Source of the DNA: an uncultured Phycisphaerales bacterium
GTDB taxonomy: Bacteria; Planctomycetota; Phycisphaerae; Sedimentisphaerales; Anaerobacaceae
Direction of reading: 5' to 3'
Assembly: GCA_903857265.1 (NCBI GenBank)
Contig: CAIODZ010000010.1
Location: 1-64,000 of the forward strand
DNA length: 64,000 nucleotides
In this document: positions 1-64,000 of the stretch, piece by piece
Layout: the number at the start of each line of letters is the position of its first letter
Numbering within the stretch: the stretch's first letter is position 1
Made by a program: the position numbers and the translations under genes
The notes under the pieces: generated by a model
The model's database searches: none
What the model was told of the DNA's origin: nothing
Seen by the model: the letters and a program-made list of their open reading frames with translations, nothing else

Positions 1-248
1 AGCATCTCGGCATCGACGAAAAAATCCTCGCAGAGGGCGCAAATATTGAATATGTAAAAGATACAGGTGAAGGAATAGACGATTCCATAAAACAAGTTGA
101 CGAAGGCGCCAAACAGGCCGCCTTATTTATGAATCCGACAAAAATGAAACAAATTGAAATGGTCACCGCAACCGGCGAGAGGATGCCTCAGAAATCGACT
201 TTCTTTTATCCGAAGGTCTATACCGGGCTGGTGATAAATAAACACTAA
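1..248 (+). CDS. DUF1015 family protein, C-terminal end (partial)
   Basis: Reading in the frame that starts at base 3 gives 81 residues before the stop at 246-248. The end contains ALFMNPTKMKQIEMV and GERMPQKSTFFYPKVYTGLV, which matches the conserved C-terminus of DUF1015 proteins. The family is conserved and of unknown biochemical function. The start lies outside the window. The gene sits 24 bases before a class V aminotransferase on the same strand, and DUF1015 genes are often found beside serine or glycine metabolism genes, so an operon is likely. Confidence 0.8.
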   Translation, partial: HLGIDEKILAEGANIEYVKDTGEGIDDSIKQVDEGAKQAALFMNPTKMKQIEMVTATGERMPQKSTFFYPKVYTGLVINKH

Positions 249-272
249 CGTTTTATTGTAGAGGAGAAGTAT

Positions 273-1361
273 ATGGTTGACTGGAGAAAACCCCCAAGAT
301 TGTTTATTCCTGGACCCGTCCTGGTCAAGGAAGATGTCCTTCAACAGCTGGCTCGGCCAACGCTGGGACATCGTGGCAAAGAGTATGCCCAACTGCATGG
401 TGAAGTTATTGACATGCTCAAGAAAGTCCTATTCACTAATCAGCATGTCTTCCTTGTTACTTCATCAGCGTCAGGAATGTGGGAGGCCTCCATCCGCAAC
501 TGCGTCGATTTCAACGAGACCGTTCTGGCCACCTGCTGCGGCGCCTTCAGCGATAAATGGGCTGATGTCATTAAAAGCTGCGGAAGAAACTGCGACGAGC
601 TGAAGGTTGAGTGGGGTCAGGCCGTTACCGCTGATATGATTGACAAAAAACTTGCGTCCGGCAAATACGCCGCGATTACGCTGGTCTATAACGAGACAAG
701 CACCGGGCTTACAAACCCGCTTTATGAAGTCAGCGAAATGATGAAGAAAAAGTATCCCGACGTTTTGGTATTCGTGGATGCCGTCAGCGGTCTGGTAGGT
801 CTGCCGATGCACTTCGACCAGCTCGGCTGGGATATTGTGTTTGCCTCCGTTCAGAAGGCATTTGCTCTTCCGCCCGGCTTCACTGTAGCCGCTGTCAGCA
901 ATCGTGCTATGGAAAAATGCAAGAAGGTCCCGCAGAGGGGTTACTACTTCGACTTCGCGCCTTTTGTCAAATCCAATGAGAAAAACCAGACGCCGACAAC
1001 TCCGAGCATTCCGCATATCTTCGGGCTGCACTATCAATGCACCAAACTGGTGAAAGAAGGTATGGAAAATGTATGGAAACGCCACAAAGAAATGGGCGAT
1101 TACACAAGGGCATGGGCAAAGGAAAAATTCGGGCTGTTTTGCGAGGAAAAGTACGCCTCCAACACACTGACGACCGTCAAGAACACAAGGGGCGTTGTTG
1201 TCGCAGACATTATCAAGGCAGTTCAGGAAAAGCACCAGACCGCCTTCGGAAACGGCTACAACAAGCTCAAAGAAGTAACCTTCAGAATCGCTCACATGGG
1301 CGATATCACTCTGAAAGACCTCAAGGAACTGACCGGCTGGATTGACTCAGAACTGAAATAG
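273..1361 (+). CDS. Class V aminotransferase (alanine-glyoxylate / serine-pyruvate type)
   Basis: This 362-residue protein has the fold-type I, class V aminotransferase pattern: an N-terminal FIPGPVLVKEDVL stretch, HRGKEY near residue 32, and the PLP-binding lysine expected in ASVQKAF (Lys195). Enzymes of this group interconvert serine, alanine, glyoxylate and pyruvate or make phosphoserine. A start at 273 is supported by GAGGAG about 10 bases upstream. It follows the DUF1015 gene closely and ends before an intrinsic terminator at 1393-1425. The exact amino donor and acceptor cannot be read from the sequence. A role in serine metabolism is inferred from the context. Confidence 0.85.
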   Translation: MVDWRKPPRLFIPGPVLVKEDVLQQLARPTLGHRGKEYAQLHGEVIDMLKKVLFTNQHVFLVTSSASGMWEASIRNCVDFNETVLATCCGAFSDKWADVIKSCGRNCDELKVEWGQAVTADMIDKKLASGKYAAITLVYNETSTGLTNPLYEVSEMMKKKYPDVLVFVDAVSGLVGLPMHFDQLGWDIVFASVQKAFALPPGFTVAAVSNRAMEKCKKVPQRGYYFDFAPFVKSNEKNQTPTTPSIPHIFGLHYQCTKLVKEGMENVWKRHKEMGDYTRAWAKEKFGLFCEEKYASNTLTTVKNTRGVVVADIIKAVQEKHQTAFGNGYNKLKEVTFRIAHMGDITLKDLKELTGWIDSELK

Positions 1362-1392
1362 CGTTAGCCCGCTAAAACAACTGGGTTCTCAC

Positions 1393-1425
1393 AAAGACCT
1401 CCGATTCGTCGGGGGTCTTTTTTTT
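1393..1425 (+). terminator. Intrinsic terminator after the aminotransferase gene
   Basis: AAAGACC(T)CCGA pairs with TCGG(G)GGTCTTT around a short loop and is followed by eight T residues. It lies 32 bases after the aminotransferase stop codon. Confidence 0.85.
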
Positions 1426-1438
1426 CACGCCGGCCAAT

Positions 1439-1903
1439 TCACGAGCCGAGGTGGTAGGTGAATTCCAGAATCTTCGGCTTGACAAGCTTGCGGTAGTCAT
1501 CCATCTTCATCACGATTGCCTTGTCGTGCACGCCCGCCTGGAACATTATATGGTCGTCGCCTTCGAGCGCCTTATCCATAATCGTCGGTATGTCATACAA
1601 ATTCCCGAAAGGCGGCTCCGCCCCAAGCTCGCAATTGCCAAAGAGCCGTCCAATCTCTTCTTCTTCCGCAAGCTCCACCGATTTGGCCCCAAGCTGCTTT
1701 TTCATCGCCCCCAAATCCACTTTATAGCAGGCCGCGAGCACACACATTACGTATTTGCCGTCAACCTTGACAATAACCGGCTTGACGACAAACATCCCCG
1801 GCTCATGCTCAACCGCCGCCATTTGCTGTGCGCTGAACGTCGGCTTGTGCTCCCTCGATTCGTATTTTACTCCCGATTTCTTTAAATACTCCAGCACCTG
1901 CAT
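1439..1903 (-). CDS. YbaK/ProX-type aminoacyl-tRNA deacylase
   Basis: The 154-residue protein matches the YbaK/EbsC editing-domain family in length and pattern. These are cytoplasmic trans-editing enzymes that hydrolyse mischarged tRNA. The visible signs are an early KPTFSAQQMA segment, a VVKPVIVKVDGKYVM strand region with the lysine expected in the active site, and GNCELGAEPPFGNLY, the family's glycine/proline-rich binding loop. GGAGGG lies 7 bases before the ATG at 1903. Whether it edits Ala-tRNA-Pro, Cys-tRNA-Pro or another species cannot be told. It is convergent with the aminotransferase gene. Confidence 0.85.
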   Translation of the reverse strand: MQVLEYLKKSGVKYESREHKPTFSAQQMAAVEHEPGMFVVKPVIVKVDGKYVMCVLAACYKVDLGAMKKQLGAKSVELAEEEEIGRLFGNCELGAEPPFGNLYDIPTIMDKALEGDDHIMFQAGVHDKAIVMKMDDYRKLVKPKILEFTYHLGS

Positions 1904-1954
1904 TTTATGCCCTCCAAAAAAATTAATAACCTCTAAAATACGTTATCGTCTCGC

Positions 1955-3646
1955 TTAACGCACGTAAACCTCGTATGTATATCCTATCTCTTTCTGCTCG
2001 CCTGCCGCAAGTTCCATAGTCCAGGTCAGACGGACATTGGCATTTACCATTCGCAGGGACTTTGCCAACTTTTCGAGTTTTGCCTCGGGCTGCATCGCCT
2101 TCACCTCGCCCGACAGCGACTTTGTGACCTCAAGCGTAATCGGTTTATCCTGATTATTCGTCACTGAAAGCTTCCCCTCAACCGTAACCAAATCCCAATT
2201 TGTGTTATACCATTGCACAGCATTGTGTTTCCTGTCTTTTTCAAGCTCTATTTGCTCTGCCTTGATGTTCATCGCACGCGTAATCTTTATCGTCCCCTTT
2301 TCCTTGACCGGCGTGAAATTCAGCGTGTCCTGTCCCAGTATCACGCCTTCCTTGACTATCTCCGCGGGCGCAGTCGTCCAGGGCAGCTTCATTACGTTAT
2401 CCAGCCGGATGCAATGCCAGACTTCCTGCTGCTCCGGCTCACGCTGCTGCCTGCCCTGGTCATAATAGCTCCCTTCCGGATTTATATAATTCGGTATCTC
2501 CCAGCGATAGACATGCTTATACGGCGCCGACTCGGTGAACAACGGGAAATATCCAACCTCCCCTTTCGCCAGCCGCACTTTCTCAACAGGGTACAAGAAT
2601 AAATCCTCAGCCGTCTTACCTACCTCCGCCGCTCCATATGCCGGCATTACCGGCATTTCGCCCGCCATTTCCAGCCGGTCGTCGGCCATACTCTGACTCA
2701 CAACATTATACATAACTCCTCCCAGTGCTCCTGCTGCGCGTCCCCGTGCGCTTTGACCTCTTATGAGCGATTGCAAAAACTGTGCAAGGTTTTCTTTCAT
2801 CGCAATGGGGTCGGCAACGTCGGCAAACTGCAAATTTGGAAAGCCCGTAACAAATTTCACATCCACTCCGTTCAAATCGCATACCTCGTCCATAACTTCC
2901 GCTTTTGCCGCAAGCCGCGCATTTTCCGGTTCGGTTATATCAATCATATAACTCGGCGCCCACGTCGCCCCCTTGGCCAAGCAGCTTACTATGATTTTTT
3001 GTCCCCCTGCTGACTTGTTCAAAGAAACATCCAGCCGGACTTCTTTTGATTTCTTCTCGTATTTCGCCGCCGGGGCTTTGTCTGCAAAATCTACCCTGAC
3101 AATCCTGTCCGCGCTAACGGCAATCTGTCCCTGGTCCGTGCCCAAAAACACCATATTCCGTATTCCGTAATACCCCGGATTTTCGGCGTTAATTACTCTT
3201 CCGGGAGCATAAGGATTAGTGGGTAGATTTTGCTGCTCTTGCGTTACTTTCAGCAGTTTCGCCTCAACATTCGCATCCGGCTTATCATTAAAATATACTT
3301 TTACATTCCTCCCGATATTACCTTTGAGTAAATCCACCATTGTCGTTGCCTCAACCTGCTCTTTGCCCTCTATTTCTTTGGCTACCACGCTTTCGACATC
3401 TACCTTGGGCAGATATGAAACCCAGAACGTCCCGTGTGACGCTGCCGCATCGGGGACAACATAAAAGGACTTAACTTTTTCAGGGATAGTTACCTCCCAG
3501 ACAAAAAATCCCAGGCCGTTTTTGAAAAGCGAAACCTGCTTAAGCTCCATTTTCGCTTCTGTCGCCGACTCCTCTGAAAAGGCATATCCCGCAAAACCCA
3601 GAACCGCTGCAACGACCAAAACCAGTGAATTTTGTATCCGCCTCAT
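1955..3646 (-). CDS. Secreted DUF4139-like protein
   Basis: The 563-residue protein starts with a signal peptide (hydrophobic residues 8-22 ending at GYAFSEE). The body is beta-rich: an N-terminal KQVSLFKNGLGFFVWEV strand, a central ATWAPSYMIDI motif followed by EVCDLNGVDVKFVTGFP, and a C-terminal domain ending in EIGYTYEVYVR. This resembles DUF4139/mucoidy-inhibitor-like proteins, whose function is unknown. A clear AGGAGG precedes the ATG, and a TTGACT-17-TATTTT promoter lies upstream at 3729-3757. The gene is divergent from the HtrA protease gene. Location outside the cytoplasm is inferred from the signal peptide. Confidence 0.65.
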   Translation of the reverse strand: MRRIQNSLVLVVAAVLGFAGYAFSEESATEAKMELKQVSLFKNGLGFFVWEVTIPEKVKSFYVVPDAAASHGTFWVSYLPKVDVESVVAKEIEGKEQVEATTMVDLLKGNIGRNVKVYFNDKPDANVEAKLLKVTQEQQNLPTNPYAPGRVINAENPGYYGIRNMVFLGTDQGQIAVSADRIVRVDFADKAPAAKYEKKSKEVRLDVSLNKSAGGQKIIVSCLAKGATWAPSYMIDITEPENARLAAKAEVMDEVCDLNGVDVKFVTGFPNLQFADVADPIAMKENLAQFLQSLIRGQSARGRAAGALGGVMYNVVSQSMADDRLEMAGEMPVMPAYGAAEVGKTAEDLFLYPVEKVRLAKGEVGYFPLFTESAPYKHVYRWEIPNYINPEGSYYDQGRQQREPEQQEVWHCIRLDNVMKLPWTTAPAEIVKEGVILGQDTLNFTPVKEKGTIKITRAMNIKAEQIELEKDRKHNAVQWYNTNWDLVTVEGKLSVTNNQDKPITLEVTKSLSGEVKAMQPEAKLEKLAKSLRMVNANVRLTWTMELAAGEQKEIGYTYEVYVR

Positions 3647-3728
3647 TGTCCAAACCTCCTTTTAAGAACAATATCCCGTTTCGTATCCGTTATCCTTAAC
3701 CTTTTTCCCGCATATTTGAGCAGCTACC

Positions 3729-3757
3729 AAAATACGCTTCGTAACCGTAACAGTCAA
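3729..3757 (-). promoter_or_regulatory. Sigma-70-type promoter for the DUF4139-like gene
   Basis: Read on the minus strand, TTGACT (3752-3757) is separated by 17 bases from TATTTT (3729-3734). This places transcription start near 3722, about 75 bases before the ATG. Confidence 0.6.
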
Positions 3758-3804
3758 CAATGTTTGTATTAAAGCAAACTGAAACTCGCCCCCTCCAAAA
3801 AAGC

Positions 3805-3834
3805 TTTAGACCAGCCGAACCCAAGGTCTATAAA
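3805..3834 (+). promoter_or_regulatory. Possible promoter for the HtrA/Do protease gene
   Basis: TTTAGA (3805-3810), 18 bases, TATAAA (3829-3834). The -35 match is weak. If used, it starts transcription inside the first 53 codons of the longest reading frame, which supports translation from 3919. Confidence 0.35.
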
Positions 3835-3918
3835 ATCGTATTAAAGCCATGTAACTCCAGCAGCAAAAAAGGTTTTGGGCGCGTATTTCTGAACATCGAT
3901 TATTTGGATACCAAGAAA

Positions 3919-5385
3919 ATGATTACGATAGCAAAGCCGTCTAAACATCAAACATTATCCCGTATCAGCTTCGTTCTCATCGTTTTTTCGCTAATTTCGC
4001 CATTATCAGCCCTTGCCGAGAATTCAAAAAGTATCGATACTCTTCGCCAGCTTGGTAAGGCATTTGCTTCAATCGCCGAAAAGGACTCGCCTGCCGTAGT
4101 CAGTATCAAGGCAAACCAGGCCATAACCCAGACATATTCCCTCGAATCGCCCTTTGATGATGAATTCTTCCAGCAATTTTTCGGCAGGCAGTTCCGCCAG
4201 CAGCAACAACGGCAACCCCAGCAAAGAAAAATCATCAGGCCCGTTCAGGGTTCCGGCTTTATCGTCTCAAAGGACGGCTACATCCTCACAAATAATCACG
4301 TCGTCGAAGACGCCGAGAAAATCATGGTAACACTTATGGACGGCCGGGAATTGCAGGCGAAACTTGTCGGCACTGACCCTTCTACAGAAGTCGCGGTCAT
4401 CAAAATTGACGCCAACGACCTGCACGTCCTCGAGCTGGCTAACTCCGACACAATTGAAGTTGGCGAATGGGTAATCGCCATAGGCAATCCATTCGGACTT
4501 AGCCACACCGTAACTGCCGGCATCGTCAGCGCAAAAGGCAGAAACGGCCTGGGGCTTTCAGCATACGAGGACTTTATACAAACCGACGCGGCAATCAACC
4601 CCGGCAACTCAGGCGGCCCGCTGGTTGACCTCGACGGAAAAGTCGTCGGCATCAACACCGCCATAGTCGGGGCAAACATTAACATAGGCATTGGTCTGGC
4701 TATCCCAATAAATATGGCAAAGTCCGTTTACGACCAGCTCGTCCAAAAAGGCAAAGTCGTCCGCGGATTCCTTGGCGTTACCATCCAGGACATCACGCCC
4801 GACCTGGCGGAATCGTTCAAACTAAAGGACACCAAAGGCGTCATCATTCCCGATGTTTCGCCTGATTCCGCAGCAGCAAAAGCCGGTCTTAAAGCCGGTG
4901 ACATCATCATCGCGTTTGACGGCAAGCCGGTCGAAAAAGCAGCGGAATTCCAGAGACGCGTCGCAATGAAAAAACCGGGCAGCGAAGTCGAAATCATCGT
5001 CCTGCGCGACGGGAAAAAGCAGACGCTTACTGCCAAACTCGAAGAAAAACCATCTGATGAACAGCTCGCCGCAAATACTACAAAAGAGCAGGCATCCGAA
5101 AAACTCGGCGTCACCATACAAAATCTTACTGACGATTTAGCCAAACAGTTTGGGTTCGTTGGACAAAAAGGAGTCCTCGTTACCGACGTGGAATCCGACT
5201 CTCCGGCAGCAATGGCGGGTATTCAGCCCGGAAGCTTAATTCAGGAAGTAAACCGCAAATCGGTTGAGAACGTCAAGGAATTCAAAGCAGCGGTAGAAAC
5301 TGCTGCGAAAGAAGGAAAAGTAATGTTGCGCGTCAGATACGAAAAAAACAGCATATTCGTCGTCCTGACAATTCCGAAAGATTAA
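3919..5385 (+). CDS. degP: HtrA/Do-family periplasmic serine protease with two PDZ domains
   Basis: From the ATG at 3919 the protein is 488 residues: a signal peptide (hydrophobic stretch ending PLSALAEN), a trypsin-like domain and two PDZ domains. The catalytic His is in TNNHVV (His127) and the Ser in NPGNSGGPL (Ser231). The place of the catalytic Asp, usually [ST]D-[IL]-A, reads STEVAVIKI, so Glu replaces Asp. PDZ1 has [11 protein letters not shown] and PDZ2 has KLGVTIQNL. The frame is open back to 3760, but the signal peptide falls at the N-terminus only from 3919, and the divergent gene's promoter lies at 3729-3757 next to the 3760 ATG. HtrA proteins degrade or refold misfolded envelope proteins. 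The gene is followed by its own terminator. Confidence 0.92.
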
Positions 5386-5420
5386 TTACGCCACAAGTGT
5401 ATATTTGTTGGCCCGATTAC

Positions 5421-5450
5421 AAAAGCCCCGTCCCCGCGGGGCTTTTTTTA
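5421..5450 (+). terminator. Intrinsic terminator after the HtrA gene
   Basis: AAAAGCCCCG pairs with CGGGGCTTTT across a short loop and runs into seven T residues. It ends about 65 bases after the protease stop codon and lies inside the 5' part of the longest reading frame of the next gene, arguing against a start at 5397. Confidence 0.9.
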
Positions 5451-5495
5451 TTGTCACTTACAAGAAAAAATACTTATACTTGCCCTATATGCTCA

Positions 5496-6422
5496 ATTAG
5501 GATACTTGATTTTTACACAAAGTATTTCGCTGTATGGGTGGTAATTTTCGCCGTCGCTGCGTATTTCTATCCCGCCCCTTTCACTGCGTTGCAGCCCTGG
5601 AACGGATGGTTTTTCGCCGTTACTATGTTCGGCATAGGCGCAGTGCTTTCAGTCGATGACTTCAAACACATCATCAAAAATCCTGTTATCGTTCTCATTG
5701 GCGCCTGCGCGCAATTCATAATAATGCCTTTCGGTGCATTCCTGTTGGCCAAAGCGTTTGGTCTGCCTGCCGAGGCCGCGGCGGGCCTGATTCTTGCCGG
5801 GGCCGCACCCGACGCGATGGCAGGCAACGTAATGAGCTATGTCGCCAAAGCCGACACCGCTTATGCTATATCGCTCACTACAGTTACGACGCTGGTATGC
5901 CCTGTTGTCACTCCGGGCCTTACTTATCTGCTTGCCGGCTCGCGAATCGAAATCCATTTCTGGGCCATGCTCATCGACGTTCTTCTTACCGTAATAATCC
6001 CCCTGCTTGCTGGTTTTGCCATAAGGCATTACTTCAGAAAACCCGTGGAAAAAATTCTTCCTGTCTTCCCCGCCCTGTCCTCAACTTTCATCGTGTTTAT
6101 TTGCGCTCTTGTTGTGGCGATTAACCGTGAGTTTATCCTTGAGGCAACGGGGCCGATTCTGGCGGCTGTAATCATCCTGAATCTCGGCGGAATGCTTGGC
6201 GGCTATGGCGTCGGCGCATTTTTCAAAATGGATTATCGCCAGAAACGCACGCTGGCCCTCCAGGTTGGAATGCAGAACGCTGCCCTCGGCACACGCCTGG
6301 CGATTGACTACATCAGCCCAAAAGCCGCCATCCCCACGGCCTTTTTCATCTTCGTCTGCATCATCACCGCCGCCATCGCCGCCGCAATATGGCAAAGGTC
6401 TGTGCCCGAAACTCAAAACTAA
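5496..6422 (+). CDS. Bile acid:sodium symporter family transporter; start uncertain
   Basis: The protein is hydrophobic throughout with about nine to ten membrane segments and the family's glycine-rich cores (MFGIGAVLSVDDFKHII, LILAGAAPDAMAGNVMSYVA, LALQVGMQNAALGTRLAID). It belongs to the BASS/SBF inner-membrane transporters; the substrate is unknown and need not be a bile acid. The conserved body begins at ILDFYTKYFAVW near 5502. The frame is open from 5397, but the terminator at 5421-5450 lies inside that part and no ATG, GTG or TTG sits at the expected place. An ATG at 5489 would fit as MLNRILDFY if one T of the pair at 5497-5498 were absent. The start given here is only the limit of convincing homology. 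Confidence 0.75.
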   Translation: MRILDFYTKYFAVWVVIFAVAAYFYPAPFTALQPWNGWFFAVTMFGIGAVLSVDDFKHIIKNPVIVLIGACAQFIIMPFGAFLLAKAFGLPAEAAAGLILAGAAPDAMAGNVMSYVAKADTAYAISLTTVTTLVCPVVTPGLTYLLAGSRIEIHFWAMLIDVLLTVIIPLLAGFAIRHYFRKPVEKILPVFPALSSTFIVFICALVVAINREFILEATGPILAAVIILNLGGMLGGYGVGAFFKMDYRQKRTLALQVGMQNAALGTRLAIDYISPKAAIPTAFFIFVCIITAAIAAAIWQRSVPETQN

Positions 6423-6510
6423 AAACTTTTATCCGCCTTATGTTTGACGGACAACACTCAAACCTGATATCAATCCTTAATTCCTGAGGCAATAATTGAT
6501 GAAAAGCGGC

Positions 6511-6539
6511 TTGCTTTTAAAACCCGGAATTGATATAAT
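6511..6539 (+). promoter_or_regulatory. Promoter of the pyrR-pyrB-pyrC gene cluster
   Basis: TTGCTT (6511-6516), a 17-base spacer, and TATAAT (6534-6539) with an extended -10 (TGATATAAT). Transcription would begin near 6546, about 38 bases before pyrR, leaving no room for a classic PyrR attenuator ahead of the first gene. Confidence 0.75.
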
Positions 6540-6583
6540 TTTCCAAACTTAAGCATGTTCTAAAAGAGGGTCAATAGCGACAA

Positions 6584-7111
6584 ATGAAGGTATTGCTGAA
6601 CGCCAAACAAATCGACAGCATCCTCAACAAGCTGACAAGCCGAATTATCGCCGATATTCCCGAGGGCGTTGAAATAGCCGTAATAGGAATCCGAAGCAGG
6701 GGCGAAATCGTCGCGCAACGGCTGGCGAAACGACTCTCCGAAAAAATCGGCAGCGATATACCCTGCGGGACGCTCGATATCACTCTCTATCGCGACGACC
6801 TCAATTCGCCCAAAAGCGGCTCGCAGCCGCGGGTCCGCACCACTGAAATCACCTTCGATATAGACGACAAACTAATAATCCTCGTTGATGACGTTCTGCA
6901 TACGGGCAGATCAGCGAGAGCGGCTATGGACGCGCTGATTGACCTGGGCAGACCAAAGGCAATTCGTCTGGCGGTGCTCGTTGACAGGGCGGGGCGGGAA
7001 TTCCCCATTCAAGCCGACTACGCCGGCTATAAGGCGGACGCAAAACCGGAAAAATTAGTCCAGGTATTTTTGAAAGAATCGGACAACAAAGAACAGGTCA
7101 TAGTCGAATAA
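6584..7111 (+). CDS. pyrR: PyrR bifunctional pyrimidine regulator / uracil phosphoribosyltransferase
   Basis: The 175-residue protein has the PRTase signature IILVDDVLHTGRSARAA (about residues 99-115) and the PyrR-type SRGEIVAQRLA and LYRDDL segments. Length and order match PyrR, which binds pyr mRNA to attenuate transcription and has UPRTase activity. It is first in a cluster with pyrB and pyrC. RNA regulation here is inferred from the family; no terminator/antiterminator pair is visible in the short leader or in the 35-base pyrR-pyrB gap. Confidence 0.92.
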   Translation: MKVLLNAKQIDSILNKLTSRIIADIPEGVEIAVIGIRSRGEIVAQRLAKRLSEKIGSDIPCGTLDITLYRDDLNSPKSGSQPRVRTTEITFDIDDKLIILVDDVLHTGRSARAAMDALIDLGRPKAIRLAVLVDRAGREFPIQADYAGYKADAKPEKLVQVFLKESDNKEQVIVE

Positions 7112-7146
7112 CCTGATTAAAAATTAAATTAAGGCGGTCGCCAGGT

Positions 7147-8124
7147 ATGGCTGAAAAGGGCAAAACAAAGGAATTTAAATGGCAGCGCAAACATCTGCTC
7201 GGCCTTAGAGAATTAACCGCTGAAGAAATTACTTATATCCTCGACACCGCGCAGGGCTTCGAGGAAATAAGCGCAAGAGCAGTAAAAAAAGCCCCCCCCC
7301 TGCGAGGCAAGCTCGTGGTCAATCTTTTCTTCGAGGACAGCACCCGAACGCGAAACAGCTTCGCCCTGGCCGCAAATCGGTTAAGCGCCGACGTCGTCGA
7401 ATTTACCAAAAAAGACAGCTCAGTCAGCAAGGGCGAGACGCTTCTCGACACCGCCCGCAACCTCGAAGCAATGGGCATCGATATCGTCGTCATCCGCCAT
7501 AACGCGGGCGGCGCACCTACGCTGCTCAGCAAATGCATAAACGCCTGCGTTGTCAACGCCGGCGATGGCTACTGCGAACACCCGACACAAGGTCTGCTCG
7601 ACGTCTTCACTATCCGCAAACGCAAAGGTTCACTCAAGGGACTCAAAATCGCAATCGTAGGCGATATATCGCATTCACGGGTGGCCCGCAGCGATATGTG
7701 GGCAATGACAAAACTCGGGGCAGAAGTAACTTTCGTCGGGCCTCCGACACTGATGCCGCCCAAAGTCGAACAATTGCCCGTCAAAATCAGCTACTCGCTC
7801 GATGACGTTATCGAAAAAGTTGACGTAATAAATATGCTCCGAATCCAGTTCGAACGCTTGGGCGGCAACCCGTTCCCATCGGTACGCGAATACTCTCACT
7901 ACTTCGGCCTGACCGTGGAGCGAATGAAAAGGGCAAAGCCCGACATTATCGTTATGCACCCCGGCCCGATAAACAGGGGACTTGAAATAGAAAGTGAAGT
8001 CGCCGACGGCAAAAACAGCGTCATACTCCAGCAGGTAACCAACGGCGTCACCGTAAGAATGGCTGTGCTGTTCCTGGTGAACCAAGCCGCGGCTGAAAAA
8101 CAGGCAGAAGCGCAAAATGGCTAA
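7147..8124 (+). CDS. pyrB: Aspartate carbamoyltransferase catalytic subunit
   Basis: The 325-residue protein carries the carbamoyl-phosphate motif FFEDSTRTRNSF, the HPTQGLLD motif and MHPGPINRG near the C-terminus, all typical of ATCase. It catalyses carbamoyl phosphate + L-aspartate to N-carbamoyl-L-aspartate, the first committed step of pyrimidine synthesis. AAGGCGG precedes the start. The 3' end overlaps the pyrC start by eight bases, which suggests translational coupling. No regulatory subunit gene (pyrI) is present in the window. Confidence 0.96.
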   Translation: MAEKGKTKEFKWQRKHLLGLRELTAEEITYILDTAQGFEEISARAVKKAPPLRGKLVVNLFFEDSTRTRNSFALAANRLSADVVEFTKKDSSVSKGETLLDTARNLEAMGIDIVVIRHNAGGAPTLLSKCINACVVNAGDGYCEHPTQGLLDVFTIRKRKGSLKGLKIAIVGDISHSRVARSDMWAMTKLGAEVTFVGPPTLMPPKVEQLPVKISYSLDDVIEKVDVINMLRIQFERLGGNPFPSVREYSHYFGLTVERMKRAKPDIIVMHPGPINRGLEIESEVADGKNSVILQQVTNGVTVRMAVLFLVNQAAAEKQAEAQNG

Positions 8125-9442
8125 TAAAGCAAAAAAACTTATGGGCGATGAGCTGCTTATAAAAAACGGTCACGTAATCGACCCGGCAAACAGAATCAAC
8201 AGAAAATGCGATGTGCTGATTGCCGACGAAAAATTCGTCGAGGTCGGACGCGTCAGGAAACCTGTCGCCAATGTTATCGACGCGACGGGCAAACTCGTTG
8301 TGCCGGGCCTGATTGATATACACGTTCATTTCCGCGAACCGGGCGATGAAGAGGAAGAAACAATCGCCAGCGGCTCAGCCGCCGCGGTCGCGGGGGGATT
8401 CACATCGGTTGTTTGTATGCCCAATACAACCCCTCCAATAGAAGATGAAACCGACGTCGAATACGTCCATCGAAAAGCGAGAAAAGCCAGGAAAACACAC
8501 GTTTACACAATGGGTTCCATAACCAAAGGCAGGGAAGGCGTCGAGCTTGCCGAAATGGGCTTTATGTCCCAGGCCGGTGCAGTCGGTTTCACAGACGACG
8601 GCTCAGGCGTTCAGGATGCCTCGGTAATGCTGCGTGCGCTCAAGTACGCCCAGATGTTTAACGTCGTCATCGCCCAGCACTGCCAGGATGATAAAATCGC
8701 CGGCAAAGGCGTAATGAACTCCGGCTATTACTCGACAATCCTCGGGCTGCCGGGGCTTGACCCGCTTGCCGAAGAAGCAATGCTTTGGCGCGATATCCAG
8801 CTCGTCAAAAAAATCAAGGCGGGAACGGTTCGCTATCACGCCCAGCATATCTCGACCGCCGGCTCCGTAGAACTGATTCGAGCAGCAAAAAAACTGGGCC
8901 TGCCCGTAACCTGCGAGGTAACACCTCATCATCTGCTGCTTACTGAAAAATGCTGCGCCGAATACGACACCAACTACAAGGTGAACCCGCCCCTCCGGAC
9001 CGAAAAGGACATCGAGGCCCTGAAAGAGGCGATTGCCAACGGGCTGGTTGACGCATTAGTTACCGACCACGCCCCGCACCTGCAAAGCGAAAAGGAGCTT
9101 GAGTTTCTGGCGGCACCATTCGGACTCATCGGGCTGGAGTGCGCTTTGCCTCTGTATATCAAGTCGCTGATTGAGCCGGGCATCCTCGACTGGCCCGGAC
9201 TGATTCGCCTGATGGCGGAAAAGCCCGCAAAAATCATCGGCGTGGACAAGGGAACAATGTCAAAAGGCAAACAGGCCGACGTAACAATCATCGACCCCAA
9301 CGCCGAATACAAAATCGACGTAAACACCTTCCGCTCGAAAAGCAAAAACTGCCCATATAACGGCTGGACCGTTAAGGGCAGAGTTGAAAAAACAATCGTC
9401 GGCGGAGAAATAAGGTTTTCTGCGGAATCCTGTCCGCCGTAA
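8117..9442 (+). CDS. pyrC: Dihydroorotase (class I)
   Basis: The 441-residue amidohydrolase has the zinc-binding motif GLIDIHVHFREPG, the CMPNTTPPIE loop, and later VTPHHLLL and VTDHAPH metal/active-site motifs. Length and motifs are those of class I dihydroorotase, which interconverts carbamoyl-aspartate and dihydroorotate. It overlaps pyrB at its start. The first 12 residues, rich in Lys, precede the usual LLIKNGHVIDP opening, so the ATG at 8150 is a possible alternative start. Confidence 0.95.
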   Translation: MANKAKKLMGDELLIKNGHVIDPANRINRKCDVLIADEKFVEVGRVRKPVANVIDATGKLVVPGLIDIHVHFREPGDEEEETIASGSAAAVAGGFTSVVCMPNTTPPIEDETDVEYVHRKARKARKTHVYTMGSITKGREGVELAEMGFMSQAGAVGFTDDGSGVQDASVMLRALKYAQMFNVVIAQHCQDDKIAGKGVMNSGYYSTILGLPGLDPLAEEAMLWRDIQLVKKIKAGTVRYHAQHISTAGSVELIRAAKKLGLPVTCEVTPHHLLLTEKCCAEYDTNYKVNPPLRTEKDIEALKEAIANGLVDALVTDHAPHLQSEKELEFLAAPFGLIGLECALPLYIKSLIEPGILDWPGLIRLMAEKPAKIIGVDKGTMSKGKQADVTIIDPNAEYKIDVNTFRSKSKNCPYNGWTVKGRVEKTIVGGEIRFSAESCPP

Positions 9443-9460
9443 GTAAGGCGGTATTGAACG

Positions 9461-9955
9461 ATGCCGGTTATTATCGACGGACACAATCTGCTGTGGGCCA
9501 TTCAAAACCCCGATGAGGACGTATCCATAACCGATGTCGTGATGTGCCAGGCCCTCGATACATACTTCGGCATTACACGCGACAAAGCCGAAATCATCTT
9601 CGACGGCATAGGCCCGCCCGACAAAACAGGATTCAACAATTTAAGCAATCTGGAAATTACCTTCTCAGGCCGCAATACCGATTGCGACTCCATCATCGAA
9701 CAAAGAATACTCGACAGCACCGCTCCCGCGCACCTTACCATAGTCAGCACCGACCGCAAAATTCGAGATGCCGCTTCCGCGCGAAAAGCAACCTCCATCC
9801 AATCCGATGAATTCTGGGGCATGGTAACAAAACGGCTCAGTAAACAAAAGCGAGGCAAAGAGCCGGCCGCCAAACGCACGGGCTTGACCGAAAGTGAAAC
9901 CGAACTCTGGCTCAGGACCTTCGGTCTTGACCGCCAACCCCCGCGAACAAAATAA
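9461..9955 (+). CDS. YacP-like NYN domain protein (putative ribonuclease)
   Basis: The 164-residue protein begins MPVIIDGHNLLW and has IIFDGIGPP and IVSTDRKIRDAA, the spaced acidic residues of the PIN-like NYN fold found in YacP/Rae1-type proteins. Such proteins are thought to cut RNA, in Rae1 on the ribosome. The C-terminus is a basic stretch followed by a short TESETELWLRTFG helix. It starts 18 bases after pyrC, and its stop overlaps the histidine kinase start. The function is inferred from the fold only. Confidence 0.75.
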   Translation: MPVIIDGHNLLWAIQNPDEDVSITDVVMCQALDTYFGITRDKAEIIFDGIGPPDKTGFNNLSNLEITFSGRNTDCDSIIEQRILDSTAPAHLTIVSTDRKIRDAASARKATSIQSDEFWGMVTKRLSKQKRGKEPAAKRTGLTESETELWLRTFGLDRQPPRTK

Positions 9956-12390
9956 TGAACGATTCAGATAAAACCAAAGAACAGGTTATCCAAGAACTCG
10001 ACGGCCGAGATTCCGAGACCAGATACAAGGCGATATTCGAATCCGCGAGGGAAGGAATCATAGTCGGAATTGTTGAAACCAGGCGGTTTATGTACGTCAA
10101 TCCGGCTATCTGCAAAATGTTCGGCTATACCGCCGAAGAATTCACTCATCTGACTGTAAGCGATATACACCTCAAGGAACACTTGCAGTATGTGTCGGGA
10201 CAATTCGAAGCTCTTATGCGAAATGAAGTCGCATTTACTCAAAATATACCGTGTCTTCGCAAAAACGGAACCGTTTTCTACGCCGATATCAGCGCAACCC
10301 GCATCGTCATCAACAACAAGGATTGTTTTGTCGGTTTTTTCACCGACACTACCGAACGCAAACGCACCGAAGAGGCCCTGCGCGAAAGCGAACAAAAATA
10401 CCGCATGCTCGTTGAGCAATTGCCAGCTATCACTTATACCGCGTTGCTGGACGAGACCAGCACCACGCTCTATGTCAGTCCGCAGACACAGGAAATACTC
10501 GGCGTTTCGCCCGAAGAATACACAGCCGACCCCGACCTTTGGCAAAAAATAATACACCCGGATGACCACGACCGCGTTATAGCTGAAATAGCACACTCGC
10601 ATCAAACAGGCGAGCCGTTCAACTCCGAGTACCGTATGCTCGCAAAAGACGGGCGTATCGTCTGGGTGCGCGATAACGCGAAGATACTAAGAGACGACCG
10701 AGGCAAAGCCCTCTATCTGCAGGGTGTTATGTATGACATTACGGCCAGCAAACAAGCAGAGGAGGCCCTGCGGCGGTCCGAAGAAAAATTCAGAGGTATT
10801 GCCGAACGAAGCTCAGATATGATTTTTATGACCGACACCCGTGGTTTCATAACATACCTTTCGCCTGCCAGCGAAAGAATATTCGGTTACAAGCCGCAAG
10901 ATATGGCCGGTAAAAACTTCACAAATTTTCTGGTCGAATCTGAAATACCAAAAGCCGTTAAGAGATTCACCGAAAAACTACAAGGCAGAAAACTCGGTGT
11001 CCTCTGCCTCGAAGCCAAAAGGAAAGACGGCTCCCGCGTATTTATCGAACTAAGCTCGTCCCTCATAATACAGGACGGAAAAACCGCCGGGACACAGGGA
11101 ATCATAAAAGACGTAACTGAACGAAGAAAGGTCGAAGAGCAGCTTCAAAAGGCACACGAAGAGCTTGAAACAAGAGTAAAGAAAAGAACCGCCGAGCTGG
11201 CCAAAGCAGTTGAAACTTTACAAAAAGAAGTCGCCGAACGAAAACACGCCGAAGAATCACTCCGCAGCGCCGAAGCAAGATTCAGAACCATCTTCGAAAA
11301 TACAATCGTCGGACTCTACAGAACCACGCCCGGCGGGCAAATACTGCTTGCCAACCCCGCCCTCGTCAAAATGATGGGGTGTCGGTCTTTCAAAGCGCTG
11401 GCCAAATTTAACGTCGAAAAAAACGGCTATGACCCCTTAACCCCTCGCTCCATATTCAAAAAACTCATAAAAAAAGAAGGCAGGGTCATCGGTCTCGAGT
11501 CCGTCTGGCGCAGACTCGACGGCACAAAGCTTTTCGTTTCCGAAAGCGCGTTTGCTGTAAAAGACGCCAAAGGCAAAATTCTCTATTACGAAGGCACGGC
11601 CCAGGACATCACAAAACGAAAAGAGGCGGAAGAGAAACTCATGCTCTACCAGCAGCAGCTCCGCTCTCTCGCCTCGGAACTTTCGCTGGCCGAGGAACGG
11701 CTCAGAAGACGAATCGCCGCCGAGCTCCACGACCACATAGCCCAGAATCTCGCCATCTCTAAAATTAAACTCGAATCGCTGAAAGACGACGTCAAACCGG
11801 GCCTGGCTAAATCGCTCAAAGAGGTAACCAACCTAATCTCGCAGACCATCGATGCATCCAGGTCGCTTACTTTCGAAATAAGCCCGCCCGTTCTTTACGA
11901 GCTTGGTTTCGAGGCAGCCGTCGGCTGGTTAGTCAGGCAAACCAGGCAGCGATTCGGCCTGGATGTCGAATTCATAAACGACGAAAAACCAAAATCACTC
12001 AACGCTGATATCCGGGTGCTGCTGTTCCAGGCGGTGCGAGAGCTGCTGGTAAACGTAGTCAAGCACGCCAAAGCCAAAAAGGCAAAAGTTTACGCATGCG
12101 TAGTCGATGATAACATCCAGGTAACCGTAGAGGACGACGGCGTCGGCTTCGACACCACAACACTAAACCCCGCAAAGGATTTCACAAAAGGGGGTTTCGG
12201 ACTGTTTAATATCCGGGAACGACTTGACCAGATAGGCGGAAGTGTTATCATACAGTCAGGGCGAAAAAAAGGCACGCAAATCATCATGACTGCTCCAATA
12301 GAAAAACCAAAGAAACCAAGCATCCGTTTTTCAGGCGCCCGCCCTGAAAAAAACGGCCGGCGGCGGAAAAATAAAAAATTACCGGCGTAA
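9955..12390 (+). CDS. Multi-PAS sensor histidine kinase (NarX/HisKA_3 type)
   Basis: The 811-residue protein contains four PAS units (about residues 20-135, 145-270, 280-395 and 445-565), a coiled coil after the third (ELETRVKKRTAELAKAV), then a dimerisation box with the phospho-acceptor His in AAELHDHIAQNLAIS and a HATPase domain (ELLVNVVKHAKAK, EDDGVGFD, GGFGLFNIRERL). HDHIAQ is typical of kinases paired with NarL/FixJ regulators, and such a regulator lies 42 bases downstream. No signal peptide or membrane segment is seen, so it is probably cytoplasmic. The ligand is unknown. The ATG overlaps the previous stop by one base. The C-terminal 35 residues are Lys/Arg-rich. Confidence 0.93.
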   Translation: MNDSDKTKEQVIQELDGRDSETRYKAIFESAREGIIVGIVETRRFMYVNPAICKMFGYTAEEFTHLTVSDIHLKEHLQYVSGQFEALMRNEVAFTQNIPCLRKNGTVFYADISATRIVINNKDCFVGFFTDTTERKRTEEALRESEQKYRMLVEQLPAITYTALLDETSTTLYVSPQTQEILGVSPEEYTADPDLWQKIIHPDDHDRVIAEIAHSHQTGEPFNSEYRMLAKDGRIVWVRDNAKILRDDRGKALYLQGVMYDITASKQAEEALRRSEEKFRGIAERSSDMIFMTDTRGFITYLSPASERIFGYKPQDMAGKNFTNFLVESEIPKAVKRFTEKLQGRKLGVLCLEAKRKDGSRVFIELSSSLIIQDGKTAGTQGIIKDVTERRKVEEQLQKAHEELETRVKKRTAELAKAVETLQKEVAERKHAEESLRSAEARFRTIFENTIVGLYRTTPGGQILLANPALVKMMGCRSFKALAKFNVEKNGYDPLTPRSIFKKLIKKEGRVIGLESVWRRLDGTKLFVSESAFAVKDAKGKILYYEGTAQDITKRKEAEEKLMLYQQQLRSLASELSLAEERLRRRIAAELHDHIAQNLAISKIKLESLKDDVKPGLAKSLKEVTNLISQTIDASRSLTFEISPPVLYELGFEAAVGWLVRQTRQRFGLDVEFINDEKPKSLNADIRVLLFQAVRELLVNVVKHAKAKKAKVYACVVDDNIQVTVEDDGVGFDTTTLNPAKDFTKGGFGLFNIRERLDQIGGSVIIQSGRKKGTQIIMTAPIEKPKKPSIRFSGARPEKNGRRRKNKKLPA

Positions 12391-12432
12391 CACGATCTGC
12401 ATCGAAATAATCAGCGGGACAGGGGAACCAAA

Positions 12433-13086
12433 ATGAGCACAAGAATCTTGTTGGCAGATGACCACAAAATCACACGCCAGGGTCTCCGTTCACTGCTCGA
12501 AAAACAAAAGGATATGGAGGTTGTAGCCGAGGCGGATAATGGCCGGTCCGCTGTTCGGCTGGCCGCCGAGCTTGCCCCGGACATCGTAATTATGGACGTA
12601 ACTATGCCCGACCTTAACGGGATCGAAGCCACAAAGCAAATTCTCGCCAAATCGCCCGACATTAAAATTATCGCCCTTTCGATGCATTCCGACGCCCTTT
12701 TCGTAACAGAAATGCTCAAAAGCGGCGCAGCCGGATACCTGCTCAAGGATTGCGCCTTCGAGGAGCTTACAAGAGCTATACGAACCGTCGCCGACGACAA
12801 AACTTATCTCAGCCCCGCCATATCCGGCGTCGTCATCGAGGATTATCTCCATCGGCTTGCCACAACCGAGTTCACAGGCCCGGACATCCTCACTGACAGA
12901 GAAAAAGAGGTCGTCCAACTTATGGCGGAGGGTAATTCCACCAAGCAAATCGCCCTAAAACTGCATATTAGCGTCAAAACAGTCGAAACGCACCGCAGGC
13001 AGATAATGAGCAAGCTCGATATTCATAATGTCGCTGAACTGACCAAATACGCCATCCGCAAGGGTATCACCTCCCTCGAAGATTGA
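12433..13086 (+). CDS. NarL/FixJ-family response regulator
   Basis: The 217-residue protein has a receiver domain with acidic DDH near residue 9, the phospho-acceptor Asp in IVIMDVTMPDLNG and Lys in LLKDCAF, followed by a LuxR-type HTH (LTDREKEVVQLMAEG, then KTVETHRRQIMSKL). It is the likely partner of the preceding kinase. Target genes are not known. AGGGG lies about 10 bases before the ATG. It is the last gene before the candidate small RNA region. Confidence 0.94.
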   Translation: MSTRILLADDHKITRQGLRSLLEKQKDMEVVAEADNGRSAVRLAAELAPDIVIMDVTMPDLNGIEATKQILAKSPDIKIIALSMHSDALFVTEMLKSGAAGYLLKDCAFEELTRAIRTVADDKTYLSPAISGVVIEDYLHRLATTEFTGPDILTDREKEVVQLMAEGNSTKQIALKLHISVKTVETHRRQIMSKLDIHNVAELTKYAIRKGITSLED

Positions 13087-13157
13087 CCCAAAAACCCAAT
13101 CAGGTATTTTTACCATCAAAATCAGGGTTGCTCTGATATCAGTTTGCAATAAATCTG

Positions 13158-13166
13158 TGATATAAT
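13158..13166 (+). promoter_or_regulatory. Extended -10 promoter of the candidate small RNA
   Basis: TGATATAAT is a perfect extended -10 with TATAAT at 13161-13166. No good -35 lies 16-18 bases upstream, as is common for extended -10 promoters. It precedes a structured region ending in a terminator. Confidence 0.5.
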
Positions 13167-13172
13167 ACATTA

Positions 13173-13308
13173 TTACAATCAGATATTCTGACTGTTGCGG
13201 TCGTCGTATGGCAGCAATCAGTAACGATATAAGGAGTATCGCCGCGCGGCTCTTACAGGGCATTTTGGGTGTGGGTGTCCGTAGGACCCCAGTGATGCTC
13301 CTTTTTTT
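13173..13308 (+). ncRNA. Candidate small RNA, unknown family
   Basis: No open frame explains this segment of the 386-base gap between the response regulator and mltA. After the extended -10 there is a hairpin with an 11-bp stem (13188-13198 with 13211-13221, one mismatch, one wobble). A second long stem pairs AAGGAGUAUCGC (13231-13242) with GUGAUGCUCCUU (13292-13303) through two GU pairs, and encloses a self-complementary GCCGCGCGGC and a GGGUGUCC/GGACCCC hairpin. Eight T residues follow. It matches no riboswitch, SRP, 6S or tmRNA signature that I recognise. It might instead be a 3' structure of the upstream operon. Confidence 0.45.
13231..13308 (+). terminator. Intrinsic terminator closing the candidate small RNA
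   Basis: A 12-bp stem (AAGGAG...CTCCTT outer part) followed directly by TTTTTTTT. The stem loop is long (about 49 bases) and internally structured. Confidence 0.6.
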
Positions 13309-13472
13309 TGCGCATTTTCGCCATTCTTCGTACCCGACCAATACCATTAAAGATTCACTCCCTGCTTCGCCGACACACTAATTATAAGACCCTGATTTGT
13401 TAGTCGAATCCATCAAGTGCCGCTTGAAGGGCACGAAGGGGGGTCTGTTCGTTTATTCAAAGAAGGAATCGT

Positions 13473-14672
13473 ATGAAAACCAGGATATTGCTTTACGCCG
13501 TGTTAACCGCCATTATTCTTACAGCCGTCGGCTGCCAGAAACCTCTCGCAGTCGTCGCTCCCCAGTATGACAAACCCCTTGCCCCGGGCCAACTCGCCTT
13601 GCGAAAAATTACCAATCCCGCTGAAATCCCGGACTTCACCAGTGCCTGTAACAATCTGACCAATCTCTCCGCAGCCATTGATAATTCACTCGACTACATG
13701 AAAAAACCGCCGAGCAACCAATCTTATCCATACACAGACATCACCCACGAACAGGTCGTCAAATCCCTAACCGCCTTCAAAAACCTGCTCAAATCAGGTC
13801 TCACGGGCAGCCAGCTTAACGACGCTATCCGTCAGAAATTCGACGTTTATATGTCCGTCGGCTGCGATGACGCAGGAACAGTTCTTTTTACCGGATACTA
13901 CACCCCCATCTTCTCCGGCTCACCCGTTAAAACGGCACAATATCAATACCCCCTGTACAGCCAACCCAAGGACCTGGTCAAAGGCGACAAGGGGCAAATA
14001 CTCGGCAGAAAAGGCGCCGACGGCCAAATCACCCCGTACCCCACACGCGCTGAAATCGAAAATTCCAATATGCTCGCCGGTAACGAACTCGTCTGGCTCG
14101 ACGACCCCTTCAAGGTCTATATCGCCCACGTCCAGGGCTCAGCAGTCATTATTCGTATGCCTGACGGCCGGCTTGTAACTTATGGTTACACCGCCAACAA
14201 TGGCCACGAATATAAAAGCATCATCAAGCAGCTCATCAGCGAAGGGAAAATACCGGCTGACCGCGTAAGTTTGTCATCCCTTATGGATTTCTTCAAAGCC
14301 AACCCCTCATTGGTCCGCCAATACACCCAGATTAATCCCCGTTTCGTATTCTTCAGGCAGGCAGAACAAGGCACCCCACACGGCAGTTTGAATGAGCCGG
14401 TCACCGCCTACAGAAGCATCGCCACCGACAAATCCGTCTTCCCGCGTGCCGCCCTGACATTTTTCACAACAAATCTCCCCCGCCAGATAGGCAATACCAC
14501 CTATACCGACCCATTCACCGGCTTCGCACTCGACCAGGATACGGGCGGCGCTATCCGCGCGGCGGGCCGATGTGATATTTACCTCGGAATCGGCGATACG
14601 GCAGGCAACCTCGCAGGCCAAACATACCAGGAAGGCAAACTATACTACCTGTTTCTCAAGCCCGGTTATTGA
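13473..14672 (+). CDS. mltA: Membrane-bound lytic murein transglycosylase A (MltA)
   Basis: The 399-residue lipoprotein has a signal peptide with a lipobox ending TAVGC, so Cys21 would be lipidated. The MltA barrel contains FTGYYTPIFSGS and ELVWLDDPFKVYIAHVQGSA, and the C-terminal 3D domain has LDQDTGGAIRAAGRCDIYLG with the expected catalytic Asp and GIGDTAGNLAG. MltA cleaves peptidoglycan with formation of 1,6-anhydromuramic products at the outer membrane inner face. AGAAGGAA lies 7-14 bases before the ATG. It is monocistronic in appearance, with a promoter for the next operon just after it. Confidence 0.94.
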   Translation: MKTRILLYAVLTAIILTAVGCQKPLAVVAPQYDKPLAPGQLALRKITNPAEIPDFTSACNNLTNLSAAIDNSLDYMKKPPSNQSYPYTDITHEQVVKSLTAFKNLLKSGLTGSQLNDAIRQKFDVYMSVGCDDAGTVLFTGYYTPIFSGSPVKTAQYQYPLYSQPKDLVKGDKGQILGRKGADGQITPYPTRAEIENSNMLAGNELVWLDDPFKVYIAHVQGSAVIIRMPDGRLVTYGYTANNGHEYKSIIKQLISEGKIPADRVSLSSLMDFFKANPSLVRQYTQINPRFVFFRQAEQGTPHGSLNEPVTAYRSIATDKSVFPRAALTFFTTNLPRQIGNTTYTDPFTGFALDQDTGGAIRAAGRCDIYLGIGDTAGNLAGQTYQEGKLYYLFLKPGY

Positions 14673-14695
14673 ACAGTTGATACGCCTCATTATTC

Positions 14696-14724
14696 TTTAC
14701 AATCGCCGGCTCCTTCGGTATAAT
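14696..14724 (+). promoter_or_regulatory. Promoter of the 2-oxoacid:ferredoxin oxidoreductase operon
   Basis: TTTACA (14696-14701), a 17-base spacer, TATAAT (14719-14724). Transcription would start near 14731. The 70-base leader contains a TCTCAGCGTCCTCTGCGGTG phrase (14770-14789) related to the repeat seen near 41.2 kb. Confidence 0.75.
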
Positions 14725-14801
14725 ATCGCGACAATCGCCGCGGAGACCACGGGTATTATCTAAAGATTTTCTCAGCGTCCTCTGCGGTGAATGAGACGCA
14801 A

Positions 14802-15092
14802 ATGGCCGGAAAAATTATAATCGATATCGAACGTTGCAAGGGTTGCACCCTTTGTGTTACCGTATGCCCCAACAACGTAATCACCATTTCGGAGAAGTCC
14901 AACAGCAAGGGATACTTCCCCGCTGAATCCACAGGGCCAAATTGCACCGGCTGCACCAACTGCGCGATTGTCTGCCCCGATTGTGCTATCGAGGTATATC
15001 GAGACAAAACCGGCTCTGAGAAAATAGACATAAAGTCCGTCAACCCAATAAAAAAAAACGAAATAAATAACTTAGCCAGAGAGTCGAAGTGA
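14802..15092 (+). CDS. korD: 2-oxoacid:ferredoxin oxidoreductase, ferredoxin (delta) subunit
   Basis: The protein of about 96 residues holds two 4Fe-4S motifs, CKGCTLCVTVCP and CTGCTNCAIVCP, as in the small iron-sulfur subunit of four-subunit 2-oxoglutarate or branched-chain 2-oxoacid:ferredoxin oxidoreductases. It passes electrons from the TPP centre to ferredoxin. A GTG at 14787 would add five residues (MNETQ); the ATG at 14802, opening MAGKIIID, is preferred. It overlaps the alpha gene by four bases. Confidence 0.9.
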   Translation: MAGKIIIDIERCKGCTLCVTVCPNNVITISEKSNSKGYFPAESTGPNCTGCTNCAIVCPDCAIEVYRDKTGSEKIDIKSVNPIKKNEINNLARESK

Positions 15093-16168
15093 GTGACAGA
15101 GTTTTAATGTGCGGTAATGAAGCGATGGCGGAGGCGGCGATACAGGCCGGACTTGACGCGTATTTCGGCTATCCCATCACGCCACAGAATGAAGTTACCG
15201 CCTATATGTCGCAAAGAATGCCCGAAGAAAAACGGGTCTTCGTCCAGAGCGAAAGCGAGCTGGCTGCGATAAATATGGTCTTCGGCGCAGCGGCGACGGG
15301 CAAACGCACTATGACCAGCTCTTCCAGCCCAGGCATCAGTTTGATGCAGGAAGGCATAAGCTATCTCGCCGCCGCGGAATTGCCCTGCGTAATCGTAAAT
15401 GTTATGCGGGGAGGCCCGGGTCTGGGCAATATCGCCCCATCACAAGGCGATTATTTCCAGTCCGTAAAAGGCGGAGGCCACGGCGATTATCATTGCATCG
15501 TATTCGGCCCATCGAGCGTCCAGGAATTCGCCGATATTATGCCTCTCGCCTTCGACTTGGCGGACAAATATCGAACACCAGCCATTATTCTCGCTGACGG
15601 CATAATCGGTCAGATGATGGAACCTGTCGTGATTCCAACAAACTCAAAACTAACGACTCAAAACTTAAAACTCCCGAAAAAGGACTGGGCATTAACGGGA
15701 GCCGATGGCAGAAAGCAAAATATCGTCCGCTCGCTTTGGCTGGGAGACGGCGTTGTCGAGCAACATAATTACGACCTGCAGGCCAAGTATCGTCAAATCG
15801 AAAAAAATGAAATACGCTGCGAGCAGTCAGACGTTGATGACGCTGATATTGTTATCGTCGCTTACGGTATCTGCGCCAGAATCGCCAGACGCGCTGCACA
15901 ACAAGCAAGGGAGCAGGGAATCAAGGTCGGCTGTATAAGGCCGATTACGCTTTGGCCCTTCCCGTCCGAGTCGATAAGTAAGGCGGCGGATAAGTCGCCC
16001 ATTTTCCTCGTCGTCGAAATGAGCTGTGGCCAAATGGTCGAGGACGTCCGCTTGGCAGTCGCGGGCAAATCGCCCGTTGTATTCTGGGGCAGACCCGGCG
16101 GCGGAATAGTAACCGTTGAAAAAGTACTCGAAAAAATCGAGCAATTGATTAAAAAAGCGAAAAAATAA
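15089..16168 (+). CDS. korA: 2-oxoacid:ferredoxin oxidoreductase, alpha subunit (KorA/VorB-like)
   Basis: The 359-residue protein starts with GTG overlapping the ferredoxin stop. It has the family's MCGNEAMAEAAIQAG, GYPITPQNEV and TSSSSPGISLMQEG motifs and a C-terminal transketolase-like domain (VAYGICARIARRA, GCIRPITLWPFP). Together with the beta subunit it forms the TPP site that oxidises a 2-oxoacid to acyl-CoA. 2-Oxoglutarate and 2-oxoisovalerate enzymes look alike, so the substrate is not fixed. Residues around TNSKLTTQNLKL (15640-15674) are encoded by an ACTCAAAACT-type low-complexity phrase also found in noncoding places here, which looks like an in-frame insertion between domains. Confidence 0.9.
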   Translation: MSDRVLMCGNEAMAEAAIQAGLDAYFGYPITPQNEVTAYMSQRMPEEKRVFVQSESELAAINMVFGAAATGKRTMTSSSSPGISLMQEGISYLAAAELPCVIVNVMRGGPGLGNIAPSQGDYFQSVKGGGHGDYHCIVFGPSSVQEFADIMPLAFDLADKYRTPAIILADGIIGQMMEPVVIPTNSKLTTQNLKLPKKDWALTGADGRKQNIVRSLWLGDGVVEQHNYDLQAKYRQIEKNEIRCEQSDVDDADIVIVAYGICARIARRAAQQAREQGIKVGCIRPITLWPFPSESISKAADKSPIFLVVEMSCGQMVEDVRLAVAGKSPVVFWGRPGGGIVTVEKVLEKIEQLIKKAKK

Positions 16169-16173
16169 AACCG

Positions 16174-16908
16174 ATGCAGACCGTATTTAAAAGAACGCCG
16201 ACTCTCAAAGATTGCCCGACGCATTATTGCCCGGGCTGCGGCCACGGCATCGCACATCGACTCGTCTGCGAGGTAATCGACGAACTCGGCATACAGAGCA
16301 GGACCATCGGCATCGCACCTGTGGGCTGTGCGGTTCTCGCTTACGATTATTTCGACGTCGATATGGTTGAAGTCGCTCACGGCAGAGCGCCGGCGGTCGC
16401 GACCGGAATGAAAAGAACCAACCCCGATAAAATCGTATTCTCGTATCAGGGCGACGGCGACCTCGCGGCAATCGGAACAGCGGAAATTATTCACGCCGCT
16501 CACCGCGCAGAACAACTCACCGTCGTTTTCATCAATAACGCTGTCTTCGGCATGACAGGCGGACAAATGGCCCCAACCACAATGCTCGGTCAAATCACCG
16601 CTACCACCCAGCAAGGCCGGCAGGCCGACGGCCAGGGCTACCCATTGAACGTCTCGGAATTATTAGCCGTGCTGCCCGGGGCGATTTACGTCGAGCGATG
16701 CGGACTTTGCAGCCCCGCTCACATCCGCAAAGCAAAAGCCGCACTCAAACACGCGTTTGAACTCCAGATAAATAACGCCAAAGGTCTCAGCTTGGTCGAG
16801 CTTCTCTCCCCCTGCCCGACCTACTGGCGAATGACACCACCCGACTCTATGCTCCATATTCAAAACGAAATGACCAAGGTATTCCCCTTTGGCAGGATAA
16901 AGGGCTGA
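16174..16908 (+). CDS. korB: 2-oxoacid:ferredoxin oxidoreductase, beta (TPP-binding) subunit
   Basis: The 244-residue protein has HYCPGCGHGIAHRL, the TPP/Mg motif SYQGDGDLAAIG with INNAVFGMTGGQ, and the C-terminal SPCPTYWRM. These define the thiamine-binding beta subunit. It lies five bases after the alpha gene. Its last 20 codons (16849-16908) are copied 439 bases downstream at 17288-17347 as part of a tandem duplication. Confidence 0.93.
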   Translation: MQTVFKRTPTLKDCPTHYCPGCGHGIAHRLVCEVIDELGIQSRTIGIAPVGCAVLAYDYFDVDMVEVAHGRAPAVATGMKRTNPDKIVFSYQGDGDLAAIGTAEIIHAAHRAEQLTVVFINNAVFGMTGGQMAPTTMLGQITATTQQGRQADGQGYPLNVSELLAVLPGAIYVERCGLCSPAHIRKAKAALKHAFELQINNAKGLSLVELLSPCPTYWRMTPPDSMLHIQNEMTKVFPFGRIKG

Positions 16909-16911
16909 CCC

Positions 16912-17232
16912 ATGAAACTATACTGGTCGTGTAAATCGATTCCGGAATTGGCAGGCCTGCCAAAGCAAAAACGGGAAGAAGTATGGACTAATACTTATAA
17001 AAAGCATTGGTTCAAAATTAAAATTTTGCCGGCAATAACAGTTGGACTTTGTGTTGTAACGGGAGCTGCTTATGGTGACACTCACTATGGATATCTTGGT
17101 AAATATTGGGGTGCATGTATCGGAGGTGGAATTGGCGGGTGCATCGCTTGGCAAATAACAGTTGCTATCATTAGACCTTACATTCGAAAATATTTGAAAT
17201 CTTATGACCAAAACACAAAGCCATCTTTATGA
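16912..17232 (+). CDS. Small two-helix membrane protein, copy 1
   Basis: This 106-residue protein of unknown function starts three bases after korB. It has a polar N-terminus (MKLYWSCKSIPELAGLPKQK), a first hydrophobic helix (ILPAITVGLCVVTGAA), a glycine-rich second helix (WGACIGGGIGGCIAWQI) and a basic tail IIRPYIRKYL. It is clearly paralogous to the protein at 17351-17659, sharing SIPELA, LPK, KR, EVW, GGGIGG and RPYIR. Glycine-zipper-like helices suggest an oligomeric membrane protein, but no family is recognised. Codon use is more AT-rich than in the kor genes. Confidence 0.6.
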   Translation: MKLYWSCKSIPELAGLPKQKREEVWTNTYKKHWFKIKILPAITVGLCVVTGAAYGDTHYGYLGKYWGACIGGGIGGCIAWQITVAIIRPYIRKYLKSYDQNTKPSL

Positions 17233-17275
17233 GCAAATTGTTATTGCGGGATTACCGGCTCACTTGCGATTATCG
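17229..17275 (+). pseudogene. Relic of the korC 5' end
   Basis: Translation of this stretch, YEQIVIAGLPAHL, lines up with YEEVTIAGFGGQG of KorC, and the preceding bases match the korC upstream region. It is open for only a few codons and lacks the intact GFGGQG nucleotide-binding loop. It is the right-hand end of duplication copy 1. Confidence 0.7.
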
Positions 17276-17287
17276 CCATTTATTGCT

Positions 17288-17347
17288 ATGCTTCACATTC
17301 AAAATGAAATGACCAAGGCATTCCCCTTCGGCAGGATAAAGGGCTGA
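17288..17347 (+). pseudogene. Relic of the korB 3' end
   Basis: Encodes MLHIQNEMTKAFPFGRIKG and a stop, against the korB C-terminus MLHIQNEMTKVFPFGRIKG: one changed residue in 19. It is the left-hand end of duplication copy 2 and has no upstream frame. Confidence 0.85.
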
Positions 17348-17350
17348 CCT

Positions 17351-17659
17351 ATGAAACTATGCTGGTCGTATAATTCGATTCCTGAATTGGCAGACCTGCC
17401 AAAAGACAAACGCAAAGAAGTTTGGGCAGCGTGTCACCGAAAAATATTACCTCGTTATATTTGGGTTGCGTGCATAATAGGGGCTGTTTGTGCTCCGGCG
17501 GGAAGTATAATCGGCGAATCTTACTTTGGTCGAATTGGTGGTATTATTGGAGCAGGTATAGCAGGAGGAATTGGTGGTCTTATTATCTGGGAAGTTGAAG
17601 TTGCTGTGGCCAGGCCTTATATTCGTGAATATCTGAGTTCTCATGAAAAAACAAACTAA
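17351..17659 (+). CDS. Small two-helix membrane protein, copy 2
   Basis: This 102-residue protein is the tandem paralogue of the 16912-17232 product. It starts MKLCWSYNSIPELADLPK, has a hydrophobic helix (WVACIIGAVCAPAGSII), a glycine-rich helix (GIIGAGIAGGIGGLIIW) and the tail VARPYIREYL. Both copies keep intact frames despite marked divergence, so both are probably under selection. The 3' end overlaps korC by 17 bases. The function is unknown; position between the beta and gamma genes suggests co-expression with the oxidoreductase. Confidence 0.6.
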   Translation: MKLCWSYNSIPELADLPKDKRKEVWAACHRKILPRYIWVACIIGAVCAPAGSIIGESYFGRIGGIIGAGIAGGIGGLIIWEVEVAVARPYIREYLSSHEKTN

Positions 17660-18215
17660 CCATTTTTATGAGGAAGTTACCATCGCCGGGTTCGGCGGGC
17701 AGGGGATTATCCTCGTGGGCAAGCTCCTCGCGCAGGCCGCGATGAAGGCAGGCAAAGAAGTTACCTTTATGCCATCCTATGGCGCGGAAGTCCGGGGCGG
17801 GGCGTCCAATTGTATGATTGTCATTTCAGACCAGCCGATTCCTTCGCCTGTAGTGAGCAATCCTCAATGCGTAATCGCTATGAGTAAGGCCGCGCTTGCC
17901 AAATTCGAAAAAACCGTAAAAAAAGGCGGAACACTAATAATAAACAGCTCGCAGATAGACGTGCAGCCCAAAGTCGATGAATCCGTCGAGGTCGTGAAAG
18001 TGCCAATCGATGAAATCGCGGTAGGATTAGGTAACGCCAAAATCGCAAATATGGTTGCCCTCGGCGCATACCTGCAAAAACGAGGGGTCTTCAGCCCCGA
18101 TGAGGCGGCCGAATCACTGCCCGACGTGCTGGCGGAAAGATACCACGTTATAATACCGTTAAATAAAAAGGCGATGCAAAAAGGCGCTCAGTTCGTAAAA
18201 GAATCCGTCGGCTGA
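17643..18215 (+). CDS. korC: 2-oxoacid:ferredoxin oxidoreductase, gamma subunit
   Basis: The 190-residue protein has the gamma-subunit signature VTIAGFGGQGIILVGKLLAQA and PSYGAEVRGGASNCMI. It completes the delta-alpha-beta-gamma set. The ATG at 17643 overlaps the end of the small membrane-protein gene; an internal ATG at 17668 is just before the conserved part and may be the original start, because the duplication relic aligns from there. Confidence 0.92.
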   Translation: MKKQTNHFYEEVTIAGFGGQGIILVGKLLAQAAMKAGKEVTFMPSYGAEVRGGASNCMIVISDQPIPSPVVSNPQCVIAMSKAALAKFEKTVKKGGTLIINSSQIDVQPKVDESVEVVKVPIDEIAVGLGNAKIANMVALGAYLQKRGVFSPDEAAESLPDVLAERYHVIIPLNKKAMQKGAQFVKESVG

Positions 18216-18244
18216 TACCGGCGACGCTGACACGGAGGTTAGGC

Positions 18245-18769
18245 GTGCAAATACTCGGAAACACAAATAAAGGCAAAAGCATACTCAGCAGGACGATCGG
18301 TCTGCGCAGGCCAGCCATCGGGCTGCGAATCGCGCCGATGATTGATATGATTTTCCTTCTGCTGATTTTCTTCCTCGTCGCCGCGAAGTGGAGCCCGCAG
18401 GAAGATTTCCTTCCGCTCCAACTGCCCGTCGCCAGCGCGGGCATAGTCGCCCAAACCGCCGTAAAACCCGAACCGCTGACGATTCAAATCACGCCGACAA
18501 GCGCCGGCTGCCGTGTGCAAATCGGCTCATCCCGTGCCGTCAATATACCCGCCCAAAACCCCGAACAGGGCCTTGCTTTGCTGATGGAGCAAACAAAACA
18601 ATGCCTGCTCGAACAAAAACGATACGCCACCGACCCAGTCGAAATCGCATGTGCGGGCAAAGTCAAATGGGAAAACCTCGCCCAGATTTACAACGTCCTT
18701 TACGGAATGGGCCTGACCGATATCACATTCCAGATGACCGAGTCGCCGAAAAATGACAAGTCCGATTAG
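18245..18769 (+). CDS. ExbD/TolR-family protein without an adjacent ExbB
   Basis: The 174-residue protein has an N-terminal cytoplasmic stretch, one membrane helix with the conserved proton-path Asp (APMIDMIFLLLIFFLVAA) and a periplasmic domain. It starts with GTG after a CGGAGG at the proper distance, 29 bases after korC. ExbD/TolR proteins work with ExbB/TolQ to use the proton gradient for envelope work. No ExbB gene adjoins; the nearest is at 22744-23592 on the other strand, which already has its own ExbD. The end overlaps the next gene by 17 bases. Confidence 0.8.
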   Translation: MQILGNTNKGKSILSRTIGLRRPAIGLRIAPMIDMIFLLLIFFLVAAKWSPQEDFLPLQLPVASAGIVAQTAVKPEPLTIQITPTSAGCRVQIGSSRAVNIPAQNPEQGLALLMEQTKQCLLEQKRYATDPVEIACAGKVKWENLAQIYNVLYGMGLTDITFQMTESPKNDKSD

Positions 18770-20813
18770 CAAAATATATTTCCTGCCGCTTGTGCTGCTA
18801 ACAATCTCCCTGCCTGCCATTGCCGCCGATTCTCTCCCAACTGCTCAGGACATAAACGACGCCGCTCAAAAAGCAAAACAAACCTACAACTCGTTCTTCA
18901 CGCAGACCTTCACAATACGAATGCAGTATGAATACTCAGGCCGATTTCTGAATTCGCAGGATAAAGACACGCTTTGCAAAACCGCACAACAGGCGTCAGC
19001 CGACCTTGAGCAAATCGCGAACACACAGTCCGCTATGAAACAGGCAATTGAAGCGTATCAGAAAGACGACTGGGAAGCACTCTTCGGCCAAACGGGCCTG
19101 TGGCGAAAACTCGCCGCCGACCTGATCAACACACAAACCGGCAAACTCGAAATCGACTGCTACCTCGCACGAATAGCCGGCAGCCGCGAAACCGAACAAC
19201 AGCTTTTCAAAATATTGGCCAAATCCGACTTGGGCCGCTGCGCTCCCCTCAAGGCCTCACTCGAAAAAATAAAATATCTCGGTCTATCCGGACCAAACGA
19301 GCTTGACAATATCGCCGACTCGCTTGCCAAAAGCGATTGTTCCGACAACCCCGAAATGCTCCTCACGCTTGCAATCCTCCGGAATAAATACGCCCCCGCT
19401 TCGCTTCAAACTACTTTGTCCCGCTCTCCGCAAACAACAGACCTTCTCGGCAAACTCATCCTTGCAGACCTTGTCTCGGATGCAAATTTAAATTCGCTTA
19501 ATCCGGCCACCGCCGAACTCGCCGCGTATTCTGCATGGACAACTACCCCGTCCGCGTATAGAGAACTGCTGCCGGCTCTTGCCGATATGGACCAGTTCAA
19601 AACGCCGATGGTTCTTTACGCCGCGGGCATTTCAGTTGCCGACTCCGCACCCGAAAAGGCCGTCAAGCTGCTTATAGAAGCAAGTGCACTCCAGCAAAAG
19701 AAAAAATATTGGCTTATCGATATCAAAGCCGACCAAACCGCCGAGCAGGCGACCCGACTCGCTTATGACGGCTTCACCCAGAAAAATGTCGATTGCAATC
19801 TCGCCCTCGGCACCTTCGATAATTACACGAGGATTGCCGCAGATAAAATAACCGAAGAAATGCAGTATCTTTACGGCACGCTGCTGCTCGATTGCGGCAA
19901 AACTCAGGAGGCCTTTGAAACTTTCACAAAACTTGCCGATGTCTCCAAATCCATTTGGCGTGATAAAGCAACTCTTGAACTTCTAAAAATGAAAATCAAT
20001 ACCGACCCCGAAAAAATCCTTCCGCAACTGCGAAACTTTGTTCTCAATTGCGCGGGGCAGGATGAGCAAAAACGCGCCCTTCGCCTCGAAGCAATGGATA
20101 TCTACTGCCGGGCGATTCTTGGCAGCGATATCAACGATTCCGCAAGACAAGTCCTGAACCTGCTCGATACCGCCGAAAAAACCCCGGGATTGCGATATGA
20201 CCTGTTCAAAGCACAGGCGTTTTACCAATCAGGCCAGCTTGAAGAATCGGCTCGGTATATGTCGAAAGCCATCTTCGAAGACAGTAACTCATCGGTAATA
20301 TTAGCTGCTCAAATCGCCTCCGATACAATCGACAAAATCGAACTCTGGCAAAAGGACGCTAACGACTTCAACGAATTACTGCGAAATTGCGCTACCCTTG
20401 CTGAGTTTGCCCACAAATCCAACAATAACATCCAAACCAACCTGCTTTTTGCTGAGACGTCAATCTTACAGGGGAAAATTTTCCTGACGCCTTTTTCTCC
20501 TGATGAAAATGACATAACCTGGCTGCGTGTGCAGGCCCGATTGTTAATGGCACAGGAAAAATTCGACCAGTCCGCCAAATTTTGGACCAAAATAGCTGAA
20601 TCAAAGCGCAATGAAACCACAGGGCAAAACCAGAAGAGTTATGGCTGGTGGCAGGCCAAATTTTATGAACTCGACTGCCTCGCCAAATTACCACAGGCAG
20701 ATAAGCAAAATATCGCCCACGCTATCGACGTGCTTTGCGGCAGTAACCCCCAAATTCCCGCCCCTTGGTCCGAAAAACTCGATATTCTGAAACAACACTG
20801 CACAGCCAATTAA
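18753..20813 (+). CDS. Large secreted helical (TPR-like) protein, unknown function
   Basis: The 686-residue protein starts with a signal peptide (IYFLPLVLLTISLPAIAADS). The rest is rich in alanine, leucine and helix-forming residues, with pairs of helices spaced like TPR units, for example LYGTLLLDCGKTQEAFETFTKLA and FKAQAFYQSGQLEESARYMSKA. No enzyme motif is visible. It overlaps the ExbD-like gene by 17 bases, so the two are probably translated together, and it may be the periplasmic partner of that ExbD. This is inference. Confidence 0.6.
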   Translation: MTSPISKIYFLPLVLLTISLPAIAADSLPTAQDINDAAQKAKQTYNSFFTQTFTIRMQYEYSGRFLNSQDKDTLCKTAQQASADLEQIANTQSAMKQAIEAYQKDDWEALFGQTGLWRKLAADLINTQTGKLEIDCYLARIAGSRETEQQLFKILAKSDLGRCAPLKASLEKIKYLGLSGPNELDNIADSLAKSDCSDNPEMLLTLAILRNKYAPASLQTTLSRSPQTTDLLGKLILADLVSDANLNSLNPATAELAAYSAWTTTPSAYRELLPALADMDQFKTPMVLYAAGISVADSAPEKAVKLLIEASALQQKKKYWLIDIKADQTAEQATRLAYDGFTQKNVDCNLALGTFDNYTRIAADKITEEMQYLYGTLLLDCGKTQEAFETFTKLADVSKSIWRDKATLELLKMKINTDPEKILPQLRNFVLNCAGQDEQKRALRLEAMDIYCRAILGSDINDSARQVLNLLDTAEKTPGLRYDLFKAQAFYQSGQLEESARYMSKAIFEDSNSSVILAAQIASDTIDKIELWQKDANDFNELLRNCATLAEFAHKSNNNIQTNLLFAETSILQGKIFLTPFSPDENDITWLRVQARLLMAQEKFDQSAKFWTKIAESKRNETTGQNQKSYGWWQAKFYELDCLAKLPQADKQNIAHAIDVLCGSNPQIPAPWSEKLDILKQHCTAN

Positions 20814-20814
20814 G

Positions 20815-20843
20815 TTGCAACGAACATCCAGCCGATTTACAAT
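20815..20843 (+). promoter_or_regulatory. Promoter of clpX
   Basis: TTGCAA (20815-20820), 17 bases, TACAAT (20838-20843). Transcription would start near 20850, about 100 bases before clpX. Confidence 0.6.
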
Positions 20844-20952
20844 ATATAACTATAACAACACTCGTCTCGGCGAAGGCCGTGCTGATGCTATAGAAGTAAT
20901 AATTGTGCCGAGCCGTAGCGGAGTGAAACTTAAATCTGACTTGGAATAACCA

Positions 20953-22227
20953 ATGGCAAAACAAAATGACATCAATAAACCCAGGGCCGTATGCAGTTTC
21001 TGCGGCAGGGCAAGCACCCAGCAGGACACCTTCATCGAAGGTCCGAACAAGGTCTATATCTGCCCCGACTGCGTCGGGCTTTGCGGCGACATCATCAGGC
21101 AAAACAAAAAGCAGGCCAGCCGGTCGGCCTTCGGCAGCAAAAAACTCCCGAACCCCAGAGGCATAAAAGAATACCTCGACCAGTATGTCATAGGCCAGGA
21201 GCACGCCAAAAAATACCTCGCCGTCGCAGTGCATAACCACTACAAACGCCTGCTTCACGTTGACAGCAAAGACAGCGAAGTCGAAGTCGATAAATCAAAC
21301 GTCCTGCTCATAGGCCCCACCGGCTCAGGCAAAACCCTGCTCGCCAAGACGCTCGCCAAATTCCTCGATGTCCCCTTCGCAATCTGCGACGCCACCACCG
21401 TAACCGAAGCCGGCTACGTAGGCGAAGACGTCGAGAACTTCCTCCTGCGCCTTTTGCAAAACGCCGACTTCGACCTCGAAGCCGCCCAGCGAGGAATCGT
21501 ATATGTCGATGAAATCGACAAAATCGGCAAGACCAACCAGAACGTCTCAATCACACGCGACGTTTCGGGCGAAGGCGTCCAGCAGGCTCTGTTGAAAATG
21601 CTCGAAGGCACAATCGCCAATATCCCGCCCCAGGGAGGCAGAAAACATCCCGAACAATCCTACATCCAGCTGGACACCTCGCACATCCTGTTCATTTGCG
21701 GCGGAACGTTCGTCGGCCTCGACAACATCATCAAAAAACGTTTAGGCAAAAAAATGATTGGCTTCGGTTCGGAAATGTCGCAGCTGCCCGATGAGCAGGC
21801 CGAGCTGACCAACGTTCTCGAGCAGGTCATCCCGGAAGATGTTATCGAATTCGGAATGATTCCCGAATTTGTAGGCCGAGTGCCCGTCATCACAGTCCTT
21901 GCGCCTCTCGATGAGAAGGCCCTTATCGATATCCTGACAAAACCCAAGAACGCCCTCATCAGGCAGTACCAGAAATTCTTCGAGATGGAAAACGCCGAAT
22001 TGCAGTTCACCGAAGATGCCCTGCACGCGCTGGCCAAACAGGCCCTTAAGCACGCCACCGGCGCCCGTGCGCTGCGTTCGCTTGCCGAAACGCTGATGAC
22101 TGATTTGATGTATCAACTGCCCGAAGAGCCAAAGCCCGCCAAATACGTCATTACAAAAGACATCGTCGAAGGAACAGTGCCGCTCTCCACAGCGAGACAG
22201 CTCCCGGCTAAAAAAGAATCCGCGTAA
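20953..22227 (+). CDS. clpX: ATP-dependent Clp protease ATP-binding subunit ClpX
   Basis: The 424-residue protein has the N-terminal zinc-binding domain with Cys14, Cys17, Cys37 and Cys40, Walker [19 protein letters not shown], the pore-loop GYVGEDVE, Walker [11 protein letters not shown] and the ClpX arginine-finger region ATGARALRS. ClpX unfolds tagged proteins and feeds them to ClpP. No clpP lies next to it in the window, though in many bacteria the two adjoin. It has its own promoter and is convergent with the ExbD gene at 22247. Confidence 0.97.
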
Positions 22228-22246
22228 GTTTGGGATCTAACGCCAA

Positions 22247-22735
22247 CTATCTTGCAACGGAAAAATCTTTTATCGCCGCCAAGCGGATATCGGTTGCGGT
22301 GCTTTTGGCGACGGCGGCCAATGCGTATTGGGCCTCGGAGTACGGAACATCCTTATCAATCCGCAGCGTAACGACCCTGCTGTTGGCAGGCAGGTCTTTG
22401 AGACGGGCATCCAATAGTTCGGCGACTTTCTCCGCTATTTGGTCGTAATTCGACAACACAACTTTCTGAGAACCTACCGCAAAACTGCTTTTGCCCCGCT
22501 CATCCTTCATAACTGTAACGGTAGTAATCTGCGCTTCACGCTGGTCATCGGAACTGGCAAAATTGCAGTTGTCGGGAACGTAAACCTGTAGATTCTCCGT
22601 CGCGATGAGCTGGCAGGCCAGCGCAAAAAATATAATAAGCTGAAATAAAACATCCACGAACGGTATTACGTTTAGCGTCTGAACCGTGCCGCGGTATCGT
22701 TTTGGAACCTCAAAAGCCATAAATACTTTCCGCAC
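22247..22735 (-). CDS. ExbD/TolR-family biopolymer transport protein
   Basis: The 162-residue protein has a single N-terminal membrane helix with the conserved Asp in VIPFVDVLFQLIIFFALA and a periplasmic domain of typical length. It lies eight bases after the TolQ/ExbB-like gene and forms with it a proton-driven membrane motor. Together with the upstream VWA protein it forms a three-gene set. It is the last gene of a minus-strand run that begins at rarA. Confidence 0.88.
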   Translation of the reverse strand: MRKVFMAFEVPKRYRGTVQTLNVIPFVDVLFQLIIFFALACQLIATENLQVYVPDNCNFASSDDQREAQITTVTVMKDERGKSSFAVGSQKVVLSNYDQIAEKVAELLDARLKDLPANSRVVTLRIDKDVPYSEAQYALAAVAKSTATDIRLAAIKDFSVAR

Positions 22736-22743
22736 TGAAAAAA

Positions 22744-23592
22744 TTATGACGACGGCATCGATGTCCGAATTGTCCCGCCTGATTTTGGCGGAATTTCGGC
22801 AATCGGCTGCCCCGGACCCGATTTGGGCTGCTCTGTTCGCTTCTGCTCTCTTAAAGTATAAGCTATTTGCGAAAGGGTTTTTTCCGCCTGCTCAGCCGAC
22901 TCGCTGGCGAGCATTTCGATTCGATTCTGGAAAACGCCGTGAATAGTCAGCGCCGGTATCGCAATCATCAATCCCCACAACGTCGTTACCAGCGCGATTG
23001 AAATACCGCCCGCCAACTGCGAAGGATGCGGCTGTCCGCCCACCGCCGCCATCGCGTTAAACATCTTGATTATCCCCAGGACCGTCCCGAACAGACCCAC
23101 CATCGGCGAAACATTGCCCATGATGTTCATCCACTCGATTCTGCGTAATAGCGCAAGCGCCTGCTCCTGGAGCGATTCAATAACCATACTCCGCATTCGA
23201 CTCAAATCGCCGCCGCACTTGCTGACCGCGCCCGAAACAGCAACACTGATAAAATCACTCTTTTCGGCAAGTCGCACCGGCAGTTGAGCCAGGCCCGCCT
23301 GGCGCGTAATATCGGCGATTGTCCCGCAGATATCGTCGGGCAAAAGTTTTTTCCGGCGAATAACAAAACAATACTCCGTCGTCAGATAAACCGTAACCAT
23401 CGACATCGGCAAAAGAACAAACCAGACGACCGGCCCGCCCGCCACAAAAAACTGCTCGAAATACGTCTTCGGCCTAGTCAGCCCCGCCACAGCGCCGTTA
23501 AAATCTGTCTTAGCGGCGGTTATCAGTATCATCACAACCACAACAAGTGCTGCCGCCATAAAAAACAGTTTTAACAAAATTCCTTTATTCAT
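22744..23592 (-). CDS. MotA/TolQ/ExbB proton channel family protein
   Basis: The 282-residue protein begins with a membrane helix (LKLFFMAAALVVVVMILI), has a second (GPVVWFVLLPMSMVTVYL), and then the family core NVSPMVGLFGTVLGIIKMF with LVTTLWGLMIAIPAL, including the Thr and Pro positions of the ion channel. It pairs with the ExbD gene immediately downstream. The C-terminal tail is charged and proline-rich. It may power the VWA/TonB-like protein upstream rather than a classical TonB, since no tonB gene is visible in the window. Confidence 0.9.
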   Translation of the reverse strand: MNKGILLKLFFMAAALVVVVMILITAAKTDFNGAVAGLTRPKTYFEQFFVAGGPVVWFVLLPMSMVTVYLTTEYCFVIRRKKLLPDDICGTIADITRQAGLAQLPVRLAEKSDFISVAVSGAVSKCGGDLSRMRSMVIESLQEQALALLRRIEWMNIMGNVSPMVGLFGTVLGIIKMFNAMAAVGGQPHPSQLAGGISIALVTTLWGLMIAIPALTIHGVFQNRIEMLASESAEQAEKTLSQIAYTLREQKRTEQPKSGPGQPIAEIPPKSGGTIRTSMPSS

Positions 23593-23607
23593 TACCGCAT
23601 CCCCGTC

Positions 23608-24621
23608 TTAATTGTCCCCGTCCTTTTGTTCGCCCGTATTGCCGACCATCACAAATTTCCCGCCGCTTTCCTTCGCTATTGTTTCGAGCACTGAGCCATC
23701 CTGCTCAGTGCACCAGAAACCAATCGTGTTTATCTGCGTCTTTGGCGCAAAACTTCTGTGTATTGTAGCGACCTTGTGCGCAAAACGCGAACCATCCTGC
23801 TCGCTCAATTCAAAACCATCCGTAAGAAAATATATCGCCGAGGCCCCGACGCCGGTCCTGTCCTTAATCATAATCGCTCGTTCCAGCGCATCCGCCGCGT
23901 TTGTCCCCCCTCTCGGCTGGACTGCCGCGATAAATTCGTATGCTTCTTTTTTCGCCTGCTCAGTTGCCCGCACCATTTTCCCGCCACCCGTCTCCAAGAT
24001 GCTCCCACCGCCGAAAACAATCACGCAGAAATAATAATCCTGCGGCAGCTTCTCTATCGAATCGACAAGCTCTTCCTGCACACGTTTCCATAATCCCCGC
24101 ATACTCCCCGAGCAATCAACGACGTAACAAATCCTCCTGCCCTTCGCGGGGCTGTCAAAAAATTCGATATTTACCGCCGATTCCCCGCTGCCGGCCGCAT
24201 TCGATACCTCCGGCTGAACCGGCGGCTTCACTTCTTCCGCCTGTCGCTGATAATTTTCTTTCGGCGCATCAAATACAGGCCTAACATTCGCCTGTGTCCC
24301 TTTTCCTTCTGCTTTAACTATCGGCCTGCCCTTAATGATATCCGCCTTGAGCGCGCCGGAAGAATCGAATGGTTTGCTATCGACGGGATTAACCTTTGGT
24401 TTGGGCGTAACCGCCTGCCTGTCAGCAAGCCTGATCGCCTGATTGATGCTCACGGTCGTTGTCGTTTGCAGCGGCACAGGAGCCGACTGCGAAATTTTTA
24501 CCGCCGCGAAAACCGACAATGCCACGATATGCGCAAAAACAGACACCCCCAGTGCGTATAACTTTATCCTCCGATGGTTTTTTACCGTTCCCTGGCTCAC
24601 AACGCCGGCTTCCTTTTTCAC
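23608..24621 (-). CDS. VWA-domain protein with TonB-like membrane anchor
   Basis: The 337-residue protein has a short cytoplasmic N-terminus, a membrane helix (LYALGVSVFAHIVALSVFAAV, TonB-like), a proline/lysine-rich linker (about residues 55-145) and a C-terminal von Willebrand A domain. The MIDAS metal site is intact: DCSGS, the Thr in GGTNAADALE, and the Asp in FLTDGFE. The gene is followed 15 bases later by TolQ/ExbB and ExbD. A VWA domain placed where TonB normally has its C-terminal domain suggests that the motor acts on a protein ligand in the periplasm. This is inference; the ligand is unknown. Confidence 0.8.
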   Translation of the reverse strand: MKKEAGVVSQGTVKNHRRIKLYALGVSVFAHIVALSVFAAVKISQSAPVPLQTTTTVSINQAIRLADRQAVTPKPKVNPVDSKPFDSSGALKADIIKGRPIVKAEGKGTQANVRPVFDAPKENYQRQAEEVKPPVQPEVSNAAGSGESAVNIEFFDSPAKGRRICYVVDCSGSMRGLWKRVQEELVDSIEKLPQDYYFCVIVFGGGSILETGGGKMVRATEQAKKEAYEFIAAVQPRGGTNAADALERAIMIKDRTGVGASAIYFLTDGFELSEQDGSRFAHKVATIHRSFAPKTQINTIGFWCTEQDGSVLETIAKESGGKFVMVGNTGEQKDGDN

Positions 24622-24623
24622 CG

Positions 24624-24715
24624 CATTTTTCAGGTTTAAGTTTTAAGTGCTCCGTGTTGAGTTTTTAACAGCTTCACTCAACTTAAAACTCAAAACCAAA
24701 AACTAAAAACTATTA
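24624..24715. repeat. Low-complexity ACTCAAAACTTA-type phrase repeat
   Basis: The gap between the transpeptidase stop and the VWA gene start is filled with degenerate copies of AACTCAAAAC/AACTTAAAACT, some inverted (TTGAGTTTTTAAC, AACTTAAAACTCAAAACC). Related phrases occur at 6410-6429, 15640-15674 and 44577-44602. Confidence 0.65.
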
Positions 24716-25690
24716 ATCTACCACGTCCACAAGCGACTGCCCCGGCATCATCAGGTTATACACCAGTATCGCGTCGCCGTTGTGCAGCCGGATACAACCC
24801 TGCGAACCGGGCGTCCCGATTTGTTCCGGATTCTTCGTGCCGTGAATCGCAAAACCCTTTTTACCCACTGCATTACCCTCAATTCCCTCAAGTGCTATCC
24901 ACCGCGAACCAAGCGGATAATCCGGGTCTTCAGGATGATACGTTTTGCCGGTAACAGGGTCCGTCCAAATCGGCTGTATCAGTTTGCCGCCCTCTTTCGC
25001 ACGCCATCTGCCCGTCGGGGTCTCCATACCCTGCTTACCAAGCCCGACGGAGAAACTCTTCACGTAAGTGTTCTGCAGATACAAATCCATCGTGAACGTC
25101 GAGCGATAGACCCTGACGTGGAATGGCCCGTTTATTACCTTTATCGCCACGCCCGCCTGAAGCGCTTCCGGCTTGGCCATATTATTTATCTGCACCAAAA
25201 TCTCATAAGGCACATTGTGTTTCTTGCCGATTGTCGAAAGCATATCGCCCGGGGCGACCTTGTAACTGGCCGTCAACTTGTCCTCCGGGTAAACAACCTT
25301 GCCGAACAGCCACTTGTCCGAAAGCTCCGCGAGCTTGCCCTTGATAAACAAAAGCTCCTGTCCCTGTGCCAGGGGCAAAAGCTCATTAAGCCGGTCTCTC
25401 GCCTCGATAATTTTAGGCGTCGGCTGATTCAGCAGATCCATCGCCTGCGCAATCTGAGCCGATACAACCGAGCCGTTGGCGTCCATCGCAACCGGGGACG
25501 CCGGCTGTTGCTGCTCCGCTACATTCGCCTGCGACTCCGGCGCAACCTCCTGCGGGCCGCCCCGGCTGCGCTTAAGAATAAATCCCGCTATTGCGACCAC
25601 GGCCACCACAATCACAATTATCGATATATACAGAACTCTGCGAACCTGAGCCGAACGAGGCTCTCCATAACCACCCGGATTAACAGCCAT
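24713..25690 (-). CDS. L,D-transpeptidase with LysM domain
   Basis: The 325-residue protein has an N-terminal membrane anchor (VLYISIIVIVVAVVAIAGFIL), a linker, a LysM peptidoglycan-binding domain (SYKVAPGDMLSTIGKKHNV, about residues 143-190) and a YkuD catalytic domain ending in FAIHGTKNPE...GSQGCIRLHN with the catalytic His and Cys. These enzymes make 3-3 peptidoglycan cross-links or attach proteins to the wall. Its presence with mltA and the Tol-like genes fits an organism with a peptidoglycan wall. Confidence 0.93.
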   Translation of the reverse strand: MAVNPGGYGEPRSAQVRRVLYISIIVIVVAVVAIAGFILKRSRGGPQEVAPESQANVAEQQQPASPVAMDANGSVVSAQIAQAMDLLNQPTPKIIEARDRLNELLPLAQGQELLFIKGKLAELSDKWLFGKVVYPEDKLTASYKVAPGDMLSTIGKKHNVPYEILVQINNMAKPEALQAGVAIKVINGPFHVRVYRSTFTMDLYLQNTYVKSFSVGLGKQGMETPTGRWRAKEGGKLIQPIWTDPVTGKTYHPEDPDYPLGSRWIALEGIEGNAVGKKGFAIHGTKNPEQIGTPGSQGCIRLHNGDAILVYNLMMPGQSLVDVVD

Positions 25691-25700
25691 TTCAATCTCC

Positions 25701-26336
25701 TTATTTACTGCTCATTCCTGATTTTTTTGTTTTTGCGCCCGCTGCGGGCTTATCTTTGCCAAAATGCAAAACTTCCTCATCGCTAACCAGCATATCAACC
25801 GGCACATCGTGCTCCGTAACCGGCACCGTTTCCATTACCTGCTCGGCAAACGCGAAGCCGCATTTCATCGCCTTCAAATCCTTGTTGGAAAAAAACCTGT
25901 CGTAATAAGACCCCCCGCGTCCAAGCCGATTGCCCTTCCTGTCGAACCCCAGACCAGGCGCAATCACCAGATGAATATCCTCAAACGGCACAGGCGCACC
26001 AGTCGTCGGATTTCGCAAACCGGGAACTTCCTCCGAAAAACCCGTCTCTAATGAATTTATCTGCACGGGTATCATGTGCCTTTGCTGCCAGGACACCTTC
26101 GGCACAACCACGGTCTTACCCATCTGCCACGCGCAAAGTATCGCCTCCGACGTATCAAGCTCGTGAGGAAGTGACAGATACATCATCACCGTGGAAGCAT
26201 TTTGAAATTCAGGCGTCGCAATCAGCTTTCGACACGCCCTTCGGCTTTTTTCCTTCCGCTGCTCATCCGATATACCGGCAAGAATCCTTTGAAGCTCCTG
26301 CCGTAACTGCGCCTTGTCCATACTACGGTACTCCAT
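25701..26336 (-). CDS. 5-formyltetrahydrofolate cyclo-ligase
   Basis: The 211-residue protein has the family signature APGLGFDRKGNRLGRGGSYYDR near residue 135 and an N-terminal helical region of the usual length. It converts 5-formyl-THF and ATP to 5,10-methenyl-THF in the cytoplasm. The ATG directly follows the rarA stop; a second ATG five codons later (26321) is also possible. The C-terminal 15 residues are Lys/Ala-rich and not part of the domain. Confidence 0.93.
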   Translation of the reverse strand: MEYRSMDKAQLRQELQRILAGISDEQRKEKSRRACRKLIATPEFQNASTVMMYLSLPHELDTSEAILCAWQMGKTVVVPKVSWQQRHMIPVQINSLETGFSEEVPGLRNPTTGAPVPFEDIHLVIAPGLGFDRKGNRLGRGGSYYDRFFSNKDLKAMKCGFAFAEQVMETVPVTEHDVPVDMLVSDEEVLHFGKDKPAAGAKTKKSGMSSK

Positions 26337-27728
26337 TCAACCGTTACCCTGCTCCGCTTGGCCGCTACTTTCAATCCTTTTGGCCTTGTTATCTTTTATC
26401 AGTATTTCGAGCTTTTGTAAATAACCACGTATATTTTTTTCGTATCCTCTGTCTGTTGGCCTGTAGTATTTTTTCCTTATATTACCTGGTAAATATTCCT
26501 GTACCACAAATCCCCCCTCAAAACTATGCGGATACTTATATTCCACCCCAAAACCCATCTTTTTCGCCGCGGCATAATGGCTGTCCTTCAAATGCTTGGG
26601 AACCGCCACGGTTTTCTCGTTTTGAACGTCGCCAATCGCGCTGCCAATCGCCGATGAGGAAGCATTCGATTTCGGCGCACAAGCCACGTAAATCGCCGCC
26701 TGCGCCAACGATAATTGCGCTTCAGGAAGCCCCACAAATTCGCTAATCTGAAACGCCGACGCCGCCAAAACCGTCGCTATCGGGTCCGCGTTACCCACGT
26801 CCTCTGCCGCACAAACCGCTATTCTTCTGGCGATAAACCGCACGTCCTCCCCGCCCGCTATCATTCTGGCGAGCCAGTAAACCGTCGCATCGGGGTCGCT
26901 TCCACGCATACTTTTCTGAAATGCGCTCGCTAAATCGTAATGCGTATCGCCCGTCTGGTCGTAATCGATTGTTTTACCCTGAATCGAGTCCTTGGCCGTC
27001 TGAAAATCGAACTTTATTTTTTTAACTGTCTTCTGCGACAAAATCCCGACTTCCAGGGCATTCAACGCCTTCCTTGCGTCGCCGTCGCATACAGCCGCAA
27101 GATACTTCAACGCCTTGTCTTCCGCTTCAATCTCGTATTTGCCAAGCCCTCGCTCTTTGTCCGCTATCGCCCGCTTCAATAATCCGACAATATCATCTTC
27201 GCTCAATGGCTCAAAATAAAACACCGTGCTTCTGCTTATCAATGGCGAATTAACCGCGAAAAACGGGTTCTCCGTCGTCGCCCCGATGAATATCACTATC
27301 CCCGATTCCACATCATCCAAAAGCACGTCCTGCTGTGCCCGGTTGAAACGGTGTATTTCATCGATAAACAAGACGGTTCGCTTACTTGACGACGCTAATC
27401 GGTCTTTCGCCTCGGCTATCACGTCCCGGATATCCTTTACGCTCGCCGCAGGTGCGCTTATGTATCGAAATTCTGCCTTTGTCTGGTTGGCAATAACCAT
27501 TGCCAGCGACGTTTTTCCCACCCCCGGCGGCCCGTAAAATATCAAGCTGCTCAAAGCATCGGCTTCCAGTATCCTCCGCAACAGTTTCCCTTCGCCGATA
27601 AAGTGCTGTTGACCCGCGAATTCATCCAGAGTCCTTGGCCTCATCCGAACCGCCAACGGCGCAGCCGCAGACATCCTCGCTTGCTCGCTCTTGCCAAACA
27701 ACGTCTTGTCATCTCTGCCAGCACTCAT
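26337..27728 (-). CDS. rarA: Replication-associated recombination protein A (RarA/MgsA)
   Basis: The 463-residue AAA+ ATPase has PLAVRMRPRTLDEFAGQQHF, Walker A FYGPPGVGKTSLAMV, Walker B VLFIDEIHRFN, sensor 1 GATTENP and the C-terminal MgsA tetramerisation domain. It acts at stalled replication forks. The predicted promoter (27737-27765) puts the transcript start within a few bases of the ATG at 27728, with no Shine-Dalgarno, so translation may be leaderless or begin at the internal ATG at 27674. It heads the minus-strand run down to 22247. Confidence 0.95.
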   Translation of the reverse strand: MSAGRDDKTLFGKSEQARMSAAAPLAVRMRPRTLDEFAGQQHFIGEGKLLRRILEADALSSLIFYGPPGVGKTSLAMVIANQTKAEFRYISAPAASVKDIRDVIAEAKDRLASSSKRTVLFIDEIHRFNRAQQDVLLDDVESGIVIFIGATTENPFFAVNSPLISRSTVFYFEPLSEDDIVGLLKRAIADKERGLGKYEIEAEDKALKYLAAVCDGDARKALNALEVGILSQKTVKKIKFDFQTAKDSIQGKTIDYDQTGDTHYDLASAFQKSMRGSDPDATVYWLARMIAGGEDVRFIARRIAVCAAEDVGNADPIATVLAASAFQISEFVGLPEAQLSLAQAAIYVACAPKSNASSSAIGSAIGDVQNEKTVAVPKHLKDSHYAAAKKMGFGVEYKYPHSFEGGFVVQEYLPGNIRKKYYRPTDRGYEKNIRGYLQKLEILIKDNKAKRIESSGQAEQGNG

Positions 27729-27736
27729 TGAGCTAT

Positions 27737-27765
27737 ATTATAGGGTTCCGCCACATACCTGTCGA
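27737..27765 (-). promoter_or_regulatory. Promoter of the rarA operon
   Basis: On the minus strand TCGACA (27760-27765), a 17-base spacer, then TATAAT (27737-27742). Only eight bases separate the -10 from the ATG at 27728. Confidence 0.65.
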
Positions 27766-27903
27766 AGTTATATTCATTATCTACCCCCACACGCGTCATA
27801 AAAATCCCGAATAAATTTCCTTGACAGATACGCCATAATATTTTAGCAATAAAGGCCGGATCAGTATTAATAAACGTAACCGCAGTCCGATAGGAGAGTA
27901 AAA

Positions 27904-29292
27904 ATGGAAGTTAAAATTCATCTGAAAGAAAAAGACATACCCCGCAAATGGTACAACCTCGCCGCCGACCTGCCCACCCCGCCGCTGCCGCCGCTGGGAC
28001 CCGATGGAAAACCCATCAGCCCCGAAATGCTGGCACCGGTTTTCCCGATGAACCTCATCGAGCAGGAAGTCAGCACAAAACGCTGGATTGATATCCCCGA
28101 GGAAATCCTCGATATTCTCTACAGGTGGCGGCCGGCACCGCTGCGAAGGGCCGTTTACCTCGAAAGGTTCCTGAAAACCCCGGCCCGCATATACTACAAA
28201 GACGAAAGCACCAGCCCCCCGGGCAGCCACAAGCCAAATACCGCTGTCCCGCAGGCCTGGTATAACAAGCAGTTCGGCATCAAACGACTCATCACCGAAA
28301 CAGGCGCAGGACAATGGGGCAGCGCGCTCGCCTTTGCCTGCCAGTTGATTGGCCTCGAATGCAAGGTCTTTATGGTCCGTATCAGCTTCGACCAGAAGCC
28401 CTTCAGAAAACTTATGATGCAGGTCTGGGGCGCAAATTGCGTCGCAAGCCCGAGCAATGAAACAAACGCCGGCAGAAAAATTCTCGCAGAAATGCCAGAT
28501 ACCCCCGGCTCGCTCGGTATCGCCATCAGCGAGGCAATCGAGCAAACAGTCACAGATACAACGGGAAAAACCCGCTATTCACTTGGAAGCGTCTTAAACC
28601 ATGTTATGCTCCATCAGACAATCATCGGCCTCGAAGCCAAAGAACAGCTCAAACTCGCTAACGAAAAGAAAGTCGATATCGTCATCGGTTGCGCGGGCGG
28701 CGGTTCCAACTTCGCGGGTCTTTCATTCCCGTTCGTCACCGACAAAATCAACGGCGCAAATATCAAAATTATGCCCATCGAGCCAAGTTCCTGCCCCTCG
28801 CTTACTCGCGGGCCTTTCTCATACGACTTCGGCGACACGGCAGGAACTACACCATTGCTTGCGATGTACACAATCGGACATACCTTTATCCCCGCCCCCA
28901 TTCACGCGGGTGGCCTGCGTTATCACGGTATGTCGCCTCTCGTCAGCCAAGCCGTTGTCGAAGGATTGCTCGAACCAAAGGCATATCCGCAGACCAAGTG
29001 TTACCAGGCAGCACTTACCTGGGCGAAAACCGAAGGGTTTATCTGCGCACCTGAGACAAGCCACGCAATCGCGGCCACCATCGACGAAGCCATCAAAGCC
29101 AGGGAAGAAGGCAAAGAAAAGGTCATACTGTTCAGCTACAGCGGACACGGCCTTATGGATCTCTCCGGCTACGATGCCTTTTTGTCCGGAAAACTAACCG
29201 ATTACGAACTGCCAGAAGATGACCTCAGAAAATTCACTGCTCCCTTGAAAAACTTCCCCAAGGCAGAGGCGAAAAAAACCGGAAAATGGTAA
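27904..29292 (+). CDS. trpB: Tryptophan synthase beta chain, TrpB2 type
   Basis: The 462-residue protein belongs to the longer TrpB2 group: an extended N-terminus ([20 protein letters not shown]), [15 protein letters not shown], the PLP lysine in [22 protein letters not shown] and the phosphate-binding loop [12 protein letters not shown]. It catalyses indole + serine to tryptophan. TrpB2 enzymes usually stand apart from trpA, as here, and are often thought to salvage indole. AGGAGAG lies eight bases before the ATG. A TTGACA is present at 27821-27826, without a convincing -10. Confidence 0.95.
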
Positions 29293-29423
29293 TTTCCTTG
29301 ACAGCGTAAACAGCTAAATTAAAGATATTTCAAGGAATAGCCCGATAATATAGTTGTTTGTAAAGCCGTTAGAACAAAATTGCGACTCTTATGGGAATGC
29401 AGGCAAAAAAAATGAATTTGTGC

Positions 29424-29451
29424 TTGCCCCACTTATCAGTGTTGATATACT
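29424..29451 (+). promoter_or_regulatory. Promoter of the putative outer-membrane protein gene
   Basis: TTGCCC (29424-29429), 16 bases, TATACT (29446-29451), with an extended -10 TG (TGATATACT). It lies in the 250-base gap after trpB; the rest of that gap shows no gene. Confidence 0.5.
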
Positions 29452-29542
29452 GCTTTATCGCCCTCGGTGTGGTACCGACGGAACGGACGAAAACATAGTA
29501 AAATAAGTGTGTTAGAGGGTATTTTTTAAGGAGACAAATGCA

Positions 29543-30403
29543 ATGAAAATGTATGTCTTGTTAACAGCAGCGATTCTGTTTGGTATGGTAGCCCCGGTGC
29601 TCGCCGAGCCAGGCGACCTCCACGGCGATATCGGCTACACATATGACACTATGCATGTCTGGAGAGGTTTCATGACATGGGGGCAACATAGCGGCAGCAA
29701 TTTATTTGTTGACCTCGACTTCTTTGGTTCCGGCTTTGGTATGAGCATCGAGGAGCATATGGTCAATGGAACCGGCAACAACGGCCCCCTCGGCTATTCG
29801 GATGAACAACGAACCGATTACGCCCTGTATTATGCCGGTGCTATTGCCCCCGAAGACACTTTTGCCACTATGTATCAGGTCGGCTACAGATACTTTAACT
29901 ATCCGGGTATGAGCGCACAGCACTCCGATCAATGTATCGACCTTCAGGAAATGTGGGCAGGACTTGCTTTCCCGAAAATACTTGGCGTCAAGGGGCTTGT
30001 TCCGGGATGGGCTATTATCAAGGCGTGGCCAAGCATGCATGATACCGTTGTTGGCGGCGATAATCCCAACGGCGGGTCCTACGAGGGCTGGGCGAACGTA
30101 TTGACACTCGATTATGCCCTGCCGCTCGAGAACATCTCTTCTGAAATTCCCAAGCAGAACCTCAACTTCCATACAGAGTTGGTCTATAATAACCATGTTG
30201 ACCCCAGACCATACGGCGGCTATACAAGCAGCGACTGGACCGATTTTGTAATGGGCGTCTCGACCGACTTCGACCTCGGCAGCGGTTTCATCTTCACGCC
30301 GGGAATCAATGAGCAGATTACTATGGAAGACAATAATAACAAGGGCGTTTCCCCCAAACACGACATCACCTGGGCAACTTTGACCATAAAGTACAAATTC
30401 TAA
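29543..30403 (+). CDS. Putative outer-membrane beta-barrel protein
   Basis: The 286-residue protein has a signal peptide (VLLTAAILFGMVAPVLAEP) and then alternating polar/hydrophobic strands rich in Gly, Tyr and Trp, ending TWATLTIKYKF with a terminal Phe, as in barrels inserted by BamA. Segments such as GDIGYTYDTMHVWRGFMTWG and NLNFHTELVYNNHVDP resemble TorF-like porins, but I cannot assign a family. AAGGAG lies eleven bases before the ATG. It has its own promoter and a strong terminator, so it is probably highly expressed as a single gene. Confidence 0.6.
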   Translation: MKMYVLLTAAILFGMVAPVLAEPGDLHGDIGYTYDTMHVWRGFMTWGQHSGSNLFVDLDFFGSGFGMSIEEHMVNGTGNNGPLGYSDEQRTDYALYYAGAIAPEDTFATMYQVGYRYFNYPGMSAQHSDQCIDLQEMWAGLAFPKILGVKGLVPGWAIIKAWPSMHDTVVGGDNPNGGSYEGWANVLTLDYALPLENISSEIPKQNLNFHTELVYNNHVDPRPYGGYTSSDWTDFVMGVSTDFDLGSGFIFTPGINEQITMEDNNNKGVSPKHDITWATLTIKYKF

Positions 30404-30423
30404 AAACAACTTATTCAGAAACC

Positions 30424-30455
30424 AAAAAGGCCGGCTTAAACAAGCCGGCCTTTTT
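30424..30455. terminator. Bidirectional intrinsic terminator
   Basis: A perfect 14-bp inverted repeat AAAAAGGCCGGCTT / AAGCCGGCCTTTTT with loop AAAC. It lies between the convergent barrel gene and polyprenyl synthase gene and gives a T-run on both strands. Confidence 0.93.
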
Positions 30456-30476
30456 CATTTAATGCAAATAAATATC

Positions 30477-31499
30477 TCAGGCCGTCCGACTGGTTATAAA
30501 TCTCGCCGCCTCGACAAGTGACTTGCTGCCCCTGTTATCCCCAACTCCTGCTATTGTCACAATCGCCTGCTCGACAAACTCCTCCGCACGCCTCTTTGCG
30601 TATTCGATACTGCCGCAGGTATTCAATCTGGCAACTAACTCCATTCTGCCTGAATCCCCATTTTGCTGCGAAAGAATCCGTTTTGCCTTTTGCTTTTCTG
30701 CTTCGCCTGCGGTTTTTAATAAATGAATTAGTGGCAGCGTCAGTTTATCCCGGTCAAGGTCATTGCCCGCCGGCTTACCCGTCTTGTCCTGCTCGCCGAC
30801 CAAATCAAGCAAATCATCGGTTATCTGAAACGCGATGCCTACGTTGCGTCCATAAGACGCCAATGCCTGCATCGTCGATTCATCCGCCCCCGCAAGAACG
30901 GCACCCGCCGCGCACGCCCCCTCAAACAACGCCGCCGTTTTTCCCGCTATTATCTCGATATATTCCGGCTCGCTCAGCAACCAGTTGCCCCTCTGTGATA
31001 TCTGCCTAAGCTCACCTTCGCAGGTCCGCATCGACGCCACAGCTATTATTTCCGACACCCGGTCTCCCAGCCCCACACACATCCTGATGACCCGGCCAAG
31101 CAGAAAATCCCCTAATAAAACCGCCGACTCATTCCCGTGAATACTGTTAACCGTGGGGACTCCGCGTCGGCTTTTGCCCTCATCCACAACGTCGTCATGC
31201 AAAAGCGTCGCGTTATGTATAATCTCGAATATCGCCGCCGTCTTTATATGATTCTCTGTCACACCTCCGCACGCAAGACCAGACAGCAACACCAGCCCCG
31301 GTCTTATCATCTTGCCCTTACCGGCGTTCGCGTAAGCAACCAGCCCACGAACCGGCTCGCTGCTATCAGACAAATCCCCTTCGATAAGCAGCTTCACCTG
31401 CGCAAGCTCGGATTCAATAACTGAAAAAACGCCAGGCCAACGACCTGCAGTGCTTGAACCCTTCGCCAAAGCGCCGCCCGTTTTTGCAGATGATTGCAT
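30477..31499 (-). CDS. Polyprenyl diphosphate synthase (trans-isoprenyl, long chain)
   Basis: The protein has the first aspartate-rich motif LLHDDVVDEGKSRRG, GKTAALFEGACAAGA and the second motif ITDDLLDLVGEQDKTGKPAG. These enzymes elongate isoprenyl diphosphate for quinone side chains. Product length cannot be told. The frame is open to 31547, but the stretch before 31499 is a hairpin-rich repeat-like sequence, so the ATG at 31499 (340 residues) is preferred; homology proper begins around VFSVIESELAQV. It is the last gene of the minus-strand run starting at fba. Confidence 0.88.
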   Translation of the reverse strand: MQSSAKTGGALAKGSSTAGRWPGVFSVIESELAQVKLLIEGDLSDSSEPVRGLVAYANAGKGKMIRPGLVLLSGLACGGVTENHIKTAAIFEIIHNATLLHDDVVDEGKSRRGVPTVNSIHGNESAVLLGDFLLGRVIRMCVGLGDRVSEIIAVASMRTCEGELRQISQRGNWLLSEPEYIEIIAGKTAALFEGACAAGAVLAGADESTMQALASYGRNVGIAFQITDDLLDLVGEQDKTGKPAGNDLDRDKLTLPLIHLLKTAGEAEKQKAKRILSQQNGDSGRMELVARLNTCGSIEYAKRRAEEFVEQAIVTIAGVGDNRGSKSLVEAARFITSRTA

Positions 31500-31569
31500 T
31501 GCGCCGACCCGCAGCCCCTGCGTATTGCCCCCTTCTTGCTTTCGCAAGAAAGCAGGGAGCCAGCAAGGA

Positions 31570-32436
31570 CTACTTCTCCTTTCCGTGTGCGTACCGGAAG
31601 AACTTATCCCTGAGATGTTTCGTGACAGGACCCGGCTTGCCGTCGCCGATTATCCGGCCGTCTATCTCAACGATGCCGATGACCTCAGCCGCCGTCCCAG
31701 TCAAAAACACCTCGTCGCTGATATACAAATCAAACCTCGTCAGGTTCTTCTCGACCACTTCCATACCTTCTTTTTTTGCCAGCCGAATAACAACTTCCCG
31801 CGTTATCCCCTCAAGACCGCCTGCCTCTGCGGGTGGCGTATATACAACGCCTTTCCTTACTGTAAACACATTGTCGCCGGTCGCCTCTGCGACATATCCC
31901 TCGTGGTTATACATTATCGCTTCAGGAACGTTGCTATCCAGCGCCTCAATCTTGGCCAGGATATTATTCAGGTAATTCAAACTCTTCACTTGCGGCGGTA
32001 TCGCCAGCGGATGATTGCGCACCGTCGTCGCGCTGATTATCTTCATTCCCTTCTCATATAGCTCCTGCGGATACAGCTGGATATTGTCCGCGATGATGAA
32101 CACCATTGCTGTCTCGCAGGTAAACGGGTTCAGCCCCAGCGACCCCACGCCGCGGGTAACAACCAGCCGGATGTAGCCATCGATAACCCCGTTGGCCTCA
32201 ACCGTCTTTTGAGTCGCCTCCATAAGCTTTTCCCGGCTCATCGGTATATCCAGGCGAATCCCCTTGGCGGAGTTGTAAAGACGTGTGATATGCGCCTCGA
32301 ACTCGAATATCTTCTTGTTATAAATCCGTATCCCCTCGAATACACCGTCTCCGTAAAGCAGCCCGTGGTCGAAAACGGATATCCTCGCATCCTGCTCATC
32401 AACAAGTTTATCGCCAAGCCAAATCTTTAATGCCAT
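31570..32436 (-). CDS. ilvE: Branched-chain amino acid aminotransferase
   Basis: From the ATG at 32436 the protein is 288 residues with the class IV aminotransferase pattern: KIWLGDKLVDEQDARISVFDHGLLYGDGVFEGIR, the PLP lysine in PPQVKSLNYLNN, and ATGDNVFTVR. It makes valine, leucine and isoleucine from their 2-oxoacids. D-amino acid aminotransferases share this fold, but the SVFDHGLLYGDGVFEGIR and SLNYLNN motifs favour IlvE. The upstream extension to 32469 adds eleven unconserved residues. Confidence 0.9.
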   Translation of the reverse strand: MALKIWLGDKLVDEQDARISVFDHGLLYGDGVFEGIRIYNKKIFEFEAHITRLYNSAKGIRLDIPMSREKLMEATQKTVEANGVIDGYIRLVVTRGVGSLGLNPFTCETAMVFIIADNIQLYPQELYEKGMKIISATTVRNHPLAIPPQVKSLNYLNNILAKIEALDSNVPEAIMYNHEGYVAEATGDNVFTVRKGVVYTPPAEAGGLEGITREVVIRLAKKEGMEVVEKNLTRFDLYISDEVFLTGTAAEVIGIVEIDGRIIGDGKPGPVTKHLRDKFFRYAHGKEK

Positions 32437-32478
32437 ACGCCTTTTCCCGGTATTTTGCGGCGACCACAATCGCCAAAA

Positions 32479-33174
32479 TCACTTCACTTTGCCGTCAGCC
32501 AGCGTTATTGTCCGCCCGGCCCGCTTCGCAACCCTTTCATCGTGCGTTACCATAACTATCGTTTGGCCCGCACGATTCAATCTTTCCAGCAACTCCAGAA
32601 TACCATTTCCTGTCGCAGAGTCAAGATTACCTGTCGGCTCATCCGCCAATAACAACCTCGGCTCATTGATAAGTGCACGCCCTATCGCCGCCCTTTGCCG
32701 TTCTCCACCCGATAACTGATACGGCTTATGCGTCGCCCTTTCTTCAAGGCCAACCGCTTTCAGCAGCTCCAGCCCCCGCTTTTTCACGCCTGTCCGCTTC
32801 GACATCCACCCAAATACGCCAGCGGGCACCATCGCGGGCAAAATCACGTTTTCCAACACATTTAATTCGTCCAATAAATGGTAAAACTGAAAGACAAACC
32901 CAATCATTTTATTGCGGTATTCGTTCAACTCGCCCCCGCCCATCCCGTTCAGGTCCCGCCCTTCAAACCGCACAACCCCCTTATCGGGCCTGTCAAGAGC
33001 GCCGAGGATATGCAGCAGCGTGCTCTTGCCGCTGCCCGACGCGCCGACTATCGCCACAAACTCACCTTTTTTGACCGCGATGTCGGCCCCCTTCAAAACC
33101 TGCACCTGCGCCGTTCCCATCCGGTATGATTTATAAACCCCTTGTGCCTCTATTATAAATTCACCTTTACTCAT
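32479..33174 (-). CDS. lolD: Lipoprotein-releasing ABC transporter ATP-binding protein LolD
   Basis: From the ATG at 33174 (MSKGEFIIEAQGVYKSY) the protein is 231 residues, the usual LolD/MacB-type length. It has Walker A VGASGSGKSTLLHILG, signature LSGGERQRAAIGRAL and Walker B LLLADEPTGNLDS. The ATG overlaps the stop of the permease gene by four bases. The frame extends to 33342, but that part lies inside the permease coding sequence. With two LolC/E-like permeases it would drive lipoprotein transfer to the outer membrane, or export of another substrate in the MacB group. Confidence 0.92.
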   Translation of the reverse strand: MSKGEFIIEAQGVYKSYRMGTAQVQVLKGADIAVKKGEFVAIVGASGSGKSTLLHILGALDRPDKGVVRFEGRDLNGMGGGELNEYRNKMIGFVFQFYHLLDELNVLENVILPAMVPAGVFGWMSKRTGVKKRGLELLKAVGLEERATHKPYQLSGGERQRAAIGRALINEPRLLLADEPTGNLDSATGNGILELLERLNRAGQTIVMVTHDERVAKRAGRTITLADGKVK

Positions 33175-34520
33175 AATTGGCTCACCTGTAAAACATCCGC
33201 CGGCCTGGCCCTTGCCGCACCAACACTGGGCAGCACAGCGCCCGCCAGACATGCCAAAATCGCACAACCTGTTACCACCACTAACATCGTCAAATCTAAT
33301 CGATGCGGTATCTCGCCTATCGCGTAAATCGTCCGGTCCCACAACTGAAAACCGAACCGCTCAAACAGCCAGCCCTCAATCCTGTTTATATTCCACAGGA
33401 AAAGCATCCCGCCCGCAACACCGACCGCCGAACCAATAACGCCGAGTCCCGCCGCAAAACCCAAAAACAAAACAATCACGTCACCACACGATGCCCCTAT
33501 GCTCTTGAGGATGCCGATGTCTTTGGTCTTATGACTGATAATCATATAGAAGACCACATAAACAATAAACACAGTCGTCAGCCCCACAAGCCCGAACATC
33601 ATCATCAGCATCGCCTGTTCCTTTTCCATCCCAGCGATACTTTCTCTCCTGTGCTCCTTCCAGCCCTGCACGCTCACCTGCGAAAGCAGCTCCGCGTTAT
33701 CCTTTCCTTTATGCTCATCGTAGAATTTCCCCCACATCTGGCGAATCTTTTGACATCCTTCTTCAATGTTTGTTCCCTGCTTGAACTTGATATGAATCCA
33801 CGACGCCCTCTTGGCCGGCTCGGTCATCCCGCAAAGTACCTGCGCTTCATCAAATGGCAGATATATAACCGCTCCATCGACCCTCGCCAGCCCGCTTTGC
33901 GAACAATCGCTGAAATAAAACGTCTTGGTGTTCGCCATATCCGTCCCCGCCTTGGCGAGCGCACCCTTGGCCGTCAGCGGAAAACAGGTTACAGACAACG
34001 CCGTCGCCGCGGGACTCGGGTCATAATAATACTCACCCTTTTCGTTCCGCCCAATCCACATGTCCACGCCGATTACAAAACCGGGAAGATTCGCGTCGCC
34101 TTTTATATTAAACGCTTTCGACGGGTCATTTTTATGATAATGCAGCGTTTGCCCAAAACCCGTTACCCTGCTGAAGCCCGCCGCATCAACCCCCATCAAT
34201 TCCGCACCGATATTCCGCGATGAACTTTCCGCTCCTACAAGAACGTAACTCTTAATCACAGGCGTTACGGCTTCAACGTAATCCGCTTTCTCCGCAATTC
34301 TCGCGAAGTCCTCGTAATACGTAAACCCGACAAGCGATTCGGTTCCAACCACACAATCGCCCGTATAATTATGATTCTTCCGTTTGAAATCGCCGACCAG
34401 TCCGTCCATCACAGTCATAACTACGACGACTATGAAAACGCATAGTGCAACCGCCGCAAGCGCAAGGAAACTAATCCGCCTGCGATAAAGATAACGAGAT
34501 GCCAAAACAAGCTTATACAA
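33171..34520 (-). CDS. LolC/LolE-like ABC transporter permease (second)
   Basis: The 449-residue protein has one N-terminal membrane helix (FLALAAVALCVFIVVVVMTV), a long periplasmic domain and three C-terminal helices, the MacB/FtsX topology. The C-terminal part contains SHKTKDIGILKSIGASCGDV, the coupling-loop pattern of LolC/E proteins. It follows the other permease gene by 10 bases and overlaps lolD by four. The two probably form a heterodimer, as LolC and LolE do. Confidence 0.87.
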   Translation of the reverse strand: MYKLVLASRYLYRRRISFLALAAVALCVFIVVVVMTVMDGLVGDFKRKNHNYTGDCVVGTESLVGFTYYEDFARIAEKADYVEAVTPVIKSYVLVGAESSSRNIGAELMGVDAAGFSRVTGFGQTLHYHKNDPSKAFNIKGDANLPGFVIGVDMWIGRNEKGEYYYDPSPAATALSVTCFPLTAKGALAKAGTDMANTKTFYFSDCSQSGLARVDGAVIYLPFDEAQVLCGMTEPAKRASWIHIKFKQGTNIEEGCQKIRQMWGKFYDEHKGKDNAELLSQVSVQGWKEHRRESIAGMEKEQAMLMMMFGLVGLTTVFIVYVVFYMIISHKTKDIGILKSIGASCGDVIVLFLGFAAGLGVIGSAVGVAGGMLFLWNINRIEGWLFERFGFQLWDRTIYAIGEIPHRLDLTMLVVVTGCAILACLAGAVLPSVGAARARPADVLQVSQL

Positions 34521-34530
34521 TTCCTAATTC

Positions 34531-35859
34531 CTATTCGTATCTGAGAACTTTCACGGGCCGCGTTATCGCCGCCGACAACGCTGGGACAACCGCGCCAATC
34601 ATCGCTCCAAGTATCGCCGATAAAACTATCCACCAGACCGCCTGCCAGTAAACTTCGGCCGGTATTCTGCTGAACATATAAACGCTCGCTTTCCACAGTT
34701 TCAGGCCGAACGCAACTCTTATCCAGCCCTCAACCTCGTTGATGTTCTTCGTAACTATGTACCCGGCCGCGGTCCCCAGTAATGTCCCTAATATCCCCAC
34801 AAACGCGCCGAACCCCACAAAAATAAACGCGATAGACCCGCTGTCGGCCCCGCAGCTTTTCATTATCGCGATGTCTTTGCGGCGCGTCTCGACAATCATA
34901 TAAAAAATGCAGAATATCAAAAGCACCGCGCTCAAGCTTATCACGCCGAATATCAAAAGCAAAACCCCCATCTGCTTGCGAATTTCCGCAATGTATCGGC
35001 TTTGCATTTGCCTGGAGGTCTCTATCATTGTTGTTCGAATATCGTAATCTTCCCACCCGAGTTTCTCCGAGGCGAAAACCTTCCACGCGCCGCGAATCTC
35101 CGCTATCGCCAACTCTGCGTCAGCCCCCTTGCGAAGTTTAATCTGAATCCTGCCCGCAACCGGCTCCTGCGAATCCGGGAAAATAGCTCTGCTCAACTGC
35201 TCTATTGGCAAATACACCAGCCGGCTGTCAAAATAATAAATCCCCGTAAATACGGCATCTGCCATCGTAAACTGTATGGTCTTGCGCCTGAATTTATGTC
35301 CGCCGTCTTTCTCAACAGCAGTCGCGCCCGTCGTAATTACGAACTGTTGTCCAATCATCCTCTCCGCGCCGTTGACATCATACTCATCGGTCTTCTCATT
35401 CGGTTCCGCTAATACGCCTATCCCGATATAACCTTCAATTTGGGGGTCTTGCGTCTGGGGTCTTGTGTCTGAGGTCTTTTTTGTTTTCAGCAGCGACTTG
35501 TCAAACGCCGTTACCTTGCCGAATTTTGCCGGCTCAATCCCCCAAATCTCCGCCGCCCGAACATTACCTTTGCCTAAATGCAAAAGTCCCTGCGCAGACA
35601 GCGTCGCAGTTGCTGCTTCAACCTGCTTTATCTCCTCTAATCGCTTTTCAAGCTCCCCGTATCCCGCGAAATTCTTCTCGGGCGATAAAACAACGTCCCC
35701 CATACCGTCAACCGCACTCTGCTCGAATGCGTTTATGAACCCGTTGAATAAGCTGGCTACAACTATCAAAAGTGCGGTAGAAAGCGCAACCGCTGCGATG
35801 CTCAGCAGCACCACTCTCCTCTTCCTAAGGTATCGCAGCCACAAAAATATCTTCAGCAT
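34531..35859 (-). CDS. LolC/LolE-like ABC transporter permease (first)
   Basis: The 442-residue protein has the same layout: an N-terminal RYLRKRRVVLLSIAAVALSTALLIVVAS, a periplasmic domain, and three C-terminal helices with ETRRKDIAIMKSCGADSGSI. The periplasmic domain contains KKTSDTRPQTQDPQIE, encoded by a phrase at 35441-35482 in which AGAC and CCAGAC units repeat; this looks like an in-frame low-complexity insertion in an exposed loop. Confidence 0.86.
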   Translation of the reverse strand: MLKIFLWLRYLRKRRVVLLSIAAVALSTALLIVVASLFNGFINAFEQSAVDGMGDVVLSPEKNFAGYGELEKRLEEIKQVEAATATLSAQGLLHLGKGNVRAAEIWGIEPAKFGKVTAFDKSLLKTKKTSDTRPQTQDPQIEGYIGIGVLAEPNEKTDEYDVNGAERMIGQQFVITTGATAVEKDGGHKFRRKTIQFTMADAVFTGIYYFDSRLVYLPIEQLSRAIFPDSQEPVAGRIQIKLRKGADAELAIAEIRGAWKVFASEKLGWEDYDIRTTMIETSRQMQSRYIAEIRKQMGVLLLIFGVISLSAVLLIFCIFYMIVETRRKDIAIMKSCGADSGSIAFIFVGFGAFVGILGTLLGTAAGYIVTKNINEVEGWIRVAFGLKLWKASVYMFSRIPAEVYWQAVWWIVLSAILGAMIGAVVPALSAAITRPVKVLRYE

Positions 35860-35880
35860 CTGTTACCTGCTCAATTAAAA

Positions 35881-35945
35881 ATCCGTGACACGAAGCGAAG
35901 CGTAGAACCCGCCTCGGAAATCTGTGGTTTCGCTCACGGCTTCGC
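35881..35945 (-). repeat. Dispersed repeat, copy at the 3' end of lysS
   Basis: On the minus strand this contains AGATTTCCGAGGCGGGTTCT followed by ACGCTTCGCTTCGTGT. A related AGATTTCCGAAGCGGGCTCG then TCGCTTCGCTCCGTGT lies at 44546-44581 on the plus strand. The lysS stop codon falls inside the element. Confidence 0.7.
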
Positions 35946-37403
35946 TGGTTTTAAAAGAGGGAACAATACTACATCTCTGATGCTCGTCGCGCCTGTCAAT
36001 ATCATTATAAGCCGGTCTATACCGATTCCAAGACCGCCCGCGGGAGGCATCCCGTACCTCAACGCCGTCACAAAATCATGGTCCATCGTCGCCATCGTCT
36101 CTTTTTGCCCCCGAAGCTGCTGCCGGAAATTCTCCTCCTGCACCGCCGGGTCATTCAGCTCCGTATAAGCGTTGGCCAGTTCCATCCCCGCGATATACAT
36201 CTCGAAGCGCTCCGCAATCTCGGGCTGGTCCTTCTTTCGCTTTGTCAGGGGACACAGCGCCGCCGGGTAATCAATCACAAACGTCGGGTTATTCAGATGC
36301 TCCTCGACCGTCTGCTCGAATACCTCGTTGATTACCACCGCGTCGTCCATATCCTTATGGTTAATCTTCAGTGCCTCCGCCTTCTTGCGAATGCTCCCGA
36401 TATCCGCAATATCGCAGCCGGCGTATTCCTTCAAAAGCTCCGCGTATTTCGCCCGCTTCCAGGGCCGCGCAAAATCAACGCTTTTCTCGCCGAATTGCGT
36501 CTTGTTCTCTTTGCAGTATTTCTCCACCAGCAGGCAAATCAGTTCTTCCGTCAAATCCATCATAATATTGTAATCGGCGTATGCCTGGTACAATTCCAGC
36601 ATCGTAAATTCCGGGTTATGCCTCGTGCTCAACCCCTCGTTGCGGAAATTGCGGTTTATCTCGAAAACCTTCTCCATCCCGCCCACCAGCAGCCGCTTCA
36701 AAAACAGCTCCGGCGCAATCCGCAGGTATAAGTCCATATCAAGCGAATTATGATGCGTGATAAATGGCTTCGCCGCCGCGCCCCCCGCTATCGTCTGCAT
36801 CATCGGCGTCTCAACTTCCATAAACCCGCGACCCGTCAAATACTCCCGCACCGTCCGCATTATCGCGCTTCGCTTCTTGAACAGCCCCATCACATCAGGG
36901 TTCGCCCACAGGTCAACGTATCGCTGCCTGTATCGCAAATCTATATCCGCAAGACCGTGCCATTTCTCCGGCGGCTGCATCAGCGACTTGCTCAACAGCA
37001 CTACCTCGTCCGCCCATATCGTTATCTCGCCCGTCTTCGTCTTGCCTAAGCCGCCCGATGCCCCGATAATGTCCCCAAGCTCAAGCAGCTTCATAAAACT
37101 CCACTTTGAATCCAGCAAGCTCTTGCTCAAACCAACCTGTATTGGGCCTGAGCTGTCCCTCAATGTAATAAATATCAGCTTGCCGATATCACGCAATAAA
37201 ACTATCCTGCCCGCGCATTTCGCTTTCTGGCCCTCTTCGCCGTCTTTGTATCTCGCCTTAATTTCAGCCGCCGGCTCCGCGCAATCATACCTGCTGCCGT
37301 ATGGATCAATACCCATCTCTCTTATGGCGCGTAACTTTCCCTCCCGTGCCTGCTCAATATTCGATACCTTATTTTCTATGTTCTGTTTTCCGTCTTCTGT
37401 CAT
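35934..37403 (-). CDS. lysS: Lysyl-tRNA synthetase (class II)
   Basis: From the ATG at 37403 the protein is 489 residues with the anticodon-binding OB fold (KCAGRIVLLRDIGKLIFI) and class II motifs 1-3 (VETPMMQTIAGGA, FRNEGLSTRHNPEFTMLE, GLGIGIDRLIMILT). It charges tRNA-Lys. The first residues (MTEDGKQNIENKVSNIEQ) come from a GACAGATGACAGAAGACGG-type phrase, and a GTG at 37421 would extend the frame into a dispersed repeat. Both gene ends therefore abut repeats. The C-terminus VVLFPLLKPAKP is normal until the last residues, which are repeat-derived. Confidence 0.96.
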   Translation of the reverse strand: MTEDGKQNIENKVSNIEQAREGKLRAIREMGIDPYGSRYDCAEPAAEIKARYKDGEEGQKAKCAGRIVLLRDIGKLIFITLRDSSGPIQVGLSKSLLDSKWSFMKLLELGDIIGASGGLGKTKTGEITIWADEVVLLSKSLMQPPEKWHGLADIDLRYRQRYVDLWANPDVMGLFKKRSAIMRTVREYLTGRGFMEVETPMMQTIAGGAAAKPFITHHNSLDMDLYLRIAPELFLKRLLVGGMEKVFEINRNFRNEGLSTRHNPEFTMLELYQAYADYNIMMDLTEELICLLVEKYCKENKTQFGEKSVDFARPWKRAKYAELLKEYAGCDIADIGSIRKKAEALKINHKDMDDAVVINEVFEQTVEEHLNNPTFVIDYPAALCPLTKRKKDQPEIAERFEMYIAGMELANAYTELNDPAVQEENFRQQLRGQKETMATMDHDFVTALRYGMPPAGGLGIGIDRLIMILTGATSIRDVVLFPLLKPAKP

Positions 37404-37407
37404 CTGT

Positions 37408-37452
37408 CCTCTGCTTGCCACGGCGTAGCCCTTAGGCGAAGCCGGGCCATTT
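37408..37452 (-). repeat. Dispersed repeat, copy at the 5' end of lysS
   Basis: On the minus strand CCCGGCTTCGCCTAA is followed by GGCTACGCCGTGGCAAGC. The same two blocks, in the same order but further apart, occur at 44606-44672 on the plus strand just before the HNH-AP2 gene. Confidence 0.75.
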
Positions 37453-37470
37453 GTTTTTACTTTTTCCTTT

Positions 37471-39906
37471 TTAATTTTTACTTTTATCCGCCTGTTCTCT
37501 TATAAGCTTGCTCTTGACCACCAGTATCGCCGTCGTTAACTGCGGGTCAACCTCGATGGTCTGGGCAATTGTGTGTTTCTTCAAAGGCGAATTGGCATCG
37601 TCGTGCCCCGCGTTCACAAGAACATCGTTGTCTCGCTGCAACTCGAACATCTTGCGAAACTCATCACTTCGCAGCGACGGCACTGCGACATCCGGCCCAA
37701 CGCCCCAGTCGTCTTTGTTTTCTTTTTTCGCCTCTTCATGGCTCTTTATCTTCTGGCCCGAAGGCAGATACCAGTTTGCCATCGTGTATTTCAACTGCGA
37801 ACCCTCGCCCGGATATGTCGATATCCCCTGCACAACACCTTTGCCGTGCGTCCGTTCCCCGACCAGTGTCGCCCGCTTGTGCGACGGGTCAGCAAGAGCG
37901 CCCGCGACTATCTCCGATGCGCTCGCCGAGCCGGCGTTTATCAGCACTGCCATCGGGTAGTTCGGATGCGTCCCCCTGCTGCGAGCCGTTTTGTAATCCG
38001 GCGTCCCGATCCGCGACCGCGTTATTACTATCAGGCCGCCATCCAGAAATTCATCCGCCACTGCGACGGCGCTGTCGTAATATCCGCCCGGATTGAACCG
38101 CAAATCCAGTATCAATCCCCGCATCCCCGCATCCTCTAGCGATTTCAACGCCGCTTCAGTATCGCTGGCAGTCGTCTCCGCAAAACTCGTCAGCCGAACG
38201 TATCCTATCTTGTCCTGCTCGTCAACCATCCGCAGCCATTTGCCTTCGCCCGTCCTCTGCAGCCCCCTAAGCGTAGGAACCACAATCTTGGCGCGAGTCA
38301 GCGTTATATCATGCGTCTGGCCCTTGCCGTTGCGGCGAATCGTCAGCGTTACTTTGGTCCCCGCCGGCCCTTTTATACGACTGACCACGCACGAAAGCGG
38401 AACGTCCTTCGTAGGCATCCCGTCAACCTTTTCTATCACGTCTCCAACGTCAAGCCCCGAGCTATACGCAGGGGTATCAGGCAGCAAACTCCCAATCGTA
38501 AGCTGTCCGTTTTGCCTCGATATTTCTACGCCTATCCCGGGAAATTCATTAGTCATCTGCTGTTCAAATTCCGAAACATCTTTCGGCCAGACCAGGACCG
38601 TATAAGGGTCAAGCGTCAAAAATGACGCCTCTGAAAACTGGGCGATTACAACCCCCTCAGGCATCTTGGCGGTTGTCAGGTTCAGCTCCAAAACCTTCTC
38701 GAATGTCGATATAAAGCTGTCTTTGCTCCCATATTCGGGCCAGCTGTTTATTTCATTTTCCAGCGAAACCATCGCTAGGCCAAACGCCGCTATCGCGTTG
38801 GCATCGGGCTTGAAATCCTTAAAACTCTCTCCCAGCGCCGCCACCCGGTTATTCGGTTCGGCTCTGCGCTCTTCAATAATATCAGTGTCGCCTTCAGTGT
38901 CGGGGATTAGCGTCCCGGCTGTGTTCGTGTCCCGCACCGACGTCAGCGTCCCTACCACATCCGCAAGCAATCTGCATCGTCGAATCCCCTTTGACGCCAT
39001 TTCACGGTAGTCAATCTTGCTTATGTAACGGAAACTCAGTTCGTCAACCGCACGCTCAAATATCCGCCTCTTTACGCCCTCCAGCCGCTGCTTGCCCGTC
39101 TCGCAGGGACTATCCTGAAACGAACCGGCTATCTCCGTCCGTTCGATAAGATCGTCGGCTTTATCCTTATATGCCTTGTTATTTGGGTCCAGCAATGTAA
39201 GCCAGCTATAGCACGTTATATACGCGTCAAGCCACTTGCCCTTCCGCTCATATCCCGTAGCGTCCACTTTGGCTCTTACAATCGCATCCAGCAAACACGG
39301 GTCCGACAACAACTCCTTCTTCTGCTCCTCGTCAGCAAACTCAATTGTCCGTGTCACTGCCGCCAGTATAGCCGCAGGGCCGCCGTTCGGCTCTCCCTGC
39401 TCATTCGCGTCATTACCTGCCTCCGAACCGACATCCTCCAGCCATCTCTGGGCAAAAACCTCCACATCTTCCAAAACATCCCACCGCAGCGGTACGGGGG
39501 GCATTCTCGTCTTAATCCGCTCTAACTCAGCCAGCTGCTTCTTGTATGCCGCCTCCTTCTGCACCTGCCTGCCCTCCTGCATCTGCTGCCACTGTGCCAC
39601 TATATCATTCAGCTCAGAGACCTGTTCCGACCCTTTTTTTAACCAGCCGGATTCATCTATGCACTTGCCCGCCTCGTCGAACTTGCCCTCGTCAATCAGC
39701 CCGCAGACCGCATCGACAACCCCTCGCTCGCTGTTGAAATCAGCCGCCGGGGACGCAATTACGCACGGGTCAGCAACTTCCGCCGGACGATTTATCTCGA
39801 TTCCGTGCGGCGCAGCCCACAGACATATTGCCGCCGCGCAAAACCCAATTATCATCACGGGCCATAGAACCCGCGACCTTATCCAAAACCCGCGATTCAT
39901 CCGCAT
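37471..39906 (-). CDS. S41-family carboxyl-terminal processing protease with PDZ domain
   Basis: From the ATG at 39906 the protein is about 811 residues. It has a signal/anchor helix (VLWPVMIIGFCAAAICLWAA), a long helical N-terminal region (to about residue 440) without a recognised domain, a PDZ domain (about 460-550, with LTIGSLLPDTPAYSSGLDVGD split by loops) and the S41 catalytic domain. The nucleophile is the Ser before Glu in SASASEIVAGALAD and the base is Lys in HGKGVVQ. CtpA-like enzymes cleave periplasmic proteins. The N-terminal region is unusually long for the family. ATGs at 39948 and 39900 are alternative starts. Confidence 0.88.
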   Translation of the reverse strand: MRMNRGFWIRSRVLWPVMIIGFCAAAICLWAAPHGIEINRPAEVADPCVIASPAADFNSERGVVDAVCGLIDEGKFDEAGKCIDESGWLKKGSEQVSELNDIVAQWQQMQEGRQVQKEAAYKKQLAELERIKTRMPPVPLRWDVLEDVEVFAQRWLEDVGSEAGNDANEQGEPNGGPAAILAAVTRTIEFADEEQKKELLSDPCLLDAIVRAKVDATGYERKGKWLDAYITCYSWLTLLDPNNKAYKDKADDLIERTEIAGSFQDSPCETGKQRLEGVKRRIFERAVDELSFRYISKIDYREMASKGIRRCRLLADVVGTLTSVRDTNTAGTLIPDTEGDTDIIEERRAEPNNRVAALGESFKDFKPDANAIAAFGLAMVSLENEINSWPEYGSKDSFISTFEKVLELNLTTAKMPEGVVIAQFSEASFLTLDPYTVLVWPKDVSEFEQQMTNEFPGIGVEISRQNGQLTIGSLLPDTPAYSSGLDVGDVIEKVDGMPTKDVPLSCVVSRIKGPAGTKVTLTIRRNGKGQTHDITLTRAKIVVPTLRGLQRTGEGKWLRMVDEQDKIGYVRLTSFAETTASDTEAALKSLEDAGMRGLILDLRFNPGGYYDSAVAVADEFLDGGLIVITRSRIGTPDYKTARSRGTHPNYPMAVLINAGSASASEIVAGALADPSHKRATLVGERTHGKGVVQGISTYPGEGSQLKYTMANWYLPSGQKIKSHEEAKKENKDDWGVGPDVAVPSLRSDEFRKMFELQRDNDVLVNAGHDDANSPLKKHTIAQTIEVDPQLTTAILVVKSKLIREQADKSKN

Positions 39907-39952
39907 AAAATATCTTTCAATACGACGTGGCGTTTCCCGCACCGTCAATCAT

Positions 39953-40040
39953 AAATTGACGCCTTGCGTCATCCCCGCCAAGCAACTTCCTTGCCCCTGC
40001 AAATCGTAGGCAGGGGTTCGGTTCTGCAACAGAGGACCCA
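39953..40040 (-). repeat. Dispersed hairpin repeat, copy A
   Basis: On the minus strand the order is GGGTCCTCTGTTGCAGAACC, a CCCCTGC/GCAGGGG hairpin, then GGGGATGACGCAAGGCGTCA and ATTTA. The TGACGC-AAG-GCGTCA hairpin is at 39957-39971. It fills most of the gap between fba and the S41 protease gene. Copy B is at 41685-41750. Confidence 0.75.
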
Positions 40041-40066
40041 TTCGCAAAGCATAAACCAAAAACACT

Positions 40067-41011
40067 TTACAGGCACTCTGCCGCCTTGCCCGCGCAACCC
40101 AGAACGTGCAGTTTGTGTTTTACCATCGCTTTGATAGCTTCTCTGGCCGGCCCCAGATACTTCCTCGGGTCAAACTCGCTCGGCTTCTCCGCGAACACCT
40201 GACGAATCTTCGCCGTCATCGCCAGCCGCAAATCCGTATCAATATTAACTTTACAGATGGCCAGCTTTGAGGCCTCGGTTATCGCGGACTCGGGCACGCC
40301 CATGGCGTTTGGCATCTTGCCGCCGTATTTGTTAATCAGGTCAACGAATTCCTTCAAAACCGTGCTCGACCCGTGCATTACCAGCGGGAAACCGGGCAGT
40401 AACCTCTGTATTTCTTTTATACGGTCAATCGCCAGCTTCGGCACGGTCTTAAATTTATATGCCCCGTGGCTGGTTCCGACCGCCACCGCTAATGAATCGA
40501 CGCCGGTCTTTCCGACGAATTCGACCACCTGCTTGGGGTCTGTCAGGTGCTTTTCAACATCATCCACGCCTACGACGTGCTCCTCGATACCACCAAGCTG
40601 CCCAAGTTCCGCCTCAACCACTACCCCGTGTTTGTGTGCGTATTCAACTACTTCCTTTGTCATCCTGATGTTCTCTTCAAAGGGGAACTTTGAAGCATCT
40701 ATCATAACCGACGTAAACCCGTCATCGACGAACTGCTTGCACGTCTCGAAGTTGTCGCCGTGGTCAAGGTGCGTCGCGATTGGTATATCGGGGTTTTCCT
40801 TCACCGCCACATTCATTATCGCGGTAAGATAGCTGTTGCTGGCGTATTCGCGGGCGCCTTTCGACACCTGCAGAATCAGCGGGGCCTTCTCTTCGGCTAC
40901 CGCCTCTATGATACCCTGTGTGATTTCCATGTTGTTGACGTTGAACGCCCCGACGGCGTAGCCGTGCTTATAGGCCATCTCAAACATCTTCTTCGTTGTT
41001 ACCAATGGCAT
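40067..41011 (-). CDS. fba: Fructose-bisphosphate aldolase, class II
   Basis: The 314-residue protein has the class II aldolase zinc and substrate motifs: GAFNVNNMEITQGI, HLDHGDNFE, MIDASKFPFEENI, EAELGQLGG and MHGSSTV. It interconverts fructose 1,6-bisphosphate with the two triose phosphates. AAGGAGAA lies before the ATG. It is the first gene of the minus-strand run to 30477, though a repeat of 88 bases separates it from the protease gene, so the transcript may be interrupted there. Confidence 0.95.
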   Translation of the reverse strand: MPLVTTKKMFEMAYKHGYAVGAFNVNNMEITQGIIEAVAEEKAPLILQVSKGAREYASNSYLTAIMNVAVKENPDIPIATHLDHGDNFETCKQFVDDGFTSVMIDASKFPFEENIRMTKEVVEYAHKHGVVVEAELGQLGGIEEHVVGVDDVEKHLTDPKQVVEFVGKTGVDSLAVAVGTSHGAYKFKTVPKLAIDRIKEIQRLLPGFPLVMHGSSTVLKEFVDLINKYGGKMPNAMGVPESAITEASKLAICKVNIDTDLRLAMTAKIRQVFAEKPSEFDPRKYLGPAREAIKAMVKHKLHVLGCAGKAAECL

Positions 41012-41119
41012 AATACTGTTCTCCTTATTCCGTTATATATTTGTTCATTGCTGTTTATTCGGGAAAAACCCCCCAAGGGGCCAACCGTTCAAAAGTTGGT
41101 AGTATAACGCCCTCTTATG

Positions 41120-41310
41120 CGAAATTCAAAGGAATTCATAACCACGAAAAGGCACAAAAGGGCTTACCGCAGAGAACGCAGAGACCGCGGAGATTTTTTT
41201 TAGATACAGATTGACACCGCTTTTTAGCCACGAGAATGCACAAAAATCACATAGCCACAGGTTTCACGGTTTTTTAGCCACCGAGGACACAGAGTTCACA
41301 GAGAATTGTT
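41120..41310. repeat. Degenerate CGCAGAGA/CACAGAG phrase repeats
   Basis: Recurring phrases include ACCACGAAAAGGCACAAAAG, ACCGCAGAGAACGCAGAGAC, CACCGAGGACACAGAGTTCA and TTTTTAGCCACGAG / TTTTTTAGCCACCGAG. A reverse-complement relative (TCTCAGCGTCCTCTGCGGTG) lies in the korD leader at 14770-14789. Confidence 0.7.
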
Positions 41311-41543
41311 TTTTTGACGCTGATTGCGCAGGTTTAGTCAGCCGGAGGGGCATACTCGATAAGGTCTATGCTCCAAACTTGGTTTGTGCGCAAGACCCCT
41401 ATCTCGTCTGCCGGGCGACTTCGTCACCCACACCTAAGGTGTTTACCGTCTGACTGTAAAAAACACAGATTTTGTCGAAGCTGGCCGAAAGTACTGAATT
41501 AAGCCGAGAAAAACACACTGAACGCTGTCGTGGGTCACAATAG

Positions 41544-41573
41544 TATATAAGTATATGCGTATGTACTTATATA
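41544..41573. repeat. Perfect 10-bp inverted repeat
   Basis: TATATAAGTA and TACTTATATA are separated by 10 bases. No T-run follows, so an operator or a cruciform-type element is as likely as a terminator. Confidence 0.6.
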
Positions 41574-41684
41574 GTGTTCCAACGGTCGAGATTTTTAGGG
41601 TGAAGCTTTTTAGACGCTGATTTAACTCGTCGTTAGTATTTAGTCGTTTAGCGGACAGCGTACGGCGTGCAGCGTACAGATAAA

Positions 41685-41750
41685 GTGGGTCCCCTGTTGC
41701 AGAACCAATGGAGTAACCTCCCGGGGATGACACTACGTGTCAATTTAGGG
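41685..41750 (+). repeat. Dispersed hairpin repeat, copy B
   Basis: GTGGGTCCCCTGTTGCAGAA, CC, a short spacer, then GGGGATGACACTACGTGTCA and ATTTA. The hairpin TGACAC-TAC-GTGTCA (41728-41742) differs from copy A by paired changes that keep pairing. Confidence 0.75.
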
Positions 41751-41787
41751 ATGCGGATTTTGTGGAATATTTCCGCAAAACAAAGGT

Positions 41788-41816
41788 TTGACACCTCGTT
41801 TGTGAAAATCTATAGT
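41788..41816 (+). promoter_or_regulatory. Near-consensus promoter of the Bro-N gene
   Basis: TTGACA (41788-41793), 17 bases, TATAGT (41811-41816): a perfect -35 and a five-of-six -10. The transcript would have a leader of about 140 bases before the ATG at 41963. Confidence 0.75.
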
Positions 41817-41962
41817 GGGTTTGGCGAAAACAGTTTTTTAAGGCCGAAGATAAACGCACCTTTGTCCGTTAATATCACACCCCGGTAGATGAATTGTTTG
41901 CCGTTTCATACAGACCAATTATTGTTGAACGTGGAAAACCCAAATACAAGCAGGGAGTTGTT

Positions 41963-42802
41963 ATGAAGAACGATTTGGCGATTTTTGAAGAGTACAAAAT
42001 CCGCCGAGTGTATGATGAAAAGACGGAAACATGGTATTTTTCGGTGGTGGATATTATTCAGGCGTTGATACAGCAGCCGGACTATCAAACAGCCAGAAAG
42101 TACTGGAATAAGCTGAAAGAACGGTTAGGAAAGGAAGGTAGTGAAACGGTGACAAATTGTCACCAGTTGAAAATGGTTGCTGATGACGGGAAAATGCGGC
42201 TTACTGATGCTGCCAATCCCGAAACCCTGTTGCGGCTGATTCAATCCGTTCCAAGCCCAAAAGCCGAGCCGATTAAACTATGGCTTGCCAAGGTTGGCTA
42301 TGAGCGAATGCAGGAAATGGCTGACCCCGCAAGGTCTATCGACAGAGCACGGGAAAACTGGCGAAAGCACGAACGCAGCGAGAAATGGATACAGCAGCGG
42401 ATGATGGGGCAGGAAACCCGCAATAAGCTCACCGACTACTGGAAAGATCACGAAATCACAAAAGACGAAGAGTTTGCCATTCTCACCAATATCATTCATC
42501 AGGAGTGGTCGGGCGTAACAGTAAAAGAGCATAAAAACATCAAAGGATTGAAAACGCAGAACCTGCGCGACCACATGAGCGAAGCGGAGCTGATATTTAC
42601 CGCATTGGCGGAACTTTCAACCCGTCAGATTGCAGAAACTATGGAAGCCAGGGGATTGCCTGAAAACGAAGTGGCCGGCAAAAAAGGCGGCGGCATTGCC
42701 AAAAAAGCACGCCTCGAACTGGAAGAAAAAACAGGCAAACGTGTTGTTTCCGCTGAAAATTATTTACCCCCTAAATCCGGTAAAAAATTGGGTGGTAAAT
42801 AA
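41963..42802 (+). CDS. Bro-N domain antirepressor-like protein
   Basis: From the ATG at 41963 (AGGGAG seven bases upstream) the protein is 279 residues. The N-terminal Bro-N domain reads MKNDLAIFEEYKIRRVYDEK then TWYFSVVDIIQALI and DYQTARKYWNKLKERLGKEG, as in phage and viral BRO/antirepressor proteins. The C-terminal half (LKTQNLRDHMSEAELIFTAL, KARLELEEKTGKRVVSAENY) is shared with standalone bacterial relatives annotated as antirepressor or DinD-like. Such genes move between genomes, and their function is unclear. A TTG at 41894 extends the frame by 23 residues. No other phage gene is visible nearby. Confidence 0.82.
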   Translation: MKNDLAIFEEYKIRRVYDEKTETWYFSVVDIIQALIQQPDYQTARKYWNKLKERLGKEGSETVTNCHQLKMVADDGKMRLTDAANPETLLRLIQSVPSPKAEPIKLWLAKVGYERMQEMADPARSIDRARENWRKHERSEKWIQQRMMGQETRNKLTDYWKDHEITKDEEFAILTNIIHQEWSGVTVKEHKNIKGLKTQNLRDHMSEAELIFTALAELSTRQIAETMEARGLPENEVAGKKGGGIAKKARLELEEKTGKRVVSAENYLPPKSGKKLGGK

Positions 42803-42894
42803 TATGAACAAGCAATGGGAACTTCTTATACTGGCAGAAATAGGCGGTGTTTGGCGTTTTATGCAGATTGTGTAATCATTGTTAGGTCATCATT

Positions 42895-43371
42895 ATGTTT
42901 ATTGGCGAGCCTACAACACTTTGGCAAAACATAGGTCAAACTATCTGGTACTTGCAGACTCTTGAGTTTGCTCTTGGCCATTATCTTGTTCTGACTCAAG
43001 TTGTACCTGGAGACAAAGACGAGGCATATAAACAATTAGACAAGTCATTCAAAGTTACTCTTGGGCGGCTAGTATCTAAGCTGAAAGAGAGCATCCATGT
43101 TCATCCTGAAATTGAGGGCAAGCTAGAGCATCTCACGAACGAAAGAAACTGGCTCGTGCATAAAATCTACCGCCTGCACCATACCGACATTCATGATATT
43201 CAGCGTTTCGCCAAATTGTTGGATCGAATAAATGCTCTTGGCAATGAGGCTTTAAACCTTGCTAAAGAATTTAGCATCCTCTGTGAGCAATGGTGCCTCG
43301 CAAATGGAGTAAAAGAAAAAGATATTGATGCAGAATTTAACCGGCGCCTGCAGAAAGGATGGAATACTTGA
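42895..43371 (+). CDS. Small helical protein with HEPN-like Rx4H motif
   Basis: The 158-residue protein is predicted all-helical. It opens TLWQNIGQTIWYLQTLEFALGHYL and has a central NERNWLVHKIYR, in which Arg84-Asn85 and His89 form the Rx4H pattern of HEPN ribonuclease domains; Asn after Arg is frequent there. HEPN proteins often act in toxin-antitoxin and abortive-infection systems. No partner nucleotidyltransferase or antitoxin is visible next to it, and the assignment rests on one motif and the helical make-up. Base composition is AT-rich relative to the main chromosome genes. No clear ribosome binding site is seen. Confidence 0.5.
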   Translation: MFIGEPTTLWQNIGQTIWYLQTLEFALGHYLVLTQVVPGDKDEAYKQLDKSFKVTLGRLVSKLKESIHVHPEIEGKLEHLTNERNWLVHKIYRLHHTDIHDIQRFAKLLDRINALGNEALNLAKEFSILCEQWCLANGVKEKDIDAEFNRRLQKGWNT

Positions 43372-43433
43372 CAGGTGGCTATAGTTAGACGCCGTTAACG
43401 TATCGTTCCTGAGTCGTGCCGTTCCGGTAAATT

Positions 43434-43961
43434 ATGAGCAATATTATTGATACCATGAAAGACTACGTCGCAGTCATTGCCGCAATAATTGCAGGTATAT
43501 CGGCAATGATCTCAGCAATTATTGCATGGAAGCTTAGTGCATTATCAACAGAGAAAGCCAGAGAATTTAGCCTCAAAAAAGAGAAATACGACGAGCTCAA
43601 AGATATATATACAAAGTCATTTTCTCTGTTTGAAAACGCAATTAGGCAAGTTCTTAATTTTGATGAATACACTCTTGCCCAAGAGTTCAGTGAGATAAAT
43701 GCAAAGATTAGGCTTCTTGCGCCAGAAAACATTGCTGAACAATATGAGTTGACATGTTCCATTTTGGAAAGTTGGTCTTCCTTGTATGTCAAAACGTCTC
43801 CCAAAAGAATAAAGATTGGTGATAGTAAGTGCGTTATATTGCAATCTCCTGATCCAACCAAAGAGTTCATAGAGCCTGCCAAAAAAGAATATGAACATCT
43901 GCAAAAGGAAATGAAGAATCTATTTGACTTAATGCGGGTTGATCTGCAAAAACGCACATAA
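43434..43961 (+). CDS. Membrane-anchored hypothetical protein of the accessory island
   Basis: The 175-residue protein has one N-terminal membrane helix (YVAVIAAIIAGISAMISAIIAW) followed by a long, charged helical region with heptad-like spacing (STEKAREFSLKKEKYDELKD, later EYEHLQKEMKNLFDLM). I recognise no family. It is strikingly AT-rich, unlike neighbouring housekeeping genes, which suggests recent acquisition. It lies 62 bases after the HEPN-like gene and may be co-transcribed. A membrane helix plus coiled coil next to a HEPN-like gene resembles effector/sensor pairs of defence loci; this is speculative. Confidence 0.5.
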   Translation: MSNIIDTMKDYVAVIAAIIAGISAMISAIIAWKLSALSTEKAREFSLKKEKYDELKDIYTKSFSLFENAIRQVLNFDEYTLAQEFSEINAKIRLLAPENIAEQYELTCSILESWSSLYVKTSPKRIKIGDSKCVILQSPDPTKEFIEPAKKEYEHLQKEMKNLFDLMRVDLQKRT

Positions 43962-44459
43962 CAATTTAATCCAGCCTATGCCAATGCCCAGTACCCTATT
44001 TTCAAGACCTAAAGGGCAAGATTTGTCCGCCGGGTTACCTGCCCTTCGACACAATTCTCGCATAAAAAACAGCGTTAAGGGTACATTAAAAACAGCGTTA
44101 ACGTTCGTGTTTCTCAACACTTACAAATTTTAACCTCAAAAATTTTACGTTTTTTTGTGCTATTTTTTGGTCATTTTTTAGGCCATTTTTGACGTGTTTT
44201 TTTGCGGTCATTTTTGCCATAACTTCTTTGGTTATAACGGCTTAAATTCTGGATACGAACAGTCCTATAAAACACTTGTATCAAACGTTTGTATCAAACA
44301 GTTGTTATCCATTTTCGCGCAAGTCGAAAACCCTTAGATACGAAAAAAATAAAAAATTTTTACTCCTTACGCAATAAGGACTTATCGATTTTGACCCCAT
44401 CAGGAAATCCCTTAGTTTTCGTCAAAAGCGCGCAAGTTCGCGCCATAGGGTAGAGGACG

Positions 44460-44484
44460 CGCGAAGCGGTTGAGCCGCTTCGCG
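44460..44484. repeat. Perfect 10-bp hairpin
   Basis: CGCGAAGCGG, loop TTGAG, CCGCTTCGCG. It is not followed by a T-run. It lies in the same gap as the GCTTCGC-rich repeats. Confidence 0.6.
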
Positions 44485-44545
44485 AGAGATTAGAGAGTAG
44501 AGCAGATGAGCAGGTGAAAAAGAATTTGAAATTTAAAATTTAAGA

Positions 44546-44672
44546 TTTCCGAAGCGGGCTCGTCGCTTCGCTCCGTGTTTAGTGTTGAGTTTTGAGTTGG
44601 AGACCCGGCTTCGCCTAATCCGGCTACGTTAAGAACTATGCCGAGACGAAGGTGGCTACGCCGTGGCAAGCG
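44546..44672 (+). repeat. Composite dispersed repeat ahead of the HNH-AP2 gene
   Basis: Carries both blocks that flank lysS separately: AGATTTCCGAAGCGGGCTCG with TCGCTTCGCTCCGTGT, and CCCGGCTTCGCCTAA with GGCTACGCCGTGGCAAGC, plus a GTTGAGTTTTGAGTTGGAG phrase between them. It runs into the first codons of the longest frame of the HNH gene. Confidence 0.7.
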
Positions 44673-44675
44673 ATT

Positions 44676-45260
44676 ATGAAGATTAGCAAAGCAAAGGAAT
44701 TAAACTGGGTGGGACGGATATTACACGCGGTATATCTGGTCTATTACCGCTGGCGATACGGGCACGAGATTCGGCTGATACCGCTGACGAGATACAAGTT
44801 CGCGATTGTTGACGCGGAGGATTACGAGCGGCTGAAAAATTACCACTGGAGCACCAGATACAGCTGTCGAACGTGGTACGCGGTGCGATGCGCACGGGTG
44901 AGCGACCAGACAAAGAAAAAACTGGTATGGATGCACAACGCAATAATGGGGAATCCGAAGGGAAAGATGATTGACCATTTCAATCATAACGGATTAGACA
45001 ACAGAAGGGAGAATCTTCGGGCGGCGACGAGAGGGCAGAATACGGTCAATTGCAGGAAACGCAAAGGATGCACGTCGAGATTCAAAGGGGTGTGCTTTCA
45101 TAAAAATTCGCGCAGATATAAGCCGTGGGACAGCTATATCAACGTCAACGGGCGACGAATAAGTTTAGGGTGCTTTGCGACGGAGGTCGAGGCGGCGAGA
45201 GTTTACGACGCAGCAGCGAGGAAGTATCACGGAGAATTCGCGACGCTGAACTTCCCGTAA
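44676..45260 (+). CDS. HNH endonuclease-like protein with AP2 domain
   Basis: From the ATG at 44676 the protein is 194 residues. A central HNH_3-type nuclease motif reads WMHNAIMG and MIDHFNHNGLDNRRENLR, with the DH...N...DNRxNLR spacing complete. The C-terminal AP2-type DNA-binding domain reads SRFKGVCFHKNS and GCFATEVEAARVYDAAARKY. This architecture is that of free-standing homing-endonuclease-like genes. All visible key residues are intact. An ATG at 44652 adds eight residues encoded by a dispersed repeat, so the later start is preferred. The element lies beside composite repeats and closes the accessory island. Confidence 0.85.
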   Translation: MKISKAKELNWVGRILHAVYLVYYRWRYGHEIRLIPLTRYKFAIVDAEDYERLKNYHWSTRYSCRTWYAVRCARVSDQTKKKLVWMHNAIMGNPKGKMIDHFNHNGLDNRRENLRAATRGQNTVNCRKRKGCTSRFKGVCFHKNSRRYKPWDSYINVNGRRISLGCFATEVEAARVYDAAARKYHGEFATLNFP

Positions 45261-45304
45261 ACACCCAATAATACTCGTATTACCTGATACTACTTGCCAT
45301 CACA

Positions 45305-48300
45305 TTATTTGCCGGCCAGCCAGTTATCGCACAGGATATCTAAATCTTTAATATCGACGATGCCGTCGCCTTGGGGCGGCGGGGCAATATCCACTAAAGG
45401 ATTATTTTGCAGCCAGGAATCAGCGAGGATAGCAAAATCGATAAAGTCCACTTCGCAGTCGCCATCGAAATCGCCTGCATAGGCGTAAGAAAACTCATAA
45501 GCGCCCATATCCACAACACTATTGCCGTCACAATTGCCGTCGGCGAACCTGGGCCGGAGGTCAAGGTCTAACGGCGTTTTTTCTATAGTGTTACCATCGC
45601 CATCGAGGTCTGCGATATCAGCCGGGACGCCGGCGTTAGTGCCTTTGTCGATACATGGCGAATTCGACAACAGGCGCAGATTGTCGTCGAGCGTGCCGAT
45701 AACTTTGTCCGAGCCATTAGCATCCACAAATCGCGGGTCAGCGTTGATGTTGCCGAGGCCTGCTCCGCTCCAGCCGCCCTGCACATCAGAGTAATTAACG
45801 GTTGCCGCGCTGCCTGAGATATCCCATATCTCCGGAGGGGTGTCACCCCAGAAGATACAATTGGTGACCGTCGGGGCGGCATTATTGTAGTCATCTATGC
45901 CACCGATGCCACCGCTTGCAAAATTACCTCTGAAGGTGCAATTGGTTATCGTCGGACAACTAACGTGTATGTTGGCTACAGCCCCGCCATACTGTGCCGA
46001 GTTATTGACGAATAAGCAGTTTATAACCGCCGGATTGCAGTCCTGAATGTTATATAAGCCGCCGCCGCTATTTCCGGCGCCACTGCCTTTGTTCGAGATG
46101 AAACTGCAGTTGACTATTGTCGGGCTGCTTATGTAATTCACTATTCCGCCGCCGCCGGATGTTCCCGCGTTTCTGAAGAAGGTGCAGTTGCTTACCTGCA
46201 AATTGCTGTAGTTGTTGAACATTGCACCGCCGCCGCCTGAGGAGTTTTCGGCAAACGTGCAGTTGTTAACTATGCAATTCGTGTCATAGTCATTCAACAT
46301 CCCGCCGCCATTACCGTTGGGCCAGGCACCGGAATTTGCGTTTCCGGCTTTTATGGTAAAGCCGTCGAGAATAGCCGTTCTATCGGTACTGCCGCCCTTT
46401 ACGACGTGATAACTATTTTCCGCTCGTGTCGGCTCAGTAAGTAAATTGCAGGGGTCGGCAACATAGGCATCATTGCCTGCGAGGTCGCCGCTGAGAATTG
46501 TCTCGTAGAGTTTGATATCCCGTGCGTCGGGGTTAGGCGCTCCAAAGCCGGCGAAACCGCCGTAAATGGCCACACCATTTTTAAGGACAAAGCCTGCGTT
46601 TCTATCGCCTGCAGTGTTGCCTCCGCCCCGGTCAGGTTTATATGTCCCATCGGCAACCAAAATCAAACGAGCATTGGAGTCGGCCAAGGCGTCCTGAAGG
46701 CAATGGTAAGCATCGGTCCAGCTCGAACCGTCATTATTGCCCGGTGCGTTTGCGTCAACATAGTAGGGAAATACCGTGTTAGAGGTGTAAATGCCGAATG
46801 CCAAATCAATTAAGTGATTATAGTCGGGATGCCCCGACGGATATCGCAGCTCATTCCACTGATTCCACTGCGGGTTGAACCAAACGCCGGCATCGTTCCA
46901 GTGCTGGGAGGATGTTTCCCAGCCGAACTGGGCATTCGGGAAATTGGGGTCCATCGGGTCGAGCTCGACGTAAGCATTGAGCCAGTAAACAATCGGATTA
47001 GAGGAATTCCCCTGCTGGATGAATGCGCCGTAGGGGATATTGATATCATACTGCCATATCTGATGTTCACCGGGGTAAGATACCACCATCATTGTGTACG
47101 GGTCCCACCACGACTCGGTGATATTGGAATTATAGAGCGTTTCGTTGAAATCAGCCGCGTAGAAATCCTTAGACCAGAGCAAGATGTTCGGCTCACTGTT
47201 ACCGCCGTTTTCGGCTGGTTTGTCGTTGTGCATGTCCAGATGAATCTTATTGATTCGGCATTTAACATCATTGTGCCAGGAACCCCAAAGCCTGACTTTG
47301 TGAATCGGTCCGGTTGTGGTACATTGGAAATCATCCGCAAGGACTCGATTGATGCCGTCGCTTCGGTCGCAGCGGATATTCATACCCGTGCTTTCGCCCT
47401 CATATTGGGTTGTATCGGGCTGCTGCTCCCACTTGACGCCACCCGGAGGCAGGGCCAGCGACAGCGACGGGTCGCCGTAGAGATTAAAACCAATCATATT
47501 CATCCAGGACATGCCGTCATTCCAGCCGGTGCCGAAATTGGCGCGGCAATAGACAAGGGCCGCTCCGATATCCTCTGCGGAGTTTGCCATCCGGTCGAAA
47601 CAGTAATATCCGTAAGAGGCATTATCGCCGTAGGTGCTTCCAATGCCTGCGTCCCACGAACCAATTGAATACCACGTGGTTCTGGTGCCGCTGATGGTTC
47701 CGATGGCACCTTGCTTGAGAAGGGAATAGCCGAGGTTATCGACGCGTTCCGGCCAGCCGTTATCGCAGGAAATCTGGACAACAAAAGACGGATAGTTATC
47801 ATCAAGTGACGCACAATCAAATTGTGAGATAAAAGTAGTAAAGGTTGTTTCCGCTGGGTGAATGCCCACAGCGACGGTGGAGCATACGCCGGGGAAGAAA
47901 GTATCGGTTGTCCATGTGAAACGAGATGCGCTGGATTGGTCTCCATGTGCCCACCAGGTAACAAACCCGTATTTGTTTTTCCACTCGTTGATGACGTTTG
48001 CGTTATTGAGGGCAGCGTTACAGGCAGTAAGGGGATATGCCGAACCATCGCCGTGAACTCCCTGTTTTTCGTAGAGTGTGTAGGGGCTGAATGAAATAAC
48101 AGAAGCGTGCGATTTTATGGCCTCTCCCCAGTTGTCTCCAAATGTGCGGTCGCCGGTGGTTAAGAATGGCAAGTCCACGACACCGTCGCCGGTTGTGTCT
48201 TCAGGGCTGAAATTCGATATGGCTGCCGGAATCAGGACCTTGCTTCGCCAGCCGAGGTTACCGGGGGCATTGCCATAGTTAATGCTCTTCTGCAAAATGG

Positions 48301-49642
48301 CATCGAGATCCACGCAGTTTATGTTGTACACAGGAATTCTGCCTACCTTCACTTCGCAATATTTGTCGGCTCCGCCAGGACCATAGTCGTTATGGAATTC
48401 GCCATAAAATCCGTTTGCGTCGAGGTCCCAATTGCCGCTGAGCTCGGCAAAATACATATCAGTAGGGCAGCTGATATCTTCTGCTAAGCCGCCCTGGCTT
48501 CTTCTCGGCCAGCACATCTTCATCGGTACAGACAGGTTAGTAAAATTGACTGGGCTCGGGTCACCAATCAGCAGGACATATTCGATACCGTAAGCAATGT
48601 CATGGGCCTGCAGCCAGCCGCGGATATTATTGGCCCGCTCGTCGCAGGTAGCTCCCTGAATGTAACGTGAATCACCCGCTGCGGGCGCCTCCGTGACGGT
48701 ATTAACAGTGAAGCCGGCGGCCTGTTTGGCAGCAATAAAACTTGCCAATTTGGTACTGTTAGAAACAATCGTGTTGGTAGTAATAATCACATAGTCCGCC
48801 GATACATTCGAAGGCGCAGGACCTCCGCTTTGATAATCAGCCGACACCGCTTCTCCCTGGGAGGCCGAACCTCCGCTCTGAGCGGCAGGAGCTGCCGTTT
48901 GGCCGTAAAAGGTTTCTATATCCTGCGGGTTAGCGATTTTTGGACGCAGTTGACCTGCGAACTTTTCTGTTTTTGGTATCCGCGGCAAAACAGCCGAATC
49001 CAGCCCGACTGCACGACCAGCCGCCAGTTTTTGAACGGCAAGTGCGGCCTGGGCGTTTCTAAGGACGCGTACCTTTTTTTGCACAGGGTTATAAACAGCC
49101 AGCCATACCCGCAATTCAACAATCTTGAACTGCCGAAATTTTCCAACAGATACAATCTGCACAGGAACACTGGGAAAATACGCGTCGCTGCCATAAATTG
49201 AGATATCTCGTCCATTGATGATACGGGACGGGTCTTTGCCACCCCAGCTCACTACGGCCCTTTCGCCACTCGAAGCCGCTGCGGGTTTTACTGGAGCGAT
49301 TTCGTATTCACCTGACAGGTCCTCCCAGCTTTCGGAAACCAGGCCGGCACTTAGTTTCTCCAAATCCGCATTAGGCGGCACTACAAGAGTTATCGATTTG
49401 TAAGGCAGTAAGGGATCGCCGGGATTGCCGCCCTGAGGGAATTCTCCTATGTTTATTACTGCCTGATTGCCGGTAACCTGCTGAATTTTGGCGGGTTTTA
49501 TCTCTGTTATGGGTACAGAAATACTGACTGTATTACCCGTGCCGGCCCGGCTGCTGCCGCACAAAACCAGAAATGCGGCCAATAGAGACAATATAACCGC
49601 CATTTTGGTAAATAATTTGATCCCCCATTCAGAAATTCTCAT
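45305..49642 (-). CDS. Giant secreted C25 (gingipain-type) peptidase with beta-helix and dockerin-like module
   Basis: The 1445-residue protein has a signal peptide (AVILSLLAAFLVLCGSSRAG), a gingipain-like propeptide region, a C25 catalytic domain (about residues 285-720), a middle beta-rich region, a right-handed beta-helix of Asn/Cys/Gly-rich turns (about 1000-1330: NGNGGGMLNDYDTNCIVNNC and similar) and a C-terminal dockerin-like module (DFDGDCEVDFIDFAILADSW, then GDGIVDIKDLDILCDNWLAG). The catalytic His is expected at His566 (WWAHGD) and Cys at Cys626 (QISCDNGW). It would be a calcium-dependent extracellular cysteine protease. The substrate is unknown. No cohesin is in the window, so the module may anchor or sort the protein in another way. 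Confidence 0.85.
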   Translation of the reverse strand: MRISEWGIKLFTKMAVILSLLAAFLVLCGSSRAGTGNTVSISVPITEIKPAKIQQVTGNQAVINIGEFPQGGNPGDPLLPYKSITLVVPPNADLEKLSAGLVSESWEDLSGEYEIAPVKPAAASSGERAVVSWGGKDPSRIINGRDISIYGSDAYFPSVPVQIVSVGKFRQFKIVELRVWLAVYNPVQKKVRVLRNAQAALAVQKLAAGRAVGLDSAVLPRIPKTEKFAGQLRPKIANPQDIETFYGQTAAPAAQSGGSASQGEAVSADYQSGGPAPSNVSADYVIITTNTIVSNSTKLASFIAAKQAAGFTVNTVTEAPAAGDSRYIQGATCDERANNIRGWLQAHDIAYGIEYVLLIGDPSPVNFTNLSVPMKMCWPRRSQGGLAEDISCPTDMYFAELSGNWDLDANGFYGEFHNDYGPGGADKYCEVKVGRIPVYNINCVDLDAILQKSINYGNAPGNLGWRSKVLIPAAISNFSPEDTTGDGVVDLPFLTTGDRTFGDNWGEAIKSHASVISFSPYTLYEKQGVHGDGSAYPLTACNAALNNANVINEWKNKYGFVTWWAHGDQSSASRFTWTTDTFFPGVCSTVAVGIHPAETTFTTFISQFDCASLDDNYPSFVVQISCDNGWPERVDNLGYSLLKQGAIGTISGTRTTWYSIGSWDAGIGSTYGDNASYGYYCFDRMANSAEDIGAALVYCRANFGTGWNDGMSWMNMIGFNLYGDPSLSLALPPGGVKWEQQPDTTQYEGESTGMNIRCDRSDGINRVLADDFQCTTTGPIHKVRLWGSWHNDVKCRINKIHLDMHNDKPAENGGNSEPNILLWSKDFYAADFNETLYNSNITESWWDPYTMMVVSYPGEHQIWQYDINIPYGAFIQQGNSSNPIVYWLNAYVELDPMDPNFPNAQFGWETSSQHWNDAGVWFNPQWNQWNELRYPSGHPDYNHLIDLAFGIYTSNTVFPYYVDANAPGNNDGSSWTDAYHCLQDALADSNARLILVADGTYKPDRGGGNTAGDRNAGFVLKNGVAIYGGFAGFGAPNPDARDIKLYETILSGDLAGNDAYVADPCNLLTEPTRAENSYHVVKGGSTDRTAILDGFTIKAGNANSGAWPNGNGGGMLNDYDTNCIVNNCTFAENSSGGGGAMFNNYSNLQVSNCTFFRNAGTSGGGGIVNYISSPTIVNCSFISNKGSGAGNSGGGLYNIQDCNPAVINCLFVNNSAQYGGAVANIHVSCPTITNCTFRGNFASGGIGGIDDYNNAAPTVTNCIFWGDTPPEIWDISGSAATVNYSDVQGGWSGAGLGNINADPRFVDANGSDKVIGTLDDNLRLLSNSPCIDKGTNAGVPADIADLDGDGNTIEKTPLDLDLRPRFADGNCDGNSVVDMGAYEFSYAYAGDFDGDCEVDFIDFAILADSWLQNNPLVDIAPPPQGDGIVDIKDLDILCDNWLAGK

Positions 49643-50041
49643 AATTCAGTTCCTCCTAATCCAACTTTACAGACATTCTCCTTGGTATTTAAATATCACT
49701 GATATTCGAAAAAACACGCGTTTTAAAATTTAATAAAGAACCGTGCTTTTCTCGGAGAAGATAAAAGTGCGGAAGCGTAATAATTAATTCATCAACCGAT
49801 ATGACCCATCTATACTATTCCTCCACATTTTTTCAATGCCTCATATCCCTATAACACAGTAGGATATCAAAGTCAAGAGCTTTTGGTAAAAAATAAGCGA
49901 TTGTCATGACATTTATCATTGACGTTTCGTAACAACTTTACAAACAAAGAGTTACGTTAATATGTTGGGCGTCAGCAGAACATCATCTAAAAACACCATT
50001 TCCAAGAGCAGAATAGGCAGAAGAGGCCTGCCAAATCATGG
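49643..50041. other. Gap with long leader of the C25 protease gene
   Basis: The 399 bases hold a promoter at 49848-49876 (minus strand) and a leader of about 200 bases ahead of the protease gene, with a five-codon open frame (MGHIG) near its start. No riboswitch motif or other gene is seen. Confidence 0.5.
49848..49876 (-). promoter_or_regulatory. Promoter of the C25 protease gene
   Basis: On the minus strand TTGACT (49871-49876), a 17-base spacer, TATAGG (49848-49853). Predicted start near 49841. Confidence 0.6.
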
Positions 50042-51430
50042 CTAATGACCCTGTAGCCAGTCCTGAACAAAGAGAGCAAAGTCCGCGAGATTAACTGTAC
50101 CATCCCCGGTGGGCAAGGGAGCGATATCCACCAAAGGATTATTTTGGCGCCAGGAATTAGCGAGGACAGCAAAATCGAGGAAATCAACATCGCTGTCTGC
50201 GTCAAGGTCGCCGAGGAAATTATCGAAAAGGTATGCTGCGCCGGTGGATTTGTCGTTGTTAAAGTTGTTAGGTGCACCAATTATGATATGGCGACCTGAT
50301 AATGCGAGCGAGGAGCCGAACCTGTCGTTTGTATTGGCGTCGCCTGCCGCGAGCCGGTCGCTTTGAATCCAGTTTGTGTCCGTACAGACAAACTCGAAAA
50401 CCGACCCGGTCATATTGCTATTAACGAAATCGTAAGGACAACCCACAAGTATTGTGTCATTTTTTATGGCGACCGCGAAGCCGAAGTCGTCGCCGCCGCA
50501 GGGGTCATTGGCGTCAAACAGTTTTTGCCGCTCGACCCAGTTAGCGCCAGTTCGAGAAAAGACATAAGCAGCACCGGCGCTTGAAACGACATTGGTATCA
50601 CCCTCATACGCACCAATGACAGCCCAGTTTTCGTCGAGAGCAACGGAAAATCCGAAGTGATGAGACAGGCCGCCGTCGGATGCCCGCAGGATATTTTGTT
50701 CGAGCCACGTTGTGTCCTGTCGCTGATAAAGATAGGCAGAACCGATATCGGCGAGATCGGAATAGTCATCATTGGGCGCACCGATAATAATGATGTTGTT
50801 GTCGATTGCAACGCTGTAGCCGAAATGATCCCCTAACAGGGCATCCGATGCGGTAATCTTTTGCTGGAAAACCCAGTTTGAGCCGGCGAGGACAAAAACC
50901 GAGGCGCTGCCGGCATAGCTGTTGTCGCCGTAAGCACCTATGACGATGGTATTATTATCGATTGCGACGGAGCAGCCGGATTTGTCGTCGGCGGCAGCGT
51001 CGGGTGCGACAAGTTTTTGCTGCTGTGTCCAGACGCCACCCAAACGAGAGAAGACATAAGCGGAACCTTTGTTGTCGTCATAATAACTGCCCACAACAAT
51101 AGTATTTCCTTCGAGAGCGACCGACCGGCCGAATTTATCGCCGGCCGAACCGTCGGAAGGGACGAGCTTTTGTTTTTCAATCCACTGCGAGCCGGAAAGT
51201 TCATAAACATAAGCGGCACCGCAGTCACTGCCATTTGAGTCATTCTGATATGCCCCGGCCACCGCGGTATTGCCGTCGATAGCAACCGAAACGCCGAAAT
51301 TGTCACCGGCGTTGGCATCGGAAGGGAAAAATTTGGCCTTTTCGAGATGAGCGAGAGCTGAGCAGCTAAATACAATCTGAAGTAAAAACGCTGACACTAT
51401 GAGATACCTGGTTTTGGGTGTGGTAATCAT
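50042..51430 (-). CDS. Secreted FG-GAP seven-bladed propeller with dockerin-like module
   Basis: The 462-residue protein has a signal peptide (LIVSAFLLQIVFSCSALAHL) and seven repeats of about 50 residues built on [DG]xxFGxSVAIxxNxxxxGAPxD...GAAYVF, as in FG-GAP/integrin-alpha propellers; seven repeats make one closed propeller. The Asp-rich loops probably bind calcium. The C-terminal module DLDADSDVDFLDFAVLANSW ... GDGTVNLADFALFVQDWLQ is nearly the same as in the C25 protease, also at the DNA level. AAGGGG precedes the ATG. It lies 36 bases after addA on the same strand. The ligand is unknown. Confidence 0.85.
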   Translation of the reverse strand: MITTPKTRYLIVSAFLLQIVFSCSALAHLEKAKFFPSDANAGDNFGVSVAIDGNTAVAGAYQNDSNGSDCGAAYVYELSGSQWIEKQKLVPSDGSAGDKFGRSVALEGNTIVVGSYYDDNKGSAYVFSRLGGVWTQQQKLVAPDAAADDKSGCSVAIDNNTIVIGAYGDNSYAGSASVFVLAGSNWVFQQKITASDALLGDHFGYSVAIDNNIIIIGAPNDDYSDLADIGSAYLYQRQDTTWLEQNILRASDGGLSHHFGFSVALDENWAVIGAYEGDTNVVSSAGAAYVFSRTGANWVERQKLFDANDPCGGDDFGFAVAIKNDTILVGCPYDFVNSNMTGSVFEFVCTDTNWIQSDRLAAGDANTNDRFGSSLALSGRHIIIGAPNNFNNDKSTGAAYLFDNFLGDLDADSDVDFLDFAVLANSWRQNNPLVDIAPLPTGDGTVNLADFALFVQDWLQGH

Positions 51431-51466
51431 TTTTTTCCCCTTATTAAATAATATTTTTCTACATAT

Positions 51467-54400
51467 TCAGACCTCGACCTCGCAGCCGGGCCTCAGGAAA
51501 CAGAGCCATTTGCTCTTTACCTCCAAGCCAAGTATTCTACTTGCCGCCTGGGCGTAAAGGTCTAATTGCTGGCGGTATAATTCGGTTCGCTTTGCCGCAC
51601 CATCGGCGGACACATCATCAGTTTTGAAATCTATAATTACGAGCCCCTCAGGAGTTTTGATGAGCAAATCTATTATGCCCTGGACGATAATAAAATCGTC
51701 GCTCGTTTGGGGAGACGCGGATTCATCCCACTGCGAGGCGGGGACAGCGAAGGTGAAGGGCCATTCCCGCCTGACGACGATTTTTTTATCGAGGACTATT
51801 TGGCCAAGTTTGCTTTTGAAAAATTTCATAATCGATTCGGCGTTTATTTGTGACGCTATTTCCTGAACAATAGCGCCGTCTTCTACGAGTTTTTCAATAA
51901 GTCGATTTACGGTTTCTTTTGTTACGGATTTAGCCAGGTCAAGTTTTGACATAACAAGGTGCGTGGCTGTGCCGACAGCCCTGCCGTCGATTTGTTTAGT
52001 TGTGAAAACGGCTTTCGGTTTTCGGTCGAAGGCAAGTGAATAATCAATTTTCGTGAATTCATCGTCGCGATGCGTCCACTGGGTAACGGTTCTTTTGGCG
52101 GGCAGCGCCGGCGCGTTGCCGAACGGGTATTTCCAATCAAGAGATTGCTTTAACGAAGCAATGTCCTTTAGATTTATGATTGATGATTTATGATTTATGA
52201 TTTTTCCTTGTTTTGAGCTTTGTATCAAAGTTGACAGTTTTTCCAGCTCCGGCTGGTCATAAAAATGAACGCTGAAGAGGTTATCCTGTGTGGTTTGCGT
52301 CGGCTGCTCGGTTTGAAATACCTTATGCAGGAGCGGCTCGCTGCCCAGCGCGGATAAAATCCAGTCGAGGTGATTTTGGCGTGTTTCGAGATGCCAGGAC
52401 GGGATTGATTGACCTGCAAATGAATTGGCCGCTGTGAGAATGTTTCGGCAGCTATCCCGGTCTTTGCAGCCGACGAGGATAAGGCGATTCATCGCCCTTG
52501 TCATCGCGACGTAGAGGATTCGCATTTCCTCGGCCAGCGACTTTCGGCGGTTTCGCTCCTCGATTACCTGGTAGGCGAGCGAATCGAGGCGGGAGTTGCT
52601 TTCGGTATCGATAATTTTCAGGCCGAGGGTCAATTGTTCGTCGGTTACGCAATCTTTGCTGAAGTCCTTTTTGCTGAACCGGCTGTCAAGGTCGGCAACG
52701 AATACGACGGGAAATTCGAGGCCTTTGCTTTTGTGGATGCTCATAACGCGAACCGTATTGCCTGTTCCGGCTTCGGGCTGAGGTTTTGACCAGTCCTCGC
52801 CGGCGGCGATGAGCTTCTCGATAAAATCGATGAAGCGGGTAAGCGATGGAACACCCGAATTGCCCGCGAACCCCTCAAACTGGATTGCCCGGTCGTGAAG
52901 TTTCAGCAGATTGGCCCTGCGGGCGGGACCATCGGGCAAAGCGCAGACAAATGACAAGAAACCGGTCTGGCGATAGATATGCCAAATCAACTCCGCGAGC
53001 CGGCCACGATGAGCTACGGTTCGCCATTCATCGAGCGTATTGAGTGATTTGGCAAGTTTGTCGGCAAGTTCGCGTTCGCCTGCCGATTCGCAAAGCGATA
53101 TTACACAATCGTAAAAGCCGAGGTTGCGATTAGTTTTTTTGCCATGCAGGCGAATCTTCGCAAGCTCCGTGTCGGTGAACCGGAAAAAGTGGCAACGCAA
53201 CGTCGCGGCAAATTCTATGTCGCGTCGCGGGTTATCGAGGACCTTAAGCAGGGACAGCATATCGGTGATTTCGGTCGCCTCGAAATAGCCAGCGGCAGCG
53301 TCGCAGCTTACGGGAATGCCTGCGAGGCGCAGCGCCTCTATAAAATCGCTTTTGCCCGCCAGTGAGCGCATCAGGACAACAATATCGCGATATTCGACGG
53401 GTCGCGGATTTTTTGTTTCTTTATCGATGATTTGCTCATTCGAATCGGCGCCGACGAGCTGCTTTACACGTTGGGCAATCATCGCCGCCTGCAATTGCCT
53501 GTCGCTGAAGGGCGACGCATCGGAATCGTCCTGTGCCTCATCGAGTATGTGCAATTCGACAGCGGGAGAAATTTTGGTTCCGGCGGTATTCTGTGAATGG
53601 GGCTTAAGTTGTGCCGACTCATCGTAATCGATGCCAGCAAACGGGGCAGTCATTATCCGGCCGAATACCTTGTTGGCGAAATCAAGTATTGGTTTAACGG
53701 AGCGGAAATTGACGTTGAGGTCAACCCGCAGGCCGGCAGAATTCGATTTCGGTTCTATCGAGGCTCGGCTAAGATGTTCGATGAATATTTCTGGTCTTGC
53801 CCCGCGCCAGCGGTAAATGCTTTGCTTCGGGTCGCCTACCGCGAAGACGTTGCCGGGCGAGCCGACCATATCGATGATTGACTGCTGAACATCGTTGATA
53901 TCCTGGTATTCATCAACGAAGACGTATTTGTATTTTTTACGCAATTTCAACGCGGTTTGCGACGGCTGGGATTTTTCCGCAGTCAACAGACGCATCGCGT
54001 AGTGTTCAAGGTCGGCGAAATCCAGGCAGTTGATTGCCTTTTTGGCCTGGCGATACAAATCATCGAAACGCCCGACCAATTCGACGAGGACCTTTGTTTG
54101 TGTGCTGATTGCGCCGGCGAATTTGTTAAGGTATTCGGGATTTAAAATCGCCAAGTTTTTAAGCTCCCTGACGGAATCAAGCGCGTCGCCGACAATTCCG
54201 CCGATAAACTCCGCCTGCGGGACATCTGTGGGTTTATAAACTTTTGGCCTGACAAAATCCCACCGGCCAGCGTTGAATTGTTTGATACATTGCCGGACAG
54301 GTTTTATGTACTCGCTTCTGCATTTCGCGGCCCAGGCGCCCGACGGATTCCGGTCATTATAAACTTTCAGCGCGAATTCGAGCCGGTCAATCGCGTCCTG

Positions 54401-55084
54401 AAGTTTATTTGTTACGATTTGCTTTTGGGCCTGGGCGATATCAGTGGCGAACGGGTTAGCTACCTCGGCTAAAACTTTTGCCCGCTCAAGCCAGTTATCG
54501 CGTGATACGACGCCGTCTAAAAAGTCGCTTATCTCGATTATGGTCGCCGGGAAACCATCCGTTATTTGCAGTTTTCTTCGCGTCAAAAGCTGCCTGAGGG
54601 CATCAGCTATATTGTTTTGTTTCCAGGCCCAGTCGATTGTTTTTTCGAGTATCTCGGTCTTGAGAAGTTTCGCCTCGTCGGCGTCGATTATATGGAAGGT
54701 CGGGTCAAGCCCGATTTCGTAAAAATGTTCGGTAATAATGCGTTTGCAGAATGCGTGAATGGTGCTTATGTCCGCGGCGCCGAGCAAAATCAACTGCCTG
54801 CGAAGATGCCTGCGAAGAACAGCGTCGGAGGTCGTTTCCATCGCGGAGCTTAACTGCCTTGCGATTCGGGAGCGCATTTCCTCGGCAGCCATTTCGGTAA
54901 AAGTAACGACGAGAACGCTCCAGACATCGGGGCAGGCGGACGGGTTAGTTACGACGTTTACGCAACTGCCCGAAAGCACAGCGGTCTTGCCCGTTCCGGC
55001 TGAAGCGGAGACAAAAACATTCCTGCCGTGCTCTTCAATTGCCCGGGTCTGCTGTGTCGTCCATATAACTTTACTTTGACTCAT
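51467..55084 (-). CDS. addA: ATP-dependent helicase/nuclease subunit A (AddA)
   Basis: The 1205-residue UvrD/Rep-type helicase has Walker A SASAGTGKTAVL, Walker B FVDEYQDIND, motif III GDPKQSIYRWRGA, motif V VMSIHKSKGLEFPVVF and motif VI MRILYVAMTRAMNRL, then a C-terminal RecB-type nuclease with GLVIIDFKTD (Asp and Lys near residue 1150). With AddB it processes double-strand ends for recombination. The start overlaps the addB stop by four bases (ATGA). The linker before the nuclease contains KIINHKSSIINLKD, encoded by a TTATGATTTATGAT-type phrase at about 52170-52206, an apparent in-frame insertion. Confidence 0.95.
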   Translation of the reverse strand: MSQSKVIWTTQQTRAIEEHGRNVFVSASAGTGKTAVLSGSCVNVVTNPSACPDVWSVLVVTFTEMAAEEMRSRIARQLSSAMETTSDAVLRRHLRRQLILLGAADISTIHAFCKRIITEHFYEIGLDPTFHIIDADEAKLLKTEILEKTIDWAWKQNNIADALRQLLTRRKLQITDGFPATIIEISDFLDGVVSRDNWLERAKVLAEVANPFATDIAQAQKQIVTNKLQDAIDRLEFALKVYNDRNPSGAWAAKCRSEYIKPVRQCIKQFNAGRWDFVRPKVYKPTDVPQAEFIGGIVGDALDSVRELKNLAILNPEYLNKFAGAISTQTKVLVELVGRFDDLYRQAKKAINCLDFADLEHYAMRLLTAEKSQPSQTALKLRKKYKYVFVDEYQDINDVQQSIIDMVGSPGNVFAVGDPKQSIYRWRGARPEIFIEHLSRASIEPKSNSAGLRVDLNVNFRSVKPILDFANKVFGRIMTAPFAGIDYDESAQLKPHSQNTAGTKISPAVELHILDEAQDDSDASPFSDRQLQAAMIAQRVKQLVGADSNEQIIDKETKNPRPVEYRDIVVLMRSLAGKSDFIEALRLAGIPVSCDAAAGYFEATEITDMLSLLKVLDNPRRDIEFAATLRCHFFRFTDTELAKIRLHGKKTNRNLGFYDCVISLCESAGERELADKLAKSLNTLDEWRTVAHRGRLAELIWHIYRQTGFLSFVCALPDGPARRANLLKLHDRAIQFEGFAGNSGVPSLTRFIDFIEKLIAAGEDWSKPQPEAGTGNTVRVMSIHKSKGLEFPVVFVADLDSRFSKKDFSKDCVTDEQLTLGLKIIDTESNSRLDSLAYQVIEERNRRKSLAEEMRILYVAMTRAMNRLILVGCKDRDSCRNILTAANSFAGQSIPSWHLETRQNHLDWILSALGSEPLLHKVFQTEQPTQTTQDNLFSVHFYDQPELEKLSTLIQSSKQGKIINHKSSIINLKDIASLKQSLDWKYPFGNAPALPAKRTVTQWTHRDDEFTKIDYSLAFDRKPKAVFTTKQIDGRAVGTATHLVMSKLDLAKSVTKETVNRLIEKLVEDGAIVQEIASQINAESIMKFFKSKLGQIVLDKKIVVRREWPFTFAVPASQWDESASPQTSDDFIIVQGIIDLLIKTPEGLVIIDFKTDDVSADGAAKRTELYRQQLDLYAQAASRILGLEVKSKWLCFLRPGCEVEV

Positions 55085-58000
55085 CTATAGTTTTTAATCA
55101 AATCAAGGACCTGCTCTTTATTGACACGGGTAAGCAGGTTGTAATTATTTATCTGCCAGTCGAATCGGCAGACGGGTTTATATTCACACTGTTTGCAGGG
55201 CGAATCTGTGCCGAGGCGATAGGGCAAAGCGGTGATTTTGCCCGACGTGATTTGTCCGGCAATGTCGGTTATCTTGCGCGAGCCGAAATTCATAAACGCC
55301 TCGAAATCCGCCGGTCGAAGAGAACCGAGGTAATTGTATTTTCCGTATGGGTCGCCCTCTTTTGTGACGAAGAAATTATAATAATGACTGTCTTTTGCGG
55401 CTGTGCCGTCGAGTGAAGATGCGTAATCGCCGTTGAATATCCCTCTTGCCTTGCGGGCGAATTTGGGAGTGTTGTCGATGGTTTTGCCAAGCTCTATATT
55501 TTCCGGGCCGACCTCAATTGGCATATAAAACGCGCCGGCGATATTGTCGGCAAATTTCCCGCTGGCGTTGCAGACAGCGAGCATATAAACCGCGAGCTGA
55601 ATATCGAGGCCATAATAAAATTCCGTCCAGCTAAACGAATTTTGGAAACGTTTTTTGTAATCGAAGACAACGGCGACTTTTCGCCCGTCAATCTTCGCGA
55701 TATCCAGCCGGTCGATTCGGCCATTGAGGGTGAGTCGTCTGCCATCGGGAAGCGTTAACGTCAATTCGCCGATTGAATCGCCCTCAGATTTGGGTTTGCC
55801 AAATGAAATCTCGGACATCGCAGGCCTGAAAGCACCTGCACGAACCATCTGCGACACAGCCATCACGCAATCACACAGATATTGGCGTGCGGAGCTAATC
55901 ATAAAGGCATTGTGCGGGCTGTGGGCGGCGAATTTCGATATAAACGAATCCTCGCCGCATATTCGCTCGGTTTCCTCATCGAGGATTTTAATCAGGGCCT
56001 CGTCGGCGATTGTCTCGAAATTGATTTTGTCGGCGACGGCCCTTTTGGTAAACCTGTCGAGGACACGGTGATAAAAATCGCCGAGGTCGGGCGGCTCAAG
56101 TTTGAACTCTTCGCGTTTATTCAGGCCGAGTATGTATCTTGAGAAATGCCTGTAGGGACATTCGGCGAAGGTGCTGAGTCGGGACGCTGAACTGGATAAC
56201 TGCTTATCGAAAAGCTCCCCGACAACAGTTTTATCCAGCGTCGCTTCGTTTTTATAACTGAGCGCATCGGCCGCTCTCGAACCAATCGCCGCAAGCCGGT
56301 CATCGCGGGTAATATCATCCAACAACGCGTTTGGTTGCGGCAAAGAACAAAGGATATCCTCAAGCTCGTATGTGGTGCAAACATCTTCAATAGCAACCGG
56401 CGAGGAATCGATCGATTCTTCTTTGAGGTCGTCAAACAACCCGCAAAGGTTATCTATGAAGGGCGAACGGGCAACCTCGTTCGATTTCTGGTCGGCAGCA
56501 GGATAAGTAACGCATAGAAATTCCGAAGGCCTTGTGAACGCGATATAGGCAAGGTATGGTCTGTTGGCAAGCTCCTGTCGGACGCCCGGCGCAAGGTCAA
56601 CGCCGCAGGATTGCGCGGCGAGGCGGTCTTCCTCGCTTAAGATGCTATCGAAAGCCACGGGCGAGGGAAATTGTCTTTCGGTTGTACCAATCAAAAAAAC
56701 TGCCTTCAAATCTGGATGTCGGCTGCGCTCAATCGAGCCGACGAGCACCTGGTCAAGATTAGGAGGAATAAACGCCAGCGTTATCTGCGAAAACGCGCTT
56801 CTAAGAATCGCAAGATAATCCTCACAGCCAAGGGACACGCCCTCAAACGCCTCGACCATTTCGTCGAAGATGTCGATTAGCCGGTCATAAAACTGGCGAT
56901 GCTCGTCCGCGGCCGCGTAGTCGCCCTTCTGCATCGCCCGCTCAACCCATGACGATAACTGTTTGCGAACTTCCGCTGCTTCAAGAAAATCGAAAATTAT
57001 CTTTGTGAACTGCTCCGGCCCAATTGTCCCTTTATCGCCGGCGGCGTTATCAAGCTGCTTTTTCAATTCACACAGCGGAGCAATTGCTTTTTTGTGGACC
57101 CGGTTTACACGCTCTTCGTCGAACTGTTCGGCGTTCCGGGCAGCGTATTGCCAGGGTTTGTCGCTTTTCCAGTCGCTGGCAGTGATACCAAAGGCGAGAC
57201 AATAATTTTCCAGCAGGTTAATTTCGTCCCACTTGACGGCAGGCAGGTCGGTCTTGAGATACGCGAAGATTTCGCCTGCGGGAAAATCATTTGTTGCCGC
57301 ATTCATCGCCGAGCAAATCAGCTCAATTACAGGATGCTGATTGAGAGGCCTTCGTTTGTCTATAAAAGCGGGGATGCTGTAATCCTCGAAACAGGTCTTT
57401 ATGTAGTTTTCATAAGAATCGAGGTCGGACGCGATGACGGCTATGTCGCGATACCGTAAACCGTTTTGTCTGACTAATTTTGTTATCTGCCTCGCGACAA
57501 ACTGCACCTCGGCGCGGGTATTCGGCACTGATACGACACGGATATCGCTGCCGGCGGAAACTGGAGCGGAATCCTGATTAAAAATACCCTGCTCGATATG
57601 AGCGAGCGGCGGACTGTCCGAAAAACGAACCGGCTTATTCAAAATTAACGGCGGTGAAAGTTTTAGTTTGCATTTCTTTATCCGCTCGACAAGCTCGGCG
57701 TACGTCTCGGCGGTATGACCGAATAAATCCATCGGGTCAATTTTATTTTTGTCCGGGTTGGCTATATCGATAGTCGCGGGGTCGAGGCAAAGGGCAATCT
57801 GGGCATCTTCGACTACCTTGAGTAATTCGGTAAGCAGGGCAAGCTCGGCCGTGGTGAAACCCGCGAAACCATCGACCCACAATTTCGCCCCGCGCACCAA
57901 ATCCGCACCCGCGACGGCCTTACAGGCCGAGGCCAACTGGATATCAGGGTCAAGAAATTTACCCGCGATAAACTTCTGGTATTCCTCGAAAACGATTCCC

Positions 58001-58503
58001 AAATCAGCGAACTTCGCCGCCGCCAGGGCGTCGCCCTGCTGTTTTCGCAGATTGCTCACGAGATTTTTAATGTCATCAGGCGTATTGGCGTATTGCTGCA
58101 ACTGGTTAATCGTGTCTGCCAAACGCTGCCCCAAACCGGGGAGTTTTGCGGAATCGGCGAATACGCTCAGTTTGCCCGCGCATTCGCGCAGTATCCTCTG
58201 GACTACCATCGACCTGCCCAGGCGTGAAATCGCGGGTCTGGCGATATTTTTGCCGAGGACAAGATAAACTAAGCGGTCAAAAGACAGGATGTGCAGCCGA
58301 TTATACCCGGTTACCCGCAGGTCGCTCAGGATTGCCTCACTTGCCTGATAGGTCGCCTGTTCCGGAACAAGAAGCACTAAATGCTGATTATCTGCCCCCT
58401 CGACCCCGCTCGGGGCGGGCTGCGACAATGCATCCACTATTGCTTTTAAGCAATGGTGTGTCTTGCTCGTGCCGCTCCTGCCAAGTATAAACCTAACCGC
58501 CAT
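55081..58503 (-). CDS. addB: ATP-dependent helicase/nuclease subunit B (AddB)
   Basis: From the ATG at 58503 (MAVRFILGRSGTSKTHHC) the protein is 1140 residues with a Walker A site GRSGTSKT, an inactivated UvrD-like helicase core and a C-terminal PD-(D/E)XK nuclease (VAVVFDYKKRF). The iron-sulfur cysteines are seen in FAECPYRHF and CKQCEYKPVC. Near residue 30 the insertion SQPAPSGVEGADN, between the Walker A helix and LVLLVPEQATYQ, is encoded by a CCCCG-CT-CGGGG hairpin (58394-58424) and looks like a short palindromic element inserted in frame. It is transcribed with addA. Confidence 0.93.
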   Translation of the reverse strand: MAVRFILGRSGTSKTHHCLKAIVDALSQPAPSGVEGADNQHLVLLVPEQATYQASEAILSDLRVTGYNRLHILSFDRLVYLVLGKNIARPAISRLGRSMVVQRILRECAGKLSVFADSAKLPGLGQRLADTINQLQQYANTPDDIKNLVSNLRKQQGDALAAAKFADLGIVFEEYQKFIAGKFLDPDIQLASACKAVAGADLVRGAKLWVDGFAGFTTAELALLTELLKVVEDAQIALCLDPATIDIANPDKNKIDPMDLFGHTAETYAELVERIKKCKLKLSPPLILNKPVRFSDSPPLAHIEQGIFNQDSAPVSAGSDIRVVSVPNTRAEVQFVARQITKLVRQNGLRYRDIAVIASDLDSYENYIKTCFEDYSIPAFIDKRRPLNQHPVIELICSAMNAATNDFPAGEIFAYLKTDLPAVKWDEINLLENYCLAFGITASDWKSDKPWQYAARNAEQFDEERVNRVHKKAIAPLCELKKQLDNAAGDKGTIGPEQFTKIIFDFLEAAEVRKQLSSWVERAMQKGDYAAADEHRQFYDRLIDIFDEMVEAFEGVSLGCEDYLAILRSAFSQITLAFIPPNLDQVLVGSIERSRHPDLKAVFLIGTTERQFPSPVAFDSILSEEDRLAAQSCGVDLAPGVRQELANRPYLAYIAFTRPSEFLCVTYPAADQKSNEVARSPFIDNLCGLFDDLKEESIDSSPVAIEDVCTTYELEDILCSLPQPNALLDDITRDDRLAAIGSRAADALSYKNEATLDKTVVGELFDKQLSSSASRLSTFAECPYRHFSRYILGLNKREEFKLEPPDLGDFYHRVLDRFTKRAVADKINFETIADEALIKILDEETERICGEDSFISKFAAHSPHNAFMISSARQYLCDCVMAVSQMVRAGAFRPAMSEISFGKPKSEGDSIGELTLTLPDGRRLTLNGRIDRLDIAKIDGRKVAVVFDYKKRFQNSFSWTEFYYGLDIQLAVYMLAVCNASGKFADNIAGAFYMPIEVGPENIELGKTIDNTPKFARKARGIFNGDYASSLDGTAAKDSHYYNFFVTKEGDPYGKYNYLGSLRPADFEAFMNFGSRKITDIAGQITSGKITALPYRLGTDSPCKQCEYKPVCRFDWQINNYNLLTRVNKEQVLDLIKNYR

Positions 58504-58680
58504 ACCAGATTCCTGTGTAAAAAGGTGAATCGTCCGGCTACGGCGCGGCATTCCAGATTTTTGCCAACGGAGCTATAAACCTTCGCCGCGACGAGAGGCA
58601 ATGAATCTTTTACCACAGTACCGGTTTTTTGCAAGCCCCTGCGTGCGGCACCAAAGCGTATATTTATTTTGGATTACCTA

Positions 58681-58689
58681 TGATATAAT
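58681..58689 (+). promoter_or_regulatory. Extended -10 promoter of the ClpP/SDH-like gene
   Basis: TGATATAAT with TATAAT at 58684-58689; the -35 region is poor. The start codon lies 29 bases downstream of the -10. Confidence 0.5.
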
Positions 58690-58717
58690 AACGGCATTAT
58701 AAAATGGCAGGGTATAT

Positions 58718-59977
58718 ATGATGAAAAATCTAAAAACTGTAGCTGCTTTAACATCGGCATTGCTAATCCTGTTTGCCGGAGTTTGTCTGGCAGATACCTT
58801 TACCAATCGCCAGACAAACGAAACGCTTCACGGCTATATCACGTCTCGGCTGCCCGGCTCCGCCCAAAGCACCCGCCGAGATGATGGTCTCCCGAAAGCC
58901 ACCGAAGCCGAAAATGGCCCAACGAGCGTATTTACACAGGAAAAAGGACTGCTCAAGCTGGATCCCAAAGAATGGGAAATAAAACGAGACAATCTCGGCA
59001 GGAACAATAAGGTAATCGTTGTGCCGGTGGACGATGCGATACAATACGAGATAGAAACTGACGCCTTCGAGAAAGCGATAGCCGAAAGTTCGCAGGAAGG
59101 TCCTTTGTTCATACTTGTTGAAATCGATACGCCCGGCGGGCGGGTATCCTTAGCACAGCGGATATGCGCGGCCATCACACAAAACGCTGAATGCAACGTA
59201 ATCGCCTTCGTCAAAGGCGGCAAATACGGCGGCGCAATATCCGCCGGCGCGGCGGTAGCGCTATCCTGCAACAAAATCTATATGACGGACAACACCATTA
59301 TTGGAGCGGCCACCTTAGTGACTATGCAGAAAGACAAAGAACAGCTCAAAGACCAAAAATATGAAGACGTAGTCAACGAAAAGTACAGTTCCGCCTGGCG
59401 GGCGTATCTTGCCTCACTGGCACAGCAGAACGACCGGCCCGGGCTTCTGGCAAGAGCAATGGTTGACAGAACTATCGAGGTCATCGAGGTAAACCAGGGG
59501 GCGAAACGGCTGTTTATCGACCCGGTAAACAAAAGGCCTGACCAGCAAGTCACGCGAACCTGGAACAAACCGGGGTCGCTTTTGACCCTGACCGCCAGGG
59601 AGGCCGTCGATTGCATGATAGCGGACGGGCTTGTCGGCTCGCGAGAACAACTGCTGCGGCAATTGCAGGCCGGCGACGCAAATGTTGTTACAGACAAGAA
59701 AGTCGCAAATGCCAGAAAAGACCTGCAAATAGCACAGCGAAAAATGGATGAAGCACTCAAGGATTTCGGCCTTAAGGTCGAACAATCGAAATACTCGCAG
59801 CCGGTGCCGAAATTTATGGGTATGCTGCGCGAGGCCAGGACCGATGTCGAAATCCTCAAGACGCTTGGGAAAAAATATCCCGACCTGCACCTGGATACTG
59901 AATCCGTTGAGAAGGAATTGACTTCGATAAACGCTGCCTACGAAAACGCGGTAAGGGAAACAAGGAAACGCAATTAA
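58718..59977 (+). CDS. Secreted ClpP/SDH-like (NfeD N-terminal type) protein
   Basis: The 419-residue protein has a signal peptide (ALTSALLILFAGVCLADT) and a ClpP-fold domain: EIDTPGGRVSLAQRICAAI, then GGAISAGAAVALSCNKIYM and TIIGAA, as in the protease half of NfeD/SppA-like proteins. Ser175 would be the nucleophile and Lys222 (NEKYSSAWRAY) a candidate general base. The C-terminal 120 residues are a helical, charged region without the membrane helices and OB fold of full NfeD. Role and substrate are unknown. It is followed 21 bases later by the flavoprotein gene. Confidence 0.75.
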   Translation: MMKNLKTVAALTSALLILFAGVCLADTFTNRQTNETLHGYITSRLPGSAQSTRRDDGLPKATEAENGPTSVFTQEKGLLKLDPKEWEIKRDNLGRNNKVIVVPVDDAIQYEIETDAFEKAIAESSQEGPLFILVEIDTPGGRVSLAQRICAAITQNAECNVIAFVKGGKYGGAISAGAAVALSCNKIYMTDNTIIGAATLVTMQKDKEQLKDQKYEDVVNEKYSSAWRAYLASLAQQNDRPGLLARAMVDRTIEVIEVNQGAKRLFIDPVNKRPDQQVTRTWNKPGSLLTLTAREAVDCMIADGLVGSREQLLRQLQAGDANVVTDKKVANARKDLQIAQRKMDEALKDFGLKVEQSKYSQPVPKFMGMLREARTDVEILKTLGKKYPDLHLDTESVEKELTSINAAYENAVRETRKRN

Positions 59978-59998
59978 CCCTTTGTTAAGCGAACGACT

Positions 59999-60619
59999 AT
60001 GAGAGTGCTCGGAATATCAACCAGCCCGCGGGAAAACAGCAACAGCGATATGCTTTTGCGCCAGGTGCTGTCCGGCGCAAGCTCCACGGGCGCCGAGGCG
60101 GAATACCTGCGACTTTGCAAATTCAATATCTCGCCCTGCCTGGCGTGCGGCGCGTGCTATGCGACGGGCGAATGTCCCGTACAGGACGATTTCGCGGTCG
60201 TACTTGCGAAAATCCTCGCCGCTGACCGCATCGTTTTTGCGACGCCGGTATTTTTTATGAGCGTCTGCGCGCAGGCAAAAATACTCATCGACCGCTGCCA
60301 GTGCCTGTGGGCAGCCAAATATATCCTTAAGCGTCCCATCATTGGGCCGCGAGAGATAAGCCGGCTCGCTATGGTCATTGCCGTCGGAGGGAAAAAAGGG
60401 GGCAAAGCATTCGATTGCATCCGGCTGATGATGAAATACTACTTAGACGCAATCGATATGGGATATTTTGCCAATCTGTTTATCAGCAACGCCGACGAGG
60501 CAGGCAAAATCGCTGACAACGCCGAGGCAATGCAGGAGGCGGTCCAACTTGGAAAGGAACTTGTCCTTGCCGCAGGCCCCGCGACGGGAAAAACAATCGA
60601 TGTGGAGCTTATAGGATAA
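59999..60619 (+). CDS. Iron-sulfur flavoprotein / NADPH-dependent FMN reductase family
   Basis: The 206-residue protein has a flavodoxin-like start (VLGISTSPRENSNSDMLL, the FMN phosphate loop) and a compact cysteine motif CLACGACYATGECPVQDD (CX2CX2CX5C), as in archaeal and anaerobe iron-sulfur flavoproteins that bind a 4Fe-4S cluster. ATPVFFMSVCAQAKILIDR is the typical flavin-side loop. Such proteins carry electrons from ferredoxin and may reduce oxygen species or quinone-like compounds. The partner is unknown. Confidence 0.85.
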   Translation: MRVLGISTSPRENSNSDMLLRQVLSGASSTGAEAEYLRLCKFNISPCLACGACYATGECPVQDDFAVVLAKILAADRIVFATPVFFMSVCAQAKILIDRCQCLWAAKYILKRPIIGPREISRLAMVIAVGGKKGGKAFDCIRLMMKYYLDAIDMGYFANLFISNADEAGKIADNAEAMQEAVQLGKELVLAAGPATGKTIDVELIG

Positions 60620-60669
60620 AATATTTTTGAGCAAACACGAAAAACCACCCCATTCAAGGAGATAAAAAG

Positions 60670-61569
60670 ATGAAAACAGAACAACCGAAGGCAATCATTT
60701 ATATTTTAATTGCAGTTATGGGTTTATTGCTAAGCGTGCCTGCGTTTGGCGAGCCGAACGAACCAAACAAAGCCCCAAAAACCACCAAACCATCGAAAGA
60801 AGCACAAATCGAAGAGATAAAGGCGGGCAAAAATTACATCGCGACAAAGGTTTACACCGCAGCGGAAGACGAAGAGATGCTGAATCTGTATAAAGGATTG
60901 CGCGTAGCAGACGTCGTGGATGGGATGGACAAAGTCGGCTTGAAGAACATAGGAACGATGTCGCCCGATATCCACCCCTTGTGGAAAGACACGGAACATT
61001 ATACGCATCGCATCCAGGGTATCGCGGTTACAGTCAGATACGTTCCGACGAACAAACCTCAGGCGCCGGCTATGGAGGCGAAGCCCTACGACGCATGGAG
61101 AGACAACTGGTACACCAATCTTTCCGGCGAGCCGTTTATACCTCTTATCCGCAAGGGGACCGTTCTGGTCATAGAAGAGGCAGGCGACAGCGACACAGGT
61201 TCTATCGGGTCCAACAACATAATGGTCTGGAAAATGGCCGGCTGCATCGGCGTAGTTACCAGCAACACATCACGCGATACCGATGAAATCACAACTGAAA
61301 AGATGCCGCTGTATCTCAAGAAAGTGGGCAGAGGAATCCGCCCGGGCAGAAACGAACTGGAATCGGTGAACCGTCCCGTAGTTTGCGGCAACGTCCTCGT
61401 TGAGCCGGGCGATATCATCGTCGCCGACGGCGAAGGCGTTGTGGTCGTCCCAAGGGCAAAGGCAAAAGAAGTCGCCGAATACGCAAGAGTAATTCTGGAA
61501 AAGGACAAGGCCGCAAGACAGGGCATCTACAAACAACTCGGTATGCCGATGGATGACTCGGTAAAATAA
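60670..61569 (+). CDS. Exported RraA-like family protein
   Basis: The 299-residue protein begins with a hydrophobic export signal (AIIYILIAVMGLLLSVPAFG) and a Pro/Lys-rich linker, then an RraA/HMG-aldolase-like domain: LRVADVVDGMDKVGLKNIG, IQGIAVTVRYVPTN, and VEPGDIIVADGEGVVVVPR near the end, a motif of that family. RraA-type proteins are normally cytoplasmic (RNase E inhibitors or 4-hydroxy-4-methyl-2-oxoglutarate aldolases), so an exported member is unusual. AAGGAG lies eight bases before the ATG. The substrate is unknown. Confidence 0.75.
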   Translation: MKTEQPKAIIYILIAVMGLLLSVPAFGEPNEPNKAPKTTKPSKEAQIEEIKAGKNYIATKVYTAAEDEEMLNLYKGLRVADVVDGMDKVGLKNIGTMSPDIHPLWKDTEHYTHRIQGIAVTVRYVPTNKPQAPAMEAKPYDAWRDNWYTNLSGEPFIPLIRKGTVLVIEEAGDSDTGSIGSNNIMVWKMAGCIGVVTSNTSRDTDEITTEKMPLYLKKVGRGIRPGRNELESVNRPVVCGNVLVEPGDIIVADGEGVVVVPRAKAKEVAEYARVILEKDKAARQGIYKQLGMPMDDSVK

Positions 61570-61727
61570 TGTCGAACCACATCACCGCCCCGAGAAATTC
61601 AAAGAATTTCCGGGACTAAGTCCTCGGAATCTTTTTAAGATTCCAGAGGGCACCGAGGCCGAAAAGTAAAAGCGTGGCGGGTGCGGTAAAGGTTAACCAC
61701 ATAATATAAACGTGAGAAGATAATAAA
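61570..61727. other. Hairpin-rich gap after the RraA-like gene
   Basis: Contains GAAATTC-AAA-GAATTTC and GGAATCTT-TTT-AAGATTCC hairpins (about 61595-61650). No strong T-run follows, and no gene is seen. Confidence 0.5.
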
Positions 61728-61736
61728 GTTAACCTT
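61689..61736. repeat. Perfect 9-bp inverted repeat, possible operator
   Basis: AAGGTTAAC (61689-61697) and GTTAACCTT (61728-61736) separated by 30 bases. The right arm covers the -35 of the predicted prepilin promoter. Confidence 0.5.
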
Positions 61737-61757
61737 GTAAATTGGCCGATTTATATT
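61729..61757 (+). promoter_or_regulatory. Possible promoter of the prepilin-like gene
   Basis: TTAACC (61729-61734), 17 bases, TATATT (61752-61757). Start codon at 61813. Confidence 0.4.
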
Positions 61758-61812
61758 GTGACAGGTCGTAATTTGTAAATACCTATTTTTTAGTTTTTAA
61801 GGAAAATACAAA

Positions 61813-62232
61813 ATGGCAAGCAGAAAAGGTTTTACGCTTATAGAGCCAATGGTGGCCATATTTATCGTCGGCATCCTTGCGGGGACCATACCGATTATGC
61901 GTGGCCGAATCGATACAGCCAAGTGGTCGGAAGGCAAGGCCACGATGGGCAGTATTCGGACTGCGGCTCGTTCGTTAATCGCCGAGAAGGGCAACAGCTA
62001 CGACTTCGCTTCTCATAACAACCTGACCACAGACCTGGGCTTCGCCGCCGGCGACCTTGACGGCAAATACTTCACCACAGCATGCTATGCGATTACTTTC
62101 ACGAATGCTGCACCTAACCCACCCACTTATGTCATCACATGCACGGCAGCCTGTTCTACGAGCACCGACAAACCGACAACGCCCAGTAAGGTAACACTGG
62201 ACCAGACCGGGCTATTTACTGAGACACCGTAA
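61813..62232 (+). CDS. Type II secretion / type IV pilin-like protein (prepilin)
   Basis: The 139-residue protein starts MASRKGFTLIEPMVAIFIVG: a short basic leader, the Gly for prepilin peptidase cleavage, Phe+1 and Glu+5. Position +6 is Pro where Leu or Met is usual. After the helix come a short globular part (GSIRTAARSLIAEKGNSYDF) and a Thr/Pro-rich C-terminus with CTAACSTSTDKPT. It is a lone pseudopilin-like gene; no assembly ATPase, secretin or prepilin peptidase is in the window. AAGGAAAA lies nine bases before the ATG. Confidence 0.85.
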   Translation: MASRKGFTLIEPMVAIFIVGILAGTIPIMRGRIDTAKWSEGKATMGSIRTAARSLIAEKGNSYDFASHNNLTTDLGFAAGDLDGKYFTTACYAITFTNAAPNPPTYVITCTAACSTSTDKPTTPSKVTLDQTGLFTETP

Positions 62233-62285
62233 GCTTAACGCTGGTTTGTGTGGCTTAACTGCCACAGTTTTGATTATGCGGTCAA

Positions 62286-62314
62286 AAGGTGGGGGCCTCA
62301 ATGTCCCCCACCTT
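62286..62314. terminator. Hairpin between convergent genes, likely terminator
   Basis: A 10-bp perfect stem AAGGTGGGGG / CCCCCACCTT with a nine-base loop lies between the prepilin gene and the HAF-repeat gene. The following T-run is weak on both strands. Confidence 0.55.
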
Positions 62315-62339
62315 CAATGTTCGATGAGAGGTGAATTGT

Positions 62340-63761
62340 TCATTCTATCAAACCCCGGAGTTCCACATCGTCAATGTTCCAGCCCGAATAAGGATAAGCC
62401 CTGTCGCTAAGGATTTGATAACTCCACCTTATATAAACTTGCGAGTGTCCTGCTGCAATTTGACTGATGTCGTACTGAACTACCTGCCACTGGTTGTCTG
62501 TAATCGTTGCCGTGGTAGGATTTAACCAAACAGTTTGCCAAGTGCTTCCGTCATTTGATGCTTCAACTTTGCATTGGACGTAATCTGCTGTATCGGTATT
62601 CAACCATCTGGCAAAACTTACTTTGACTGTTTCATAACTATTGCAGTCAAACGGCCCGGCTGTTAGCCGGTATGGCCCGCCGACAGCCAAAGCGTAATCG
62701 CCGTTAAGATTGACACCATATACATTCAGGCCCGTGTATGCTGCGTTAGGGTCAGGATACCCGTGTGAACTGCCGCCCATTCCCATTGGTGTTCCGAACT
62801 GCCATTGCCCTTCTGTTGTCCAGCCGGGGTCACTGTCGAGCGTAATTTTTACAGAGGGGACATTAACGCTACTACTATTTTTCAGCCAGTTTGAAGCAAG
62901 GATTGCAAAATCCTGGAAATCAACTTTACAATCTCCATTTAAATCGCCAGAAATTTGTTCGGAACAAAAGAAGAAACCATGCAACCTGAAGTTGGTATCT
63001 TCGTAACTTCCAACAATTTTGCTGCCGCTAATACCGTTAGCGTATGTATTACTTGCCCCAGGATAGTCCAGAGTAGTCCACGTTGTCCCGTCGTAGAGAA
63101 AACCAAGGCCGTGCAGACCAACAATTCTGCTGATGTTAATGCCATACGCCTCTGTAGCAAAAGCCCCAGGATAGTCCAGAGTAGTCCATGTTGTCCCATT
63201 GTAGAGAAAACCGTGCCCATTACCGGAACTGTCGTAGTAACCTCCAACAATGCTGCTGCCGCTGATACCATTAACGGTTGTATTACTTGCCCCAGGATAG
63301 TCCAGAGTAGTCCACGTTGCCCCGTCGTAGAGAAAACCGTGGACAACACCGCCGTCGCTGTTATGGTACACTCCAACAATGCTGCTGCCGCTAATGCCGC
63401 GAGCCTCTGTAGTAAGTGCCCCAGGATAATCCAGGGTAGTCCATGTTGTCCCGTCGTAGAGAAAACCGTGGCTACCGCCGTGGCTGTTCTGGTACACTCC
63501 AACAATGCTGCTACCGCTAATACTATTTATGATTGTCACAGATGCCCCAGGATAGTTCAGAGTAGTCCATGTTGTCCCGTCGTAGAGAAAACCGTGTATC
63601 CCTAATCTGTCCATGTACCATCCAACAACGTTGCTGCCGCTAATGTCATACGCCTCTGTAATTTTTGCCCCAGGATAGTCCAGAGTAGTCCAAGTGCCAG
63701 CCCTTGCATAACCTGAACTAAAAAGCACTATTACCGAACAAATTGTTATTGACATTTTCAT
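62340..63761 (-). CDS. Secreted HAF-repeat protein with internal dockerin-like module
   Basis: From the ATG at 63761 (AAAGGAGAAG before it) the protein is 473 residues: a signal peptide (SITICSVIVLFSSGYARAG), six repeats of about 42 residues built on TTWTTLDYPGA...GISGSSIVGxY...HGFLYDG (HAF-type extracellular repeats), a dockerin-like segment DLNGDCKVDFQDFAILASNW and a C-terminal MAM-like/jelly-roll domain (about residues 310-473). The longer frame to 63992 lacks a signal peptide at its start. The repeats are very similar as DNA, a sign of recent unit duplication or gene conversion. The function is unknown; location outside the cell is inferred. Confidence 0.8.
   Translation of the reverse strand: MKMSITICSVIVLFSSGYARAGTWTTLDYPGAKITEAYDISGSNVVGWYMDRLGIHGFLYDGTTWTTLNYPGASVTIINSISGSSIVGVYQNSHGGSHGFLYDGTTWTTLDYPGALTTEARGISGSSIVGVYHNSDGGVVHGFLYDGATWTTLDYPGASNTTVNGISGSSIVGGYYDSSGNGHGFLYNGTTWTTLDYPGAFATEAYGINISRIVGLHGLGFLYDGTTWTTLDYPGASNTYANGISGSKIVGSYEDTNFRLHGFFFCSEQISGDLNGDCKVDFQDFAILASNWLKNSSSVNVPSVKITLDSDPGWTTEGQWQFGTPMGMGGSSHGYPDPNAAYTGLNVYGVNLNGDYALAVGGPYRLTAGPFDCNSYETVKVSFARWLNTDTADYVQCKVEASNDGSTWQTVWLNPTTATITDNQWQVVQYDISQIAAGHSQVYIRWSYQILSDRAYPYSGWNIDDVELRGLIE
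62975..63725 (-). repeat. Six tandem coding repeats of about 126 bp
   Basis: The phrase CATGTTGTCCCGTCGTAGAG (plus-strand form) recurs at intervals of about 125 bases with few changes, six times counting the edge copies. It encodes the HAF units. Unit 5 is about six codons shorter than the others. Confidence 0.85.
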
Positions 63762-63776
63762 TTTCTTCTCCTTTTC

Positions 63777-63812
63777 AGCCGCTTGCCGTCGCCAAACGGC
63801 AATGCTGCATAT
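63777..63812 (-). other. Possible 11-codon upstream reading frame
   Basis: On the minus strand GGAGTGGAATAATATG starts a short frame (MQHCRLATASG) that stops just before the ribosome binding site of the HAF-repeat gene. It contains a GCCGT/ACGGC hairpin. It could be a leader peptide or chance. Confidence 0.3.
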
Positions 63813-64000
63813 TATTCCACTCCTAAATAGGACTAAATGAATTATCGGCTTTTTCGTTATTTGAACCACAGCGAAAGCGGGCCAATTATTGCCATTTAAT
63901 ACACTGTAAGATATACTTTTAGGTAATGGAAAAAGCGGAAAAAAGAAAAGTACTCGGAGGGAATGAATTCCCTGAGTTTTGTTACAAGGCATACCACAAC

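Follow-up and report, generated by a model that had tools for sequence, protein, structure and literature searches.

What lies in the gap between the response regulator gene and mltA in the window, that is, in the whole 64,000-nucleotide stretch of planctomycete DNA analysed here, what would switch it on, and through which of its parts would it act? A first-pass annotation had placed a structured small RNA at positions 13141-13310; what it overlooked is the link to the two-component genes upstream, the tandem operator, and the siblings with an identical loop. The answer favoured here, with a probability of about 0.62, is that 13158-13309 would encode a trans-acting small RNA that is activated by the response regulator and acts, as a member of a sibling set, via a shared loop. 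It draws its support from genome comparison, which shows that the promoter is conserved, that the terminator hairpin covaries, and that a loop predicted to be exposed, GGGUGUGG, is invariant.

The Predicted RNA Gene and Its Fold

By direct reading of the sequence, 13158-13309 holds an extended -10 followed by two hairpins, one in the 5′ part and the other a long irregular terminator hairpin, and by a T run.

13158-13166, plus strand: extended -10 TGATATAAT, good -35 absent; a -10 lies at the matching place in relatives
13173..13309, plus strand: predicted small RNA of ~137 nt, its start placed from the -10
13191..13222, plus strand: variable 5′ hairpin domain, apparently missing in genome G003
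13231..13309, plus strand: conserved long terminator hairpin with T run (covariation in 14 genomes; models R1 and R2)
13263..13274, plus strand: apical loop UUUUGGGUGUGG with GGGUGUGG invariant in 14/14 orthologs and in the siblings; proposed active segment

Most of the signals named in the first-pass annotation were found again: the extended -10, the 12-bp closing stem with G·U pairs, and the eight terminal T (13302-13309) are all present, and the predicted length agrees with the anticipated transcript of about 135 bases. The 5′ hairpin that had been described as 11 bp long exists, albeit bulged and without a clean run of 11 bp. The multibranch structure proposed for the 3′ part was not recovered; this part folds as a single long irregular hairpin with internal loops, and its covariance model has 0 branch points. 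The fold of 13165-13310 has an energy of -50.5 kcal/mol versus -38.0 ± 3.65 kcal/mol in dinucleotide shuffles (z = -3.43), and one of 200 such shuffles was equally good. In the predicted ensemble the apical loop is exposed except for its last two G's.

A coding function had been denied for this stretch, and neither the ORFs nor the relatives reveal a conserved reading frame across the RNA. The sole long ORF is antisense (12955-13347, minus strand) and overlaps the regulator gene, and the 5′ part of the RNA differs in length and sequence among relatives. The suggested comparison with Rfam 15 (4227 families) returned no family, riboswitches included, that reached its gathering score in the window, and chance-level matches only at permissive settings; none of the orthologs or siblings matched a family within the RNA element. 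As is general for bacterial trans-acting small RNAs, a promoter of its own and an intrinsic terminator in an intergenic gap are combined with a structure and an exposed segment that are both conserved.

Conservation and Gene Order

A DNA search of 99 relatives detected the core of the element in three further genomes of the genus and in one of another genus. From these four sequences and that of the window, covariance model R1 was built, and its search revealed orthologs across one taxonomic family, with 14 genomes forming a clear top group. In the 14-ortholog alignment, 94.9% of the cells pair and both sides have changed in 16 of the 29 pairs, and none of the covariation measures was reached by shuffles (0/500) or by slid partners; the counts lean toward the model because the alignment was fitted to it, the both-sided-change measures being the robust ones. 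The covariance check that had been proposed thus showed the RNA to be kept in 14 genomes, with covarying pairs. While the stems have diverged widely, GGGUGUGG is found in the apical loop of every ortholog.

When a rebuilt model, R2, was run on 161 genomes of the order, some of them incomplete, the same 14 scored 61-87 bits and everything else at most 45 bits, and therefore the RNA seems to be confined to one family. The weak R2 matches (28-45 bits) are mostly members of a different RNA family.

The RNA gene lies directly behind the genes of a kinase and a regulator, on the same strand, in 13 of the 14 genomes; the two proteins are the presumed input and activator of the circuit.

9955..12390, plus strand: PAS-domain sensor kinase (HisKA_3, HATPase_c; Pfam), presumed circuit input
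12433..13086, plus strand: NarL/LuxR-type response regulator (Response_reg and GerE; Pfam), presumed activator of the RNA

The regulator orthologs directly upstream of the RNA share 72-94% identity. In the fourteenth genome, G003, the RNA is unlinked from the kinase genes, and the regulator ortholog sits on another contig; the RNA still precedes mltA. Five genomes (G016, G034, G008, G027, and G022) have a regulator ortholog at 72-76% identity and no detectable RNA, the last two at contig edges, which speaks against the favoured answer.

Could the element be a cis-acting leader or riboswitch of mltA? mltA is indeed the next gene on the same strand. Its ATG at 13473 is, however, located 163 bases past the T run, at which the transcript would end, and no riboswitch was matched. 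The downstream gene changes among genomes and is mltA only in the window's genus. Because of this synteny a link in cis is rejected as hardly credible, in agreement with the independence from mltA that had been claimed at the outset.

More distant NarL-type regulators are encoded in G006, G059, and G117 (loci L101, L103, and L107), each followed by a ATCAGGAATATCCTG-like palindrome. The sequences after these palindromes have no similarity to the window RNA, that of G117 being rich in GGA; perhaps they specify another RNA in the same circuit.

Predicted Control by the Two-Component System

Between the regulator gene and the -10 there are two operator-like boxes.

13099..13115, plus strand: distal operator-like box ATCAGGTATTTTTACCA, 22 bp upstream of the proximal box, in 14/14 genomes
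13121..13137, plus strand: proximal palindromic box ATCAGGGTTGCTCTGAT, consensus ATCAGGAATATCCYGAT, in 14/14 genomes

In all 14 genomes the boxes, approximately [AG]TCAGGTATTTYTACC and ATCAGGAATATCCYGAT, are 22 bp apart from start to start, and the proximal box ends 22-23 bp ahead of the -10. Its centre is near -42, the position of a class-II activator, and a good -35 is absent. The promoter of its own that had been ascribed to the RNA is thus conserved, together with a pair of operator-like sites whose spacing is fixed. The pattern ATCAGGN6CYGATA has one match in the window's own genome, at the proximal box; other genome matches of the box pattern were mostly within coding sequence among those inspected. 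Both boxes and their spacing are retained in G003, although the regulator gene is on another contig there. Since the boxes are kept in this genome and the 5′ domain seems to be missing, the minimal unit would consist of boxes, -10, and terminator hairpin. From position and co-inheritance, the regulator is taken to bind the boxes.

The following route is proposed. The PAS kinase would drive phosphorylation of the NarL-type regulator, and the phosphorylated regulator would bind the two boxes (13099-13137), two helical turns apart. From the class-II position, it would then activate the extended -10 promoter, which is devoid of a -35.

It is improbable that the hairpin does no more than terminate the kinase-regulator operon, or that it is what remains of the 3′ UTR of that operon. 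Its location downstream of the regulator gene, with a shared strand and a terminal T run, would suit such a role. What this does not account for is a -10 and a double box of its own conserved at fixed spacing, a loop that stays fixed while stems change, the persistence of RNA and boxes away from the regulator in G003, and sibling hairpins with their own promoters elsewhere. Within the favoured reading, the hairpin may additionally end the kinase-regulator mRNA.

Sibling RNAs with the Same Loop

The siblings were found via the exact 12-mer complementary to the loop, which had originally been searched for targets. It gave opposite-strand hairpins with different stems, an identical loop, and a T run; the loop identity is partly by construction, since the siblings were gathered by loop. 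At least four such RNAs are encoded in the window's own genome, on contigs C10 (the window RNA), C22 (position 78120), C23 (7056), and C11 (44876), and sibling orthologs exist in the genus. A further loop match in this genome, in a tRNA-like T arm, was taken as coincidence. Several siblings have consensus-like promoters as judged by eye, and the box pattern occurs in none of those of the own genome. Among 89 genomes, the loop-plus-T-run pattern was detected almost only where the regulator-linked RNA also occurs.

Several copies per genome might also suggest a repeat or mobile element that has spread without a function of its own, the more so as G002 contains other hairpin repeats whose loop (TTTTTGTGTGTGGGG) is similar. 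This explanation is very improbable in view of the differing stems of the four RNA types of the own genome and of copies at orthologous places in G000, G001, and G002, for example beside the same ORF, in which the stems have diverged and the loop is unchanged. The C22-type loci of G000 and G001 have different stems and an unchanged loop.

Two kinds of other hairpins were seen. Repeated hairpins of the form TTGCCCCT..TTTTTGTGTGTGGGGG..AGGGGCAA (L216, L225, L259, L262, L264, and L265) have several copies in G002, and one was seen in the own genome; their loop is similar to GGGUGUGG, not identical. On contig C7 of G032, a hairpin with the loop UUUGGGUGUGGG comes ~130 bases after the RNase P RNA gene (L050).

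Candidate Targets and Mode of Action

The ~137-nt RNA would act through the G-rich loop of its terminator, and the siblings would do so through the shared loop from ordinary promoters. That the loop acts in trans in one way or another, by pairing or by binding a protein, is quite probable from the comparison of genomes. The likeliest action would be pairing with C-rich sites (CCACACCC) at the translation starts of mRNAs for secreted-type proteins, which would lower translation without Hfq. The best duplex among 703 sampled start windows, from 864 kb or 31% of one genome, is at the following site.

51413..51424, minus strand: candidate target site ACCACACCCAAA in codons 3-6 of the FG-GAP gene 50042-51430 (minus strand)

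The FG-GAP protein has a weak dockerin-like end, and the site is kept in its G001 ortholog. A GLUG protein of G001 and G002 starts with ATG-(TTC)-ACCACACCCAAACCCACACC, and the 5′ UTR for a CotH/LTD protein contains sites of the CCACATCC type in G000, G001, and G002. All three candidates look exported by their N-termini; as targets, their start regions are suggestive only. In the start windows overall, complementarity was not enriched versus shuffled loops (6 versus 3.9 at -16 kcal/mol). Base pairing of the loop with these candidates is a tentative lead, at somewhat less than even odds.

Other sites were discarded. The exact 12-mer complements at RecA and at an MscS-like gene are antisense to the genes; an extra ACCACACCCAAA match on contig C8 of G001 and a short match on C42 of G000 do not coincide with convincing gene starts. 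That the loop pairs in cis was also dismissed, as CCACACCC is not on the plus strand of the window.

The loop might instead be a binding site for a protein, with the RNAs titrating an RNA-binding protein and the two-component system setting the dose. One loop on many different stems and the weak target statistics are consistent with this, as are a circuit layout resembling that of BarA-UvrY/CsrB (PMC4682653) and the presence of CsrA, which is encoded in 15 of 15 genomes. Conserved sites at start codons, in contrast, point to pairing, and no candidate protein other than CsrA is known. CsrA binds GGA in loops. The CsrB and RsmZ RNAs are recognized by several GGA motifs in hairpin loops, whereas the window RNA contains only two GGA, both in stems, so that the role of a CsrA sponge was rejected despite the presence of CsrA. 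Titration of a protein is, on this evidence, rather unlikely.

For Hfq, 0 of 12 genomes gave a hit, the named controls being detected. Pairing, as preferred here, would thus have to do without it, and how small RNAs work in these genomes becomes directly testable. It is possible, if on the doubtful side, that an Hfq-independent network exists in which small RNAs of unrelated bodies present one G-rich loop at the terminator tip. One of them would be the dedicated output of a two-component system and be inherited along with it, and together they would control the translation of secreted surface proteins or titrate a loop-binding protein.

Relation to Known Systems

Two proteobacterial circuits combine a NarL-type regulator with small RNAs. 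The core of the RcsAB box is of the AGGAATAT type, resembling the boxes found here, and RprA uses Hfq, which is missing here. The window regulator reaches 87 bits versus 235 for RcsB, and the window RNA is unrelated to RprA by Rfam; RcsB-RprA of Escherichia coli resembles the locus in that a NarL-type regulator has a small RNA dedicated to it (PMC6298664). In the BarA-UvrY and GacS-GacA systems with CsrB/CsrC and RsmY/RsmZ, the likeness consists in a NarL-type regulator and a palindromic box, along with CsrA being present here: UvrY activates a small RNA via such a box upstream of its promoter (PMC4682653). The UvrY site is, however, an 18-bp repeat far upstream, at ~-183, from which the window boxes differ in sequence and position. 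Unlike in those systems, the RNA gene here adjoins the kinase and regulator genes, and an array of GGA loops is absent. Against the NCBIfam equivalog model for UvrY/SirA/GacA, with its cut-off of 280 bits, the window regulator scores 168 bits.

Outside Proteobacteria, a likeness is found in the FopS RNAs of Bacteroides thetaiotaomicron, multi-copy small RNAs that have a terminator and one short conserved segment in common and the targets of which are translation starts of surface proteins (PMC11697453). The FopS seed is single-stranded and at the 5′ end, whereas the shared segment here is the apical loop of the terminator; moreover, the bodies differ here and one sibling is coupled to a two-component system. 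Because Rfam is negative, the regulator is below the cut-offs, a GGA array and Hfq are lacking, and the segment is in the terminator loop, the window RNA belongs to none of the UvrY/CsrB, RcsB/RprA, and FopS systems and would be a new small RNA family of a familiar kind.

This part of the planctomycete phylum has hardly been explored for regulatory RNAs, and for the whole PVC group 8 have been counted (review PMC9029176). Most of the present circuit, including sensor, regulator, operator, RNA, shared loop, and siblings, could be deduced by comparison alone. In several families of the order (L046, L047, L048, L052, and L201-L212), a second RNA family was observed that likewise has no match in Rfam. 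It has a terminator hairpin, GGGAGCGUCGGCUG..CGGCGCUCCC-T run, and a segment upstream complements the apical part of this hairpin (UUGGCG/CGCCAA, UGUGGUAG/CUACCACA, UGAGGUGA/UCACCUCA, and UGUCUACAG/CUGUAGACA). This long-range pairing differs between genera yet stays complementary, as in a pseudoknot or a switch.
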